Virus record (IMG/VR): IMGVR_UViG_3300045417_000507
Coordinates: 1-37,611 of that record
Length of the DNA stretch: 37,611 bases
Source: a virus
Direction: 5' to 3' (one strand)
In this document: positions 1 to 37,611 of the stretch, piece by piece
How positions within the stretch are numbered: position 1 is the stretch's first letter
Layout of the letters: each line of letters opens with the position of its first letter
Program-made: the position numbers and the translations under genes
The notes under the pieces: model-generated
What the model was told of the DNA's origin: nothing
Database searches by the model: none
The model's input: only the letters and a program-made list of their open reading frames with translations

Positions 1-146
1 TTATCTCTTAAGATATAAGTGTCCATAATACTTACTTCTAGTTCTTTTGTTTGATATTCTTCGTTACGCCAATTATGATTTAGCGTTTTTAGAGTATCAT
101 CCAGAGGAAGCTCTTGTTCTACTTTAACATAATTAAATAAGCCCAT
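1..146 (-). CDS. Small phage protein, N-terminal part (runs off left edge)
   Basis: The frame opens with ATG at 146 and stays open to the window edge for 48 codons, so the C-terminus is missing. It begins MGLFNYVKVEQELPL and contains EEYQTKELE. From memory this matches a common small phage/bacterial protein that starts MGLF(D/N)YVK and continues with FQTKDLE; its function is unknown to me. It lies nine bases after the stop of the gene at 156-425 and is probably co-transcribed with it. Confidence 0.75.
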   Translation of the reverse strand, partial: MGLFNYVKVEQELPLDDTLKTLNHNWRNEEYQTKELEVSIMDTYILRD

Positions 147-155
147 ATTAGTATA

Positions 156-425
156 CTATTCTAAATTATTTTCTTTGTCAAACTTAAATTTTTGACATCC
201 TTGATGTTCAAAAGTCAATAATCCGTATCTGTGACTATTCTTATTAGAGCATACGCCCCAATCGTTGCCTAGTTCTCCTTTTAATTCAAGATAATATTTG
301 CATCCCATAGAGCAATCTGGATATTCTGCTTCTGGATTTGCCCATCTTTCTACTTCTCCAAAAGGCTTGTAATCTTCGGGCAATCTTTTAACGATCTGCA
401 ATAAATAGTCGTGATTAATTTGCAT
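156..425 (-). CDS. Small four-cysteine protein of unknown function
   Basis: An 89-residue protein with a cysteine pattern C38-x3-C42, C59 (in DWGVC) and C77 (in TFEHQGC), which could bind a metal ion. The DWGVC...LLTFEHQGC combination recurs, from memory, in small uncharacterised bacterial and phage proteins. No signal peptide or membrane segment is visible. Its start overlaps the end of the phosphoesterase gene by 11 bases, so the two are translationally coupled. Function unknown. Confidence 0.8.
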   Translation of the reverse strand: MQINHDYLLQIVKRLPEDYKPFGEVERWANPEAEYPDCSMGCKYYLELKGELGNDWGVCSNKNSHRYGLLTFEHQGCQKFKFDKENNLE

Positions 426-1071
426 ATATTAGTTTAATTTCTTCTTTATTTATTACAACAAAAGAACATCTTTGTTCACAAAAACTTCCTGTATTGATGC
501 ATTTATTATCTTGATCTGGTATATGACTATGACCATATATAACTTTATCGTATCCATTTTCATTAATATATTTCAAAGCGTTATGTTTTATTTTACCGCT
601 TTTTTCTATGAAATTTTTAGTATGATGTTTAAATATATCAAAAAATATTTCTCCTACTATTGTTTTCCTAGCTAAATAATAGAGTTTAATTATAAGATTG
701 CTAATCCATTTATACTTTGTAAAATAAATATCGAATATATCTCCGTGAACTATTAAAATTTTTTCACCATTTAATTCTATTTCTAGCTCATCTCTGCAAT
801 CAAAACCTAAAAGAATACTCATAAACTCTGAATTTAGAAAACAATGATTTCCTATTAAATAAATTATTTTTGATTTCTTGCTTAATTTTCTTAATTGTGA
901 TAATACTTTCCAATGAAATTTTTTAAGACGCTTTAAGTTATGATGGTCAAAAAGATCGCCAGCTATAATAATATTTTTAGCTTTATATTTTTTTAATACC
1001 TTTAATAAGGTTTCTGCTTTGCAATACTTGTCGCCAAGATGAATGTCGGATATAATAAGATATTTATTCAT
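415..1071 (-). CDS. Calcineurin-like metallophosphoesterase (LpxH-like)
   Basis: A 218-residue protein with the metallophosphoesterase metal-binding motifs in order: D9-x-H11 (SDIHLGD), G38-D39, G74-N75-H76, H109-G-D and G180-H-S-H183. The layout resembles the UDP-2,3-diacylglucosamine hydrolase (LpxH) branch. GNH is followed by Cys, where Asp or Glu is usual. Residues 115-155 form a hydrophobic/basic insertion of the type that gives LpxH enzymes their lipid cap. In a phage it could hydrolyse a nucleotide, a lipid A precursor or a cyclic-nucleotide signal; the sequence does not decide. It overlaps both neighbouring genes. Confidence 0.85.
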   Translation of the reverse strand: MNKYLIISDIHLGDKYCKAETLLKVLKKYKAKNIIIAGDLFDHHNLKRLKKFHWKVLSQLRKLSKKSKIIYLIGNHCFLNSEFMSILLGFDCRDELEIELNGEKILIVHGDIFDIYFTKYKWISNLIIKLYYLARKTIVGEIFFDIFKHHTKNFIEKSGKIKHNALKYINENGYDKVIYGHSHIPDQDNKCINTGSFCEQRCSFVVINKEEIKLIYAN

Positions 1072-1438
1072 TTTTGTATTCTTTTATATATTTAATTATA
1101 TCTTTATACTTATTAAATTCGCAATTTTGTCTGCCTAAATTTGCAAGTCTGCAACAAATAATAATATTATCTTTTGTATAACCTTTATTATTATCTATTC
1201 TATCTGCACTCATAGATAGTAGGTTGCCTTTTTCTAAAACAGAATTAATATCAATAGGAATATCAAACCAAAAACATTTTCCATTTTGTTTGTTATATAT
1301 TTCTTTTAAATCTTCTGTTGAAATATTAACCTCTAATTCGATTCCTTTTCTTTTGAAGGTCATAGCTTTCGCTCTCCGACCAGAGATAGTGACATTATGT
1401 AATAATTTTTTCCAAGGACATTTAGGATAAGTTGGCAA
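1064..1438 (-). CDS. HNH-like endonuclease, small phage type
   Basis: A 124-residue protein. The core from about residue 45 reads LKEIYNKQNGKC, then MSADRIDNNKGYTKDN and the closing CCRLANLGRQN. The ADRIDN-x-KGYT block is the centre of the short HNH-type nucleases common in phages, with a degenerate first His (D-R-I-D). Such proteins are often free-standing homing or DNA-processing nucleases. It overlaps UvdE by 17 bases upstream and the phosphoesterase by 8 bases downstream, so it is in one operon with them. The family is fairly clear; activity and role are inferred. Confidence 0.7.
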   Translation of the reverse strand: MPTYPKCPWKKLLHNVTISGRRAKAMTFKRKGIELEVNISTEDLKEIYNKQNGKCFWFDIPIDINSVLEKGNLLSMSADRIDNNKGYTKDNIIICCRLANLGRQNCEFNKYKDIIKYIKEYKNE

Positions 1439-2324
1439 AAGATTTCTCCTTCATTTTTAATTCAAAATCTATATCTACACTATGTCCGTATGTATTGGGC
1501 AAACGAGTAGCATAATCAGCGTGTTTGCGTGGATTTTTCTGCCCAACAATGCTTTCTGAATAGTGAAATAGTGGAGTATGATTACCCCAAGTAATTCGTG
1601 CAAGATGAAATGCTTGTTCTTCTGATAGATTATCTGGATGACATTTATGATGAAGATAATCAAAAGTAATAGGAATATTAGATACAGAATGAAAATATTT
1701 GATAAGTTTTTTAACCGACCAACAAGTATCTTTATCGTCATTCTCGATAACTAATCTAGATTTAACATCTTCTGAAAGTCTATCGAAGTTGTTCATAAAC
1801 TTTTTAACTACATTATTTAAATTGCCTTTTGCATTATGTATGTGCATATTCATAGGTGCATCATAATTAAGTGGGCAACCAATTTGAGTCATAAACCAAC
1901 CATAGTGATTCAATTCTTTGATTGTTTTATCTACTGCATTATCATTATCACTAGCAAGAACATTAAATTCGCTAGGATGACAAGAGATACGAACATTGGT
2001 AGATTGTATTAGCTTTTTGATACTATTAAATGATGCTAGGATTCTATTATAGTCTGGTAAATCTTGTAATGATACATTAGCTTTGTCATAAGTAATAAGA
2101 GGAAATAGGTCAGAAGAAAGTCTGTATGTATGATTATGGTCAGCACAATATTTAATATATTGATATGTAACAATCATATTATTTAAGATTCTAGAAGAAA
2201 GAGTAGATAACGCTTCTCCTCTGCTCATAGTAGAGAAACGAGCATAAGTCATAGTATTGAACTTAATAGGCTCGTCTCTCTCTGCTAGAGACAAGACAAT
2301 ACAGCAAATACCTTTTCGGCTCAT
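1422..2324 (-). CDS. uvdE: UV-damage endonuclease UvdE (UVDE)
   Basis: A 300-residue TIM-barrel DNA repair nuclease that nicks 5' of UV photoproducts and other distortions. Diagnostic blocks are RISCHPSEFNVLAS near residue 110, MHIHNAKG near 160, RLVIENDD near 190 and ITFDYLHHKCHP near 220. These His, Glu and Asp residues form the family's metal site. The length is normal for a full-length bacterial UVDE. It heads a minus-strand operon with HNH, phosphoesterase and small genes. The start is fixed by a sigma-70-like promoter ending six bases upstream; no Shine-Dalgarno is visible. UVDE is uncommon in phages and could act in repair of viral DNA in sunlit habitats. Confidence 0.93.
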   Translation of the reverse strand: MSRKGICCIVLSLAERDEPIKFNTMTYARFSTMSRGEALSTLSSRILNNMIVTYQYIKYCADHNHTYRLSSDLFPLITYDKANVSLQDLPDYNRILASFNSIKKLIQSTNVRISCHPSEFNVLASDNDNAVDKTIKELNHYGWFMTQIGCPLNYDAPMNMHIHNAKGNLNNVVKKFMNNFDRLSEDVKSRLVIENDDKDTCWSVKKLIKYFHSVSNIPITFDYLHHKCHPDNLSEEQAFHLARITWGNHTPLFHYSESIVGQKNPRKHADYATRLPNTYGHSVDIDFELKMKEKSFANLS

Positions 2325-2330
2325 ACTACC

Positions 2331-2359
2331 ATCTTAATCAAATATACAGCAATAGTCAA
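2331..2359 (-). promoter_or_regulatory. Sigma-70-type promoter of uvdE
   Basis: TTGACT (2359-2354), exactly 17 bases, then TAAGAT (2336-2331). Only six bases separate the -10 box from the ATG at 2324, so transcription should start at or beside the start codon (leaderless mRNA). Confidence 0.65.
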
Positions 2360-2370
2360 GAGCTTAAAAA

Positions 2371-2547
2371 TTATCTGTAAATATATGTAGATGAACCATT
2401 TTGCTTTTTTAATTCTTTTTTAATCAACGACTTTTGCTTTTCTTCCGACCAGTTTATCGTATCATAGTTTTCTTTAAACCTGTCAGAAAAACAATTTCTT
2501 GGTAAATCACCTTTTCCAGCCCCTTTATTCGGCGTTTTTTCGTTCAC
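2371..2547 (-). CDS. Small basic phage protein with KGDLPRN motif
   Basis: A 58-residue protein starting at GTG 2547; an in-frame TAA lies just upstream and AAAGAG sits about seven bases before the GTG. It reads NEKTPNKGAGKGDLPRN at the N-terminus and FKENYDTINW in the middle, ending in a lysine-rich helix. The GKGD-x-PRN...F(R/K)-x-NYD-x-I-x-W pattern is familiar from tiny phage proteins of unknown function. It is separated from UvdE by the uvdE promoter. Confidence 0.7.
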   Translation of the reverse strand: MNEKTPNKGAGKGDLPRNCFSDRFKENYDTINWSEEKQKSLIKKELKKQNGSSTYIYR

Positions 2548-2560
2548 AAATATTGCTCTT

Positions 2561-2656
2561 TATTTGGCATTTTCGTGTTAGCAAATATGACTTTATTTGC
2601 AAAAATCCTGTTAGCAAATATGAGTTTATATTTGCAAATTTTTGGTTAGCAAATAT
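2561..2656. repeat. GTTAGCAAATAT direct repeats with hairpins
   Basis: GTTAGCAAATAT occurs at 2577-2588, 2610-2621 and 2645-2656 (33 and 35 base spacing). After the first two copies, GCAAATA is followed by its reverse complement TATTTGC (perfect 7- and 8-base-pair stems with 6-base loops). The third copy ends on the stop codon of the 2656-2949 gene. The hairpins could slow RNA decay or terminate transcription; spacing and number do not fit a CRISPR. Confidence 0.7.
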
Positions 2657-2949
2657 TATTTTTTAAAGTCGCCTAAATCACGATCAAAAGAAAATTTTCC
2701 AGGTTTTTCTACAAAATCAGAATAAGCTTCTTCTGTGCATCCTGCCATCTCAGTAAATGGAGATACTACTGCAAAAATTGCAAATGCACCTATTGTAGCT
2801 GCTATTGAGATTGGGCGAACAACCGCTAGATCTCCTGCCGATAGAAAACTATCCGCTACTGGAGTGGATTCTGATTGAGTTCCAGAATCAGCTAAACCTA
2901 AAGAGGTAAAAAATAATGCTATTAATGCTAGAGTTTTAATTTTATTCAT
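2656..2949 (-). CDS. Small exported protein, host-like
   Basis: A 97-residue protein with a signal peptide (basic MNKIK, hydrophobic 6-18, probable cut after LGLA). A second hydrophobic stretch covers about 46-65 and the tail reads EKPGKFSFDRDLGDFKK. The pattern VRPISIAAT...F...SPFT...P..F.F.R.LGDF resembles, from memory, a small exported protein family of Gammaproteobacteria sometimes labelled multidrug transporter without evidence. That suggests capture from a host. It is flanked by repeats on both sides and has a perfect-consensus promoter, so it may be an independently acquired early or host-interaction gene. Function unknown. Confidence 0.75.
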   Translation of the reverse strand: MNKIKTLALIALFFTSLGLADSGTQSESTPVADSFLSAGDLAVVRPISIAATIGAFAIFAVVSPFTEMAGCTEEAYSDFVEKPGKFSFDRDLGDFKK

Positions 2950-2957
2950 ATTATTAT

Positions 2958-2986
2958 ATTATAATCATATATTATACCTTTGTCAA
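2958..2986 (-). promoter_or_regulatory. Perfect consensus sigma-70 promoter
   Basis: TTGACA (2986-2981), 17 bases, TATAAT (2963-2958): both hexamers match the consensus. The -10 box ends eight bases before the ATG at 2949, so the predicted start leaves about two untranslated bases. No Shine-Dalgarno is present. Confidence 0.8.
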
Positions 2987-2991
2987 GTATA

Positions 2992-3025
2992 TATTTGGCA
3001 TTTTTTAGTTAGTAAATATAGATTT
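2992..3025. repeat. Diverged copy of the 2561-2656 repeat
   Basis: ATTTGGCATTTT followed by GTTAGTAAATAT matches ATTTGGCATTTT...GTTAGCAAATAT at 2562-2588. The exported-protein gene and its promoter therefore sit between related repeat units. Confidence 0.5.
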
Positions 3026-3080
3026 ACTTTTGAGGTATAAAATTAACAAGTGCTTCATCCCCATAGACTTTAAAAGATTT

Positions 3081-3695
3081 TCATTTTAACCAAACAGATG
3101 TAGGATTATAAGCTTCTGTATCAAGAAAGTCCCAAACCTGCCATTCTTTGTTTCCTTTTGTATAATTAATTATATTAGAAAGAAAAGCTTGTAAATCTTC
3201 AATATGCCAAACATCATCAAGAAGTTTCTTACCAAGATATCTAGACTGATGAGCAACATGATCTGCATAGCTGTATGCAAAAGCAGAGAATGGAGGTAGT
3301 ACACATCCCATAGAACAAAGAACTCCTTGCATACGAGAAGCAACTTCTTTTCCACCAACAGAATGCATTGTAACAATTACTCCTGCTGGTTTACCAAGAA
3401 GATGTTTTTTTCCCTCAATCTCTGTCATCTTTTCAAAAAGTTGTTGCATATTTGAACCCCAACTATCCCAATATGTTCCTGTGCAAAAAATAAGAGCATC
3501 ACTTCCTTTTATGATATGTCTAACTTTTGGCCAATAAAAATCTTTATGAAGATGAAGAATTTTGATCTTTATATTTGAATCAATTTTATTAATTTTTTTT
3601 TTTATTTTTTTAATAAGAGATCCGGTATTACCATTTTTACCACCAATAGAGCCGTTAATTATAGTAAGAGTTATTTTCTTTTCTGGCAAGTTCAT
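3081..3695 (-). CDS. Flavodoxin-fold NAD(P)H-dependent oxidoreductase
   Basis: A 204-residue protein of the NADPH-dependent FMN reductase/flavodoxin-like fold. It shows an N-terminal strand followed by the phosphate-binding loop NGSIGGKNGNTGSL (residues about 14-27). CTGTYWDSWGSNMQQLFEKM (about 71-90) is the flavin-contacting loop, and KPAGVIVTMHSVGG is the third strand-loop. It should bind FMN and reduce a small substrate; redox partner and role are unknown. Its start overlaps the 3655-3948 gene by 41 bases, but no later Met precedes the loop motif. Such reductases are rare in phages. Confidence 0.75.
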   Translation of the reverse strand: MNLPEKKITLTIINGSIGGKNGNTGSLIKKIKKKINKIDSNIKIKILHLHKDFYWPKVRHIIKGSDALIFCTGTYWDSWGSNMQQLFEKMTEIEGKKHLLGKPAGVIVTMHSVGGKEVASRMQGVLCSMGCVLPPFSAFAYSYADHVAHQSRYLGKKLLDDVWHIEDLQAFLSNIINYTKGNKEWQVWDFLDTEAYNPTSVWLK

Positions 3696-3948
3696 CTATA
3701 TAATCCTTTATTATATTATACACTCTTACTTCTTCTGGATTAGCTTCTCTTTCAACTTCATTAAAATTATAAAATATATATTCTTTTAGTTGATGATGTT
3801 TAAATCTATGTATGCCTTTTCTGTCGTCATCTCTAACAAAAATATACCTAAATGGAAGTGTTTCATTTTTAAGTTTATAAAGATTACCATATTTGGGTAA
3901 GAGTGGTTTACTTTTATCAAGAAAATTTAATATCTTTTTAAATATCAT
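3655..3948 (-). CDS. Hypothetical protein
   Basis: A 97-residue protein, rich in Lys, Asp and aromatic residues, without signal peptide or clear membrane helix. It has a charged patch RYIFVRDDDRKGIHRFKHHQ in the middle and a predicted helical C-terminus (EEVRVYNIIKDYIDELARK). I do not recognise a family. Its ATG overlaps the preceding gene (3945-4148) by four bases and its end overlaps the reductase by 41, so it is translated as part of this operon. Confidence 0.6.
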   Translation of the reverse strand: MIFKKILNFLDKSKPLLPKYGNLYKLKNETLPFRYIFVRDDDRKGIHRFKHHQLKEYIFYNFNEVEREANPEEVRVYNIIKDYIDELARKENNSYYN

Positions 3949-4148
3949 AACACTCCAAAAACCTTAAGCATAACAATAGAAGAAACAATACCGCCGATTA
4001 AACTGCTACAGGTTCTAATTATTTCTAATTTATGATTATGATGATCTACCCATATTTCAAATGAATCTCTTAATTTACCTTTCGCAAGAAGTTTTTTTCT
4101 TTGCTTTTTTGTTAATTTAAGATTCGAGATATCTTTTAATGTTATCAT
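3945..4148 (-). CDS. Hypothetical small protein with C-terminal membrane segment
   Basis: A 67-residue protein: basic N-terminal half (KLTKKQRKKLLAKGK), then a hydrophobic stretch SSLIGGIVSSIVMLKVFGVL at about 48-67 that would anchor it as a tail-anchored membrane protein. The ATG at 4148 forms an ATGA overlap with the stop (4145-4147) of the frame-shifted methyltransferase, which supports that frame being translated. Function unknown. Confidence 0.6.
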   Translation of the reverse strand: MITLKDISNLKLTKKQRKKLLAKGKLRDSFEIWVDHHNHKLEIIRTCSSLIGGIVSSIVMLKVFGVL

Positions 4149-4791
4149 TTTTTAATTGCTCCCCAAATTCCCACAAAGGAACCAAAGTCTTCAAATAATT
4201 CTTGTTTATTTTTTACCTCTTCGTCTACTGCAACTTTTAATTCTTGAAAATCTGAAGCAGCTGGGTCTGGATAATCATGGCCAATCATTATGCCTCGTTT
4301 TTTAATTTTGGATACCAAGCAAGTATATCAGCTTTTACATTTTTATAATCATGAGCTGCATCAATAAAAATAATATCGCAGCTTTCATCTAAATGTAATT
4401 TTGCAATTTCAGTAGAAAACCCTTGCTCTATGTTTACTCTATCTAAAAAATTAAATTTCTGTAGATTATTCTTAAAGTCATTCAGTAGATTAGATGTATC
4501 TCGATCTTTATGTTCTTCGCTACCTTTCCAAGTGTCAACGCAATATATTTCAACATCAGAAGGTTCTGTAGCTAAACAAAAAACAGAAGCAGATTTACCT
4601 TTCCAACTGCCGACTTCAACTAATTTTCCCTTTAAATGGGAAGCTACGGCATATAATGTATAAGCTTGATATGGCCAAAGCCACCCTTCGATTTGATTTA
4701 TGCTTGTGTATAATGCATCTAAGAAATTCCTATCGTATCTTTTTATGGTCTTTACATATTTATAAAAAATTCCTAACGATTCTTTATTCAT
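4145..4791 (-). CDS. Class I methyltransferase, complete only after a -1 frame change
   Basis: The first frame (4791 to 4288) gives 167 residues ending PKLKNEA. It holds the SAM-binding start LVEVGSWKGKSASVFCL (about 56-72), the acidic CVDTW (84-88) and DIIFIDAAHDY. The -1 frame continues directly with RGIMIGHDYPDP and runs to TGA at 4145, giving about 215 residues. The paralog at 27958-28518 reads WYPKLKKNGIFAGHD through the same point, so the shifted product is the full family length. The switch falls on A AAA AAC (4303-4297), a classic slippery heptamer. It may be programmed frameshifting, a real mutation or an A6 sequencing error. The substrate is unknown, possibly a sugar. Confidence 0.75.
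4297..4303 (-). other. Candidate -1 frameshift site A AAA AAC
   Basis: On the minus strand the zero frame reads TTA AAA AAC GAG GCA TAA. Slipping back one base gives CGA GGC ATA ATG ATT and restores the methyltransferase. A weak imperfect stem (ATAAT...ATTAT) follows within about 10 bases, overlapping the zero-frame stop. Confidence 0.5.
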
Positions 4792-4960
4792 GGTTATTAT
4801 CTTTTGGTGATTTCCATAAAATATTTTTAAGGTCTAAATCAGAACTCCAAAGCATTAGTTTAGAGTATAATCCATATCCAAGGCCATTAAACCATTGCAT
4901 AGTAGTTCTACTTATTATATCTCCTAAATAATAAAATAAATAAATTAAAAATAATCTCAT
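4784..4960 (-). CDS. Small hydrophobic phage protein
   Basis: A 58-residue protein: MRLFLIYLFYYLGDIISR, an amphipathic/hydrophobic N-terminus, then WFNGLGYGLYSKLMLWSSDLD and a polar tail. From memory the 'LGDLLSR...YNWLMLRSSDLD' pattern occurs in tiny phage proteins of unknown role. It starts 12 bases after the end of PurA and its last codons overlap the methyltransferase start by eight bases, so it bridges the operon. Confidence 0.7.
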   Translation of the reverse strand: MRLFLIYLFYYLGDIISRTTMQWFNGLGYGLYSKLMLWSSDLDLKNILWKSPKDNNHE

Positions 4961-4972
4961 AATCTATGATAT

Positions 4973-5965
4973 TCATATACTTTCTTTATTTCCAGAAAAT
5001 ATTATTTCTATTGGTTCATCTAATGTATGATTTAATTGATTTTTAATAAAAAATTGCATGGATTGAAAAGTGTTAAATTTATAAAGATTATTATTTTGAA
5101 ATAGTTTGTATGTATGTATTTTTTCTAAAATATCACATTTATTGATAATAAGTTTTGTAACACCAGAGATTTTAATTGCATCAATTAGCCTATTTAAGTT
5201 TAACCAATTAGCGATTCTTTTTCTGCCAGTAGTTGAACCAAACTCTTGACCAGCTTCTATTAGCATATTTAGTTCATCATCTTCCCAAAGAGTTTCTGGA
5301 AATAATGGATCAACACCACTTTTTGTATCATAAATTTTTGCAACACCTATAATTTCTCGAACTTTTTTAGGAGAAAATCCTAATGAACAAGCTGAGTATG
5401 GTAAAGTTTCACTACTAGTAACATAAGGATAATCGCCATAATTAATATCTAACCAAAAACTTTGCGCTCCTTCACAAAGGATATTGCCATAGAGTTCGCC
5501 GTCCCAAAGATGCTTTTTATCAATATAATCTCTAGCGAGTTTACCAACTCTTAGCATTTTATCTCCATAAGCTGGAGCTATGCCTTGTCCTGTTGTGCCT
5601 AGTTTCTGTTTAAGAACTTGGAGGTCATATTGAATATGTTTTTCTGTAATAATATGAGTTTTAGGACTAATTTTAATTAAAGATGTATCGAAGCCTTCTT
5701 TTTTTAAGTAATCTATTTCATCAAAAAATTTATCAACATTAACAACGCAATTAGGACCAATAATGCTTAGTTTATTTTGAAAGACTCCACATGGAATAAT
5801 ATGAGTTTTATATTTTTTATCATTTATATAAACTGTATGACCAGCATTGGGGCCTCCATTCCAACGACAAACTATATCATAATTTTTAGAAATTGCATTA
5901 CTAATTTTTCCTTTCCCTTCATCTCCCCAAGCTAATCCAAATATAATATCTACAAATTTAATCAT
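4973..5965 (-). CDS. purA: Adenylosuccinate synthetase, short viral/archaeal-length form
   Basis: Joins aspartate to IMP using GTP, the first step from IMP to AMP. Starting at ATG 5965 it is 330 residues, shorter than the roughly 430 of bacterial PurA and close to archaeal and phage forms. Motifs: GLAWGDEGKGK (10-20) with the catalytic Asp15, GGPNAGHT with His43, LGTTGQGIAPAYGDK, YPYVTSS and the late GSTTGRKRIANWL. The phage PurZ enzymes that make 2-aminoadenine DNA are related and, as I recall, replace the loop Asp with Ser or Gly. Here Asp is kept, favouring normal PurA chemistry. A 24-codon upstream extension is discarded because it crosses the promoter and the divergent gene. Confidence 0.9.
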   Translation of the reverse strand: MIKFVDIIFGLAWGDEGKGKISNAISKNYDIVCRWNGGPNAGHTVYINDKKYKTHIIPCGVFQNKLSIIGPNCVVNVDKFFDEIDYLKKEGFDTSLIKISPKTHIITEKHIQYDLQVLKQKLGTTGQGIAPAYGDKMLRVGKLARDYIDKKHLWDGELYGNILCEGAQSFWLDINYGDYPYVTSSETLPYSACSLGFSPKKVREIIGVAKIYDTKSGVDPLFPETLWEDDELNMLIEAGQEFGSTTGRKRIANWLNLNRLIDAIKISGVTKLIINKCDILEKIHTYKLFQNNNLYKFNTFQSMQFFIKNQLNHTLDEPIEIIFSGNKESI

Positions 5966-5975
5966 CACTAATATG

Positions 5976-6004
5976 ATTATAATATAAATATATGATAAAA
6001 TCAA
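5976..6004 (-). promoter_or_regulatory. Sigma-70-type promoter of purA
   Basis: TTGATT (6004-5999), 17 bases, TATAAT (5981-5976), ending 10 bases before the PurA ATG at 5965. Its -35 box overlaps the AAGTGTA motif of the divergent gene, so the two promoters occupy the same DNA. Confidence 0.7.
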
Positions 6005-6009
6005 GTGTA
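6003..6009 (+). promoter_or_regulatory. AAGTGTA start-proximal motif (candidate late promoter)
   Basis: AAGTGTA followed by nine bases and the ATG at 6019. The same heptamer or a one- to two-base variant precedes seven other probable late genes at the same distance. Confidence 0.55.
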
Positions 6010-6018
6010 AAATAATAT

Positions 6019-6867
6019 ATGCCATGCCCTTTAACATCAGATTTAGAATATCCAGATTACGTTAAGAAAATCCTTAAGGAAATAGAAGTTGGTAACGACC
6101 AGAGATTAAAAGATTGTGCTTGTAAACTTAAAACCGTGGTTGATGAAGAGGGATGTCCTATACTTGATGAAGATAATAAGCTAGGCTTGTTTCCGTTTTG
6201 CATAACAGACACAGAAACTGATCCAACTACAATGGGTCTTTCTCTTGGTCACCCATGGCTAAATTATCCTTATGCAGTAGGATTAAGTTTAGATGATATG
6301 ATGCATTTATTTTGGAGAGTAATTGGTTATAGCGAACCTAAATCTTCTTGCACTGTTATTATTCCTCCGGACGATTATGACCCTGGAAGTACAAATACTT
6401 TCTCATCGTGTGGAAGTTCTATACCGCTTAATAAAGCAAGTTCAGATGTAAAAGAAAGAGTATGTAATGCACATATTGGTTTTTCTTTTAATCGCAAAGC
6501 AAATGATGACGATATTTTGTATGGTAATGCTAGTCCTGGATGTACAATAAATAATCATGAAGATATAGCATTTTTTCAATCGAGTAATTACTATAAGACT
6601 TGCTATAGATATAATGACCTTTATTACCCAACAATACAATACACATGTATGGCTCCCCCGCCAGCTATATTCTCTACAACACAACGAGCTGGTGGTCCTG
6701 CTACAACCTTAAAATTAAAAATAAATACTACTAATTATAGTGTTCAAGTTTGGTATCCGCTTGCGAACCTAAATCATGATGCAATTATTAACGCTAATTT
6801 AGAATTAACTTCTGAAATTATACTCGGCGGGGGCGCGGGAGGCGGCATTTCTCAGATGATAGGATAG
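6019..6867 (+). CDS. Variable paralog family, copy 1 (MPCPL family)
   Basis: A 282-residue protein of a five-member family that I cannot assign. Residues 1-37 (MPCPLTSDLEYPDYVKK...DCACKL) are shared almost base for base with three other copies. Then come an acidic stretch (VVDEEGC...DEDNK), FPFC at 58-61 and the conserved CYRYNDLYYP near residue 195. Cysteines are frequent (C3, C33, C35, C46, C61). Between conserved blocks lie variable loops. Residues about 211-230 (MAPPPAIF...AGGPATT) and the tail GGGAGGG are encoded by GC-rich DNA quite unlike the AT-rich surroundings. The nearest relative is the partial copy at 37023. It is preceded by the late-type AAGTGTA motif. Likely a virion surface or adhesin-like protein, by inference only. 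Confidence 0.8.
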   Translation: MPCPLTSDLEYPDYVKKILKEIEVGNDQRLKDCACKLKTVVDEEGCPILDEDNKLGLFPFCITDTETDPTTMGLSLGHPWLNYPYAVGLSLDDMMHLFWRVIGYSEPKSSCTVIIPPDDYDPGSTNTFSSCGSSIPLNKASSDVKERVCNAHIGFSFNRKANDDDILYGNASPGCTINNHEDIAFFQSSNYYKTCYRYNDLYYPTIQYTCMAPPPAIFSTTQRAGGPATTLKLKINTTNYSVQVWYPLANLNHDAIINANLELTSEIILGGGAGGGISQMIG

Positions 6868-6894
6868 TATTTAAGGATCACGTCAATAATAAAT

Positions 6895-6923
6895 TTGACA
6901 AAAAAATAAAAAAATAATAAGAT
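6895..6923 (+). promoter_or_regulatory. Sigma-70-like promoter reading into a structured gap
   Basis: TTGACA (6895-6900), 17 bases, TAAGAT (6918-6923). The predicted start near 6930 leads into the hairpin-rich stretch 6930-7180 and not directly into a reading frame. Confidence 0.6.
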
Positions 6924-6929
6924 ATACTT

Positions 6930-7180
6930 GACATAGCTTCCAATTAGAGCAGTTTGTTGATGTCAAATAATCAACTATCAATCCCTGAGATAGCAATGTC
7001 ATAAGGGCTGACAACTATTAAAACCTTCATCTGTACATAATATGGCTAGTGAAGGGAATGTAGCTATAGGCATCGCAGAATGTAGTGATCGAAGCTACCT
7101 CTGATCCATAAGTGCGATGGCCCGTTTATCGTTGAAATCACGATAAATTTGGAGTCAAAAGAAAAGTTGGATTGATAATA
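6930..7180 (+). ncRNA. Candidate structured non-coding RNA, unrecognised family
   Basis: No convincing reading frame fills the 415 bases between the two variable genes. By hand the stretch folds into many perfect stems: GTTGAT/ATCAAC, CTATC/GATAG with CCCT in its loop, TGTCA/TGACA with AGGG in its loop (able to kiss CCCT), CCTTCA/TGAAGG, GGCATCGCA/TGCGATGGCC (one bulge) and TTTATCGT/ACGATAAA. GTAGCT/AGCTAC interlocks with the GGCATCGCA stem as a possible pseudoknot. It has its own promoter. It does not show the group I intron core, RNase P, 6S, tmRNA or riboswitch signatures I know. It could be a leader of copy 2 or a separate RNA. Confidence 0.55.
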
Positions 7181-7264
7181 CTTAACTTCAGATATATAAA
7201 ATCTGGAGGTAAAGCCCTTTTGGATATCAAAGAAAAGTTAAATAATTTAGATTTTACTAAATGC

Positions 7265-7272
7265 AATGTGTA
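7265..7272 (+). promoter_or_regulatory. ATGTGTA variant of the start-proximal motif
   Basis: AATGTGTA, then ten bases and the ATG at 7283. It matches the AAGTGTA motif at one fewer position but keeps GTGTA and the spacing. Confidence 0.4.
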
Positions 7273-7282
7273 TTATTTATAT

Positions 7283-8107
7283 ATGCCATGCCCTTTAACA
7301 TCAGATTTAGAATATCCAGATTACGTTAAGAAAATCCTTAAGGAAATAGAAGCTGGTAACGACCAGAGATTAAAAGATTGTGCTTGTAAACTTAAAACCG
7401 TGGTTGATGAAGAGGGTTGCTCTTGCACTGATGAGGATGGTAAAATTGCTGTTTTTCCATTTTGTTGGCAAATTGGCGCGCCTCCTACTACATGGACTCA
7501 ATTACCGAGACTAACAGCTAAACAAGCTATGAGCCTTTATTGGAAAAGCAGTAGTATATCACCAATAAACTTGACATATTATAGTAACTCTTTTGGTGGT
7601 TGTCCACCTGAGACACAATTTACTTTAACACCAAATGGAAATCAAAAATTAGAAAAAAGAAAATTTTCTACTGAATTAACTCCAAATTCAAAAAGAAAGG
7701 AATTTGTATGTCCACATTATGTCAGTTTTGTTCAAGATTTTATATGGACAAGTTGTGACGGTATTGCTTCAGATATGACACTCGAAGTAATAAAATTTTT
7801 CGCTGGAGATAATTATGTGAATAAAGAGAATGGAATATGTTACTTTTATCCTTCAATATTTACTGACATAGGATTTTATACCTCAATATTAAGTACGGAA
7901 AGATGCGGTTGGGGAGAACCGTGTTGCGGTTGGGGACAACCGTGTAGTCCAGATGAAGGAATTTCTGTAAAAATCAAAATCGGTCAAAATTCTGAACCTG
8001 CAATAACTGAACCTGAAATTGTAATAACTGAATTTGATTATGATGAGTTTAATACGCCAGATGGTTTTAGCTTTAATAATACGACTATAACTATTAATGA
8101 ATCATAA
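7283..8107 (+). CDS. Variable paralog family, copy 2
   Basis: A 274-residue member starting MPCPLTSDLEYPDYVKK. The ATG at 7283 is chosen because it aligns with the other copies; the frame extends 37 codons further upstream without resemblance to anything. Its first 136 bases match copy 1 except for one base (Val24 to Ala). After FPFC the sequence diverges almost completely. The loop at residues about 208-221 reads CGWGEPC then CGWGQPC and is encoded by a 21-base tandem duplication. A GC-rich patch and many cysteines are again present. The downstream nucleotidyltransferase-like gene overlaps its stop by 11 bases, so the two are made together. Confidence 0.8.
   Translation: MPCPLTSDLEYPDYVKKILKEIEAGNDQRLKDCACKLKTVVDEEGCSCTDEDGKIAVFPFCWQIGAPPTTWTQLPRLTAKQAMSLYWKSSSISPINLTYYSNSFGGCPPETQFTLTPNGNQKLEKRKFSTELTPNSKRKEFVCPHYVSFVQDFIWTSCDGIASDMTLEVIKFFAGDNYVNKENGICYFYPSIFTDIGFYTSILSTERCGWGEPCCGWGQPCSPDEGISVKIKIGQNSEPAITEPEIVITEFDYDEFNTPDGFSFNNTTITINES
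7904..7945 (+). repeat. 21-base tandem duplication inside variable loop
   Basis: Two adjacent 21-base units, each beginning TGCGGTTGGGGA and ending CAACCGTGT or GAACCGTGT, differ at one base. They encode CGWGEPC and CGWGQPC and form a GC-rich island in copy 2 of the variable family. Confidence 0.85.
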
Positions 8108-8558
8108 TTTTATAATTGACTCAATTATAGAAAATAATGGAATTATTCTTGGATCATACGTAAGAGAATGGATAGGAAATGGAAATCCAACTAATTATGG
8201 TTGGAAAGATATTGATATAAAATGTCCACCATCTAATATATATAAAATTAAAGAAAGTATTCAACAAAAATACCCTAATATAAGACTTGACTTTACGCCG
8301 TCTTTTATACCTAAGAATTCTGCAGTTAAGTATCTATATACTTGTAAATTTTTTAAATATGATGGACGATTTAAAATTTTAGATGATTTAGTTTCTGACG
8401 GTACAAATACATCTGAGTGGTTAGAATTCACGAAAGATAAGATCTATTACGCATTTTTAAATGATAATGAATTTTATAAAAGAGATTCCTATCAAGAATT
8501 AAAACTAAACTCCTACGGATGGAAATTTGCTGGACTAAATAAATTTTTAAAAAATTAA
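8097..8558 (+). CDS. Small nucleotidyltransferase-like protein, copy 1
   Basis: A 153-residue protein. G19-S20-Y-V-R-E followed by D38-I-D40-I and a later strand RLD65F resembles the Pol-beta superfamily signature hG[GS]...Dh[DE]h plus third acid, and the GG-x-VRD...DxD head of tRNA nucleotidyltransferases. The spacing (17 residues) is longer than usual. The paralog at 22398-22871 keeps G19, S20, D38, D40 and D65 at identical positions. No RNA-binding domain follows, so it is a minimal transferase or an inactive relative. It overlaps variable copy 2, and the other paralog also adjoins a variable copy, suggesting a shared process. The superfamily call is mine from motifs alone. Confidence 0.6.
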   Translation: MNHNFIIDSIIENNGIILGSYVREWIGNGNPTNYGWKDIDIKCPPSNIYKIKESIQQKYPNIRLDFTPSFIPKNSAVKYLYTCKFFKYDGRFKILDDLVSDGTNTSEWLEFTKDKIYYAFLNDNEFYKRDSYQELKLNSYGWKFAGLNKFLKN

Positions 8559-8562
8559 ATTA

Positions 8563-9078
8563 TTAAAACCAAACTTCATTATGTATAGTTCTTAATACTT
8601 TAATCCAATCTTTAAGATGTTCTGATATTTCTTCCTTGTTTGAATTTTTGAAACCATTTTTTGCAATCCAATAATAAATATTCTCTGATGGATAACATCT
8701 TCTTGTTTTCTCTAAGCTTTTATAAAAGAATCCTAAAAATACAAGAACAGATTTTGCAGTATCTTCATTGTGTTCTAAATTGAAAGTATATTTATTTTGT
8801 AATGGATATTCTATAAGATCGTAAAATTTTGACCCAATTGCTTCTGATATGTATTCTTTTTCTTCAAATGAATAATTTAAATCTTTACTATATTTTATAA
8901 TAGTAAGCTCTGCAAAAACAGGAAAGCTTATATCGACGATTCCATCTATATTTTCTTCAGATATTTTATTTAATATTTCTGGTAAGCAATCCGGATCTTG
9001 AATAAGTAGAAAAGCCCTTTCTGGTGATAATCCTAATTTTTTAGCAAAGAAATCTATATCTCTTTCTGAAACAGTCAC
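8563..9078 (-). CDS. Hypothetical acidic protein
   Basis: A 171-residue acidic, helix-rich protein with no motif I recognise. It starts at GTG 9078 (the overlapping ATG is out of frame). Features: early segment LGLSPERAFLLIQDPDCL, aromatic-rich centre and a Trp-containing C-terminus (DWIKVLRTIHNEVWF). No signal peptide or membrane helix. It converges with the plus-strand nucleotidyltransferase gene five bases away, and follows the membrane protein gene at 9093-9431 by 14 bases. Confidence 0.65.
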   Translation of the reverse strand: MTVSERDIDFFAKKLGLSPERAFLLIQDPDCLPEILNKISEENIDGIVDISFPVFAELTIIKYSKDLNYSFEEKEYISEAIGSKFYDLIEYPLQNKYTFNLEHNEDTAKSVLVFLGFFYKSLEKTRRCYPSENIYYWIAKNGFKNSNKEEISEHLKDWIKVLRTIHNEVWF

Positions 9079-9092
9079 ATTAACTATTACAG

Positions 9093-9431
9093 TTAATTTT
9101 TATTTTTATTAATTAAATGTTGTTGAATAGTCTCAAAATTACGATCAAGTTTTGCTTCGATTCTATCAAAATAAGCTTCAAAAGATTCTTTTGTCACGTA
9201 AGTAGTACTAATCTTAAGAGCTAGGTCTGCTATTTCTTGTTGATGTTTACGACCCTCTGACTCTACTTCTTTTCTTAAAGTTATAAAATCAGAAAATATT
9301 TTTTCATTTAGTTTATTTAATAATTCGTCTTGATTATCAAGAAGCGAAAATACTCTAGTAAATAACCATCCTCCTAAAAATGTGAGAGCCCCAAGAACTA
9401 TATTGAATAGCGTGCCCATGTCAAAATTCAT
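9093..9431 (-). CDS. Single-pass membrane protein with coiled coil
   Basis: A 112-residue protein with one hydrophobic segment at about 8-30 (LFNIVLGALTFLGGWLFTRVF) and a long charged helix to the end (LLNKLNEKIF..., then FEAYFDRIEAKLDRNFETI). This layout is common among phage holin-like or spanin-like small membrane proteins, but no lysis gene is visible nearby, so lysis is only a possibility. An AAGTGTA motif nine bases before the ATG suggests late expression. Confidence 0.7.
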   Translation of the reverse strand: MNFDMGTLFNIVLGALTFLGGWLFTRVFSLLDNQDELLNKLNEKIFSDFITLRKEVESEGRKHQQEIADLALKISTTYVTKESFEAYFDRIEAKLDRNFETIQQHLINKNKN

Positions 9432-9440
9432 ATATATATT

Positions 9441-9447
9441 TACACTT
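9441..9447 (-). promoter_or_regulatory. AAGTGTA start-proximal motif
   Basis: AAGTGTA on the minus strand, then nine bases and the ATG at 9431. No Shine-Dalgarno in between. Confidence 0.55.
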
Positions 9448-9471
9448 ATATTTTATTATTTTTAATTAAAA

Positions 9472-9672
9472 TTATGGCAGAGTAGCATTATTATCGCTAG
9501 GTATTTTAGTTAACTCTATAGCTATATAGTGTGGAGGTAAAAGGCTTCTGTAATGCTGTAAAACATGCTGATAATACTTACATTCAGTCTGGCCAGCTAA
9601 TCTTTTTAGAATCGCTTCGCATTCTTTAATAGTAAGTTGATTAACTTTTTTCTTCTTTTTATTTTCTATCAC
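9472..9672 (-). CDS. Small basic phage protein
   Basis: A 66-residue protein starting at GTG 9672. After a lysine-rich N-terminus it reads LTIKECEAILKRL then ECKYYQHVLQHYRSLLPPHY. The helical 'YYQHVLxHYRxLLP' stretch is familiar from small phage proteins without known function. The AAGTGTA motif stands nine bases upstream, which supports the GTG start. Confidence 0.65.
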   Translation of the reverse strand: MIENKKKKKVNQLTIKECEAILKRLAGQTECKYYQHVLQHYRSLLPPHYIAIELTKIPSDNNATLP

Positions 9673-9681
9673 ACCGTATAA

Positions 9682-9688
9682 TACACTT
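9682..9688 (-). promoter_or_regulatory. AAGTGTA start-proximal motif
   Basis: AAGTGTA on the minus strand, then nine bases and the GTG at 9672. Confidence 0.5.
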
Positions 9689-9809
9689 TTAGCATGTATT
9701 ATAATTTTAAATTAAATGGTATAATTTCCATCCCTTGGTCCGTCCTCTAGTTATTTGAGTATCGAAATATAAAGTCTTTTATTACACATAAAATAACAGA
9801 GATGACTAC

Positions 9810-10874
9810 TTATAGATCTATATCTTCAAGATCTTTATCGCTTAAATTTGTATTTCTTGCGCCTATTTTATATGACTGCAATTCTACTTCTTGTGGCGCA
9901 GATTGTACTTTACTGCTATCTAAATAACTGTCCATCCATCCACCTATTGGATTATCTTTTTGATTAAAAATTTTCTTATACCCTAGTGATCGCAAGCGTG
10001 CATCACAAAGCCATTTTGAATATCCGCCTAGAACTTCTGCATTCAATCCAAGTAATGAACCTTTACTGAATAAGTATTCTGCCCATTCTATTTCATTTTT
10101 AGCGGCTTGTTCATAAAATGCATATACTTTATCTTCACTTTTTTTTACGATAGAAGTAAATCCTTCTTTGTCTTCTTCTTTCAGAATTTTAATTAAATTC
10201 TGTGTTGTAGCAAAATGTAAAGCTTCATCTCTTTGAATGAATTTAATAATTTTAGCATTACCTTCCATTTTACCACGATATCCAAAATAAAAAGAGCAAG
10301 CAAAACTAACGTAAAATACAAGACCTTCCATTACATTAACTGACAATATACAATCAAAAATCTTTTGTTTTAAATCTTTTTTATCATCATCGCCAAGTAT
10401 TTTATCAAAATTATTTCTTATTAATTCCGCTCTAGAAACGATCTCCTTATCTTCCATAATACTATCAAAAAATTTACTTGCGTCGGGATGTACATTATTT
10501 AATAAATAAGAGTAAGAATAAGAATGAATACCTTCAAATCTCTGCCAAGTGTTCATGCATATTTCAAGTTCTGGATTACTTACGTAATCTTTGAGAGAAT
10601 GAATGCTTCTGGAAAGCATACTGTCTCCAAGAGTTTGAAATTTTAGATTTGTATCAAATACAAGTCTTTCTTGACCAGCAAGATCTTTATAATCACTGCG
10701 ATCTTTATTTAATGCAATTTCATGTGGCCACCAAAAAAATTCTTCTTGCTTTTTAAAGAGTTCAAAAAAGATAGGATATTTAAATCGGTCATATCTTTGG
10801 AGATTAAGGTCTTCTCCAAAAAATAATGGTTGTTTGGTATGATCTATATTTTTTAGATTTAAAACACTTTTCAT
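9810..10874 (-). CDS. nrdB: Ribonucleotide reductase class Ia, beta subunit NrdB
   Basis: Carries the di-iron centre and tyrosyl radical used by NrdA to make deoxyribonucleotides. At 354 residues it is normal for an Escherichia coli-type NrdB. Iron ligands and radical site are present: D84 (KFQTLGDSML), E114 and H117 (WQRFEGIHS) and radical Tyr121. The second half has YVSFACSFYFGYRGKMEGNA and FIQRDEALHF with the remaining Glu and His ligands. The C-terminus (GARNTNLSDKDLEDIDL) resembles the tail that docks on NrdA. It lies three bases downstream of nrdA in the same operon and supplies dNTPs for viral replication. Confidence 0.97.
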   Translation of the reverse strand: MKSVLNLKNIDHTKQPLFFGEDLNLQRYDRFKYPIFFELFKKQEEFFWWPHEIALNKDRSDYKDLAGQERLVFDTNLKFQTLGDSMLSRSIHSLKDYVSNPELEICMNTWQRFEGIHSYSYSYLLNNVHPDASKFFDSIMEDKEIVSRAELIRNNFDKILGDDDKKDLKQKIFDCILSVNVMEGLVFYVSFACSFYFGYRGKMEGNAKIIKFIQRDEALHFATTQNLIKILKEEDKEGFTSIVKKSEDKVYAFYEQAAKNEIEWAEYLFSKGSLLGLNAEVLGGYSKWLCDARLRSLGYKKIFNQKDNPIGGWMDSYLDSSKVQSAPQEVELQSYKIGARNTNLSDKDLEDIDL

Positions 10875-10877
10875 GAG

Positions 10878-13133
10878 TTATAACTTACACGCTCCAGAAG
10901 AGCAATCTCTATCTTCTTTTTGATTCATCAATTGTTCTTTATCTCCATCATCAGTATTATTGTAATAAAGACTAATTAAACCCAAAGAATATGCTTGCAT
11001 AATTTCTTTCATTACTTTAGCGTCTGGTAAAACATTATTTTCATAATGAGAATAATTATAGTATACATTTGTAGAAATAGCCATATCAATATATTTTTGA
11101 ATAATAGCATTTACTTTAAGTAATCCAGAATTATCTTTTAATTCATAAGCTAATTCATAATTCTTATCGTATTTGCCAATTCCAGGAACTAGTACTGGCA
11201 ATTTACCCATCTTACTCATTTTATAAGTAATAAGACTACGGATTGGTTCTACTCCATTAGTAGATGATTGAATAACAGAACTACTTTCACAAGGCATACA
11301 AGATGATAATGTTGAATGTCTCAATCCAAATTCTTTAATATCTTTTCTTAATTTTTCCCAATCAAGAGAAAGCTTGCGCTTGCAAATTTCATCTACTTTA
11401 TCTTTATATGTATTAATAGGTAAAATACCTTTAAAGTATTTTGTTCCATTAAATTTATCGCACTTACCTTTTTCTTTAGCTAATTCAAGACTGGACTTTA
11501 AAAGATAATACTGGAAATGTTCCATCCATTCATCTAATATTGGGAGTGTTTTATCTGAAGTATATTTTAATTCATTTTTAGCAAAATAAGCTGCTAGATT
11601 AGTAATACCAATTCCAAGACTACGGCGTTTCTTAGCAAAATTTTCAGCAGCAATATTAAAGTAATCTTGAATTTCAATGATTTCATCAAGAAATCTTACG
11701 ATAAGATCACAAGTTTTTTCAAGATCCTGCCAATTCTTAATTTCTAGCATATTGACTGCCGAAAGAATACACATGCCAATCTCGCCTTCTTTATCATGAT
11801 AGTCATTCAATGGTATAGTTGGATGAATGACCTCTGTACAAAGATTACTCATTGTGACTTTATCTAACCATGCTCCATGATCATTCGCGTGATCAACATT
11901 TAAGATATAAATTCTGCCAGTCTCTACTCTTTCCTTAATTATTAATGAGAATAACTTACGAGCGGATACCTTCTTTTTAATTTTTAATTTCTTGCTTTCG
12001 CATTCTTTATATACTTTATCAAAGTTTTTTGTACCCCAAGCTTCATATAACTCTGGAACTTCGGCTGTATTAAAAAGAGTAATCTCTTCATCCTTTAAAA
12101 CTCTATCGTAAAAAAGTTTACTCATGCCAACTGTATAATCGAGTTTACGAACTCTATTATCGTCTGTTCCAGCGTTGTTTTTTAATACTATAATATCTTC
12201 GATCTCATAATGCCACCATTGAATATTACAAGTAGCACTACCACCGCGTAGACCATTCTGTTGCCATGCCTTCACGCTACTTTCATAAATTTTAAGAAAT
12301 GGAATTAAACCAGTATGAACAACTTCGCCATTTTTAATCGGTGAACCAATAGCTCTAATTTTAGAAACATCTATACCAATTCCACATCTACTTGCTGTTG
12401 CCATACTAACAGCGGTTGCGCTAGCAGTAATACTACTACGAGAATCATCTACTCCAATTAAGCAACAACTAGCATAGTTTTTACTTGGAGTTCTTACTCC
12501 AGCCATTACAGGTGTTGGTAGATTAATTTTATGTTTACTGATAGCATCATAAAATTTACGAACATAATTTAGTCTTGTTTCTTTTGGATAATTTATAAAT
12601 CCAAAAGCAGCAATTAATACATAAGCAAATTGTGGAGTTTCATAAATTTTACTAGACACTCTGTCTTTAATCAAATATTTATCACATAATTGTTTAATTC
12701 CAGCATATGTAAAATTATAATCTCTATCATGGTCAATAAATTCTCCCATTTTATTTAATTCGTCTTCATCGTATTTCTCTAATATAATCGGGTCATATAT
12801 TTTAGATTTTAAACCTTGGTTGATAAATTCTAATAAGCGAGGCGCATGTTTGCCTTTCCAGACGTCTTTTCTTAATTGATAGTTAAGAAGTCTTCCAGCT
12901 ACAAATTGGTAATTTGGTTTTTCTATTGAAATTAAATTTGCAGCAGATTCAATTAATAGTTTGTGAATCTCTTTTGTAGTTACTCCGTCATTGATATTAA
13001 TCTTTGCATTAATTTCTATATCAGTTAAACTTACATTAGATAAATCTTTTATTGCCCAATTTATTACTCTATGAATTTTTTCTATGTTAAAATTTTCAGT
13101 GGAACCATTTCTTTTTTTTACTTTTATACTCAT
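10878..13133 (-). CDS. nrdA: Ribonucleotide reductase class Ia, alpha subunit NrdA
   Basis: Catalytic subunit, 751 residues, full length with no intein. An N-terminal ATP-cone (VKKRNGSTENFNIEKIHRVI) suggests dATP feedback control. Active-site landmarks: Cys223 in ASCCLIGVDDS, NLCTEV with the thiyl Cys and Glu, the partner Cys in GMCILSAVNML, PCESSSVIQSSTNG and the Tyr pair in NVYYNYSHY. The C-terminus ends CSSGACKL, the swinging Cys pair reduced by glutaredoxin or thioredoxin. Upstream is a TATACT box nine bases before ATG but no good -35, so its promoter class is unclear. Confidence 0.97.
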   Translation of the reverse strand: MSIKVKKRNGSTENFNIEKIHRVINWAIKDLSNVSLTDIEINAKININDGVTTKEIHKLLIESAANLISIEKPNYQFVAGRLLNYQLRKDVWKGKHAPRLLEFINQGLKSKIYDPIILEKYDEDELNKMGEFIDHDRDYNFTYAGIKQLCDKYLIKDRVSSKIYETPQFAYVLIAAFGFINYPKETRLNYVRKFYDAISKHKINLPTPVMAGVRTPSKNYASCCLIGVDDSRSSITASATAVSMATASRCGIGIDVSKIRAIGSPIKNGEVVHTGLIPFLKIYESSVKAWQQNGLRGGSATCNIQWWHYEIEDIIVLKNNAGTDDNRVRKLDYTVGMSKLFYDRVLKDEEITLFNTAEVPELYEAWGTKNFDKVYKECESKKLKIKKKVSARKLFSLIIKERVETGRIYILNVDHANDHGAWLDKVTMSNLCTEVIHPTIPLNDYHDKEGEIGMCILSAVNMLEIKNWQDLEKTCDLIVRFLDEIIEIQDYFNIAAENFAKKRRSLGIGITNLAAYFAKNELKYTSDKTLPILDEWMEHFQYYLLKSSLELAKEKGKCDKFNGTKYFKGILPINTYKDKVDEICKRKLSLDWEKLRKDIKEFGLRHSTLSSCMPCESSSVIQSSTNGVEPIRSLITYKMSKMGKLPVLVPGIGKYDKNYELAYELKDNSGLLKVNAIIQKYIDMAISTNVYYNYSHYENNVLPDAKVMKEIMQAYSLGLISLYYNNTDDGDKEQLMNQKEDRDCSSGACKL

Positions 13134-13203
13134 AACACTATGAGTATAATATTACATTGATTTTTAAAATTTAGAAAGAAAAAATTAAGAGGTTATAAAC
13201 AAT

Positions 13204-13554
13204 TTAGTCAGTGTAACTTTTTGGGTGTACCTTCCCTTTGCGTTTTTTTGACCAATCTTTAAAATACTTTTCTTTAACAGCGTCTTTACCATAAATCTTT
13301 TTTCTTTTCTCAGAAAGTTCCTTACTTCTATCCCAAAGATCACCCATGCTCCCTTTTTTATTCTTTGTAAATTCTGAAAATTCTCTAGAAGAACAATCTG
13401 CCTTCAATGTTCCTTGAGTGTTTATTTCTGGAACAGAAAAAACTCTTTTCCACTCAATGCCATTCTGGTCAATATATATATGGTGATCGTGAATAGATTG
13501 AATTATATCTATCGTCTCTTCTGTTTTTGGATGGATATATGTATATAATGGCAT
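13204..13554 (-). CDS. FmdB-related phage protein
   Basis: A 116-residue protein. The N-terminus MPLYTYIHPKTEETIDIIQSI resembles the FmdB/CxxC small regulatory family, but the zinc-ribbon cysteines are missing. The second half (KKGSMGDLWDRSKELSEKRK, then KRKGKVHPKS) is a basic helical tail typical of the version carried by many phages. Function unknown. It follows the glycosyltransferase gene, sharing one base with it (stop/start contact at 13554). Confidence 0.7.
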   Translation of the reverse strand: MPLYTYIHPKTEETIDIIQSIHDHHIYIDQNGIEWKRVFSVPEINTQGTLKADCSSREFSEFTKNKKGSMGDLWDRSKELSEKRKKIYGKDAVKEKYFKDWSKKRKGKVHPKSYTD

Positions 13555-14639
13555 TAACTTAAATAAGATAGTATATTATTATATAAGTTTTCAGACGAAA
13601 ATTCTTGCTGAAGTTTTAGTCCATTATTATTAATCTTATTTTTTTCCACTCTTTGGATTGCTAATTCACAAGCAGATATAAAATCATCACCATTAAAATC
13701 ATATATATTACCCTGATTGTAAGGCTGGTTTTTATGAAAAAATATTCCATCATATGCTTCAATTTTAGAATTAGGATCAATAAGAACGCTGTTTTCATTA
13801 TTCGCCCAAGACTTATACCCATGAGCGTTCATTATTACAGCGTGTTTTCCCATGGCGACAGAATGAAACTCTGGAAGCCCCCAGCCTTCTCCGCCACTCA
13901 TACCTATAATAATATTTGCACTATTTAAAAAATCATTATATATTTGATTTTGCGCCATAAAAGGAAGAAAATTAATATTAAAAAAAGATTTTCCTTGAAG
14001 AGCTTGAGATATAATATTATTTTGATCTTCTGGTTTCATGAATGGATTAAAGATAGAGCATTGAAGAGCATATTTTTTATTATTGCCAAATTTATTAGCC
14101 CATAATTGAATTAATTTTAAATGATGCTTTCTTTTTTCTAGCTTGCCAACAAGATTAAATACTATCCTATCATCTGAGAAATAAATTTTATCAGTTTTAC
14201 TAAAGTTATACTTATCAAAAGCTAAAGGTATATATTCTACGTTTTTGCACCCCAAGTTTTTATAGATATCTACAGTTTCTTTTGAAGAAAATAAAACTTT
14301 ATAGTTATTTTTTACGGTATTTAATTCTATTTTTGTTGGTTGATCTAATTCATAAAAACTTAAAAGAATTTGATCATTCGAATAGCTTTCAAATGAGCCA
14401 TTTAGATGCCATAATTTAAATATCTTATCTTTTTTCGAGTGTTTTTCTAGCGAGAGATTGATTGATTTTTGTAACCAATCAGCAAACTCCTGAGTTATAT
14501 TTGTCTGAGTCGATAAATCTAGATTACCAATTGGAACTAGATTTATGTCTTTTTTATGAGTGAATAATTCTCTACAAATTAGAGTTGAAATTTGTCCAAA
14601 ACTTACCGTGTTTATGGGCAAATTAAAACCTAGACTCAT
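13554..14639 (-). CDS. GT-B glycosyltransferase (GT4-like)
   Basis: A 361-residue GT-B enzyme. The C-terminal donor-binding domain shows IVFNLVGKLEKRKHHLKLI (strand plus basic helix), then GMSGGEGWGLPEFHSVAMGKHAVIM, the E-x7-E-type nucleotide-sugar motif of GT4. The N-terminal half begins with an FNLPINTVSFGQIS glycine-poor loop. It probably transfers a sugar to a phage or host glycan or to DNA; the acceptor is unknown. Its ATG overlaps the SSB-like gene stop by four bases. It lies far from the main glycosylation cassette. Confidence 0.82.
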   Translation of the reverse strand: MSLGFNLPINTVSFGQISTLICRELFTHKKDINLVPIGNLDLSTQTNITQEFADWLQKSINLSLEKHSKKDKIFKLWHLNGSFESYSNDQILLSFYELDQPTKIELNTVKNNYKVLFSSKETVDIYKNLGCKNVEYIPLAFDKYNFSKTDKIYFSDDRIVFNLVGKLEKRKHHLKLIQLWANKFGNNKKYALQCSIFNPFMKPEDQNNIISQALQGKSFFNINFLPFMAQNQIYNDFLNSANIIIGMSGGEGWGLPEFHSVAMGKHAVIMNAHGYKSWANNENSVLIDPNSKIEAYDGIFFHKNQPYNQGNIYDFNGDDFISACELAIQRVEKNKINNNGLKLQQEFSSENLYNNILSYLS

Positions 14640-14968
14640 AGAATATCTTCATCATTAATTTCTGTTTTTACTGAGGATTTAGCAGTTTGCTTTGGGCTAT
14701 CTGTTTTAGCAGAGCTTTTAACTTCAGATTTAGCTTGAGAATCAGCGTCTAGAGGTTTAGAAACATAGATTCTATAATCTGGAGCTTTTTCATTAGTTTT
14801 CTTGCTATTTGCGAAAATAACGACCTTGATTTCCTTCTCTAGTCCAAGGTCATCTACTTTTACATATCCAGATAAAAATGACATGCCGCTTTTACTTTTC
14901 TTTTTCCAAAGAGCACCAAGCTCATCTTTTCTATTATTTGTTTGTTGATTATTGGTTGTTTTATTCAT
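14636..14968 (-). CDS. SSB-like small protein (DUF736-type) with acidic tail
   Basis: A 110-residue protein. Residues about 17-72 (LGALWKKKSKSGMSFLSGYV...VVIFANSKKTNEKAPDYRIYVSK) resemble DUF736-type OB-fold-like proteins of phages and plasmids. A Ser/Lys/Ala-rich linker follows, then the acidic tip INDEDIL, which recalls the C-terminal tip by which single-stranded DNA-binding proteins recruit partners. It has its own strong promoter inside the end of the sigma gene. SSB function is an inference from layout only. Confidence 0.6.
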   Translation of the reverse strand: MNKTTNNQQTNNRKDELGALWKKKSKSGMSFLSGYVKVDDLGLEKEIKVVIFANSKKTNEKAPDYRIYVSKPLDADSQAKSEVKSSAKTDSPKQTAKSSVKTEINDEDIL

Positions 14969-14977
14969 AATTTTAAT

Positions 14978-15006
14978 ATTGTACCATCTAAATTATATTT
15001 TGTCAA
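14978..15006 (-). promoter_or_regulatory. Sigma-70-type promoter of the SSB-like gene
   Basis: TTGACA (15006-15001), 17 bases, TACAAT (14983-14978), ending nine bases before the ATG at 14968. It overlaps the last codons of the sigma factor gene. No Shine-Dalgarno. Confidence 0.7.
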
Positions 15007-15592
15007 AACAATTTTTGCTTTTTATTTTAAATTTAAGTAATTTTAATGTTTTATTATGTATATTGATTGCCGTTTGAGTGCTAATTTTAAGTTTTTTTGC
15101 TATTTTAGACCAAGATTTTTTTTCGCCAGAGGAATTTGAATACCTCATTTTAAATATTTTTTTAGCTCTTTCATCAGAACATATTTCAATTATATTCAAT
15201 ATGTAGTCGTTAATATTTTTATATTCTTTATGGTTTGGGGCGTTTTTTTCTATAAGATAATTTAATTTATCGGTTTCAAGAGTTAAATAATGGCTATTTT
15301 CATTCATACAATTCAGACATTGATATCTTATTTGATTGTATAACCACGTTGAAAATTTAGACTTTTTACATGGATCAAAAGTCATCGCAGACTTATAAAC
15401 CATATAATCTTTTTGATTGACAACATCCTCAAGATGCACCCCAGAAGCAATCATTGATTGGGAATATTTCTTATAAAGACTATTGCATAGCGCGGAATGC
15501 CGATTTATAAGAGTTTTCAACGACTCTTCATCGTTGTATTCTTGAACATTTTTTACTAGTATATCGTCATTCAAATCTATATTTAGATTCAT
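14993..15592 (-). CDS. Phage RNA polymerase sigma factor
   Basis: A 199-residue sigma-70-family protein. Region 2 covers about residues 25-100: LINRHSALCNSLYKKYSQ, then KSAMTFDPCKKSKFSTWLYNQIRYQCLN, the core-binding and -10 recognition helices. Region 4 is a C-terminal helix-turn-helix at about 155-190 (SWSKIAKKLKISTQTAINIHNKTLKLLK). Region 1 is absent. This is the form seen in large phages for late transcription (analogous to T4 gp55, though with a clear region 4). It is the natural candidate to recognise the AAGTGTA motif found before late-type genes. Its ATG overlaps the dNMP kinase stop by four bases. Confidence 0.82.
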   Translation of the reverse strand: MNLNIDLNDDILVKNVQEYNDEESLKTLINRHSALCNSLYKKYSQSMIASGVHLEDVVNQKDYMVYKSAMTFDPCKKSKFSTWLYNQIRYQCLNCMNENSHYLTLETDKLNYLIEKNAPNHKEYKNINDYILNIIEICSDERAKKIFKMRYSNSSGEKKSWSKIAKKLKISTQTAINIHNKTLKLLKFKIKSKNCFDKI

Positions 15593-16191
15593 ATTTTTTT
15601 ATTTTCTATATATTTTTCATATATGTTTCTTAAATGCTTTTGCATCAATTCATAAAGAAAGTTTACATCTTGACAAGTTTCCCAACTTACTGAATAGTCA
15701 GCGACAGCTTTTAATTTATTATCATTAGATTTTTCTTCTATATTAGCCGGTTGCACAAGTGCACCATCATCTAGTCTTCTAGATATATGAATTAGAATAC
15801 CATTATGACTTTTAAGCCAAGAATATTCATCGTCTTTGTATTCGATATACCTAATATCTGTGACAATAGGGATAATATTTTCTTTTTTTAATTCTTTGAG
15901 TTTAGAATCAACAAGAGAAGTCCAGTATTTCCCTTCTGTTTGAATTCTTCGGCATTTTCCATAGGATACCATCAGGGGCCTTACCAGCTCTTTATCTGCC
16001 CCGTCACATTTGTTTAAATTTATTTTGAATTTTTTTTCTACAAAATCGCCAAGCTCATTTTTCAATTCGTCAGCTAAAGCTATTCTTTGAGATTCTATAT
16101 TCTTTTCTTTTAAATATTTTTTTAATATAGAATAAAAAGTATCTTTACCAGATCTTGCTACACCAGTCAATCCTATGACATTATTTCCCAT
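15589..16191 (-). CDS. Deoxynucleoside monophosphate kinase
   Basis: A 200-residue P-loop kinase. The N-terminus GLTGVARSGKDTFY (about 7-20) has the GxxxxGKDT loop typical of phage dNMP kinases (T4 gp1 type). A basic YGKCRRIQ segment and PIVTDIRYIEY (Walker-B-like strand, around residue 115) follow. It would phosphorylate dNMPs, feeding NrdAB and deaminase products into the dNTP pool. It overlaps the exported repeat protein by 11 bases upstream and the sigma gene by four downstream. Confidence 0.85.
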   Translation of the reverse strand: MGNNVIGLTGVARSGKDTFYSILKKYLKEKNIESQRIALADELKNELGDFVEKKFKINLNKCDGADKELVRPLMVSYGKCRRIQTEGKYWTSLVDSKLKELKKENIIPIVTDIRYIEYKDDEYSWLKSHNGILIHISRRLDDGALVQPANIEEKSNDNKLKAVADYSVSWETCQDVNFLYELMQKHLRNIYEKYIENKKI

Positions 16192-16654
16192 AACTTATAT
16201 CTCCTTCTCCATTATAGCTAGGAAGAGCTTGTTTATATTTAATTTCATATGTTATTTTTGTGTTTAAAGAAGTTCTTGCCGTGTTAGTTTTATTAAATAT
16301 CTGTTTTGATTCAAACGGCTTAGTAAAAATCGTACTACTAGATTCGTTAGTAGATAAATTTTTTGTTTTATAAGTTTCACAAACTTTATCATTAATTATG
16401 ATATATTTAGGAAATGGTTTAGAGAATATTGTGCCGCTAGATTCATTTGTATTAAAAGATCTGGTTTTATAAGTTTCGTAAACTTCTATCCCTCTGTGAG
16501 TTTTGACATAATTATATTCTTGAAATGGTTTTGGGAAAATTGTTCCATGAGATTCATCATCAGATAAAGATCTAGTTTTGTAGGTGTCGTATACTTTACC
16601 GCTCTGAGCAAAACAATTACAAGATATAAAAGTTATTAATAATAAATATTTCAT
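16181..16654 (-). CDS. Exported protein with three tandem repeats
   Basis: A 157-residue protein with a signal peptide (MKYLLLITFISCNCFA, probable cut after Ala16; a lipoprotein site at Cys12 is less likely). Three 24-residue repeats lie at about 21-44, 58-81 and 91-114, each following (V)(Y/C)(D/E)TYKT...ES.(G/S)TIF.KPF. A short polar tail follows. I do not know the family. It is embedded between dCMP deaminase and dNMP kinase with overlapping ends. An exported repeat protein in a nucleotide operon suggests action in the periplasm or at the cell surface, possibly superinfection exclusion (speculative). Confidence 0.75.
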   Translation of the reverse strand: MKYLLLITFISCNCFAQSGKVYDTYKTRSLSDDESHGTIFPKPFQEYNYVKTHRGIEVYETYKTRSFNTNESSGTIFSKPFPKYIIINDKVCETYKTKNLSTNESSSTIFTKPFESKQIFNKTNTARTSLNTKITYEIKYKQALPSYNGEGDISYGK

Positions 16655-17064
16655 ATTTTAATTAATTCTATATTATAGAATTTAAATATATCTTTTGCTT
16701 TTTGGTCTTTTTCATATTCTTGATTATATACCACAGTTTTAATCCCATAGCAAGCTATATTTGTAGCACAATGAGAGCAAGGCAACAAAGTTGTAGCAAT
16801 TAAATATGGGTCATCTTGTTTTTTTATGAGAGACAGGGCGTTTGATTCTGCGTGAATAACGTAATCTCTTCTGTGGTCTCTATTTTGCCAAAAGTTTACA
16901 TCAACATTTAATTTTGGAGTTAATCCATTATACCCCACGGATAAAACTCTTCCTTCTTTATTTAAAATGCATGCACCAACTTTTTTATGCATATCCTCTG
17001 ATCTTGTTGACCATATTTTAGCGGTTTGTGACGCGGCTTCAATAAAAGATATTCTATTATTCAT
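16651..17064 (-). CDS. dCMP deaminase
   Basis: A 137-residue zinc deaminase converting dCMP to dUMP, the feed for thymidylate synthesis. The zinc site is complete: H71-A-E73 and P95-C96-S-H-C99 (TTLLPCSHCATNI). The N-terminal half has GACILN and GYNGLTP, as in phage and bacterial dCMP deaminases. The normally present additional zinc His/Cys of T4 dCMP deaminase cannot be judged by eye. The ATG overlaps the stop of the 22-residue membrane peptide (ATGA), so translation is coupled. Confidence 0.92.
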   Translation of the reverse strand: MNNRISFIEAASQTAKIWSTRSEDMHKKVGACILNKEGRVLSVGYNGLTPKLNVDVNFWQNRDHRRDYVIHAESNALSLIKKQDDPYLIATTLLPCSHCATNIACYGIKTVVYNQEYEKDQKAKDIFKFYNIELIKI

Positions 17065-17129
17065 TTTTTAATATGCCAATATATTGCAATTACAAGTCCC
17101 GCTAAAATTTGCAGAAAGGTTTGATCCAT
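17061..17129 (-). CDS. 22-residue membrane peptide
   Basis: A tiny frame, MDQTFLQILAGLVIAIYWHIKK, with one hydrophobic helix flanked by an acidic start and two lysines. It starts eight bases after a TATAAT box and its stop overlaps the dCMP deaminase start as ATGA. That position supports translation, perhaps mainly to couple the deaminase to a leaderless start. Function unknown. Confidence 0.5.
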   Translation of the reverse strand: MDQTFLQILAGLVIAIYWHIKK

Positions 17130-17137
17130 AGGAAGAT

Positions 17138-17164
17138 ATTATACTAGTTTATTGTTTTAGTCAA
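17138..17164 (-). promoter_or_regulatory. Promoter of the dCMP deaminase operon
   Basis: TTGACT (17164-17159), 15 bases, TATAAT (17143-17138), ending eight bases before the ATG at 17129. The spacer is shorter than the usual 17. It is divergent from the guaB promoter. Confidence 0.5.
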
Positions 17165-17172
17165 GATTACTC

Positions 17173-17201
17173 TTGATTTCTTTTAAAATTTATATTAGTA
17201 T
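17173..17201 (+). promoter_or_regulatory. Sigma-70-like promoter of guaB
   Basis: TTGATT (17173-17178), 17 bases, TAGTAT (17196-17201), ending seven bases before the ATG at 17209. The -10 is weak (4 of 6), but position and spacing match the other promoters in the window. No Shine-Dalgarno. Confidence 0.45.
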
Positions 17202-17208
17202 ATAAAAT

Positions 17209-18321
17209 ATGCAAAAACAAGAATTTAAAGAAGCTCTAAGTTATGATGATATCTCTCTCTTACCAAATTTTTCGGATATAAATTCAAGAAAAGAAATTAA
17301 TACAGAAACCAAGATATCTAAAAATAACATTATTGATATTCCAATTATATTGTCTCCAATGGACACTGTATCTTCTGTTAAATCTTGTATTAAAATGAAT
17401 AAATTAGGAGCAGCTGGAGTTATGCATAGATTTATGAGTATAGAAGATCAAACGGCAAAAACTAAAAAAATTAAAGATGAAAGTGGTTTTTGTATTACAG
17501 CTATAGGATTAAAGGATTGTGAAGAAAGAATATTCGCCACAAGTAAATACACAAACATATACTTTCTTGATACAGCTAATGGTTTAACAAAAAATGTTGA
17601 AGACTTTTTAAGATGGTATAAAACTTCGGGTTTTATTCAAGATATTATCGTGGGAAATACCTTAACAAAACAGAGCGTTTATAGATTAGCGAATCTAAAA
17701 GCCGATGGGTTTAGACATCTTATTGGTCCAGGAAGCATGTGTTTAACCCAAGTAAAAACTGGTATAGGATGTCCAAGTGTTACTGGTAATTATTACGCTT
17801 GGAAAGCTGTTAGAAATTGGGAATTAGCTCAAGTAGATTTATTTAGTTCGAGTGAGCCAGACCCATCTAATAGACCAAGCATTTTAACCGATGGAGGGAT
17901 TAGATATCCTAAAGATCTTGCGAAAGCTATAGCGAGTGGTTGTGATGCGGTTATATGCGGAAGAATTTTCGCGGGACTATTAGATATAGTCGATGAAGAA
18001 GATGTTGTTGAAAAAGACGGAAAAATATTTGCTAAATATAGAGGCATGGCAAGCAAAGATGTTGTAGAGGACTACGAATTATACGATGGTTCAAAGAAAA
18101 ATCTTTTCGTAGAAGGAGACAATACCCTAATACCTATTATAGAAAATAAAACGATAGAAGATGTGGTGTATGATTTTGTTAATGGTTTAAGAAGTTCTAT
18201 GAGTTATCTTGGTTTTAGACATCTTAAAGATATGAGGGGGGGCTTATGGACTAATAAAATTCAAGCCGTAAGAAATAGCCCCAACAGTATGTACGAAGGA
18301 TTTGCTCACGGAAAGACTTGA
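17209..18321 (+). CDS. guaB: IMP dehydrogenase-like enzyme without CBS domains
   Basis: A 370-residue TIM barrel of the IMPDH/GMP reductase family; IMPDH oxidises IMP to XMP on the route to GMP. Landmarks: LSYDDISLLPN at the N-terminus, PIILSPMDTVS, GPGSMCLTQVKTGIG with catalytic Cys178, LTDGGIRYPKDLAKAIASG (phosphate-binding strand) and the flap YRGMASKD. The roughly 120-residue CBS pair that inserts in most bacterial IMPDHs is absent, as in short viral and GMP-reductase-sized forms. The flap looks more like IMPDH, but GMP reductase cannot be excluded. With PurA it gives the phage both exits from IMP. Confidence 0.87.
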   Translation: MQKQEFKEALSYDDISLLPNFSDINSRKEINTETKISKNNIIDIPIILSPMDTVSSVKSCIKMNKLGAAGVMHRFMSIEDQTAKTKKIKDESGFCITAIGLKDCEERIFATSKYTNIYFLDTANGLTKNVEDFLRWYKTSGFIQDIIVGNTLTKQSVYRLANLKADGFRHLIGPGSMCLTQVKTGIGCPSVTGNYYAWKAVRNWELAQVDLFSSSEPDPSNRPSILTDGGIRYPKDLAKAIASGCDAVICGRIFAGLLDIVDEEDVVEKDGKIFAKYRGMASKDVVEDYELYDGSKKNLFVEGDNTLIPIIENKTIEDVVYDFVNGLRSSMSYLGFRHLKDMRGGLWTNKIQAVRNSPNSMYEGFAHGKT

Positions 18322-18346
18322 TTAATGGATAATATTGCATTATAAT
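18318..18346 (+). promoter_or_regulatory. Sigma-70-type promoter before the SEC-C gene
   Basis: TTGATT (18318-18323), 17 bases, TATAAT (18341-18346), ending only five bases before the ATG at 18352. The -35 box overlaps the guaB stop. Transcription must begin at or within the start codon, the tightest leaderless case here. Confidence 0.7.
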
Positions 18347-18351
18347 ATAAC

Positions 18352-18621
18352 ATGGACAAAGAAAGCATAGATAAATTAACATCGATAGAATACGCTAGAG
18401 CTACTGAATTTAGCCCTATAGTAAGGATATATCCAAAAATACCAAGAAATACAATTTGTCCGTATACAGGAAAAAAATTCAAACATTGCTGCGGTCAAAT
18501 GGAGCAAGATTTTTGCGATAAAGCAAGAGATACCTTAAAAGAGCATTTAATGAAATTGGCCAATGAAAAAGAAAATCAAGATCAAAAACAAGAAAAATCA
18601 ACCGAAGAAACTAAAACATAA
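18352..18621 (+). CDS. Small SEC-C motif zinc protein
   Basis: An 89-residue protein. The motif PRNTICPYTGKKFKHCCG (residues about 35-52) is the SEC-C zinc-binding element (C-x-C-like lead, GKK-[FY]-K-x-C-C) found at the SecA C-terminus and in small adaptor proteins. A helical segment follows, then a Lys/Gln/Glu-rich tail. In SecA the element binds SecB and ribosomes; here the partner is unknown. Its promoter suggests early expression. Confidence 0.75.
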   Translation: MDKESIDKLTSIEYARATEFSPIVRIYPKIPRNTICPYTGKKFKHCCGQMEQDFCDKARDTLKEHLMKLANEKENQDQKQEKSTEETKT

Positions 18622-18760
18622 GTATTACGCTGTTTTTAGTAAAAACGATAATTTCCTTCATGGAGTTTTTCCGCCATCAGAAGATGGTCTTTCTAAAGCT
18701 AAAGCTCATATTCTCAAAATAGATCCCAGCAACAAACACTATAAAATTAAGAAATATTAG
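18563..18760 (+). CDS. Small basic phage protein
   Basis: A 65-residue protein overlapping the SEC-C gene end by 59 bases in another frame. The lysine-rich first 20 residues overlap that tail; the distinct part reads KYYAVFSKNDNFLHGVFPPSEDG then SKAKAHILKID. This has the composition of a real small folded protein. No later Met is available, so the start may be ATG 18563 or an alternative codon nearer 18615. Function unknown. It converges with and overlaps by 14 bases the 18747-19724 gene. Confidence 0.55.
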   Translation: MKKKIKIKNKKNQPKKLKHKYYAVFSKNDNFLHGVFPPSEDGLSKAKAHILKIDPSNKHYKIKKY

Positions 18761-19724
18761 GATCTGCAAGATCTGGATTATGTTGGTTTTTTGTGCCTCT
18801 TTTAAAGTCTCGGTAAATAACTTTTAGTTTTTCGATTGGTTTTTCTATAATTTTTTCTATCTTTTGCTCTTGAACTATTTGTTTTTGTTCTACCTTTTCT
18901 TGTTTTTTGGTCATTGAGTTATAAGCTATAACAAGACAAACAGCTAAAGGATCGAATACAATTACGATAAGTATAATAAATATTCTTACCGCAGTTTCTA
19001 TATTCATCCCAAAAGCTTCTGCTACAAATTTGAATGCTCCAATTTCGCCTTTTGTGTTGTCGCTTTCTAGTTTAATTATTTCTTGAGATAAATCTGAATT
19101 TTGTTTTTCTTGATTCTGAAGATTTAAGCTAACAGTAGATATTTGAGAAAATAAAGAATTAATATTTTGCTGAGAACTTTCTACTATTTTATTTTTACTA
19201 TCTAACAATTTTTGATCTGTAACTTTTTCTGTTTTGTCAGAAAAAAATAATCCGCCACTAGTTGTTTTTATTGTAGTTACATCTTGTTTTACTGCAGAGT
19301 CAAGAGAAGATTGATATGTTTTTTGTAATTCCATAAGGTCTTTTAATTTGTTTTTATTAAAATCTATTTGAGAGGTTATGAATGCTTGTTGATTTTTAAG
19401 ACTATTTATTTTATTTAAATTAAGACTATATTGAGAAAAATTTCTTTGAAATGCGTCGGACAGAAACCCAAATATACCAAGGCTAGTAATACCCATCAAT
19501 AATAAAACCGCACCCAACATATAGTTTTTAAGAATCTTGTTTGTTTCCTTCCAATAGCGATAGAGATAGCTTGCAGATATTAATTTAGCTAACTCAAGAC
19601 TTCCAGCCATAATAGCGACACTCCAGAAACTCGCAGCAAAAAGAAGCGCTATTCCTTTTACAGAAAAGAAGGCTGCACAAGAAGCTAATATAAAAGCAGA
19701 AAAGCCTAAAATATATTTAAACAT
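18747..19724 (-). CDS. Multi-pass membrane protein with central coiled coil
   Basis: A 325-residue protein. Membrane segments lie at about 4-22, 24-46 and 68-88, then a long soluble helical part (about 90-235, many Gln/Asn/Ser and Lys). A fourth hydrophobic segment follows at about 245-270 (VRIFIILIVIVFDPLAVCLVIAY), with a charged C-terminal tail. The block SLELAKLISASYLYRYWKET near residue 45 is familiar from large membrane proteins of T4-like and other marine phages; function unknown. The AAGTGTA motif ten bases before the ATG suggests late expression. Confidence 0.75.
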   Translation of the reverse strand: MFKYILGFSAFILASCAAFFSVKGIALLFAASFWSVAIMAGSLELAKLISASYLYRYWKETNKILKNYMLGAVLLLMGITSLGIFGFLSDAFQRNFSQYSLNLNKINSLKNQQAFITSQIDFNKNKLKDLMELQKTYQSSLDSAVKQDVTTIKTTSGGLFFSDKTEKVTDQKLLDSKNKIVESSQQNINSLFSQISTVSLNLQNQEKQNSDLSQEIIKLESDNTKGEIGAFKFVAEAFGMNIETAVRIFIILIVIVFDPLAVCLVIAYNSMTKKQEKVEQKQIVQEQKIEKIIEKPIEKLKVIYRDFKRGTKNQHNPDLADPNIS

Positions 19725-19734
19725 ATAAATAATT

Positions 19735-19741
19735 TACACTT
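19735..19741 (-). promoter_or_regulatory. AAGTGTA start-proximal motif
   Basis: AAGTGTA on the minus strand, then ten bases and the ATG at 19724. Confidence 0.55.
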
Positions 19742-19760
19742 ACTTTTAATTTTTAAATAA

Positions 19761-20555
19761 TTATGGACTATTTATTTTATTTATTATAATATCTTCTATT
19801 TCTTTAAAATTATCATATTTAAAAAATCCATAAGGATGAATCCATTTGTGCAAATATTTTTTATTTGATATTAAATTAATTTTTATATTAAATTTTTTAG
19901 CGCAACAACTGTAATAAACTTGTTCGGCAATAACAGATTTACTTAAACCAGATAAATCATTAGTATTTTTCGTCCAAAAATTTTTATTATTCTTATCTAA
20001 AACAAAATCTATGGCAGTTTTAGAGTATTCTTTTAAAAAATTTAAATTATTTCCTCCAATAATTCCGCAGTTATGATATTGAAATAATTCATTACAAAAG
20101 TGATATTTATTTAAACAATATTTTTGAATATAATTTTGCTGATATAAAATATCTAAACTATAAGCAAGATCAATTGATTGAGCCACAGCTTCACTTTTTA
20201 AAAAATTATCGTCTAATTGATCTAATATAAAAAAGTCATTATCAAGATGTAAAAATGGTTTCTCTTGATTTGCTGCAAAATTATATGCATATAATTTAAA
20301 AATTACTGGAACATAATTTAAATATTCTTTTTCTAAATCATTTAGAATACAATAAACATTAGACCAACTTAAATTTTCAAAGTTACATAAACTTTGTTTG
20401 TCGGTAATTAAGTATATGTTAGTGAAATATTTTTTTAATAAAAAAAAATTTAATTTTAAAAAATTTATATGAGTATTTTTTTTATCGATTGAATCTGGCT
20501 CCCAAATTTTTTTATTGTAAAAATCAATATGTTTATATGAAAGGTATATATCCAT
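19761..20555 (-). CDS. Glycosyltransferase-like protein (GT-A, DxD)
   Basis: A 264-residue protein; ATG 20555 is preferred over an upstream TTG at 20564 that lies four bases from the neighbouring stop. It opens MDIYLSYKHIDFY and contains PFLHLDNDFFI (about residue 95), a DxD-type metal/nucleotide-sugar site. NCGIIGGNNLNFLKEY (about 160) is the typical acceptor-side block of small GT-A enzymes resembling DUF6734. It likely adds a sugar; acceptor unknown. It lies just downstream of a variable paralog, which could be its substrate (inference). Confidence 0.65.
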   Translation of the reverse strand: MDIYLSYKHIDFYNKKIWEPDSIDKKNTHINFLKLNFFLLKKYFTNIYLITDKQSLCNFENLSWSNVYCILNDLEKEYLNYVPVIFKLYAYNFAANQEKPFLHLDNDFFILDQLDDNFLKSEAVAQSIDLAYSLDILYQQNYIQKYCLNKYHFCNELFQYHNCGIIGGNNLNFLKEYSKTAIDFVLDKNNKNFWTKNTNDLSGLSKSVIAEQVYYSCCAKKFNIKINLISNKKYLHKWIHPYGFFKYDNFKEIEDIIINKINSP

Positions 20556-20567
20556 TAAGATCAATAA

Positions 20568-21473
20568 TTAAGAGGTATAATTTGTAGTTGTTATTTTAAT
20601 AGAAGTATGTTTTGAAAAAATAAACTGTGCTTCACCCCCATCCCAATTAACAGTTTTTGTTTTGGTTGGACTAGTATATGCATTAATTTTCATATCTTTA
20701 ATACTACCGTAATCAGTTTCAATTTCCTCATATTTGATGCACTCCGAAGCGATTTGAAATACACAATCCCAGTAACCCTCTGTTGTAAAACAATCAGCAC
20801 CAGTATCATATTCGCTCCATCGGTCGACGCCGACAGTGCCCTCGCCCTCCCCTAACCTGTTCTGAAAATAATACTGAATAAATGGTCTTCTTATATAAAA
20901 TTTATAATTTTGTCCAGATCCTATCTGTACTAATCGACTCAAATTATCACTGAAATACAACCTAATGTTTGCTGCAGCCCTTTCATAATGATAAGAACCT
21001 GCGGGAGGTGGTGGCCCCTCTAATATTTCGGTTATACCAAATGAATCGCCCCATTTGAAATTTTTATCTTCATCGCACACGAGTTTTTTTTGCTCTACAT
21101 CTCTAGTAAGTTCGACCGGTTGTATTTTTACTCCGTTAAAATCTATTTTTATGGTTTTTACTTGCCAATATAATTGCATGAGATGACTTAATTTTATTTC
21201 CTGCGCAACCGCTTTGAATTCTATAGTTGCATTTGGATCTCGCAAACATGAGACTTCTGGTACTTCATCTAGATTTTCATAAGTATCAATACAAATTGGA
21301 AAGACTGGCACCTTATCATTTTCATCAAGAATTAAGCATCCTTCATCTGTTATTGGGCTTTGAAGTTTACAAGCACAATCTTTTAATCTCTGGTCGTTAC
21401 CAACTTCTATTTCCTTAAGGATTTTCTTAACGTAATCTGGATATTCTAAATCTGATGTTAAAGGGCATGGCAT
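20568..21473 (-). CDS. Variable paralog family, copy 3
   Basis: A 301-residue member on the opposite strand to copies 1 and 2. The first 111 bases (37 residues) are identical to copy 1, after which it diverges: LQSPITDEGC replaces LKTVVDEEGC, and only FPIC and the following helix align. It lacks CYRYNDLYYP, so it is the most distant in the body. Loops at about residues 152-165 (EGPPPPAG) and 214-232 (RLGEGEGTVGVDRW) are encoded by GC-rich stretches near 20999-21020 and 20821-20855. The motif TTGTGTA lies nine bases upstream. Confidence 0.8.
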   Translation of the reverse strand: MPCPLTSDLEYPDYVKKILKEIEVGNDQRLKDCACKLQSPITDEGCLILDENDKVPVFPICIDTYENLDEVPEVSCLRDPNATIEFKAVAQEIKLSHLMQLYWQVKTIKIDFNGVKIQPVELTRDVEQKKLVCDEDKNFKWGDSFGITEILEGPPPPAGSYHYERAAANIRLYFSDNLSRLVQIGSGQNYKFYIRRPFIQYYFQNRLGEGEGTVGVDRWSEYDTGADCFTTEGYWDCVFQIASECIKYEEIETDYGSIKDMKINAYTSPTKTKTVNWDGGEAQFIFSKHTSIKITTTNYTS

Positions 21474-21482
21474 ATATTATTT

Positions 21483-21489
21483 TACACAA
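21483..21489 (-). promoter_or_regulatory. TTGTGTA variant of the start-proximal motif
   Basis: TTGTGTA on the minus strand, then nine bases (AAATAATAT, identical to the same interval of copy 1) and the ATG at 21473. Confidence 0.45.
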
Positions 21490-21578
21490 GAAATACTTCA
21501 AAGCGAGAGGTAGATAAAAATTTCTGGGAAAATAGAGATTATCGCAGAGATTTTGTTTAGGTGAGCAACGCCTCAACT

Positions 21579-22394
21579 TTACTCAACAAAAGATTGTGGG
21601 TCCGCTACCGTGATTGTTGCAGAGGCTATAGAGCACTCGTTAGGAGTATCCTCCCATCGGAGCCGATATAAGGGTATAGAATAAGAAGGGGAGTTTTTAC
21701 TTATTGTAAAATTAAAGTTAGTAAAATATTCAACCCTCCCCCCGCCCTCCACTCCTCCAGGGCCAACTTCGCTTATCAAACCGAACATTTCAGCATAAAT
21801 CGCAGGATAATAAAGATCGTTATATCTATAACAACTTACGTAAGGAGGACTCGCTGTTAATCCAAAGAAGCTAAATCCAGCGATTGAACAGGGTGGCACA
21901 TTACGATAATCATCTAAATAAGTATTTGTTCGAAGCGACGTGTGTAGTGCGTAACCTATATCCAAACAAACCCTCTCTTTTGGAATAGGAGAAGAATAAA
22001 TATTTTGTTTGCATATCTTCCCGTTTATCTTTTCGCAATAGCTCGGACCCGGCGCTAATTGAAATTCTCCCTTAATTGTTCCCCATTGTTTGAAATTCCA
22101 ATAGAATTGACTTAAATCTCTAAGGCTAAATCCAACTTTATACAACTTATAGCGATAAGGATCCCATGATTCAAAACCGATCTCTATAGGATCTTGCTCT
22201 GTGTCTACTATGCAAAACGGAAACAAGCCTAGCTTATTATCTTCATCAAGTATAGGACATCCCTCTTCATCAACCACGGTTTTAAGTTTACAAGCACAAT
22301 CTTTTAATCTCTGGTCGTTACCAGCTTCTATTTCCTTAAGGATTTTCTTAACGTAATCTGGATATTCTAAATCTGATGTTAAAGGGCATGGCAT
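21579..22394 (-). CDS. Variable paralog family, copy 4
   Basis: A 271-residue member closest to copy 1: the first 62 residues match apart from Val24 to Ala, and ERVC...IG and CYRYNDLYYPAI are shared further on. Between them the sequence and length differ freely. The loop SEVGPGGVEGGGRVEY (about residue 212-227) is encoded by a G-rich run at about 21733-21765; another GC-rich stretch at 22047-22062 encodes LAPGPS. It starts three bases after the second nucleotidyltransferase-like gene in the same operon. Confidence 0.8.
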   Translation of the reverse strand: MPCPLTSDLEYPDYVKKILKEIEAGNDQRLKDCACKLKTVVDEEGCPILDEDNKLGLFPFCIVDTEQDPIEIGFESWDPYRYKLYKVGFSLRDLSQFYWNFKQWGTIKGEFQLAPGPSYCEKINGKICKQNIYSSPIPKERVCLDIGYALHTSLRTNTYLDDYRNVPPCSIAGFSFFGLTASPPYVSCYRYNDLYYPAIYAEMFGLISEVGPGGVEGGGRVEYFTNFNFTISKNSPSYSIPLYRLRWEDTPNECSIASATITVADPQSFVE

Positions 22395-22397
22395 AAA

Positions 22398-22871
22398 TTA
22401 AAATTTCATTAAATATTCATTATTTGGATTAAAGACTTGTCTATCCAAAGTTAGAATATTCCATCCCTTCTTCTCTTTTAGATATTTTTCAAAATTAATA
22501 TCTTTTTTGCCATAAACATTGCCTAAGATACAATTTTTATTTTTTACATCTTCTAGCCATTCATTAGTATGTTTAAAAAAAGGATATACAACTTTAAAAA
22601 AACCATCATATTCAAATAAATTAACAGAATATGCACTCATTCCTTGGGTGGCACCTATAATATAATTAATTCTAAAATCCAATTTAACGCTAGGATCAAT
22701 TTGATTTATTTTTTTAGTAATAATAATTTCTTGCTCTTTTGAACATTTGATATCAATATCTCGCCATCCAACATCAGATGGAGAACCTTGTATTAACCAA
22801 GCGCCAATATAACTACCAGCAATTTTTCCATTATTTTCTAATATTGTTTTTATTATTAAGTCATGATTCAT
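22398..22871 (-). CDS. Small nucleotidyltransferase-like protein, copy 2
   Basis: A 157-residue paralog of the 8097-8558 protein. It shares MNH, ENNG, G19-S20-Y, W25, G35-W36-(R/K)-D38-I-D40-I-K-C and KLD65F at the same positions. The Arg of the VRE motif is replaced (IGAW), so activity may differ between the copies. The C-terminal halves are only loosely alike (FEYDG, then a Trp-containing segment). It precedes variable copy 4 with a three-base gap. Pol-beta superfamily membership is inferred from motifs. Confidence 0.6.
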   Translation of the reverse strand: MNHDLIIKTILENNGKIAGSYIGAWLIQGSPSDVGWRDIDIKCSKEQEIIITKKINQIDPSVKLDFRINYIIGATQGMSAYSVNLFEYDGFFKVVYPFFKHTNEWLEDVKNKNCILGNVYGKKDINFEKYLKEKKGWNILTLDRQVFNPNNEYLMKF

Positions 22872-22881
22872 TTTAAATAAT

Positions 22882-22888
22882 TACACCA
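22882..22888 (-). promoter_or_regulatory. TGGTGTA variant of the start-proximal motif
   Basis: TGGTGTA on the minus strand, then ten bases and the ATG at 22871. It abuts the ATAAT tandem repeat. Confidence 0.4.
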
Positions 22889-22890
22889 AT

Positions 22891-22915
22891 ATAATATAAT
22901 ATAATATAATATAAT
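22891..22915. repeat. Five tandem ATAAT units between divergent genes
   Basis: Five perfect copies of ATAAT fill the gap between the divergent starts at 22871 and 22918. Read on the plus strand every unit junction makes TATAAT, so the repeat is a ladder of -10 boxes ending two bases before the ATG at 22918. Changes in copy number would move the promoters. Confidence 0.85.
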
Positions 22916-22917
22916 AT

Positions 22918-23130
22918 ATGAATGAGATTATTAAGAATAAATCCAAATGGTCAGTTTACTCTCAAAAATGTATCAAGCATTATAATATTGATAATAATAT
23001 TATTAGTGATGAACCAGATGAATATCCATGTATTGCTATACCCCAATTAATATCCGATATAAATGGCATAAGAATTAAATTTAATTTTATCTATAAAAAA
23101 GATTGTCAAAAATTATTAAAAAGTTTATAA
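22918..23130 (+). CDS. Hypothetical small protein
   Basis: A 70-residue protein: basic N-terminus (MNEIIKNKSKW), a DEPDEYPCIAIP centre and a basic C-terminal part (KFNFIYKKDCQKLLKSL). No family is recognised. It starts directly behind the ATAAT ladder with no Shine-Dalgarno, and its stop codon overlaps the -10 box of the tmRNA promoter. Confidence 0.55.
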   Translation: MNEIIKNKSKWSVYSQKCIKHYNIDNNIISDEPDEYPCIAIPQLISDINGIRIKFNFIYKKDCQKLLKSL

Positions 23131-23131
23131 T
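23103..23131 (+). promoter_or_regulatory. Sigma-70-type promoter of the tmRNA
   Basis: TTGTCA (23103-23108), 17 bases, TATAAT (23126-23131). The predicted start near 23138 lies about 23 bases before the mature tmRNA 5' end at 23161. Confidence 0.7.
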
Positions 23132-23160
23132 GTGTAACTAATAATAAGTTCTTTCTCATT

Positions 23161-23548
23161 GGGCGCGTACTGGTTTCGATTTTAGTAATAGAAATTAAAA
23201 TGCAAGTAGAGGTTTAGGTGGGACTCTTTAAAAAACCTTAAAAGTATTAACTGCTAAAACAGCCAAATACAAAGGCCATATCTCTGCTAGAGTTTCTCTA
23301 GTTGAGAAGGCCGTTTCTGTAGCTTAAGTTCTACAGCGTGATATCTATGACACATCTAATAGAATATTGCGTATTTAGATGTCTTTGCCTTTAAAGTTTT
23401 TTTATTCTTTATAGGTTTAGTATTCAAAATAAAATCGCAAAGTGTGTTTGTTGTTTCTCTACACAAAGCTAAAATTAAAAACAACTAAACTTGTAGTATT
23501 TTAATTTAAATTATCTAAAAGACGAGAGTTCAATTCTCTCCGCGTCCA
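23161..23548 (+). ncRNA. ssrA: Phage-encoded tmRNA (SsrA), one-piece
   Basis: Rescues stalled ribosomes by acting as tRNA and mRNA. The 5' end GGGCGCG...TGGTTTCGA pairs with 3' CGCGTCC (7 base pairs), followed by discriminator A at 23548; CCA is not encoded. The T arm is GAGAGTTCAATTCTCTC. Helix P2 is visible as AAATTAAAAT against ATTTTAATTT. A pseudoknot-like PK1 (GGTTT/AAACC with ACTC-TTTA/TAAAAGT) precedes the resume codon, most likely GCT at 23253. The frame runs 24 codons to TAA at 23325: AKTAKYKGHIS, ARVSLV, then EKAVSVA. The tag is longer than the E. coli 10-residue tag and ends SVA in place of LAA. A later hairpin ACATCTAA/TTAGATGT is also present. Confidence 0.93.
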
Positions 23549-23620
23549 AGCTGTAAGCAACACTTTAATATTTTTTAGAATTTTATTCGTTAAAATTAAA
23601 TTTGCGATTTTTTACAAAAA

Positions 23621-23627
23621 AAGTGTA
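23621..23627 (+). promoter_or_regulatory. AAGTGTA motif, longer leader
   Basis: AAGTGTA 25 bases before the ATG at 23653. Unlike the other sites the leader here has room for AAGAG as a weak Shine-Dalgarno. It fits a late virion gene with a conventional leader. Confidence 0.4.
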
Positions 23628-23652
23628 AGTAATGTAAGAGAAAACAAATTAT

Positions 23653-26013
23653 ATGAGTAACCTACCATGCCCTACTCTGCCAACGTTAAGTGTAAGTAGC
23701 ATCGCTAGTGCTGATAATCAAAATTGTGAAGGAGGGAATCTTAAAGAAGACGTTTCGTGTAGCGAAGTACTAATAAAATTTGGAGAAGTAGAAGTAACTC
23801 AAAAAATAGAAATGAAAGTTCAATATTTTTCTTCTATGGGTCCGCCAAAGTTGGGCACATCAGCTTCTGGCTCGCCATCATATAAGTTTAAATTTGATGA
23901 TCCCAAATATCTTGCAGGAACTCTCGTGCAACTTCATGACTATTTTGCAAGCAACAAAATTGTAGGCGATCCAGAAATTACTACCGTAAACGCAAGCTAT
24001 AAAAGAGACGGAACTCAAGGAAAAACAAAACTATTTAAAAAAACCCCTTGGGAATATTTTGGATCCACCGCTAACGCAGCCAGAAGCGAGAATTGGGATT
24101 TTGGAAATACAGACTACAATAGAATAGCTGGCCCCAAATGGGAGGAGGAGCCTATTAACGATTTTTTTTATAATCCAAATGATCTTGTTTTTGAATCAGA
24201 TGGCTTAAGACAAGCTTATCTTTATGAAGCAAGCGAATTAGTTAAAAAACTAAAAAAGAAAGAACAAAGTTTTAAAGATTATTTTAATTCACAAGCAATA
24301 AAATTCGTGGATTATACAAACGAAATGAGACTGTTATGGGCCTTAGCAGCATTGGGGCAATTGCCATTTGATAGCATATCTAAAAAATTTAGAATAGGCA
24401 ACAGCACAAACCCTGGATATACTAGAGATATAAAAATAGTATTTAATCTTTATGTTAAAGCCATGAGAGCAGAAATGTCCTCAGTATGTGGTACAACACT
24501 AACAGAAGTAAAGCTTAACGGCGTAGAAGCTTCAAAAAGTCTTAAACGCCCCAAGAAAACTTGTCTAAAATGCCTTATAGTTCTTAATAATCAAGACACA
24601 GAAATCAATAGAGACGGAGTATACTTTTTTGGAGTTGCTTGGAACAAGGGCAATCCAAAGCAAACATTTTTAGAAAGAGTAAGGGAAGCAGAACCAGCAC
24701 ATGGAATAGGATCAAAAAAAGCAGATTCAAAAAATATAGCCACGTTTTATAGTGACGCATATGTTCTTGGAAATAGATTTGGTCCATCAGAGTTTCAGCC
24801 TGGAGACAAATTAAAACAAAAAAGCCTTTATCCAGATATAATAGTTTTTGAAGACGATTTAAATCCGTGGGGCAGGCATGCAGTAACCAGAGTTGAACTT
24901 CTTAAATTTCTAGCACATGAAAGACAAGGAGCTTATACCTGGGAACTAGCAGAAGGATCGGGCGCAAACCCAAATCACTGGGCACCGCTAGATAAAAAGT
25001 TTTGGACACAAAACAATCAATCCCGCCCAATTATGATAGCCAGACCACATGTAAAACAAAGAGGGGATGGCGGAACAGAAATTATTCCAGGCCTTAAGCT
25101 TTATTTTACAGCAGGACAAAATATCACAAGTGGCGATATTCAAGGATCTTCAGTTCAAATGCAAGTAGTCTTTCCGCTTGAAGCATTTGCGGTCCTCGGA
25201 GAAGGGCCATTAACATTAGAATCTTTACCAGGGAAATTTATGAATTTCTTTTCAGCAGCAATTTTTGTAGTTAAAATTGATGTTGTTCAGGGCGTAAAAG
25301 ATACTTATGCAATAGTAAATTGGTGGGAAAAAATGGAAGCAGCCAAAGAAGCACTGAGAAAAATGAAAGAGTACGTTGAGTCATTAAAAGCAAAAGTGCA
25401 GGCTCATACAGACGAATTAACAAAAGCTTTTGAAGCTAGAGACCTAAATAAATATAATGAAGTTTTAAATAGCCTTAGAGCACTTGCTGCGGATTTTCAG
25501 CAAAAAACAGGCCACTCGATAGATCTCACAGTGGCCATACAGGGCGGCAAGAACCTACAAATGTTTATTGATGCTCAAAATCAACTACAAAATGAAATAA
25601 ATTCTCAACTCCCAGATTCATCTCGTGTACCTGAAGCGCCAAATCCACCTCAAGACGAGGCACAGCCAGAAAATCCACCAGTTGTAAGTCCAGAGCAAGT
25701 ACTAGATAGTTCTTCTACTGGCAACGCGACCGATGCTCTTGTTATTCCAATCCCGCTTTCAGATCCAATTGGAACAAATCCGCCAGCCGCCCCCTCTACA
25801 CCCCAACCAATAGATCCAATAGTATTTTTTCAACCAATTGATACTCCTTCATTAGGATCAACTCATAATCTAGGCGTTATTGGTCATCCAGAACAATCAG
25901 GACCAGGTTTTGTTAGTGACGGCACTGCTTTTGAACAAATTCCTGGAATTGATCTAGGAGAGTATGTTCCACCTATTCAGCTTCCCTCATGGTACTTGGA
26001 AGGAGACTTTTAA
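23653..26013 (+). CDS. Large probable virion protein
   Basis: A 786-residue protein with no recognised catalytic motif. It starts MSNLPCPTLPTLSV. Residues about 30-550 look globular with mixed strands and repeated Gly/Asn loops; about 560-640 is a charged coiled coil (KMEAAKEALRKMKEYVESLKAK...). From about 650 a Pro/Ser-rich linker follows, then the C-terminal end LPSWYLEGDF. GC content is higher than in the neighbours. A tail, baseplate or fibre component is the likeliest role by size, layout and the late-type motif upstream. The adjacent 29-residue protein shares the WYxEGD end. Confidence 0.7.
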   Translation: MSNLPCPTLPTLSVSSIASADNQNCEGGNLKEDVSCSEVLIKFGEVEVTQKIEMKVQYFSSMGPPKLGTSASGSPSYKFKFDDPKYLAGTLVQLHDYFASNKIVGDPEITTVNASYKRDGTQGKTKLFKKTPWEYFGSTANAARSENWDFGNTDYNRIAGPKWEEEPINDFFYNPNDLVFESDGLRQAYLYEASELVKKLKKKEQSFKDYFNSQAIKFVDYTNEMRLLWALAALGQLPFDSISKKFRIGNSTNPGYTRDIKIVFNLYVKAMRAEMSSVCGTTLTEVKLNGVEASKSLKRPKKTCLKCLIVLNNQDTEINRDGVYFFGVAWNKGNPKQTFLERVREAEPAHGIGSKKADSKNIATFYSDAYVLGNRFGPSEFQPGDKLKQKSLYPDIIVFEDDLNPWGRHAVTRVELLKFLAHERQGAYTWELAEGSGANPNHWAPLDKKFWTQNNQSRPIMIARPHVKQRGDGGTEIIPGLKLYFTAGQNITSGDIQGSSVQMQVVFPLEAFAVLGEGPLTLESLPGKFMNFFSAAIFVVKIDVVQGVKDTYAIVNWWEKMEAAKEALRKMKEYVESLKAKVQAHTDELTKAFEARDLNKYNEVLNSLRALAADFQQKTGHSIDLTVAIQGGKNLQMFIDAQNQLQNEINSQLPDSSRVPEAPNPPQDEAQPENPPVVSPEQVLDSSSTGNATDALVIPIPLSDPIGTNPPAAPSTPQPIDPIVFFQPIDTPSLGSTHNLGVIGHPEQSGPGFVSDGTAFEQIPGIDLGEYVPPIQLPSWYLEGDF

Positions 26014-26017
26014 AATT

Positions 26018-26107
26018 ATGATAATTTTCAACACAGAAGAAAAAGAAGATCAAGATCAAAAACAAAAAGAAACTATTCCAGACTGGTATCACGAAGGAGA
26101 TTACTAA
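26018..26107 (+). CDS. 29-residue protein sharing the WYxEGD C-terminal end
   Basis: A short highly charged peptide (EEKEDQDQKQKE) ending IPDWYHEGDY. The last ten residues match the end of the upstream 786-residue protein (LPSWYLEGDF) at P, W, Y, E, G and D, with conservative changes at two others. It starts four bases after that gene's stop. It may be a remnant of a duplicated 3' end or a small competitor that binds the same partner. No ribosome site is strong. Confidence 0.5.
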   Translation: MIIFNTEEKEDQDQKQKETIPDWYHEGDY

Positions 26108-26147
26108 TTAATTTAGAATTTAACTATATTTATATATATTATATATA

Positions 26148-27113
26148 TTGAACATACTTTGGCCCGATATCCATAAAAATCTAACTAAAAATATAGCAAA
26201 AGCATTCTCTTTGCTTGGTCACAATCTGATTCTCCCAAGTAGCGAATACATACCAACGAATTTACCACCAAAACAATTTAATCAATTGGTATGGAATACT
26301 AATTGGAATCAAGAGAAAGTAAATTTAGAATTTAATAGTAATAATATTAAAGTATTAAACAAAGAACAAATTTTAGATCTTAAGCCAGAAATAGTTTTTA
26401 TAACAAGTTTTGAAAGTCAGTTTGAAATATTAAATGAAATTTGGCCTTATCTTAAAGATAAGAGCAAATTAGCTTGCTATAGCGGCAATGACTATTGGGA
26501 CGGAGCATATCCATTTTATATAATCAAGAATTATCTTTGCGCAGATTATACAGGTTTTCTTTTAGCAAATAAATATAAAATAAATCACCTCTGCTATAAA
26601 CCTTGGGTGGACTACGATAGATGCACTTTTAATGGGCCAACTGATGGTAATATAGTAGGTATTTATATTTCAGAATATGAAAAGAATTTTAATCAAGAAT
26701 ACAATATGAGTCGCGAGCTTCAAAAATTGACCCCATATATAGATTATCATTATCATACTAATAGTTCCCAAGAAGAATTAACCAAAACATTAAAATCAAG
26801 CATAGCTACTCAGCACATTAAACACCTTGAAGGTTACGGTATAGCAGTAATTGAAAGTATGGCTTGTGGCAAGCCAGTATTTATGCATCGTAGAATGGCT
26901 CAAAATAAAAGTCTTATGCAGTGGAGCATAGAAAATGTTACTGCGTTATTCTTTGAAAGCGAATATGAATATATAGCCAAACTAAAAGCATTATACGAAA
27001 GCAAAGATTATAGATATTTTCTTCAAAATACCACCGCAAATGTTATAAGACAAATAATTGACAATCAAAGAGAAACAGAAAAACTTGGACATTTTCTTAA
27101 TAATCTAGTATAA
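26148..27113 (+). CDS. GT-B glycosyltransferase (GT4-like)
   Basis: A 321-residue enzyme that heads the glycosylation cassette. It starts at TTG 26148 (NILWPDIHKNLTKNIA), the only start codon before conserved sequence. The C-terminal domain has HLEGYGIAVIESMACGKPVFMHRR, the E-x7-E donor-sugar motif of GT4. The N-terminal domain shows FSLLGHNLILPSS (first strand and loop). A TATATT box seven bases upstream is a possible promoter. Probably adds a sugar to a glycan built by the genes that follow. Confidence 0.75.
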   Translation: MNILWPDIHKNLTKNIAKAFSLLGHNLILPSSEYIPTNLPPKQFNQLVWNTNWNQEKVNLEFNSNNIKVLNKEQILDLKPEIVFITSFESQFEILNEIWPYLKDKSKLACYSGNDYWDGAYPFYIIKNYLCADYTGFLLANKYKINHLCYKPWVDYDRCTFNGPTDGNIVGIYISEYEKNFNQEYNMSRELQKLTPYIDYHYHTNSSQEELTKTLKSSIATQHIKHLEGYGIAVIESMACGKPVFMHRRMAQNKSLMQWSIENVTALFFESEYEYIAKLKALYESKDYRYFLQNTTANVIRQIIDNQRETEKLGHFLNNLV

Positions 27114-27121
27114 TTTTTATA

Positions 27122-27955
27122 GTGAAAATTTGGCTCTGCGGAATTACTCAAAACGAAAAGCAGAATATTGATGATATGACAAAAGATATATATCAATATT
27201 TTGATGGCTTAATCTTTGTAGACGGTGGATCAACAGATGGTACACTAGACATATTAAACGCAAGAAAAGGCCAAGGAAAGATCATAAACAGAGAATGGTC
27301 AAATGACCATGATCTCCAAATGAATGGTTTTTTAAGGTCTAATATTATACAAAATGGAGATTGGTTTATAATAAGAGATAGTTGCGAAAGATTAAATATA
27401 GACTGGGTTAAGAATTTGCGTAATTTTATAGAGAATTTCTTAGACAAAAATAAAATAAATAGTTGCGTTGATAGACAAAAAGCTTTTCTTGTTAAATATT
27501 TTGATGATATGATATTTCAAGGTAGCCCGCATTGGGGATTACAAGGTATGAGGCCAGGATACATTGATCTCTACGAATACTATGGAAAAAATCAACAACT
27601 ATTTGCTTGGGAGGAGAGACCATCTCAAAGAAAGCATTATATTGATAGTGATATGAAGTATTACTTTGTTTATGGAAGATCTAATCATTGCGTTCTTCAT
27701 TATTATGATAATGGTAGAACTTCAGAAAGATATCAACAACAAGAAAGTATAAGACAGCAATTTAGAGCATATTGTGAAGGTCTTCGGATAGAATTCAAAT
27801 TAGAATCATTGATTAATTACTGGAAAAATAACTCAATCAATCAAATTATGAAAGAATTTATTAATAACGAAAGATTAATAAAAAGATTTTATAGATTAAA
27901 TATACTTAACGAAAGCGTAGAATCTATAGATAAAAATGAAGAATGGAGAATATAA
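27122..27955 (+). CDS. GT2-type glycosyltransferase
   Basis: A 277-residue protein starting at GTG 27122. The N-terminal GT-A core reads LCGITQNEKQNIDDM, then FVDGGSTDGTLDIL (about 32-45), the nucleotide-sugar binding hallmark of GT2. WFIIRDSCERL near residue 80 occupies the DxD strand position but holds only one Asp. The rest is helical and aromatic. It follows the GT4 gene by eight bases. Donor and acceptor unknown. Confidence 0.75.
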   Translation: MKIWLCGITQNEKQNIDDMTKDIYQYFDGLIFVDGGSTDGTLDILNARKGQGKIINREWSNDHDLQMNGFLRSNIIQNGDWFIIRDSCERLNIDWVKNLRNFIENFLDKNKINSCVDRQKAFLVKYFDDMIFQGSPHWGLQGMRPGYIDLYEYYGKNQQLFAWEERPSQRKHYIDSDMKYYFVYGRSNHCVLHYYDNGRTSERYQQQESIRQQFRAYCEGLRIEFKLESLINYWKNNSINQIMKEFINNERLIKRFYRLNILNESVESIDKNEEWRI

Positions 27956-27957
27956 AA

Positions 27958-28518
27958 ATGCAGCATTTTTACGAAAATATACAAGGATGGTTTGATTATC
28001 CAGATTTATATAAATATTATATTAATAACGCCAAAGATAATTTTAAATCAATAGAAATTGGAGTTTATAAAGGCAGAAGTACAGCCTTTATGGGTGTAGA
28101 AATTATTAATAGTAATAAAAAATTAACTCATTATGCCCTAGATCATTTTTATGGTAATAATGAACATAGAGAAGAAGGCAATCCTAACTATACTCCAGAA
28201 GCAATTGATGGTACATTATGTAATCTTTTTTTAAAAAATATAGAACCAGTAAAAGATGTTATTGTACCGATAAACAAAGATTCAAGAGAAGCACATAAAG
28301 ATTTTGAAAATAATTTTTTTGATTTAATATTCATAGATGGACATCATGGATACGAAGAATGTTTGACAGATATGAAATTATGGTATCCTAAATTAAAGAA
28401 GAATGGAATTTTTGCTGGACATGATCTATGGACAGAATCTGTTCAAAGGGCAGTTTATGAATTTCTAAATCGAGATTTTACAAATTTTTCTGGATGCTGG
28501 TTTCATATTAAAAAATAA
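27958..28518 (+). CDS. Class I SAM methyltransferase (Methyltransf_24-like)
   Basis: A 186-residue protein starting at ATG 27958, chosen over an ATG 15 bases earlier because GGAG lies nine bases upstream and the sequence MQHFYENIQGWF matches the usual family start. SAM-binding KSIEIGVYKGRSTAFMG, then YALDHFYG, FFDLIFIDGHHGYE and WYPKLKKNGIFAGHDLW. It aligns with the frame-shifted methyltransferase at 4145-4791. In a glycosyltransferase cluster it probably O-methylates a sugar. Confidence 0.8.
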   Translation: MQHFYENIQGWFDYPDLYKYYINNAKDNFKSIEIGVYKGRSTAFMGVEIINSNKKLTHYALDHFYGNNEHREEGNPNYTPEAIDGTLCNLFLKNIEPVKDVIVPINKDSREAHKDFENNFFDLIFIDGHHGYEECLTDMKLWYPKLKKNGIFAGHDLWTESVQRAVYEFLNRDFTNFSGCWFHIKK

Positions 28519-29418
28519 ATGAAAATAGCAGATTGCTTTATGTATTTCAATGAAAAAGATATCGCATATCTTAGAATTAAAGAATTATATGATGCTGTAG
28601 ATTACTTTATAATTAATGAAGCAACAAAGACTCACCAAGGACAGAATAAAGAATTATTTTTTTGGAAAGACGAAAGACTTAAAGAATTTAAAAATAAAAT
28701 AATTTATTCTCCAATAGAACTAGATGGAAGATTTGACGCTTTAATGCCAAAATTTTTTCCAGATGCAAAAATTGGTGCAAAAGAGCACGAACAAAGAATA
28801 AGACTTTTAGAACAAATTGAACCTCTAAATTTAGATAATTTAGATACAGTAATGATTTCAGATTGTGATGAAATTCCCAATAAAAATATTTTTCAAGAAA
28901 TGATAAAATATCCAATTGTTGCATTAAATCAAATGTTTTTTGTTCATTATATTGATGTTTATACAAATAAGAATGTTACAGGAACTGTAGCTTGTAAATA
29001 TGAAGGATTAAAATATTTAAATACTTTATGTTTTGGCATGGGACTTCAACTACTAAGAAGAGATAAAGATTTTATGCTAAGAATAGAAAACGGTGGATGG
29101 CATTACTCTTATATGGGAGGACCTAAAACGATGAGCGAAAAAGTTGTTTCTATTTACGACGGTAATCCAGATTCTCAATGGAAAACAGAAGAAGCAGCTC
29201 AACAATTAATTGATGAAAGCATTAAAAATAGGCAAAGTCCATTTTCTCAAGAACCAATTGCTATATTAGATTTTAAATATGCAACATTTGCTGATTTAAA
29301 CTTTATAACAGCAAAGCAAGGCGGCTGGCAAAAAGTATCCGCTAGATGTCAAATACATCCTAAAGTATTAGAATTAGATTTTAATGGAGATTTTGAAAAT
29401 TTGAGGTATAAAAAATGA
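28519..29418 (+). CDS. GT17-like N-acetylglucosaminyltransferase
   Basis: A 299-residue protein. It opens DCFMYFNEKDIAYLRIKELYDAVDYFIINEA and THQGQNKELFFW, the strongly conserved start of GT17 (beta-1,4-mannosyl-glycoprotein N-acetylglucosaminyltransferase family). VMISDCDEIPN near residue 113 holds the acidic D-x-D-E-I metal site, and GGWHYSYMGG near 192 follows. Despite the family name, phage and bacterial members may use other sugars. It begins directly after the methyltransferase stop. Confidence 0.82.
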   Translation: MKIADCFMYFNEKDIAYLRIKELYDAVDYFIINEATKTHQGQNKELFFWKDERLKEFKNKIIYSPIELDGRFDALMPKFFPDAKIGAKEHEQRIRLLEQIEPLNLDNLDTVMISDCDEIPNKNIFQEMIKYPIVALNQMFFVHYIDVYTNKNVTGTVACKYEGLKYLNTLCFGMGLQLLRRDKDFMLRIENGGWHYSYMGGPKTMSEKVVSIYDGNPDSQWKTEEAAQQLIDESIKNRQSPFSQEPIAILDFKYATFADLNFITAKQGGWQKVSARCQIHPKVLELDFNGDFENLRYKK

Positions 29419-30293
29419 AAGATACGGATTTTATATTAGCCTACGAACAAAATCCACAAATATATGATTATATTTATCAAAATGGAATTTTTTATAAAAA
29501 TAATACAAATAAAAGACAATATCATTTTCCAGAAATAGACTTAGCGAAAAATAAATTAAATGCAGTAAATGAAGATATAAATGATAATTCTATAATATAT
29601 TTCTGCATGAATGAATTTGAAAATTTATTAAATATTTTAGGGAAAAATTTAAATAAAAAGTATGTATTACTTGCAGATGGAGGAGATGGAAATGTTGAAA
29701 ATTTAAAAGTATCAGATAATATTTTGCACGTATATTGTCCAAACCTACCATTTTATAACAACAAGTATAGTCCATTTCCAAGAGGAATTTTAAAAAATAA
29801 TTATTTAAGAGGAACACAAAATATTGAAAATTTTAATAGATCAAAAATTATATATTGTAATTTTACAATATATTCTTATTCTAATCACAGAATAAATGAT
29901 TTTAATTATTGGTATAATTTATCATTATCAAATAATTATATAACCATAAAAAAAACTAATCATTCAGATGATCAATCTTATTGGAAAGATCTATACGAAC
30001 ATAAATTTAATATCTGTTCTTCTCCAGCATCAGATACGGATAAAAATCAAAATAGAGATACTTATAGACTTTGGGAAACCTTAGTAGCTGGATGTATTCC
30101 AATAATCAAAAGAAGTAAAATGGCAGAATTTTTTTATAGTTTAAATTTACCAATATTAATTGTTGATAACTGGGAAGAAGCTTCATTAGATTATTTAAAT
30201 AAAATTTTAGAAGCATTCTTTAATAAATCTTTAGAAGCGACAAAAGAACAATATTGGATAAATAAATTAAGAGGACATTTCAAATATGAGTAA
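29415..30293 (+). CDS. Exostosin-like glycosyltransferase (GT47-like)
   Basis: A 292-residue protein. The C-terminal segment FNICSSPASDTDKN...DTYRLWETLVAGCIPIIKRSKM (about 195-245) is the exostosin/GT47-like donor-binding block (G-x-D-x-x-R-x-W-E-x-L-x-x-G-C-x-P). The N-terminal half is divergent, very Asn-rich and AT-rich. GAGG eight bases before the ATG is a good Shine-Dalgarno, and the start overlaps the preceding gene by four bases. Sugar unknown. Confidence 0.75.
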   Translation: MKDTDFILAYEQNPQIYDYIYQNGIFYKNNTNKRQYHFPEIDLAKNKLNAVNEDINDNSIIYFCMNEFENLLNILGKNLNKKYVLLADGGDGNVENLKVSDNILHVYCPNLPFYNNKYSPFPRGILKNNYLRGTQNIENFNRSKIIYCNFTIYSYSNHRINDFNYWYNLSLSNNYITIKKTNHSDDQSYWKDLYEHKFNICSSPASDTDKNQNRDTYRLWETLVAGCIPIIKRSKMAEFFYSLNLPILIVDNWEEASLDYLNKILEAFFNKSLEATKEQYWINKLRGHFKYE

Positions 30294-30990
30294 TCCATTT
30301 GATTTTTTTCAAGAAATTTATTGTATAAATTTAGCTTATCGCACAGATAAGTGGAAGATGTGCTTAGAACAATTTGAAAAAATAGGTATACATAATAGAG
30401 TAGAAAGGCTCGAAGCAATAAAATTTGAAGGATCACATCCATATGTAAATATTCGTTCAGCTGGATGTTTTGCTTCTCAGAGAGCAGCCATTAATTTAAT
30501 CAAAAAACGCAACTTAAATAATGCTTTAATTTTTGAGGACGATGTTGAATTTATAAACGATGTAAATAAACATTTATCACTATCATTAGAAGAATTAAAA
30601 AAAGAAAATTCATGGGATATATTTTATTTAGGGATGCATGTTGGAGAAAAAATGGACAACAATAGGCCAAATCAAATTCCACTAGAAAGAGTTAATCAAA
30701 ATTTATTAAAAGTAAATGTCGCTTTATGCACTCACGCTCAAGCTTATAGTAAAGAAGCTGCCGAAATTATTAGTTCAAATATTCCAGCAGGACAAGAAAT
30801 CATACCTTGGCTTCAAAGAAATGAAAGCTTAGATGGATGGTTAATGAGAAATATCCTACCAAGAGGAAAATCATTTTCTACAAATGAAATATTAGCTACT
30901 CAAGCAGAATCTTTTTCAGATATTAATCTTGTAATGACTAGATTAGATAAATATTTTGTAGAAGCTTTTTATAAATATAGACCAATATGA
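30286..30990 (+). CDS. GT25-type glycosyltransferase
   Basis: A 234-residue protein. IYCINLAYRTDKWKMCLEQF at about 9-28, AGCFASQRAAINLI near 60, then NALIFEDDVEF near 80 are the defining blocks of GT25 (lipooligosaccharide glycosyltransferase family), including the ED(D) metal motif. Usually adds galactose or glucose, but donor use varies. GAGG precedes the ATG by 11 bases, and it overlaps the GT47-like gene by eight bases. Confidence 0.85.
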   Translation: MSNPFDFFQEIYCINLAYRTDKWKMCLEQFEKIGIHNRVERLEAIKFEGSHPYVNIRSAGCFASQRAAINLIKKRNLNNALIFEDDVEFINDVNKHLSLSLEELKKENSWDIFYLGMHVGEKMDNNRPNQIPLERVNQNLLKVNVALCTHAQAYSKEAAEIISSNIPAGQEIIPWLQRNESLDGWLMRNILPRGKSFSTNEILATQAESFSDINLVMTRLDKYFVEAFYKYRPI

Positions 30991-31799
30991 TTACTTTTTC
31001 TAAACTTGGTAATTTCGGCTCAATTGGAAATCAACTTTTTCAATATTCCACATTATACTCTATTGGTAAATTAAATGGATATAGTATTAAAATTCCAAAT
31101 ACAGAAGAACATTTTTGTGAAGGCGCAAAAAGAATTCAGCATTATTTTTTAAATTGTTTCAAGAGTATATCTGCAGAAATTCTAAATGAACAAGATTTAA
31201 AATTAATAAAACATAAAGCTAATTGGAGATATCCAGCGCTCTTTAATCCAGAAGTATTAAAAATACCAGATTATACAGATTTAGAAGGTTATTTTCAATC
31301 ATACAAATTTTTTGAAAATTGTAAAAATGACTTATTAGATCAATTTCAATTTAAAGATTCAATAATAGACGCAGTTTATAAAAAATATAACTTTGATTTT
31401 AGTAACCTTTCTTCAGTTCATTTAAGGTGTGGAGACTATATTGGCAGAGATAATCATCATCCAATAATGAATAAAAATTACTATCAAAAAGCTTTTGAAC
31501 TAGTAAATGTTTCTAATTATTTAGTTTTTTCAGACACTATTGATTATGCAAAACAAATTTTTAATGAATTCAAAGATATTAACTTCACATATATAGAGAA
31601 TAATCATGCATTTGAAGATATGTATCTTATGTCTAGTTGTCAAAACAATATTTTGGCTAATAGTAGTTTCTCTTGGTGGTCAGCATATATAAATAAAAAT
31701 AATAATAAAGTTGTTGCATCCTCCAATTGGTTTGGATCAGCTTATAATGGTCAATGGAAACTTGATGATCTTATACCTAAAGAATGGACTATCATATGA
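30987..31799 (+). CDS. GT11 alpha-1,2-fucosyltransferase-like
   Basis: A 270-residue protein. GSIGNQLFQYSTLYSIGKLNG (about 10-30) is the GT11 start; SSVHLRCGDYIG (about 146-157) carries the H-x-R-x-G-D-Y motif that binds GDP-fucose. MYLMSSCQNNILANSSFSWWSAY is the family's third block. It would transfer L-fucose from GDP-fucose. The gene at 33709 makes the 4-keto precursor of GDP-fucose, so a fucose-related sugar is likely. ATGA overlaps link it to both neighbours. Confidence 0.87.
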   Translation: MITFSKLGNFGSIGNQLFQYSTLYSIGKLNGYSIKIPNTEEHFCEGAKRIQHYFLNCFKSISAEILNEQDLKLIKHKANWRYPALFNPEVLKIPDYTDLEGYFQSYKFFENCKNDLLDQFQFKDSIIDAVYKKYNFDFSNLSSVHLRCGDYIGRDNHHPIMNKNYYQKAFELVNVSNYLVFSDTIDYAKQIFNEFKDINFTYIENNHAFEDMYLMSSCQNNILANSSFSWWSAYINKNNNKVVASSNWFGSAYNGQWKLDDLIPKEWTII

Positions 31800-32638
31800 T
31801 CGAAGTTTCTCTAAGGGATACAACCTTTTCCCATGTACCAGATGGCATAGGATTAGGAAATACAAAAATTAGTCAAATAAAATTTAATAGAAACTCAGAA
31901 GAATGGTTAGATATTTGTTTTTTTACAGATGGAAATATAAAAAATAATGATATTTTAAAAAGCAAAAGTAAGATTAATATAGCTTGGATAATCGAACCGT
32001 TATCCATTAATCTAGAAACATACGAAAAAGCATATCAAAATATAGATAAATATGATTATATTTTAACTCATAATTTAAATTTAATAAATGTTGATAGTAA
32101 AAAATGTTTTTATTATCCGTTTGGAGGATGTTGGATCAAACCAGAAGATAGAAAAGTATATGATAAAACTAAAAATTTTTCTATTATTGCTTCTGCAAAA
32201 AACTGGACTGTAGGCCACAGATTAAGACATGAAATTATAAAAAGATTTAATCAAAAAATAGATCTAATATGTGGAGAAGGTTATAAACCAATTGATTCTA
32301 AATTAGAAGCATTAAAAGATTATCGTTATTCTTTTATAATTGAAAATGACGATGATGATACATATTTTTCAGAAAAACTTATTGATTCACTAACGACAGG
32401 AACAATACCAATATTTTGGGGTAGCAAAATTGATTCATTTTTTGATATGAACGGTATTATTCGTTTAGATAATTTAGATCAAATAGAAGATCTTTTTAAG
32501 AAATGTGATTCAATATTTTATCAATCTAAAAAAGAAAGTATACTAAATAACTTTGAAATTGCAAATCAATTTGTATGTCCAGAAGATTGGATTTATCATA
32601 ACTTTTTAACTATAATATCAAAAGGAAATGAAATATGA
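31796..32638 (+). CDS. GT10 alpha-1,3-fucosyltransferase-like
   Basis: A 280-residue protein starting at ATG 31796 (ATGA overlap with the GT11 stop). YRYSFIIENDDDDTYFSEKLIDSLTTGTIPIFWG (about residues 180-213) is the GT10 signature (F-x-x-E-N-x...Y-x-[ST]-E-K...G-x-[VI]-P-[IV]-[YF]-W-G). The N-terminal half is acceptor-facing and divergent. It would add fucose to a second position. Its end overlaps the methyltransferase start by four bases. Confidence 0.83.
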   Translation: MIEVSLRDTTFSHVPDGIGLGNTKISQIKFNRNSEEWLDICFFTDGNIKNNDILKSKSKINIAWIIEPLSINLETYEKAYQNIDKYDYILTHNLNLINVDSKKCFYYPFGGCWIKPEDRKVYDKTKNFSIIASAKNWTVGHRLRHEIIKRFNQKIDLICGEGYKPIDSKLEALKDYRYSFIIENDDDDTYFSEKLIDSLTTGTIPIFWGSKIDSFFDMNGIIRLDNLDQIEDLFKKCDSIFYQSKKESILNNFEIANQFVCPEDWIYHNFLTIISKGNEI

Positions 32639-33402
32639 ATCAAACAAGCATTAGTGATACTCAAAAGTATAAAAACGCATGCAAAATGGCAACGATAAGT
32701 GATTTTCATTTTGATTTTTTTAAAAAAGATCAAGCCTATACAGAGATATTAGAACACGTAAATCAAGAACAAGGTCAAATGTATAAAGAATATTTAGACA
32801 TACATTTCTCTGATTATAAAACAAAGCTTGATAAATTTAAAGAAAATGATATATATGGTAGTCCAGCAGTTTTTAACTATGCTGATTTAGGATTAATATC
32901 CCCAACAACTTTAAGATATATTAAGGTATTATCAGATCTAAAAAATTTATATGGATCATTAGATAATTTTAATATTGTAGAAATTGGCGTTGGATATGGC
33001 GGTCAATGTAAAATTATAAATGACTTCTTTAATATCAGTAAATATTATTTAATTGATTTAGATGAAGCTTCTAGTCTAGCAAATAAATACCTCAATAGAT
33101 TAAATGTGAACAGCGCAGAGGTTATACGTTTTCAAGATCTACCAAATATAAATCTTAATTTCGATTTGATAATTAGCAACTATGCATTTACAGAGATAGA
33201 TAAAAATATACAAGACATATATATTGAAAAAATATTAAGAAAATCTAAGCATGGTTATATAACATGTAATTTTATAAGTCATTTTTGTAATATAGATTCA
33301 TATAGCCTCGAACAACTAGAATCAAAATTATTAGAATTTAATACAAAAAGAGCAGCAGAATATCCTTTGACTCATAAAGATAATTTAATTTTATATTGGT
33401 AA
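32635..33402 (+). CDS. Putative sugar O-methyltransferase
   Basis: A 255-residue protein. A helical N-terminal part precedes the SAM-binding FNIVEIGVGYGGQCKII (about 112-128), then YYLIDLDEAS and FDLIISNYAFTEIDKNIQ (motif IV region). The order and the GVGYGGQ loop match the putative sugar O-methyltransferase family often found in O-antigen clusters. AGGA nine bases upstream of the ATG. It is followed directly by a decayed gene. Confidence 0.75.
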   Translation: MNQTSISDTQKYKNACKMATISDFHFDFFKKDQAYTEILEHVNQEQGQMYKEYLDIHFSDYKTKLDKFKENDIYGSPAVFNYADLGLISPTTLRYIKVLSDLKNLYGSLDNFNIVEIGVGYGGQCKIINDFFNISKYYLIDLDEASSLANKYLNRLNVNSAEVIRFQDLPNINLNFDLIISNYAFTEIDKNIQDIYIEKILRKSKHGYITCNFISHFCNIDSYSLEQLESKLLEFNTKRAAEYPLTHKDNLILYW

Positions 33403-33671
33403 ATGATTCCAAAATTAATACATTTAATTTGGCTAGGAAATAATAAGCCAAAAATATTCGAAGAAACTTTAAAAATGTCGAGATTTACAGCGGCTCTACA
33501 ATAGATACTTTAAAAAAGTTTATATGTTTTAAAAGATTAATATTAAGTTTCGGGACATATAGCTGGTGGATGGGATTTTTAAGTAATGCCTCAAAAATAT
33601 ATATGAAAGATAAAATAGATAATGATATAGATTTAGTGGTAAGAGATAACCCAAATTATATTATAATATAA
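33403..33671 (+). pseudogene. Fused remnants of two glycosyltransferase genes
   Basis: From ATG 33403 the frame reads MIPKLIHLIWLGNNKPKIFE, the typical start of DxD-type GT32 glycosyltransferases, but stops at 33504 after 33 residues. In the next frame from about 33469 to TAA 33671 it reads VEIYSGSTIDTLKKF, then ILSFGTYSWWMGFLSNASKIY, the C-terminal end of a different glycosyltransferase (SWW type). A deletion seems to have joined the two ends. Neither piece can fold as an enzyme. Confidence 0.75.
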
Positions 33672-33673
33672 TA

Positions 33674-33702
33674 TTGATTTTTATTTAAATTAAGGATAAT
33701 AT
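33674..33702 (+). promoter_or_regulatory. Sigma-70-type promoter of gmd
   Basis: TTGATT (33674-33679), 17 bases, TAATAT (33697-33702), ending six bases before the ATG at 33709. It gives gmd and the recombination genes a promoter of their own behind the decayed gene. Confidence 0.6.
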
Positions 33703-33708
33703 CATATT

Positions 33709-34854
33709 ATGAACTCAAATTTTCAAGAAACATATTATGGCAAAAAGATAGATACTTGCAATATTCTTAATATTGAAGATGCCAGCAGGATAATTAACGG
33801 AAGGAAAACGGTAGTAATAACTGGCGTTACTGGTCAAGATGGTAGTCATATGGTGGATTTTTTACTTAAAAATACAGACTATTTAATATTTGGCGGAGTC
33901 AGAAGATTAAGCGTTTATAATCATGAAAACATTAGACATATTGATTCTGATCGATTTTATTTAATAAATTTCGATTTAACAGACTCTCATTCAATAGCAA
34001 GAACAATAGAAAAATTACAACCTGATTATTTTATTAATTTTGCCGCTCAAAGCTTTGTTGCAAGTAGCTGGGATTTCGCAAGACAAACTTGGCAAACTAA
34101 TTCTACAGCAGTTCTTGATATCTTAGAAGCTATAAGACTTTATAAACCATCTTGTAGGCTTTATCAAGCTGGTTCAAGTGAGGAATTTGGAAATGTTCAA
34201 TATATACCTCAAGATGAAAATCATCCACTAAGGCCAAGAAGTCCATATGGCGCAAGTAAAGCCGCTTCTAGACAATTAGTAAAAGTATATAGGGAATCTT
34301 ATAATATTTACGCAATACAAGGATGGCTGTTCAATCACGAAGGCATTAGAAGAAACGAACAGTTTGTGACAAGAAAAATTACAAAAAATGTAACAAGAAT
34401 TTATAATGCTATAAAAAATAATGAAAATTTTAAACCACTAGAGCTTGGAAATATTGAAGCAAAAAGAGATTGGAGTGATGCAGAGGATTTTGTAGAAGGA
34501 GTATGGATGATGTTAAATCAAGATAAGTATAATCCAAATTATAATGGTATTCCAAAAGAGTACATATTTTCTTCTAATGAAACTCATACAATTAAAGAAT
34601 TCGCAGAGAAAGCTTTTAAATTTGCGGGTATCGAAGGCCAATGGATTGGAGAGGGAGAACATACGATTTTTATTGATAAAAACAAAAAAACTTTAATACA
34701 AATCAATCCAGCATTTTATAGGCCAGCAGAGGTTGAAATATTATTAGGAGACTCTACAAAAGCTAGAAAAGAATTAAATTGGAAACCTAGAATTTCATTT
34801 GACAATTTAGTAAAGAAAATGGTAGAATGGGATATTGAAAATATCAAATCATAA
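33709..34854 (+). CDS. gmd: GDP-mannose 4,6-dehydratase
   Basis: A 381-residue short-chain dehydrogenase converting GDP-D-mannose to GDP-4-keto-6-deoxymannose, precursor of GDP-L-fucose, GDP-rhamnose or GDP-perosamine. NAD(P) loop VVITGVTGQDGSHM (about 35-48), NFAAQSFVASSW, GSSEEFG (catalytic Ser156) and SPYGASKAASRQ with Tyr180 and Lys184. NHEGIRRNEQFVTRKI is the substrate loop typical of Gmd. An N-terminal extension of about 33 residues precedes the fold. No GDP-fucose synthase is visible in the window; it may lie elsewhere or come from the host. Confidence 0.92.
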   Translation: MNSNFQETYYGKKIDTCNILNIEDASRIINGRKTVVITGVTGQDGSHMVDFLLKNTDYLIFGGVRRLSVYNHENIRHIDSDRFYLINFDLTDSHSIARTIEKLQPDYFINFAAQSFVASSWDFARQTWQTNSTAVLDILEAIRLYKPSCRLYQAGSSEEFGNVQYIPQDENHPLRPRSPYGASKAASRQLVKVYRESYNIYAIQGWLFNHEGIRRNEQFVTRKITKNVTRIYNAIKNNENFKPLELGNIEAKRDWSDAEDFVEGVWMMLNQDKYNPNYNGIPKEYIFSSNETHTIKEFAEKAFKFAGIEGQWIGEGEHTIFIDKNKKTLIQINPAFYRPAEVEILLGDSTKARKELNWKPRISFDNLVKKMVEWDIENIKS

Positions 34855-35179
34855 GCTTTGTCAATTTATAGTAAAAAAATTTATTAAAGGTAATATTAAT
34901 TGGCCAAGAGAGATTAAAATAGCGCAAAAATTAGTAAAAAGATTCAATTCTTTTGAGTTTTGGTATAATCTTAGAGAGCTAGGAAGTCCGCCTCCATCCT
35001 TAGCCTGGTTTCTTAAATCCGAAGGAAAAGCTTTCATATTAAAGGAATATGAAGAATTTAATTTAAATTTAAATCAAGAACTCATAAATTTAAATAAAAA
35101 TAAAATAGGAGAAGATAAAAAAGTTTGCCAAAAACCAAAAACACTGGTAGAATTTATTAGATATGGGAAGAAAACTTAG
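34835..35179 (+). CDS. Hypothetical protein between gmd and recA
   Basis: A 114-residue basic protein from TTG 34835, overlapping gmd by 20 bases and the RecA gene by 17. It reads KLCQFIVKKFIKGNINWPREIKIAQKL, then FEFWYNLRELGSPPPSLAWFL. The second block looks like a conserved phage motif but I cannot name it. Position directly before the recombinase suggests a DNA-related role (weak inference). Confidence 0.65.
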   Translation: MKISNHKLCQFIVKKFIKGNINWPREIKIAQKLVKRFNSFEFWYNLRELGSPPPSLAWFLKSEGKAFILKEYEEFNLNLNQELINLNKNKIGEDKKVCQKPKTLVEFIRYGKKT

Positions 35180-36305
35180 AGAAGAGGCGGTTGAATTATC
35201 TGGACCAAGCGCGTCAGATAGATTATTATCTTTTTTAAAAGATAATAAAGAAGATCATTATAATTTTCAAGAAGAAACTTATTATAAAGTATCTACTGGT
35301 AGTCTTAATTTAGATATAGCTACAAGCGGTGGTTTATGTCCAGGTTTGCACAGATTTATTGGTATGAATGAAGGCGGTAAAACGTCGGAGGCTCTGGAGG
35401 TAGCTAAAAATTTTCTCAAAACAATAGACCAGTCTAGGGCATTACTTTTTAAAGCGGAAGGTCGTCTTAGCAAAGAAGTCAAAGAAAGATCTGGAATTAA
35501 ATTTGTAACTGACCCAAAAGAATGGGTGGATGGCACATGTTTTGTATTTGAATGCAATATTTTTGAAACTGTATCAGAATTAATGAAAGATTTGATTCAA
35601 TCAAATCATGAAAATAAAAGATATATCTTTATTCTTGATTCGGTTGATGGTCTTGTTACAAAAAACGATAAAGAAAAAACGTTTAGTGAAGCAACTAAAG
35701 TGGCGGGTGGCGCAGTTATTTCATCAATGCTTATGAAGAAGATTTCTCTTGCGTTATCTAAACGTGGACACATGGCTATTTTTATAAGTCAAGTTCGCTC
35801 AGATATTAAGCTTGATCCTTACGCCGCAAATAAAGAAGTAAGACAAACTAGCGCGACTGGCGGTAATGCTTTATTGCATTTTGCAAATTGGATTCTTGAA
35901 TTTGAACCTCGCTATAACAAAGACCTTATTCTTGAAAAACCAAATGAAAAATATGATCCAGTAAAAAATAAAATCATTGGACATAATGTAAAAATTGCTA
36001 TTAAAAAATCCACAAACGAAACAACTAACTCTAAAGTTCAATACCCAATTAAATATGGCAGGAAAGACGGCTCATCTGTTTGGAGAGAGTATGAGATAAT
36101 AGATCAAATATTGTCTTGGGAATTTGCTACAGCTAAAGGCGCGTGGGTAACATTTTCGGATGAGATTATAGAAGAATTTAAAAAATCTAATATTGAACTT
36201 AAAAAACAACATCAAGGCATAGATAATCTAAGGTCTTATTTAGAACAAAACAAAGAAATTACAAATTACTTTTATACTAAGTTTATTAACACGCTTGCAT
36301 CATGA
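35163..36305 (+). CDS. recA: RecA/UvsX-like recombinase
   Basis: A 380-residue strand-exchange ATPase. Walker A is GMNEGGKTSEAL (about 67-78), Walker B RYIFILDSVDGL (about 150-161). ISQVRSDIKLDPYAANKEVRQTSATGGNALLHFANW covers the L1-L2 DNA-binding region and the GGNAL element. The N-terminal part differs from bacterial RecA, and the C-terminal 100 residues are phage-specific. It could drive recombination between the near-identical variable-family copies. It overlaps the nuclease gene by four bases. Confidence 0.88.
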   Translation: MGRKLREEAVELSGPSASDRLLSFLKDNKEDHYNFQEETYYKVSTGSLNLDIATSGGLCPGLHRFIGMNEGGKTSEALEVAKNFLKTIDQSRALLFKAEGRLSKEVKERSGIKFVTDPKEWVDGTCFVFECNIFETVSELMKDLIQSNHENKRYIFILDSVDGLVTKNDKEKTFSEATKVAGGAVISSMLMKKISLALSKRGHMAIFISQVRSDIKLDPYAANKEVRQTSATGGNALLHFANWILEFEPRYNKDLILEKPNEKYDPVKNKIIGHNVKIAIKKSTNETTNSKVQYPIKYGRKDGSSVWREYEIIDQILSWEFATAKGAWVTFSDEIIEEFKKSNIELKKQHQGIDNLRSYLEQNKEITNYFYTKFINTLAS

Positions 36306-36721
36306 GGTTACTAAATATTAGCGGTAAATTCGTTAATAAAAATGTAAGAAATTATCTTATAGATTGGGAAGGTAAAAGTCGTAGTAAATTACAATTTAAA
36401 TTTAAACAATTTTTTTATCCTTATTGGAAAAATCATATTGTTTATGAAGAATTTCCCGTATATGGAAGTATGCTTAAAGTTGATATATTAAATGCAACAA
36501 AAAAGATAGCAGTTGAGATACAAGGCAATCAACACGAATCATTTAATGAATTTTTTCATGATCATTCTAGATTAAAATATCTTCAAAGTATAAAAAGAGA
36601 TGTAAAAAAAGAAAAATGGTTAGATATGAATGAATTTAAATTCCTTGAATTATATGAAAATGATTTAAAAAATTTATCACCACAATATATAGAAGAAAAA
36701 ACTGGAATTTTAATTATTTAA
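36302..36721 (+). CDS. PD-(D/E)xK-type nuclease-like protein
   Basis: A 139-residue protein. The core VYGSMLKVDILNATKKIAVEIQGNQH (about residues 53-78) fits the D...E-x-Q/K pattern of the PD-(D/E)xK fold (Asp in KVDIL, Glu and Gln in VEIQG). A helical, charged tail follows. The arrangement resembles small very-short-patch-repair or phage endonucleases. Coupled by a four-base overlap to RecA, so it likely works in recombination or repair. Confidence 0.65.
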   Translation: MRLLNISGKFVNKNVRNYLIDWEGKSRSKLQFKFKQFFYPYWKNHIVYEEFPVYGSMLKVDILNATKKIAVEIQGNQHESFNEFFHDHSRLKYLQSIKRDVKKEKWLDMNEFKFLELYENDLKNLSPQYIEEKTGILII

Positions 36722-36726
36722 GTGTA
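36720..36726 (+). promoter_or_regulatory. AAGTGTA start-proximal motif
   Basis: AAGTGTA overlapping the nuclease stop codon, then ten bases and GTG 36737. The spacing matches the other sites and favours GTG over the TTG at 36734. Confidence 0.5.
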
Positions 36727-36736
36727 AAACTTTTTG

Positions 36737-37015
36737 GTGACAAATAAGAAAAAAACCTTTAAAATACCAGATTCTCTTCTTAAACAAATTGATGAATGCA
36801 GTTTTGGTGGATATATTCTTTTTAATTTTTCAAGCAAAGGTGAGCCTCAAGTATTTACAAAATTTGATAATCAAATAAATGCCATGGCTATTTTATATTA
36901 TGTAAATACTTGGAGTCAAAGCGTAGATCAATTAAATTTACAAGCTACGACAGATCAAATAGCAAAAACGAGTCATGATGATGAAGATGGTTTTGGTGAA
37001 GAAAATAAAAATTAA
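36737..37015 (+). CDS. Small acidic-tailed phage protein
   Basis: A 92-residue protein from GTG 36737. It has a basic start (TNKKKTFKIPDSLLKQI), a compact middle with GGYILFNFSSKGEPQVF, then an acidic tail (HDDEDGFGEENKN). The fold is not recognised. Late-type motif upstream. It converges with variable copy 5 seven bases away; no terminator hairpin is visible between them. Confidence 0.65.
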   Translation: MTNKKKTFKIPDSLLKQIDECSFGGYILFNFSSKGEPQVFTKFDNQINAMAILYYVNTWSQSVDQLNLQATTDQIAKTSHDDEDGFGEENKN

Positions 37016-37022
37016 TTTTCAT

Positions 37023-37611
37023 TCAAATCCCGCGATCGTAACCGTTAAATTTGGCTTCTAAATTAGCGTTAATAATTGGATTATGTCCACCTAGGTTCGC
37101 AAGCGGATGCCAAACTGGAACACTATAATTAGTAGTATTTATTTTTAATCTTAAGATTGCTTGGGCGGGATGACTCGCTCGTGGGTATGTATCGAATCCT
37201 GCCTCATCCCCTCGCTGTGGCGAGGGAGCAAGACATATGTATCGCATTGCTGGGTAATAAAGGTCATTATATCTATAGCAAGTCTCATAGTAATCACTCG
37301 GTTCAAAAAATACTATATCTTCATAATTATTTATTGTACATCCATCTTCCCCCGCTCCCATAAAAGAAAAACCAATATGTGCATTACATACTCTTTCTTT
37401 TACATCTGAACTTGCTTCATTAAGCGGTATAGAACTTCCACACGATGAGAAAGTATTTGTACTTCCAGGGTCATAATCGTCGTACGGAGGAATAATAACA
37501 GTGCAAGAAGATTTAGGTTCGCTATAACCAATTACTCTCCAAAATAAATGCATCATATCATCTAAACTTAATCCTACTGCATAAGGATAATTTAGCCATG
37601 GGTGACCAAGA
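37023..37611 (-). CDS. Variable paralog family, copy 5 (partial, runs off right edge)
   Basis: The open frame continues past the window end (HPWLNYPYAVGLSLDDMMHLFW), so the N-terminus is not seen. It is the closest relative of copy 1: long blocks are base-identical (for instance around GSTNTFSSCGSSIPLN, and KINTTNYSV), with point changes nearby. Three segments are replaced outright: NRKAND...SPG by MGAGEDG; PPPAIF... by SPQRGDEAGFDTYPRASHPAQ; and the C-terminus. One codon (Tyr) is inserted at PPYDD. The replaced loop at 37155-37240 is very GC-rich and contains CCCTCGC/GCGAGGG and GGGATGA/TCATCCC inverted repeats. Confidence 0.8.
   Translation of the reverse strand, partial: LGHPWLNYPYAVGLSLDDMMHLFWRVIGYSEPKSSCTVIIPPYDDYDPGSTNTFSSCGSSIPLNEASSDVKERVCNAHIGFSFMGAGEDGCTINNYEDIVFFEPSDYYETCYRYNDLYYPAMRYICLAPSPQRGDEAGFDTYPRASHPAQAILRLKINTTNYSVPVWHPLANLGGHNPIINANLEAKFNGYDRGI

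Follow-up and report, generated by a model that had tools for sequence, protein, structure and literature searches.

GC-rich loop islands in a multicopy gene family of an uncultivated, AT-rich phage

Retroelements, inversions, and mosaic exchange are known means by which phages vary the proteins that contact their hosts. In Neisseria pilE/pilS and Borrelia vlsE, variation arises by cassette gene conversion with silent partial cassettes. Diversity-generating retroelements join a constant gene part to a hypervariable C-terminal part, and the variation changes amino acids. The gp38 adhesins of T2-type phages (S16, PP01) have a constant scaffold, hypervariable host-contact loops, and glycine-rich motifs, and they vary between strains (PMC12892980). 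In the literature on hypervariable phage loops, we found nothing on the insertion of GC-rich loops.

Here we describe a gene family that resembles each of these systems in part. It lies in IMG/VR record IMGVR_UViG_3300045417_000507, an uncultivated phage contig of 37,611 bases with 29.7% GC; this whole stretch was analyzed and is referred to as the window. The window contains at least five copies of the family (c1 to c5; Table 1), which together make up 10.6% of the contig. As in gp38, a constant part is combined with variable, Gly-rich loops. Unlike gp38, the family is present five or more times per genome, its copies share a near-identical 5' block, and it is coupled to a gene for a nucleotidyltransferase-like protein (NT). 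Also unlike gp38-type adhesins, c1 to c4 matched no Pfam families and no PHROG families (0 and 0), although the two may be distantly related. As for the polyglycine sandwich of gp38, the rear part of the family protein is poorly predicted (AF2 model, pLDDT 61), and the predicted fold gave no PDB match and no usable structural match. The protein probably faces the host, although neither a fold nor a family match supports its exposure at the surface or its contact with the host. The multiple copies, the conserved blocks around variable ones, and the homogenized 5' ends are reminiscent of pilE/pilS and vlsE. However, every complete copy of this family is a whole gene that has its own start, and donor loops were not found. 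Like diversity-generating retroelements, the family pairs a constant part with a hypervariable rear, and its variation changes amino acids.

We favor, with a probability of roughly 0.55, the view that a multicopy phage protein is under diversifying selection and that the GC-rich islands are segments of its loops that were exchanged recently.

Table 1. Positions in the window of the family copies, their GC-rich segments, and associated features
Feature	Position	Strand	Remarks
Copy c1	6019..6867	+	ORF, 282 aa; homologous to c2-c5
Near-identical 5' block of c1	6005..6215	+	common to c2, c3, c4, and contigs G001 and G002
c1 variable loop	6651..6702	+	GC 0.58, normal GC3
GC island, c1 tail (ILGGGAGGGI)	6820..6849	+	>=80% GC cluster 6820-6849; GC 0.88 at 6824-6847
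28-nt patch, c1 3' end	6847..6874	+	spans the stop codon, directly after the GC island
Copy c2	7283..8107	+	274 aa counted from the conserved MPCPLT start
c2 loop	7905..7944	+	GC 0.65; arose by tandem duplication (12-nt exact direct repeat)
NT next to c2	8097..8558	+	within 8 nt of the c2 stop
Source of the patch	14155..14182	-	inside glycosyltransferase gene 13554-14639
Copy c3	20568..21473	-	301 aa
GC island, c3 loop (RLGEGEGTVGVDRWSE)	20807..20865	-	GC3 z 5.9 in 20 codons; >=80% GC cluster 20828-20847
Second GC island, c3 (EGPPPPAG)	20998..21020	-	>=80% GC cluster, earlier loop of c3
Copy c4	21579..22394	-	271 aa; GC3 excess across the entire variable body (z 5.7)
GC island, c4 loop (VGPGGVEGGGRV)	21725..21778	-	>=80% GC cluster 21731-21758
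Second NT	22398..22871	-	6 nt upstream of the c4 start
Fifth >=80% GC cluster, outside the family	25780-25799		in 786-aa gene 23653-26013
c5 insertion edge	37016..37022	.	empty site in contig G002
Copy c5	37023..37611	-	truncated by the contig end, 195 aa visible; 83% nt identical to c1
GC-rich part, c5 loop (APSPQRGDEAG)	37193..37232	-	5 residues longer than the c1 loop

The family and its turnover between strains

Homologues in 12 related contigs keep the conserved start (YPxYLK...GNDxxLKxCACxLK...EGCxIxDEDGK...FPFC) and have a variable rear; one relative, G003, has seven copies. In the four copies with a visible start, the shared 5' block begins about 4 to 25 nt upstream of the start codon, and the sequences diverge downstream. 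The block is 87 to 100% identical over 105 to 203 nt, and at least 98% identical across the first 105 to 120 nt or so. Its mean identity is 0.87 among the copies in the window, versus 0.63 between genomes. In G005, a pair of copies has 0.96 identity across this block, versus at most 0.83 to other non-identical genomes.

In two contigs from other samples (L123:1 and L122:1), the assembly terminates within the conserved 5' block of one of the family's copies; the window, too, is cut off within c5. Because assemblies break at the repeated gene, copy numbers are underestimated.

At a site next to a DnaB gene, a whole family copy is present in one strain and absent from another. Contig G002 is about 99.97% identical to the window from position 22297 to about 36000 and 84% identical from there to 37015; past the equivalent of 37015, it passes directly into DnaB, without c5. 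In G001, the start of a family copy adjoins the same DnaB gene. As the empty site lies within the 84%-identical stretch, insertion of c5 and its loss look alike. The drop in identity between 36000 and 37015 is likely a border of homologous recombination between strains.

Copies c1 and c5 do not differ evenly along their length: they have long, nearly identical blocks in common, and the loops were exchanged en bloc, with a change in length, between nearly identical flanks. In the clean blocks, 15 codon changes are nonsynonymous and 0 are synonymous (P = 0.006). The island sequences preserve the reading frame.

GC-rich islands and synonymous codon use

A sequence-only reading of the window had proposed that GC-rich islands sit in the variable loops of an AT-rich genome. 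This was borne out: five clusters of 20-nt segments with at least 80% GC were observed, versus 0.19 expected under a first-order Markov model, and four of the five are inside the family (P about 6e-4). The blocks adjoining the islands are AT-rich (GC 0.33-0.37), as had also been claimed. Among the seven sites that were flagged, four are strongly GC-rich, namely, the c1 tail, 20821-20855 (0.71), 20999-21020 (0.77), and 21733-21765 (0.76). However, three are only moderately so: 22047-22062 (0.56), 37155-37240 (0.57), and the c1 loop (0.58). The GC-rich loop of c2 had been missed. In c3, c4, and c5, islands occupy the loop that joins a YYP strand to an xVKI strand; the corresponding loops of c1 and c2 have milder GC. 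The cluster outside the family encodes the Pro/Ala-rich end of a 786-aa protein, whose start (MSNLPCPT) somewhat resembles that of the family.

In nine related genomes, 1 of 13 such clusters is inside the family, so the pattern is for the most part peculiar to this virus. Because relatives with the same family carry few GC-rich loops, the islands are close to virus-specific. In G003, six GC islands outside the family are clustered within a 10-kb stretch (83949-93656).

We considered whether the islands might result from ordinary selection on amino acids, as loops that are flexible and rich in Gly, Pro, and Ala require G or C at the first two codon positions. The YYP-xVKI loops were picked by protein motif, blind to composition, and the expected number of GC-ending codons (GC3) was computed from the amino acids and from codon usage elsewhere in the window. 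The loops in the window contained 61 GC-ending codons versus 33.5 expected (1.8 times; z = 5.9), and nine homologous loops of related phages contained 31 versus 50.9 expected (0.6 times). Per copy, z was 4.6 for c3, 3.7 for c4, 3.3 for c5, 0.5 for c2, and 0.4 for c1. With the c1 tail included, c3 and c4 show a strong excess, and c5 and the c1 tail show a moderate one; the c1 and c2 loops show none. When we scanned 20-codon segments, c3 reached z = 5.9; among 41 control genes, the same scan gave 5.45 for the 786-aa gene and no more than 4.2 for any other.

Selection on amino acids accounts fully for the c1 loop (5 GC-ending codons versus 4.4 expected) and the c2 loop (9 versus 8.0); as their GC3 is normal, the GC of these two loops comes from their Gly/Pro/Ala content. 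The relatives are also consistent with it: their loops have segments that are GC rich at positions 1 and 2 with normal GC3, and their other genes also hold GC-rich islands, several of which are simple Gly- or Pro-type repeats. However, the GC3 excess given the amino acids in the c3, c4, and c5 loops and in the c1 tail refutes amino-acid selection as the full account, and the z of 5.9 came from loops selected independently of composition. Amino-acid choice does not fully explain the islands, and we think it rather unlikely to be the main explanation. The earlier claim that the islands go beyond ordinary codon use stands for c3, c4, c5, and the c1 tail but not for the c1 and c2 loops.

The sequence-only reading had also confined the enrichment to loops and a tail. 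This does not hold for c4, whose variable body as a whole contains 67 GC-ending codons versus 37.6 expected, and which fits import of the body rather than of a loop. Entire cassettes might have been imported from a GC-richer phage, and the presence/absence polymorphism of family copies is consistent with this. But in c1, c3, and c5, the GC3 excess is only local, the 5' blocks are near-identical to those of resident copies, and no donor was found in IMG/VR or in phage records. We consider import of entire cassettes to be unlikely.

Source of the loops and a traced insertion

No loop donor was found in the window and the related contigs, although these contigs are mostly fragments and the genome is incomplete. 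Two 23-mers from the islands were absent from 84,980 bacterial and archaeal genomes, IMG/VR contained no relatives of the c2-c4 bodies, and the c3 island had only chance-level matches to phage records. The failure to find donors in these collections agrees with the sequence-only reading, which had suggested two causes, slippage and non-templated addition. Slippage is not a general cause, as an excess of internal direct repeats is found in c2 only, and slippage or tandem duplication accounts for that loop alone. Non-templated addition may have contributed, but the sole traceable insert, 28 nt at the 3' end of c1, is templated.

This patch is 100% identical to the reverse complement of its source, with a match of 51 bits; none of 45 control stretches exceeded 33 bits. 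Within the glycosyltransferase gene, the stretch encodes FSDDRIVFNL, a peptide that 15 relatives conserve, whereas c1 reads it in another frame; we therefore take the glycosyltransferase to be the source. We rejected the possibility of an assembly chimera, as one erroneous join could not produce a patch that is unlike the donor on either side. No comparable patch was seen in the window's other family copies, and the family copies of nine related genomes had no patch above the control level save one 22-nt match. Matches of 24 to 28 nt occasionally occur between other genes of the relatives, so ectopic copying extends beyond the family.

If the islands are recently exchanged segments, then the shared 5' block would allow the copies to recombine and be homogenized, while short illegitimate insertions, partly templated like the one that we traced, would swap the loops. 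Selection would retain variants whose Gly/Pro/Ala-rich loops change the contact with the host surface. The high GC3 may mark DNA whose source was richer in GC or unbiased and which is still to be ameliorated to AT-rich codon use. Several results count against this view: the searches found no source for any GC-rich loop; there is one templated patch only among the copies tested; relatives with the family carry few GC-rich loops; insertion of c5 looks the same as its loss; no fold or family match supports host contact; and in GC3, c5 and the c1 tail stand out moderately and the c1 and c2 loops not at all. The pattern suggests that the protein is being varied actively. Homogenized starts, GC-rich loops that are replaced en bloc and are not ameliorated, and a coupled NT gene would together amount to a separate route of protein diversification.

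A nucleotidyltransferase-like partner and the genome setting

In most cases, NT starts 2 to 18 nt past the stop of a family copy or overlaps it. Among records with the family, NT turned up in 8 of 13, versus 0 of 12 among those without it (P = 0.0016). It contains the motifs G[SG]YVRE, DIDI (DxD), and LDF, and G19, D38, D40, and D65 are invariant in nine members; thus, it has the GG/GS, the DxD, and the third acidic residue of Pol-beta superfamily nucleotidyltransferases. The heads of CCA-adding enzymes and poly(A) polymerases likewise have GG/GS-x-V-R, DxD, and a third Asp. There was a weak nucleotidyltransferase match in PHROG and no match in Pfam. Residues 1-150 of the predicted structure (pLDDT 76) align best to the heads of CCA-adding enzymes, and the top 25 alignments from VIA-align are all to CCA-adding, tRNA-processing, or bacterial 3aqk-type enzymes, with Z from 4.1 to 5.7, where Z under 8 may mean a common fold only. 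The best E value from Foldseek was 0.09. Unlike CCA-adding enzymes, NT is only about 150 aa and lacks the tRNA-binding part. Together, these results make it likely that NT has a nucleotidyltransferase fold but do not extend to its activity.

Given this resemblance, the loops might have grown by non-templated, G/C-biased addition at breaks, possibly by NT. That would be compatible with the close coupling of NT to family stops, with the failure to find donors for the GC-rich loops, and with a coding strand that is G-rich and lacks internal repeat structure except in c2. However, CCA-type enzymes act on RNA, which speaks against addition to DNA by NT. Furthermore, the GC-rich loops are mostly missing from the relatives that have NT, the sole traced patch is templated, and neither Ku nor a PolX palm domain was found in 13 records, mostly fragments. 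Non-templated addition in any form seems improbable to us. Because relatives with NT do not have loops with raised GC3, a role for NT in generating loops is speculative. One specific proposal is a long shot: NT would work without a template and extend broken ends in the loops of its partner genes with G/C-rich stretches. If true, this would be the phage equivalent of N-addition during the assembly of antibody genes.

A diversity-generating retroelement that targets the variable region by adenine-directed mutagenic retrohoming is very unlikely: the purely nonsynonymous changes between c1 and c5 would suit it, but the family shows block replacement with insertions and deletions that change loop length, no template repeat was found, and no reverse transcriptase (RVT_1 domain) was found in the window or in 16 related records (17 in total, mostly fragments).

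Among 50,697 phage records, there was no near match to the first 25 kb of the window. The window encodes a tmRNA, adenylosuccinate synthetase, an IMP-dehydrogenase-like gene, a UvsX-like recombinase, and many glycosyltransferase-like genes. Contig G001, which encodes DnaB and a DnaE-like polymerase, appears to extend this genome, and we infer that G001 and the window are the two sides of c5 in one genome. G001 also has genes that resemble a lambda-type tail-tip module. An ORF at 16181-16654 contains three 74-nt direct repeats (16313-16596) that are 68 to 73% alike.

Finally, the intergenic region between c1 and c2 (6891-7251) has no match in Rfam. At least eight related contigs conserve it, at 88 to 91% nucleotide identity. 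It folds into a closed multi-branched structure in which 18 pairs are preserved by two-sided changes. The region is a candidate for a new phage RNA.

Follow-up and report, generated by a model that had tools for sequence, protein, structure and literature searches.

Phage-encoded tmRNAs are already known (PMC4131195, PMC9004378, PMC7162821), as are tags of 8-35 residues (PMC8012679) and, from Bacillus phage G, a phage tag with a VA ending. A tag end of the LAA type is common and not defining, since tags ending in lysine occur in Carsonella (PMC4131195), and for the RNA of mycobacteriophage DS6A, which has the tRNA-like domain only, a decoy role has been proposed (PMC4131195). Phage tmRNAs have thus far been catalogued, with the function of their tags largely untested.

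The DNA analysed here, the whole of which we call the window, is a virus record of 37,611 bases with 30% G+C, in which a sequence-only reading had recognised a phage tmRNA by its clear acceptor, T arm and resume codon and had proposed a covariance-model search. ARAGORN placed a complete one-piece tmRNA at the same bounds (23161-23548, + strand) with the tag AKTAKYKGHISARVSLVEKAVSVA, and the search with Rfam RF00023 gave a full-length match over model positions 1-374, scoring 105.2 bits where the gathering score is 47 (E 2.6e-40), so that the identification was borne out by both. Tag-bearing tmRNAs were found in 70 IMG/VR contigs, and the 58 distinct ones form the comparison set, referred to below as the relatives. 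The features of the locus are as follows.

23103..23131, + strand: sigma70-type promoter, TTGTCA (23103-23108), 17 nt, TATAAT (23126-23131); 11/12 consensus matches.
23148..23158, + strand: boxA-like leader GTTCTTTCTCA (commonest form in relatives GTTCTTTAACA); conserved block 5' of the tmRNA.
23161..23548, + strand: tmRNA gene, one-piece, without encoded CCA; ARAGORN and Rfam RF00023.
23161..23167, + strand: acceptor stem 5' strand GGGCGCG, with G3 at 23163; covaries with 23541-23547; G3-U70 in 58/58.
23208..23238, + strand: pseudoknot PK1, S1 23208-23211/23224-23227 and S2 23216-23219/23235-23238; compensatory changes.
23253..23327, + strand: tag reading frame AKTAKYKGHISARVSLVEKAVSVA, stop TAA 23325-23327; supported by pN/pS.
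23317..23336, + strand: P5-like hairpin CUGUAG/CUACAG over the SVA codons and stop; read from the sequence and kept in the alignment.
23524..23548, + strand: T arm, acceptor 3' strand (U70 at 23545) and discriminator A73; T-stem pairs 91-100% kept.

The 3' CCA is absent from the gene, which ends ..GUCCA with AGC following. Across the 58 distinct relatives, acceptor positions 5 and 6 exchanged pair types with none broken, the T-stem pairs varied among several pair types, and the discriminator A73 and the G3-U70 pair were invariant. The stems of PK1 showed compensation when the alignment output was inspected by eye (AGAG/CUCU to GGAG/CUCC; AGGU/ACCU to UUGAA/UUCAA). GCT at 23253 serves as the resume codon; it is preceded by T at -5 and A at -4, which match E. 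coli U85/A86, where the frame-setting signal lies upstream of the resume codon (rule from PMC2481249); the A at -4 is also fixed in the relatives (n=58). The RNA therefore has both the tRNA-like domain of RF00023 (G3-U70, T arm, covarying stems) and the marks of a tmRNA, namely a resume codon four bases past the conserved A and an open tag frame with a stop, and would presumably be charged by AlaRS, bind SmpB and tag proteins.

The window encodes a ribonucleotide reductase, a UvsX-like recombinase, a sigma-like factor, an adenylosuccinate synthetase and an IMPDH-like gene. A search with UvsX returned 171 related IMG/VR contigs and only weak cultured relatives, and 27 of 50 records related by UvsX contained a tmRNA, among them 14 of the 17 that exceed 80 kb. 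A distant blastn search with the tmRNA against 50,697 phage records gave no match; in a relative of 171.9 kb the terminase bore only a distant resemblance to known terminases, and no phage record matched a protein encoded in the head-gene region. The clade carrying its own tmRNA is a large uncultured phage group. Two other observations concern gene content: the adenylosuccinate synthetase-like gene (4973-6037, -) and the IMPDH/GMP-reductase-like gene (17209-18321, +) lie in the same fragment as the ribonucleotide reductase, which points to an unusual purine metabolism that may have a 2-aminoadenine (PurZ) link, and the members of a multi-copy protein family (6019-6867, 7172-8107, 20568-21473 and 21579-22394) have their N-terminus in common (MPCPLTSDLEYPDYVKKILKEIE.GNDQRLKDCACKL) but diverge at the C-terminus, the member at 21579-22394 having no Pfam or PHROG match.

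The host was sought in several ways. UvsX matched two genome contigs only, in Verrucomicrobiales and Flavobacteriaceae MAGs at 54-55% identity, which was too weak for an assignment, and blast with the tmRNA gave only short matches in 289 genomes of the Verrucomicrobiales MAG's phylum and 395 of the Flavobacteriaceae MAG's phylum, as did a sister-clade tmRNA. A relative's protein (L115:847-3342, -) carries a PATR repeat and, below threshold, a PEP-CTERM motif; such PEP-CTERM/PATR-like domains, near or below cut-off, are a possible hint of a Verrucomicrobia host. Shine-Dalgarno use was low yet above control (22-24% against 11%). No SmpB gene was found in 34 relative records, in a search that found SmpB in 10 of 14 control genomes; the records are mostly fragments, so a phage SmpB could lie elsewhere, and with none found, host SmpB, AlaRS and CCA-adding enzyme would presumably be used.

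A sister clade with 54-65% UvsX identity has one-piece tmRNAs of the same architecture, with CCA encoded and with basic tags of 20-31 residues ending (L/M)AA. These tags were given by ARAGORN (GNKDRVRAFGFKSPKLALAA, GNKNRVRALGFKNRLATKRFGLKSRRLALAA) or, where ARAGORN failed, read by hand (GNKARVKTFGFRKTAKVAMAA, GNKSRIKAFAFKKRELALAA, GNKSRIKAFGFQKPELALAA). Four clear sister-clade tmRNAs (L299-L302) were found by Rfam and missed by ARAGORN, which suggests that surveys of phage tmRNAs using ARAGORN alone may undercount.

Upstream of the gene, 9-12 of 12 promoter consensus positions matched in all 53 distinct upstreams of the relatives, nearly all with the 17-nt spacer and two with a perfect TTGACA-17-TATAAT, compared with a maximum of 8/12 in composition shuffles. 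The promoter persisted across differing upstream gene contexts.

Between promoter and tmRNA stands AGTTCTTTAACATT or a close variant, a block conserved directly ahead of the tmRNA in almost all 58 relatives and in 6/6 sister-clade tmRNAs. The commonest form (20/58 relatives) is an exact match to the boxA consensus GYTCTTTAANA (PMC5725501), and the window's own leader has two mismatches to it. The leader is probably a boxA and would, as we infer, bind NusB/S10. Another possible reading, to which we give less weight, is that it serves the tmRNA precursor as an element for 5' processing or for pairing: it adjoins the mature 5' end, the E. coli ssrA leader likewise ends ACATT, and it is partly complementary to AAAGAACT, which lies in the tmRNA's 3' half, with all 8 pairs formed in 24 of the 57 relatives scored. 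In the remaining relatives, however, only 5-7 of the 8 pairs form; the leader stays fixed while its partner changes, and six sister tmRNAs retain GTTCTTT despite a different facing sequence, so that base pairing with AAAGAACT was judged unlikely as the reason for leader conservation. A processing or pairing element also sits poorly with a commonest form that is the exact boxA consensus, and with the occurrence of GTTCTTT at the same place, no more than about 20 bases from the tmRNA, in 11 of the 30 ssrA genes sampled in the Flavobacteriaceae MAG's phylum (Bacteroidota). It preceded ssrA in 1 of 30 genes from the Verrucomicrobiales MAG's phylum, the leaders in neither phylum being independent samples, and was absent from the E. 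coli ssrA leader. The ssrA genes of the Flavobacteriaceae MAG's phylum with a boxA-like GTTCTTT directly upstream are L274, L316, L318, L321, L323-L325, L328, L330, L336 and L338. A literature search of open papers found no report of boxA on tmRNA or ssrA genes; should the boxA reading of this leader, in phages and some bacteria, be true, Nus-factor control would cover another non-coding RNA.

The tag was described in the sequence-only reading as unusual both in its SVA end and in its 24 residues. The end stands, as the tag given by ARAGORN agrees and SVA closes 58/58 of the relatives' tags, with the usual LAA-type degron end found in none of them; the length is long yet within the known range, given the 8-35 residues on record (PMC8012679). 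In one relative (L148) the ARAGORN tag begins nine bases late owing to one upstream change, and reading from the homologous codon restores the same tag. The body AK[TK]AKYKGH[ILV]S[AT]R hardly varies among relatives, and the window tag carries a net charge (K+R minus D+E) of +4, compared with -2 for the E. coli tag. Variation in the tag region of the alignment falls mostly at third codon positions, and pN/pS for the tag frame was 0.21 overall and 0.07 over codons 1-18, compared with 2.1 and 0.9 for the other two frames. By this measure purifying selection on the tag frame is strong, which shows that the peptide itself matters; in the 58 natural variants selection acts on it and not on ribosome release only. 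Because the SV codons are part of the P5-like hairpin, they are also constrained by RNA structure. The tag pattern had no match in 84,980 bacterial and archaeal species genomes, the tag had none among solved structures, and elsewhere in a relative's genome there was no match of note.

The sequence-only reading had suggested that the phage may redirect tagged proteins, evade the ClpXP rules of its host or replace a host tmRNA during infection. We infer that the tag remains a signal for degradation or handling whose tuning is to something besides the standard LAA contact. The sister clades differ exactly at the degron end (SVA against LAA/MAA), a natural experiment on why tmRNA is carried by phages, with the direction of change unrooted. 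Evasion of ClpXP by an SVA-ended tag is possible. Somewhat doubtful, in our estimate, is the proposal that the tag spares or diverts rescued proteins, SVA weakening recognition by host ClpXP and the basic body directing them to another protease or to reuse. The fixation of SVA, the strong constraint on the tag, the absence of its pattern from all species genomes scanned and the (L/M)AA ends of the sister clade would all fit such diversion, but that clade retains those ends on equally basic tags, and the SV codons may be held by the P5-like stem as well. E. coli still breaks down tags that end in LVA or ASV, some more slowly, which also tells against diversion; a VA ending is compatible with degradation.

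Taken together, the window RNA is quite likely a functional phage-encoded one-piece tmRNA with its own sigma70-type promoter, a boxA-like leader, reliance on host factors and an SVA tag; the structure, the frame, selection on the tag peptide and the promoter-like and boxA-like elements are established at the level of sequence. Very improbable is a decoy RNA that would sequester SmpB or AlaRS and thereby block trans-translation in the host, for which the tRNA-like domain with G3-U70 and the DS6A precedent (PMC4131195) might speak: a decoy needs no tag frame, yet purifying selection on this one is strong, and neither PK1 nor the resume signal nor the stop has been lost. A functionless host ssrA fragment carried by chance, as prophages can carry ssrA pieces (PMC9004378), is scarcely credible for a complete gene that a wide clade has conserved and whose tag pattern is absent from every species genome scanned, and the evidence of selection contradicts it.

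If the RNA is a functional tmRNA, host RNA polymerase would transcribe it from its own sigma70-type promoter, and the boxA-like leader would probably load NusB/S10, keeping Rho from stopping a long untranslated RNA. Host enzymes would trim it and add CCA, host AlaRS would charge it with alanine via G3-U70, and host SmpB would bring it to ribosomes stalled during infection. Translation would then resume at GCT (23253), the phage-specific basic, SVA-ended tag would be added and the ribosome freed. The simplest benefit, going by the established role of trans-translation, would be rescue of ribosomes stalled on cleaved mRNAs in infection. That the clade has re-programmed trans-translation, with a boxA-antiterminated tmRNA whose basic SVA tag is handled differently by host SsrA-tag proteases, is a more speculative and on balance unlikely extension; if true, the phage gains its own protein-fate label in infection.

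Among known systems, Bacillus phage G also has a one-piece tmRNA, and its tag, recomputed here as AKLNITNNELQVA, ends in VA (QVA) as the sequence-only reading had stated; in contrast to the window, it is an unrelated jumbo phage with a neutral 13-residue tag and, unlike the window clade, has no GTTCTTT in the 80 nt upstream. Pelagibacter phage Mosig and Methylophilales phage Melnitz likewise provide tmRNAs from aquatic phages, but that of Melnitz is of the two-piece permuted alphaproteobacterial type, with a glutamine riboswitch (PMC9004378), and the Mosig gene is permuted, with the tag GEDNFALAA (ARAGORN). The mycobacteriophages of the C-cluster (Bxz1 and others) likewise have complete phage ssrA genes (PMC4131195) and belong to other phage lineages. 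Huge phages also have tmRNAs from metagenomes, in a set that includes SmpB genes (PMC7162821), whereas none was found in the 34 relatives here. The commonest leader of the relatives matches GYTCTTTAANA as do the boxA elements of rRNA operons and suhB, although here the boxA-like leader precedes a tmRNA. What is new is the clade, the basic SVA tag that it conserves together with the evidence that the peptide is under selection, the contrast with the sister clade, the 17-nt-spaced promoter and the boxA-like leader.
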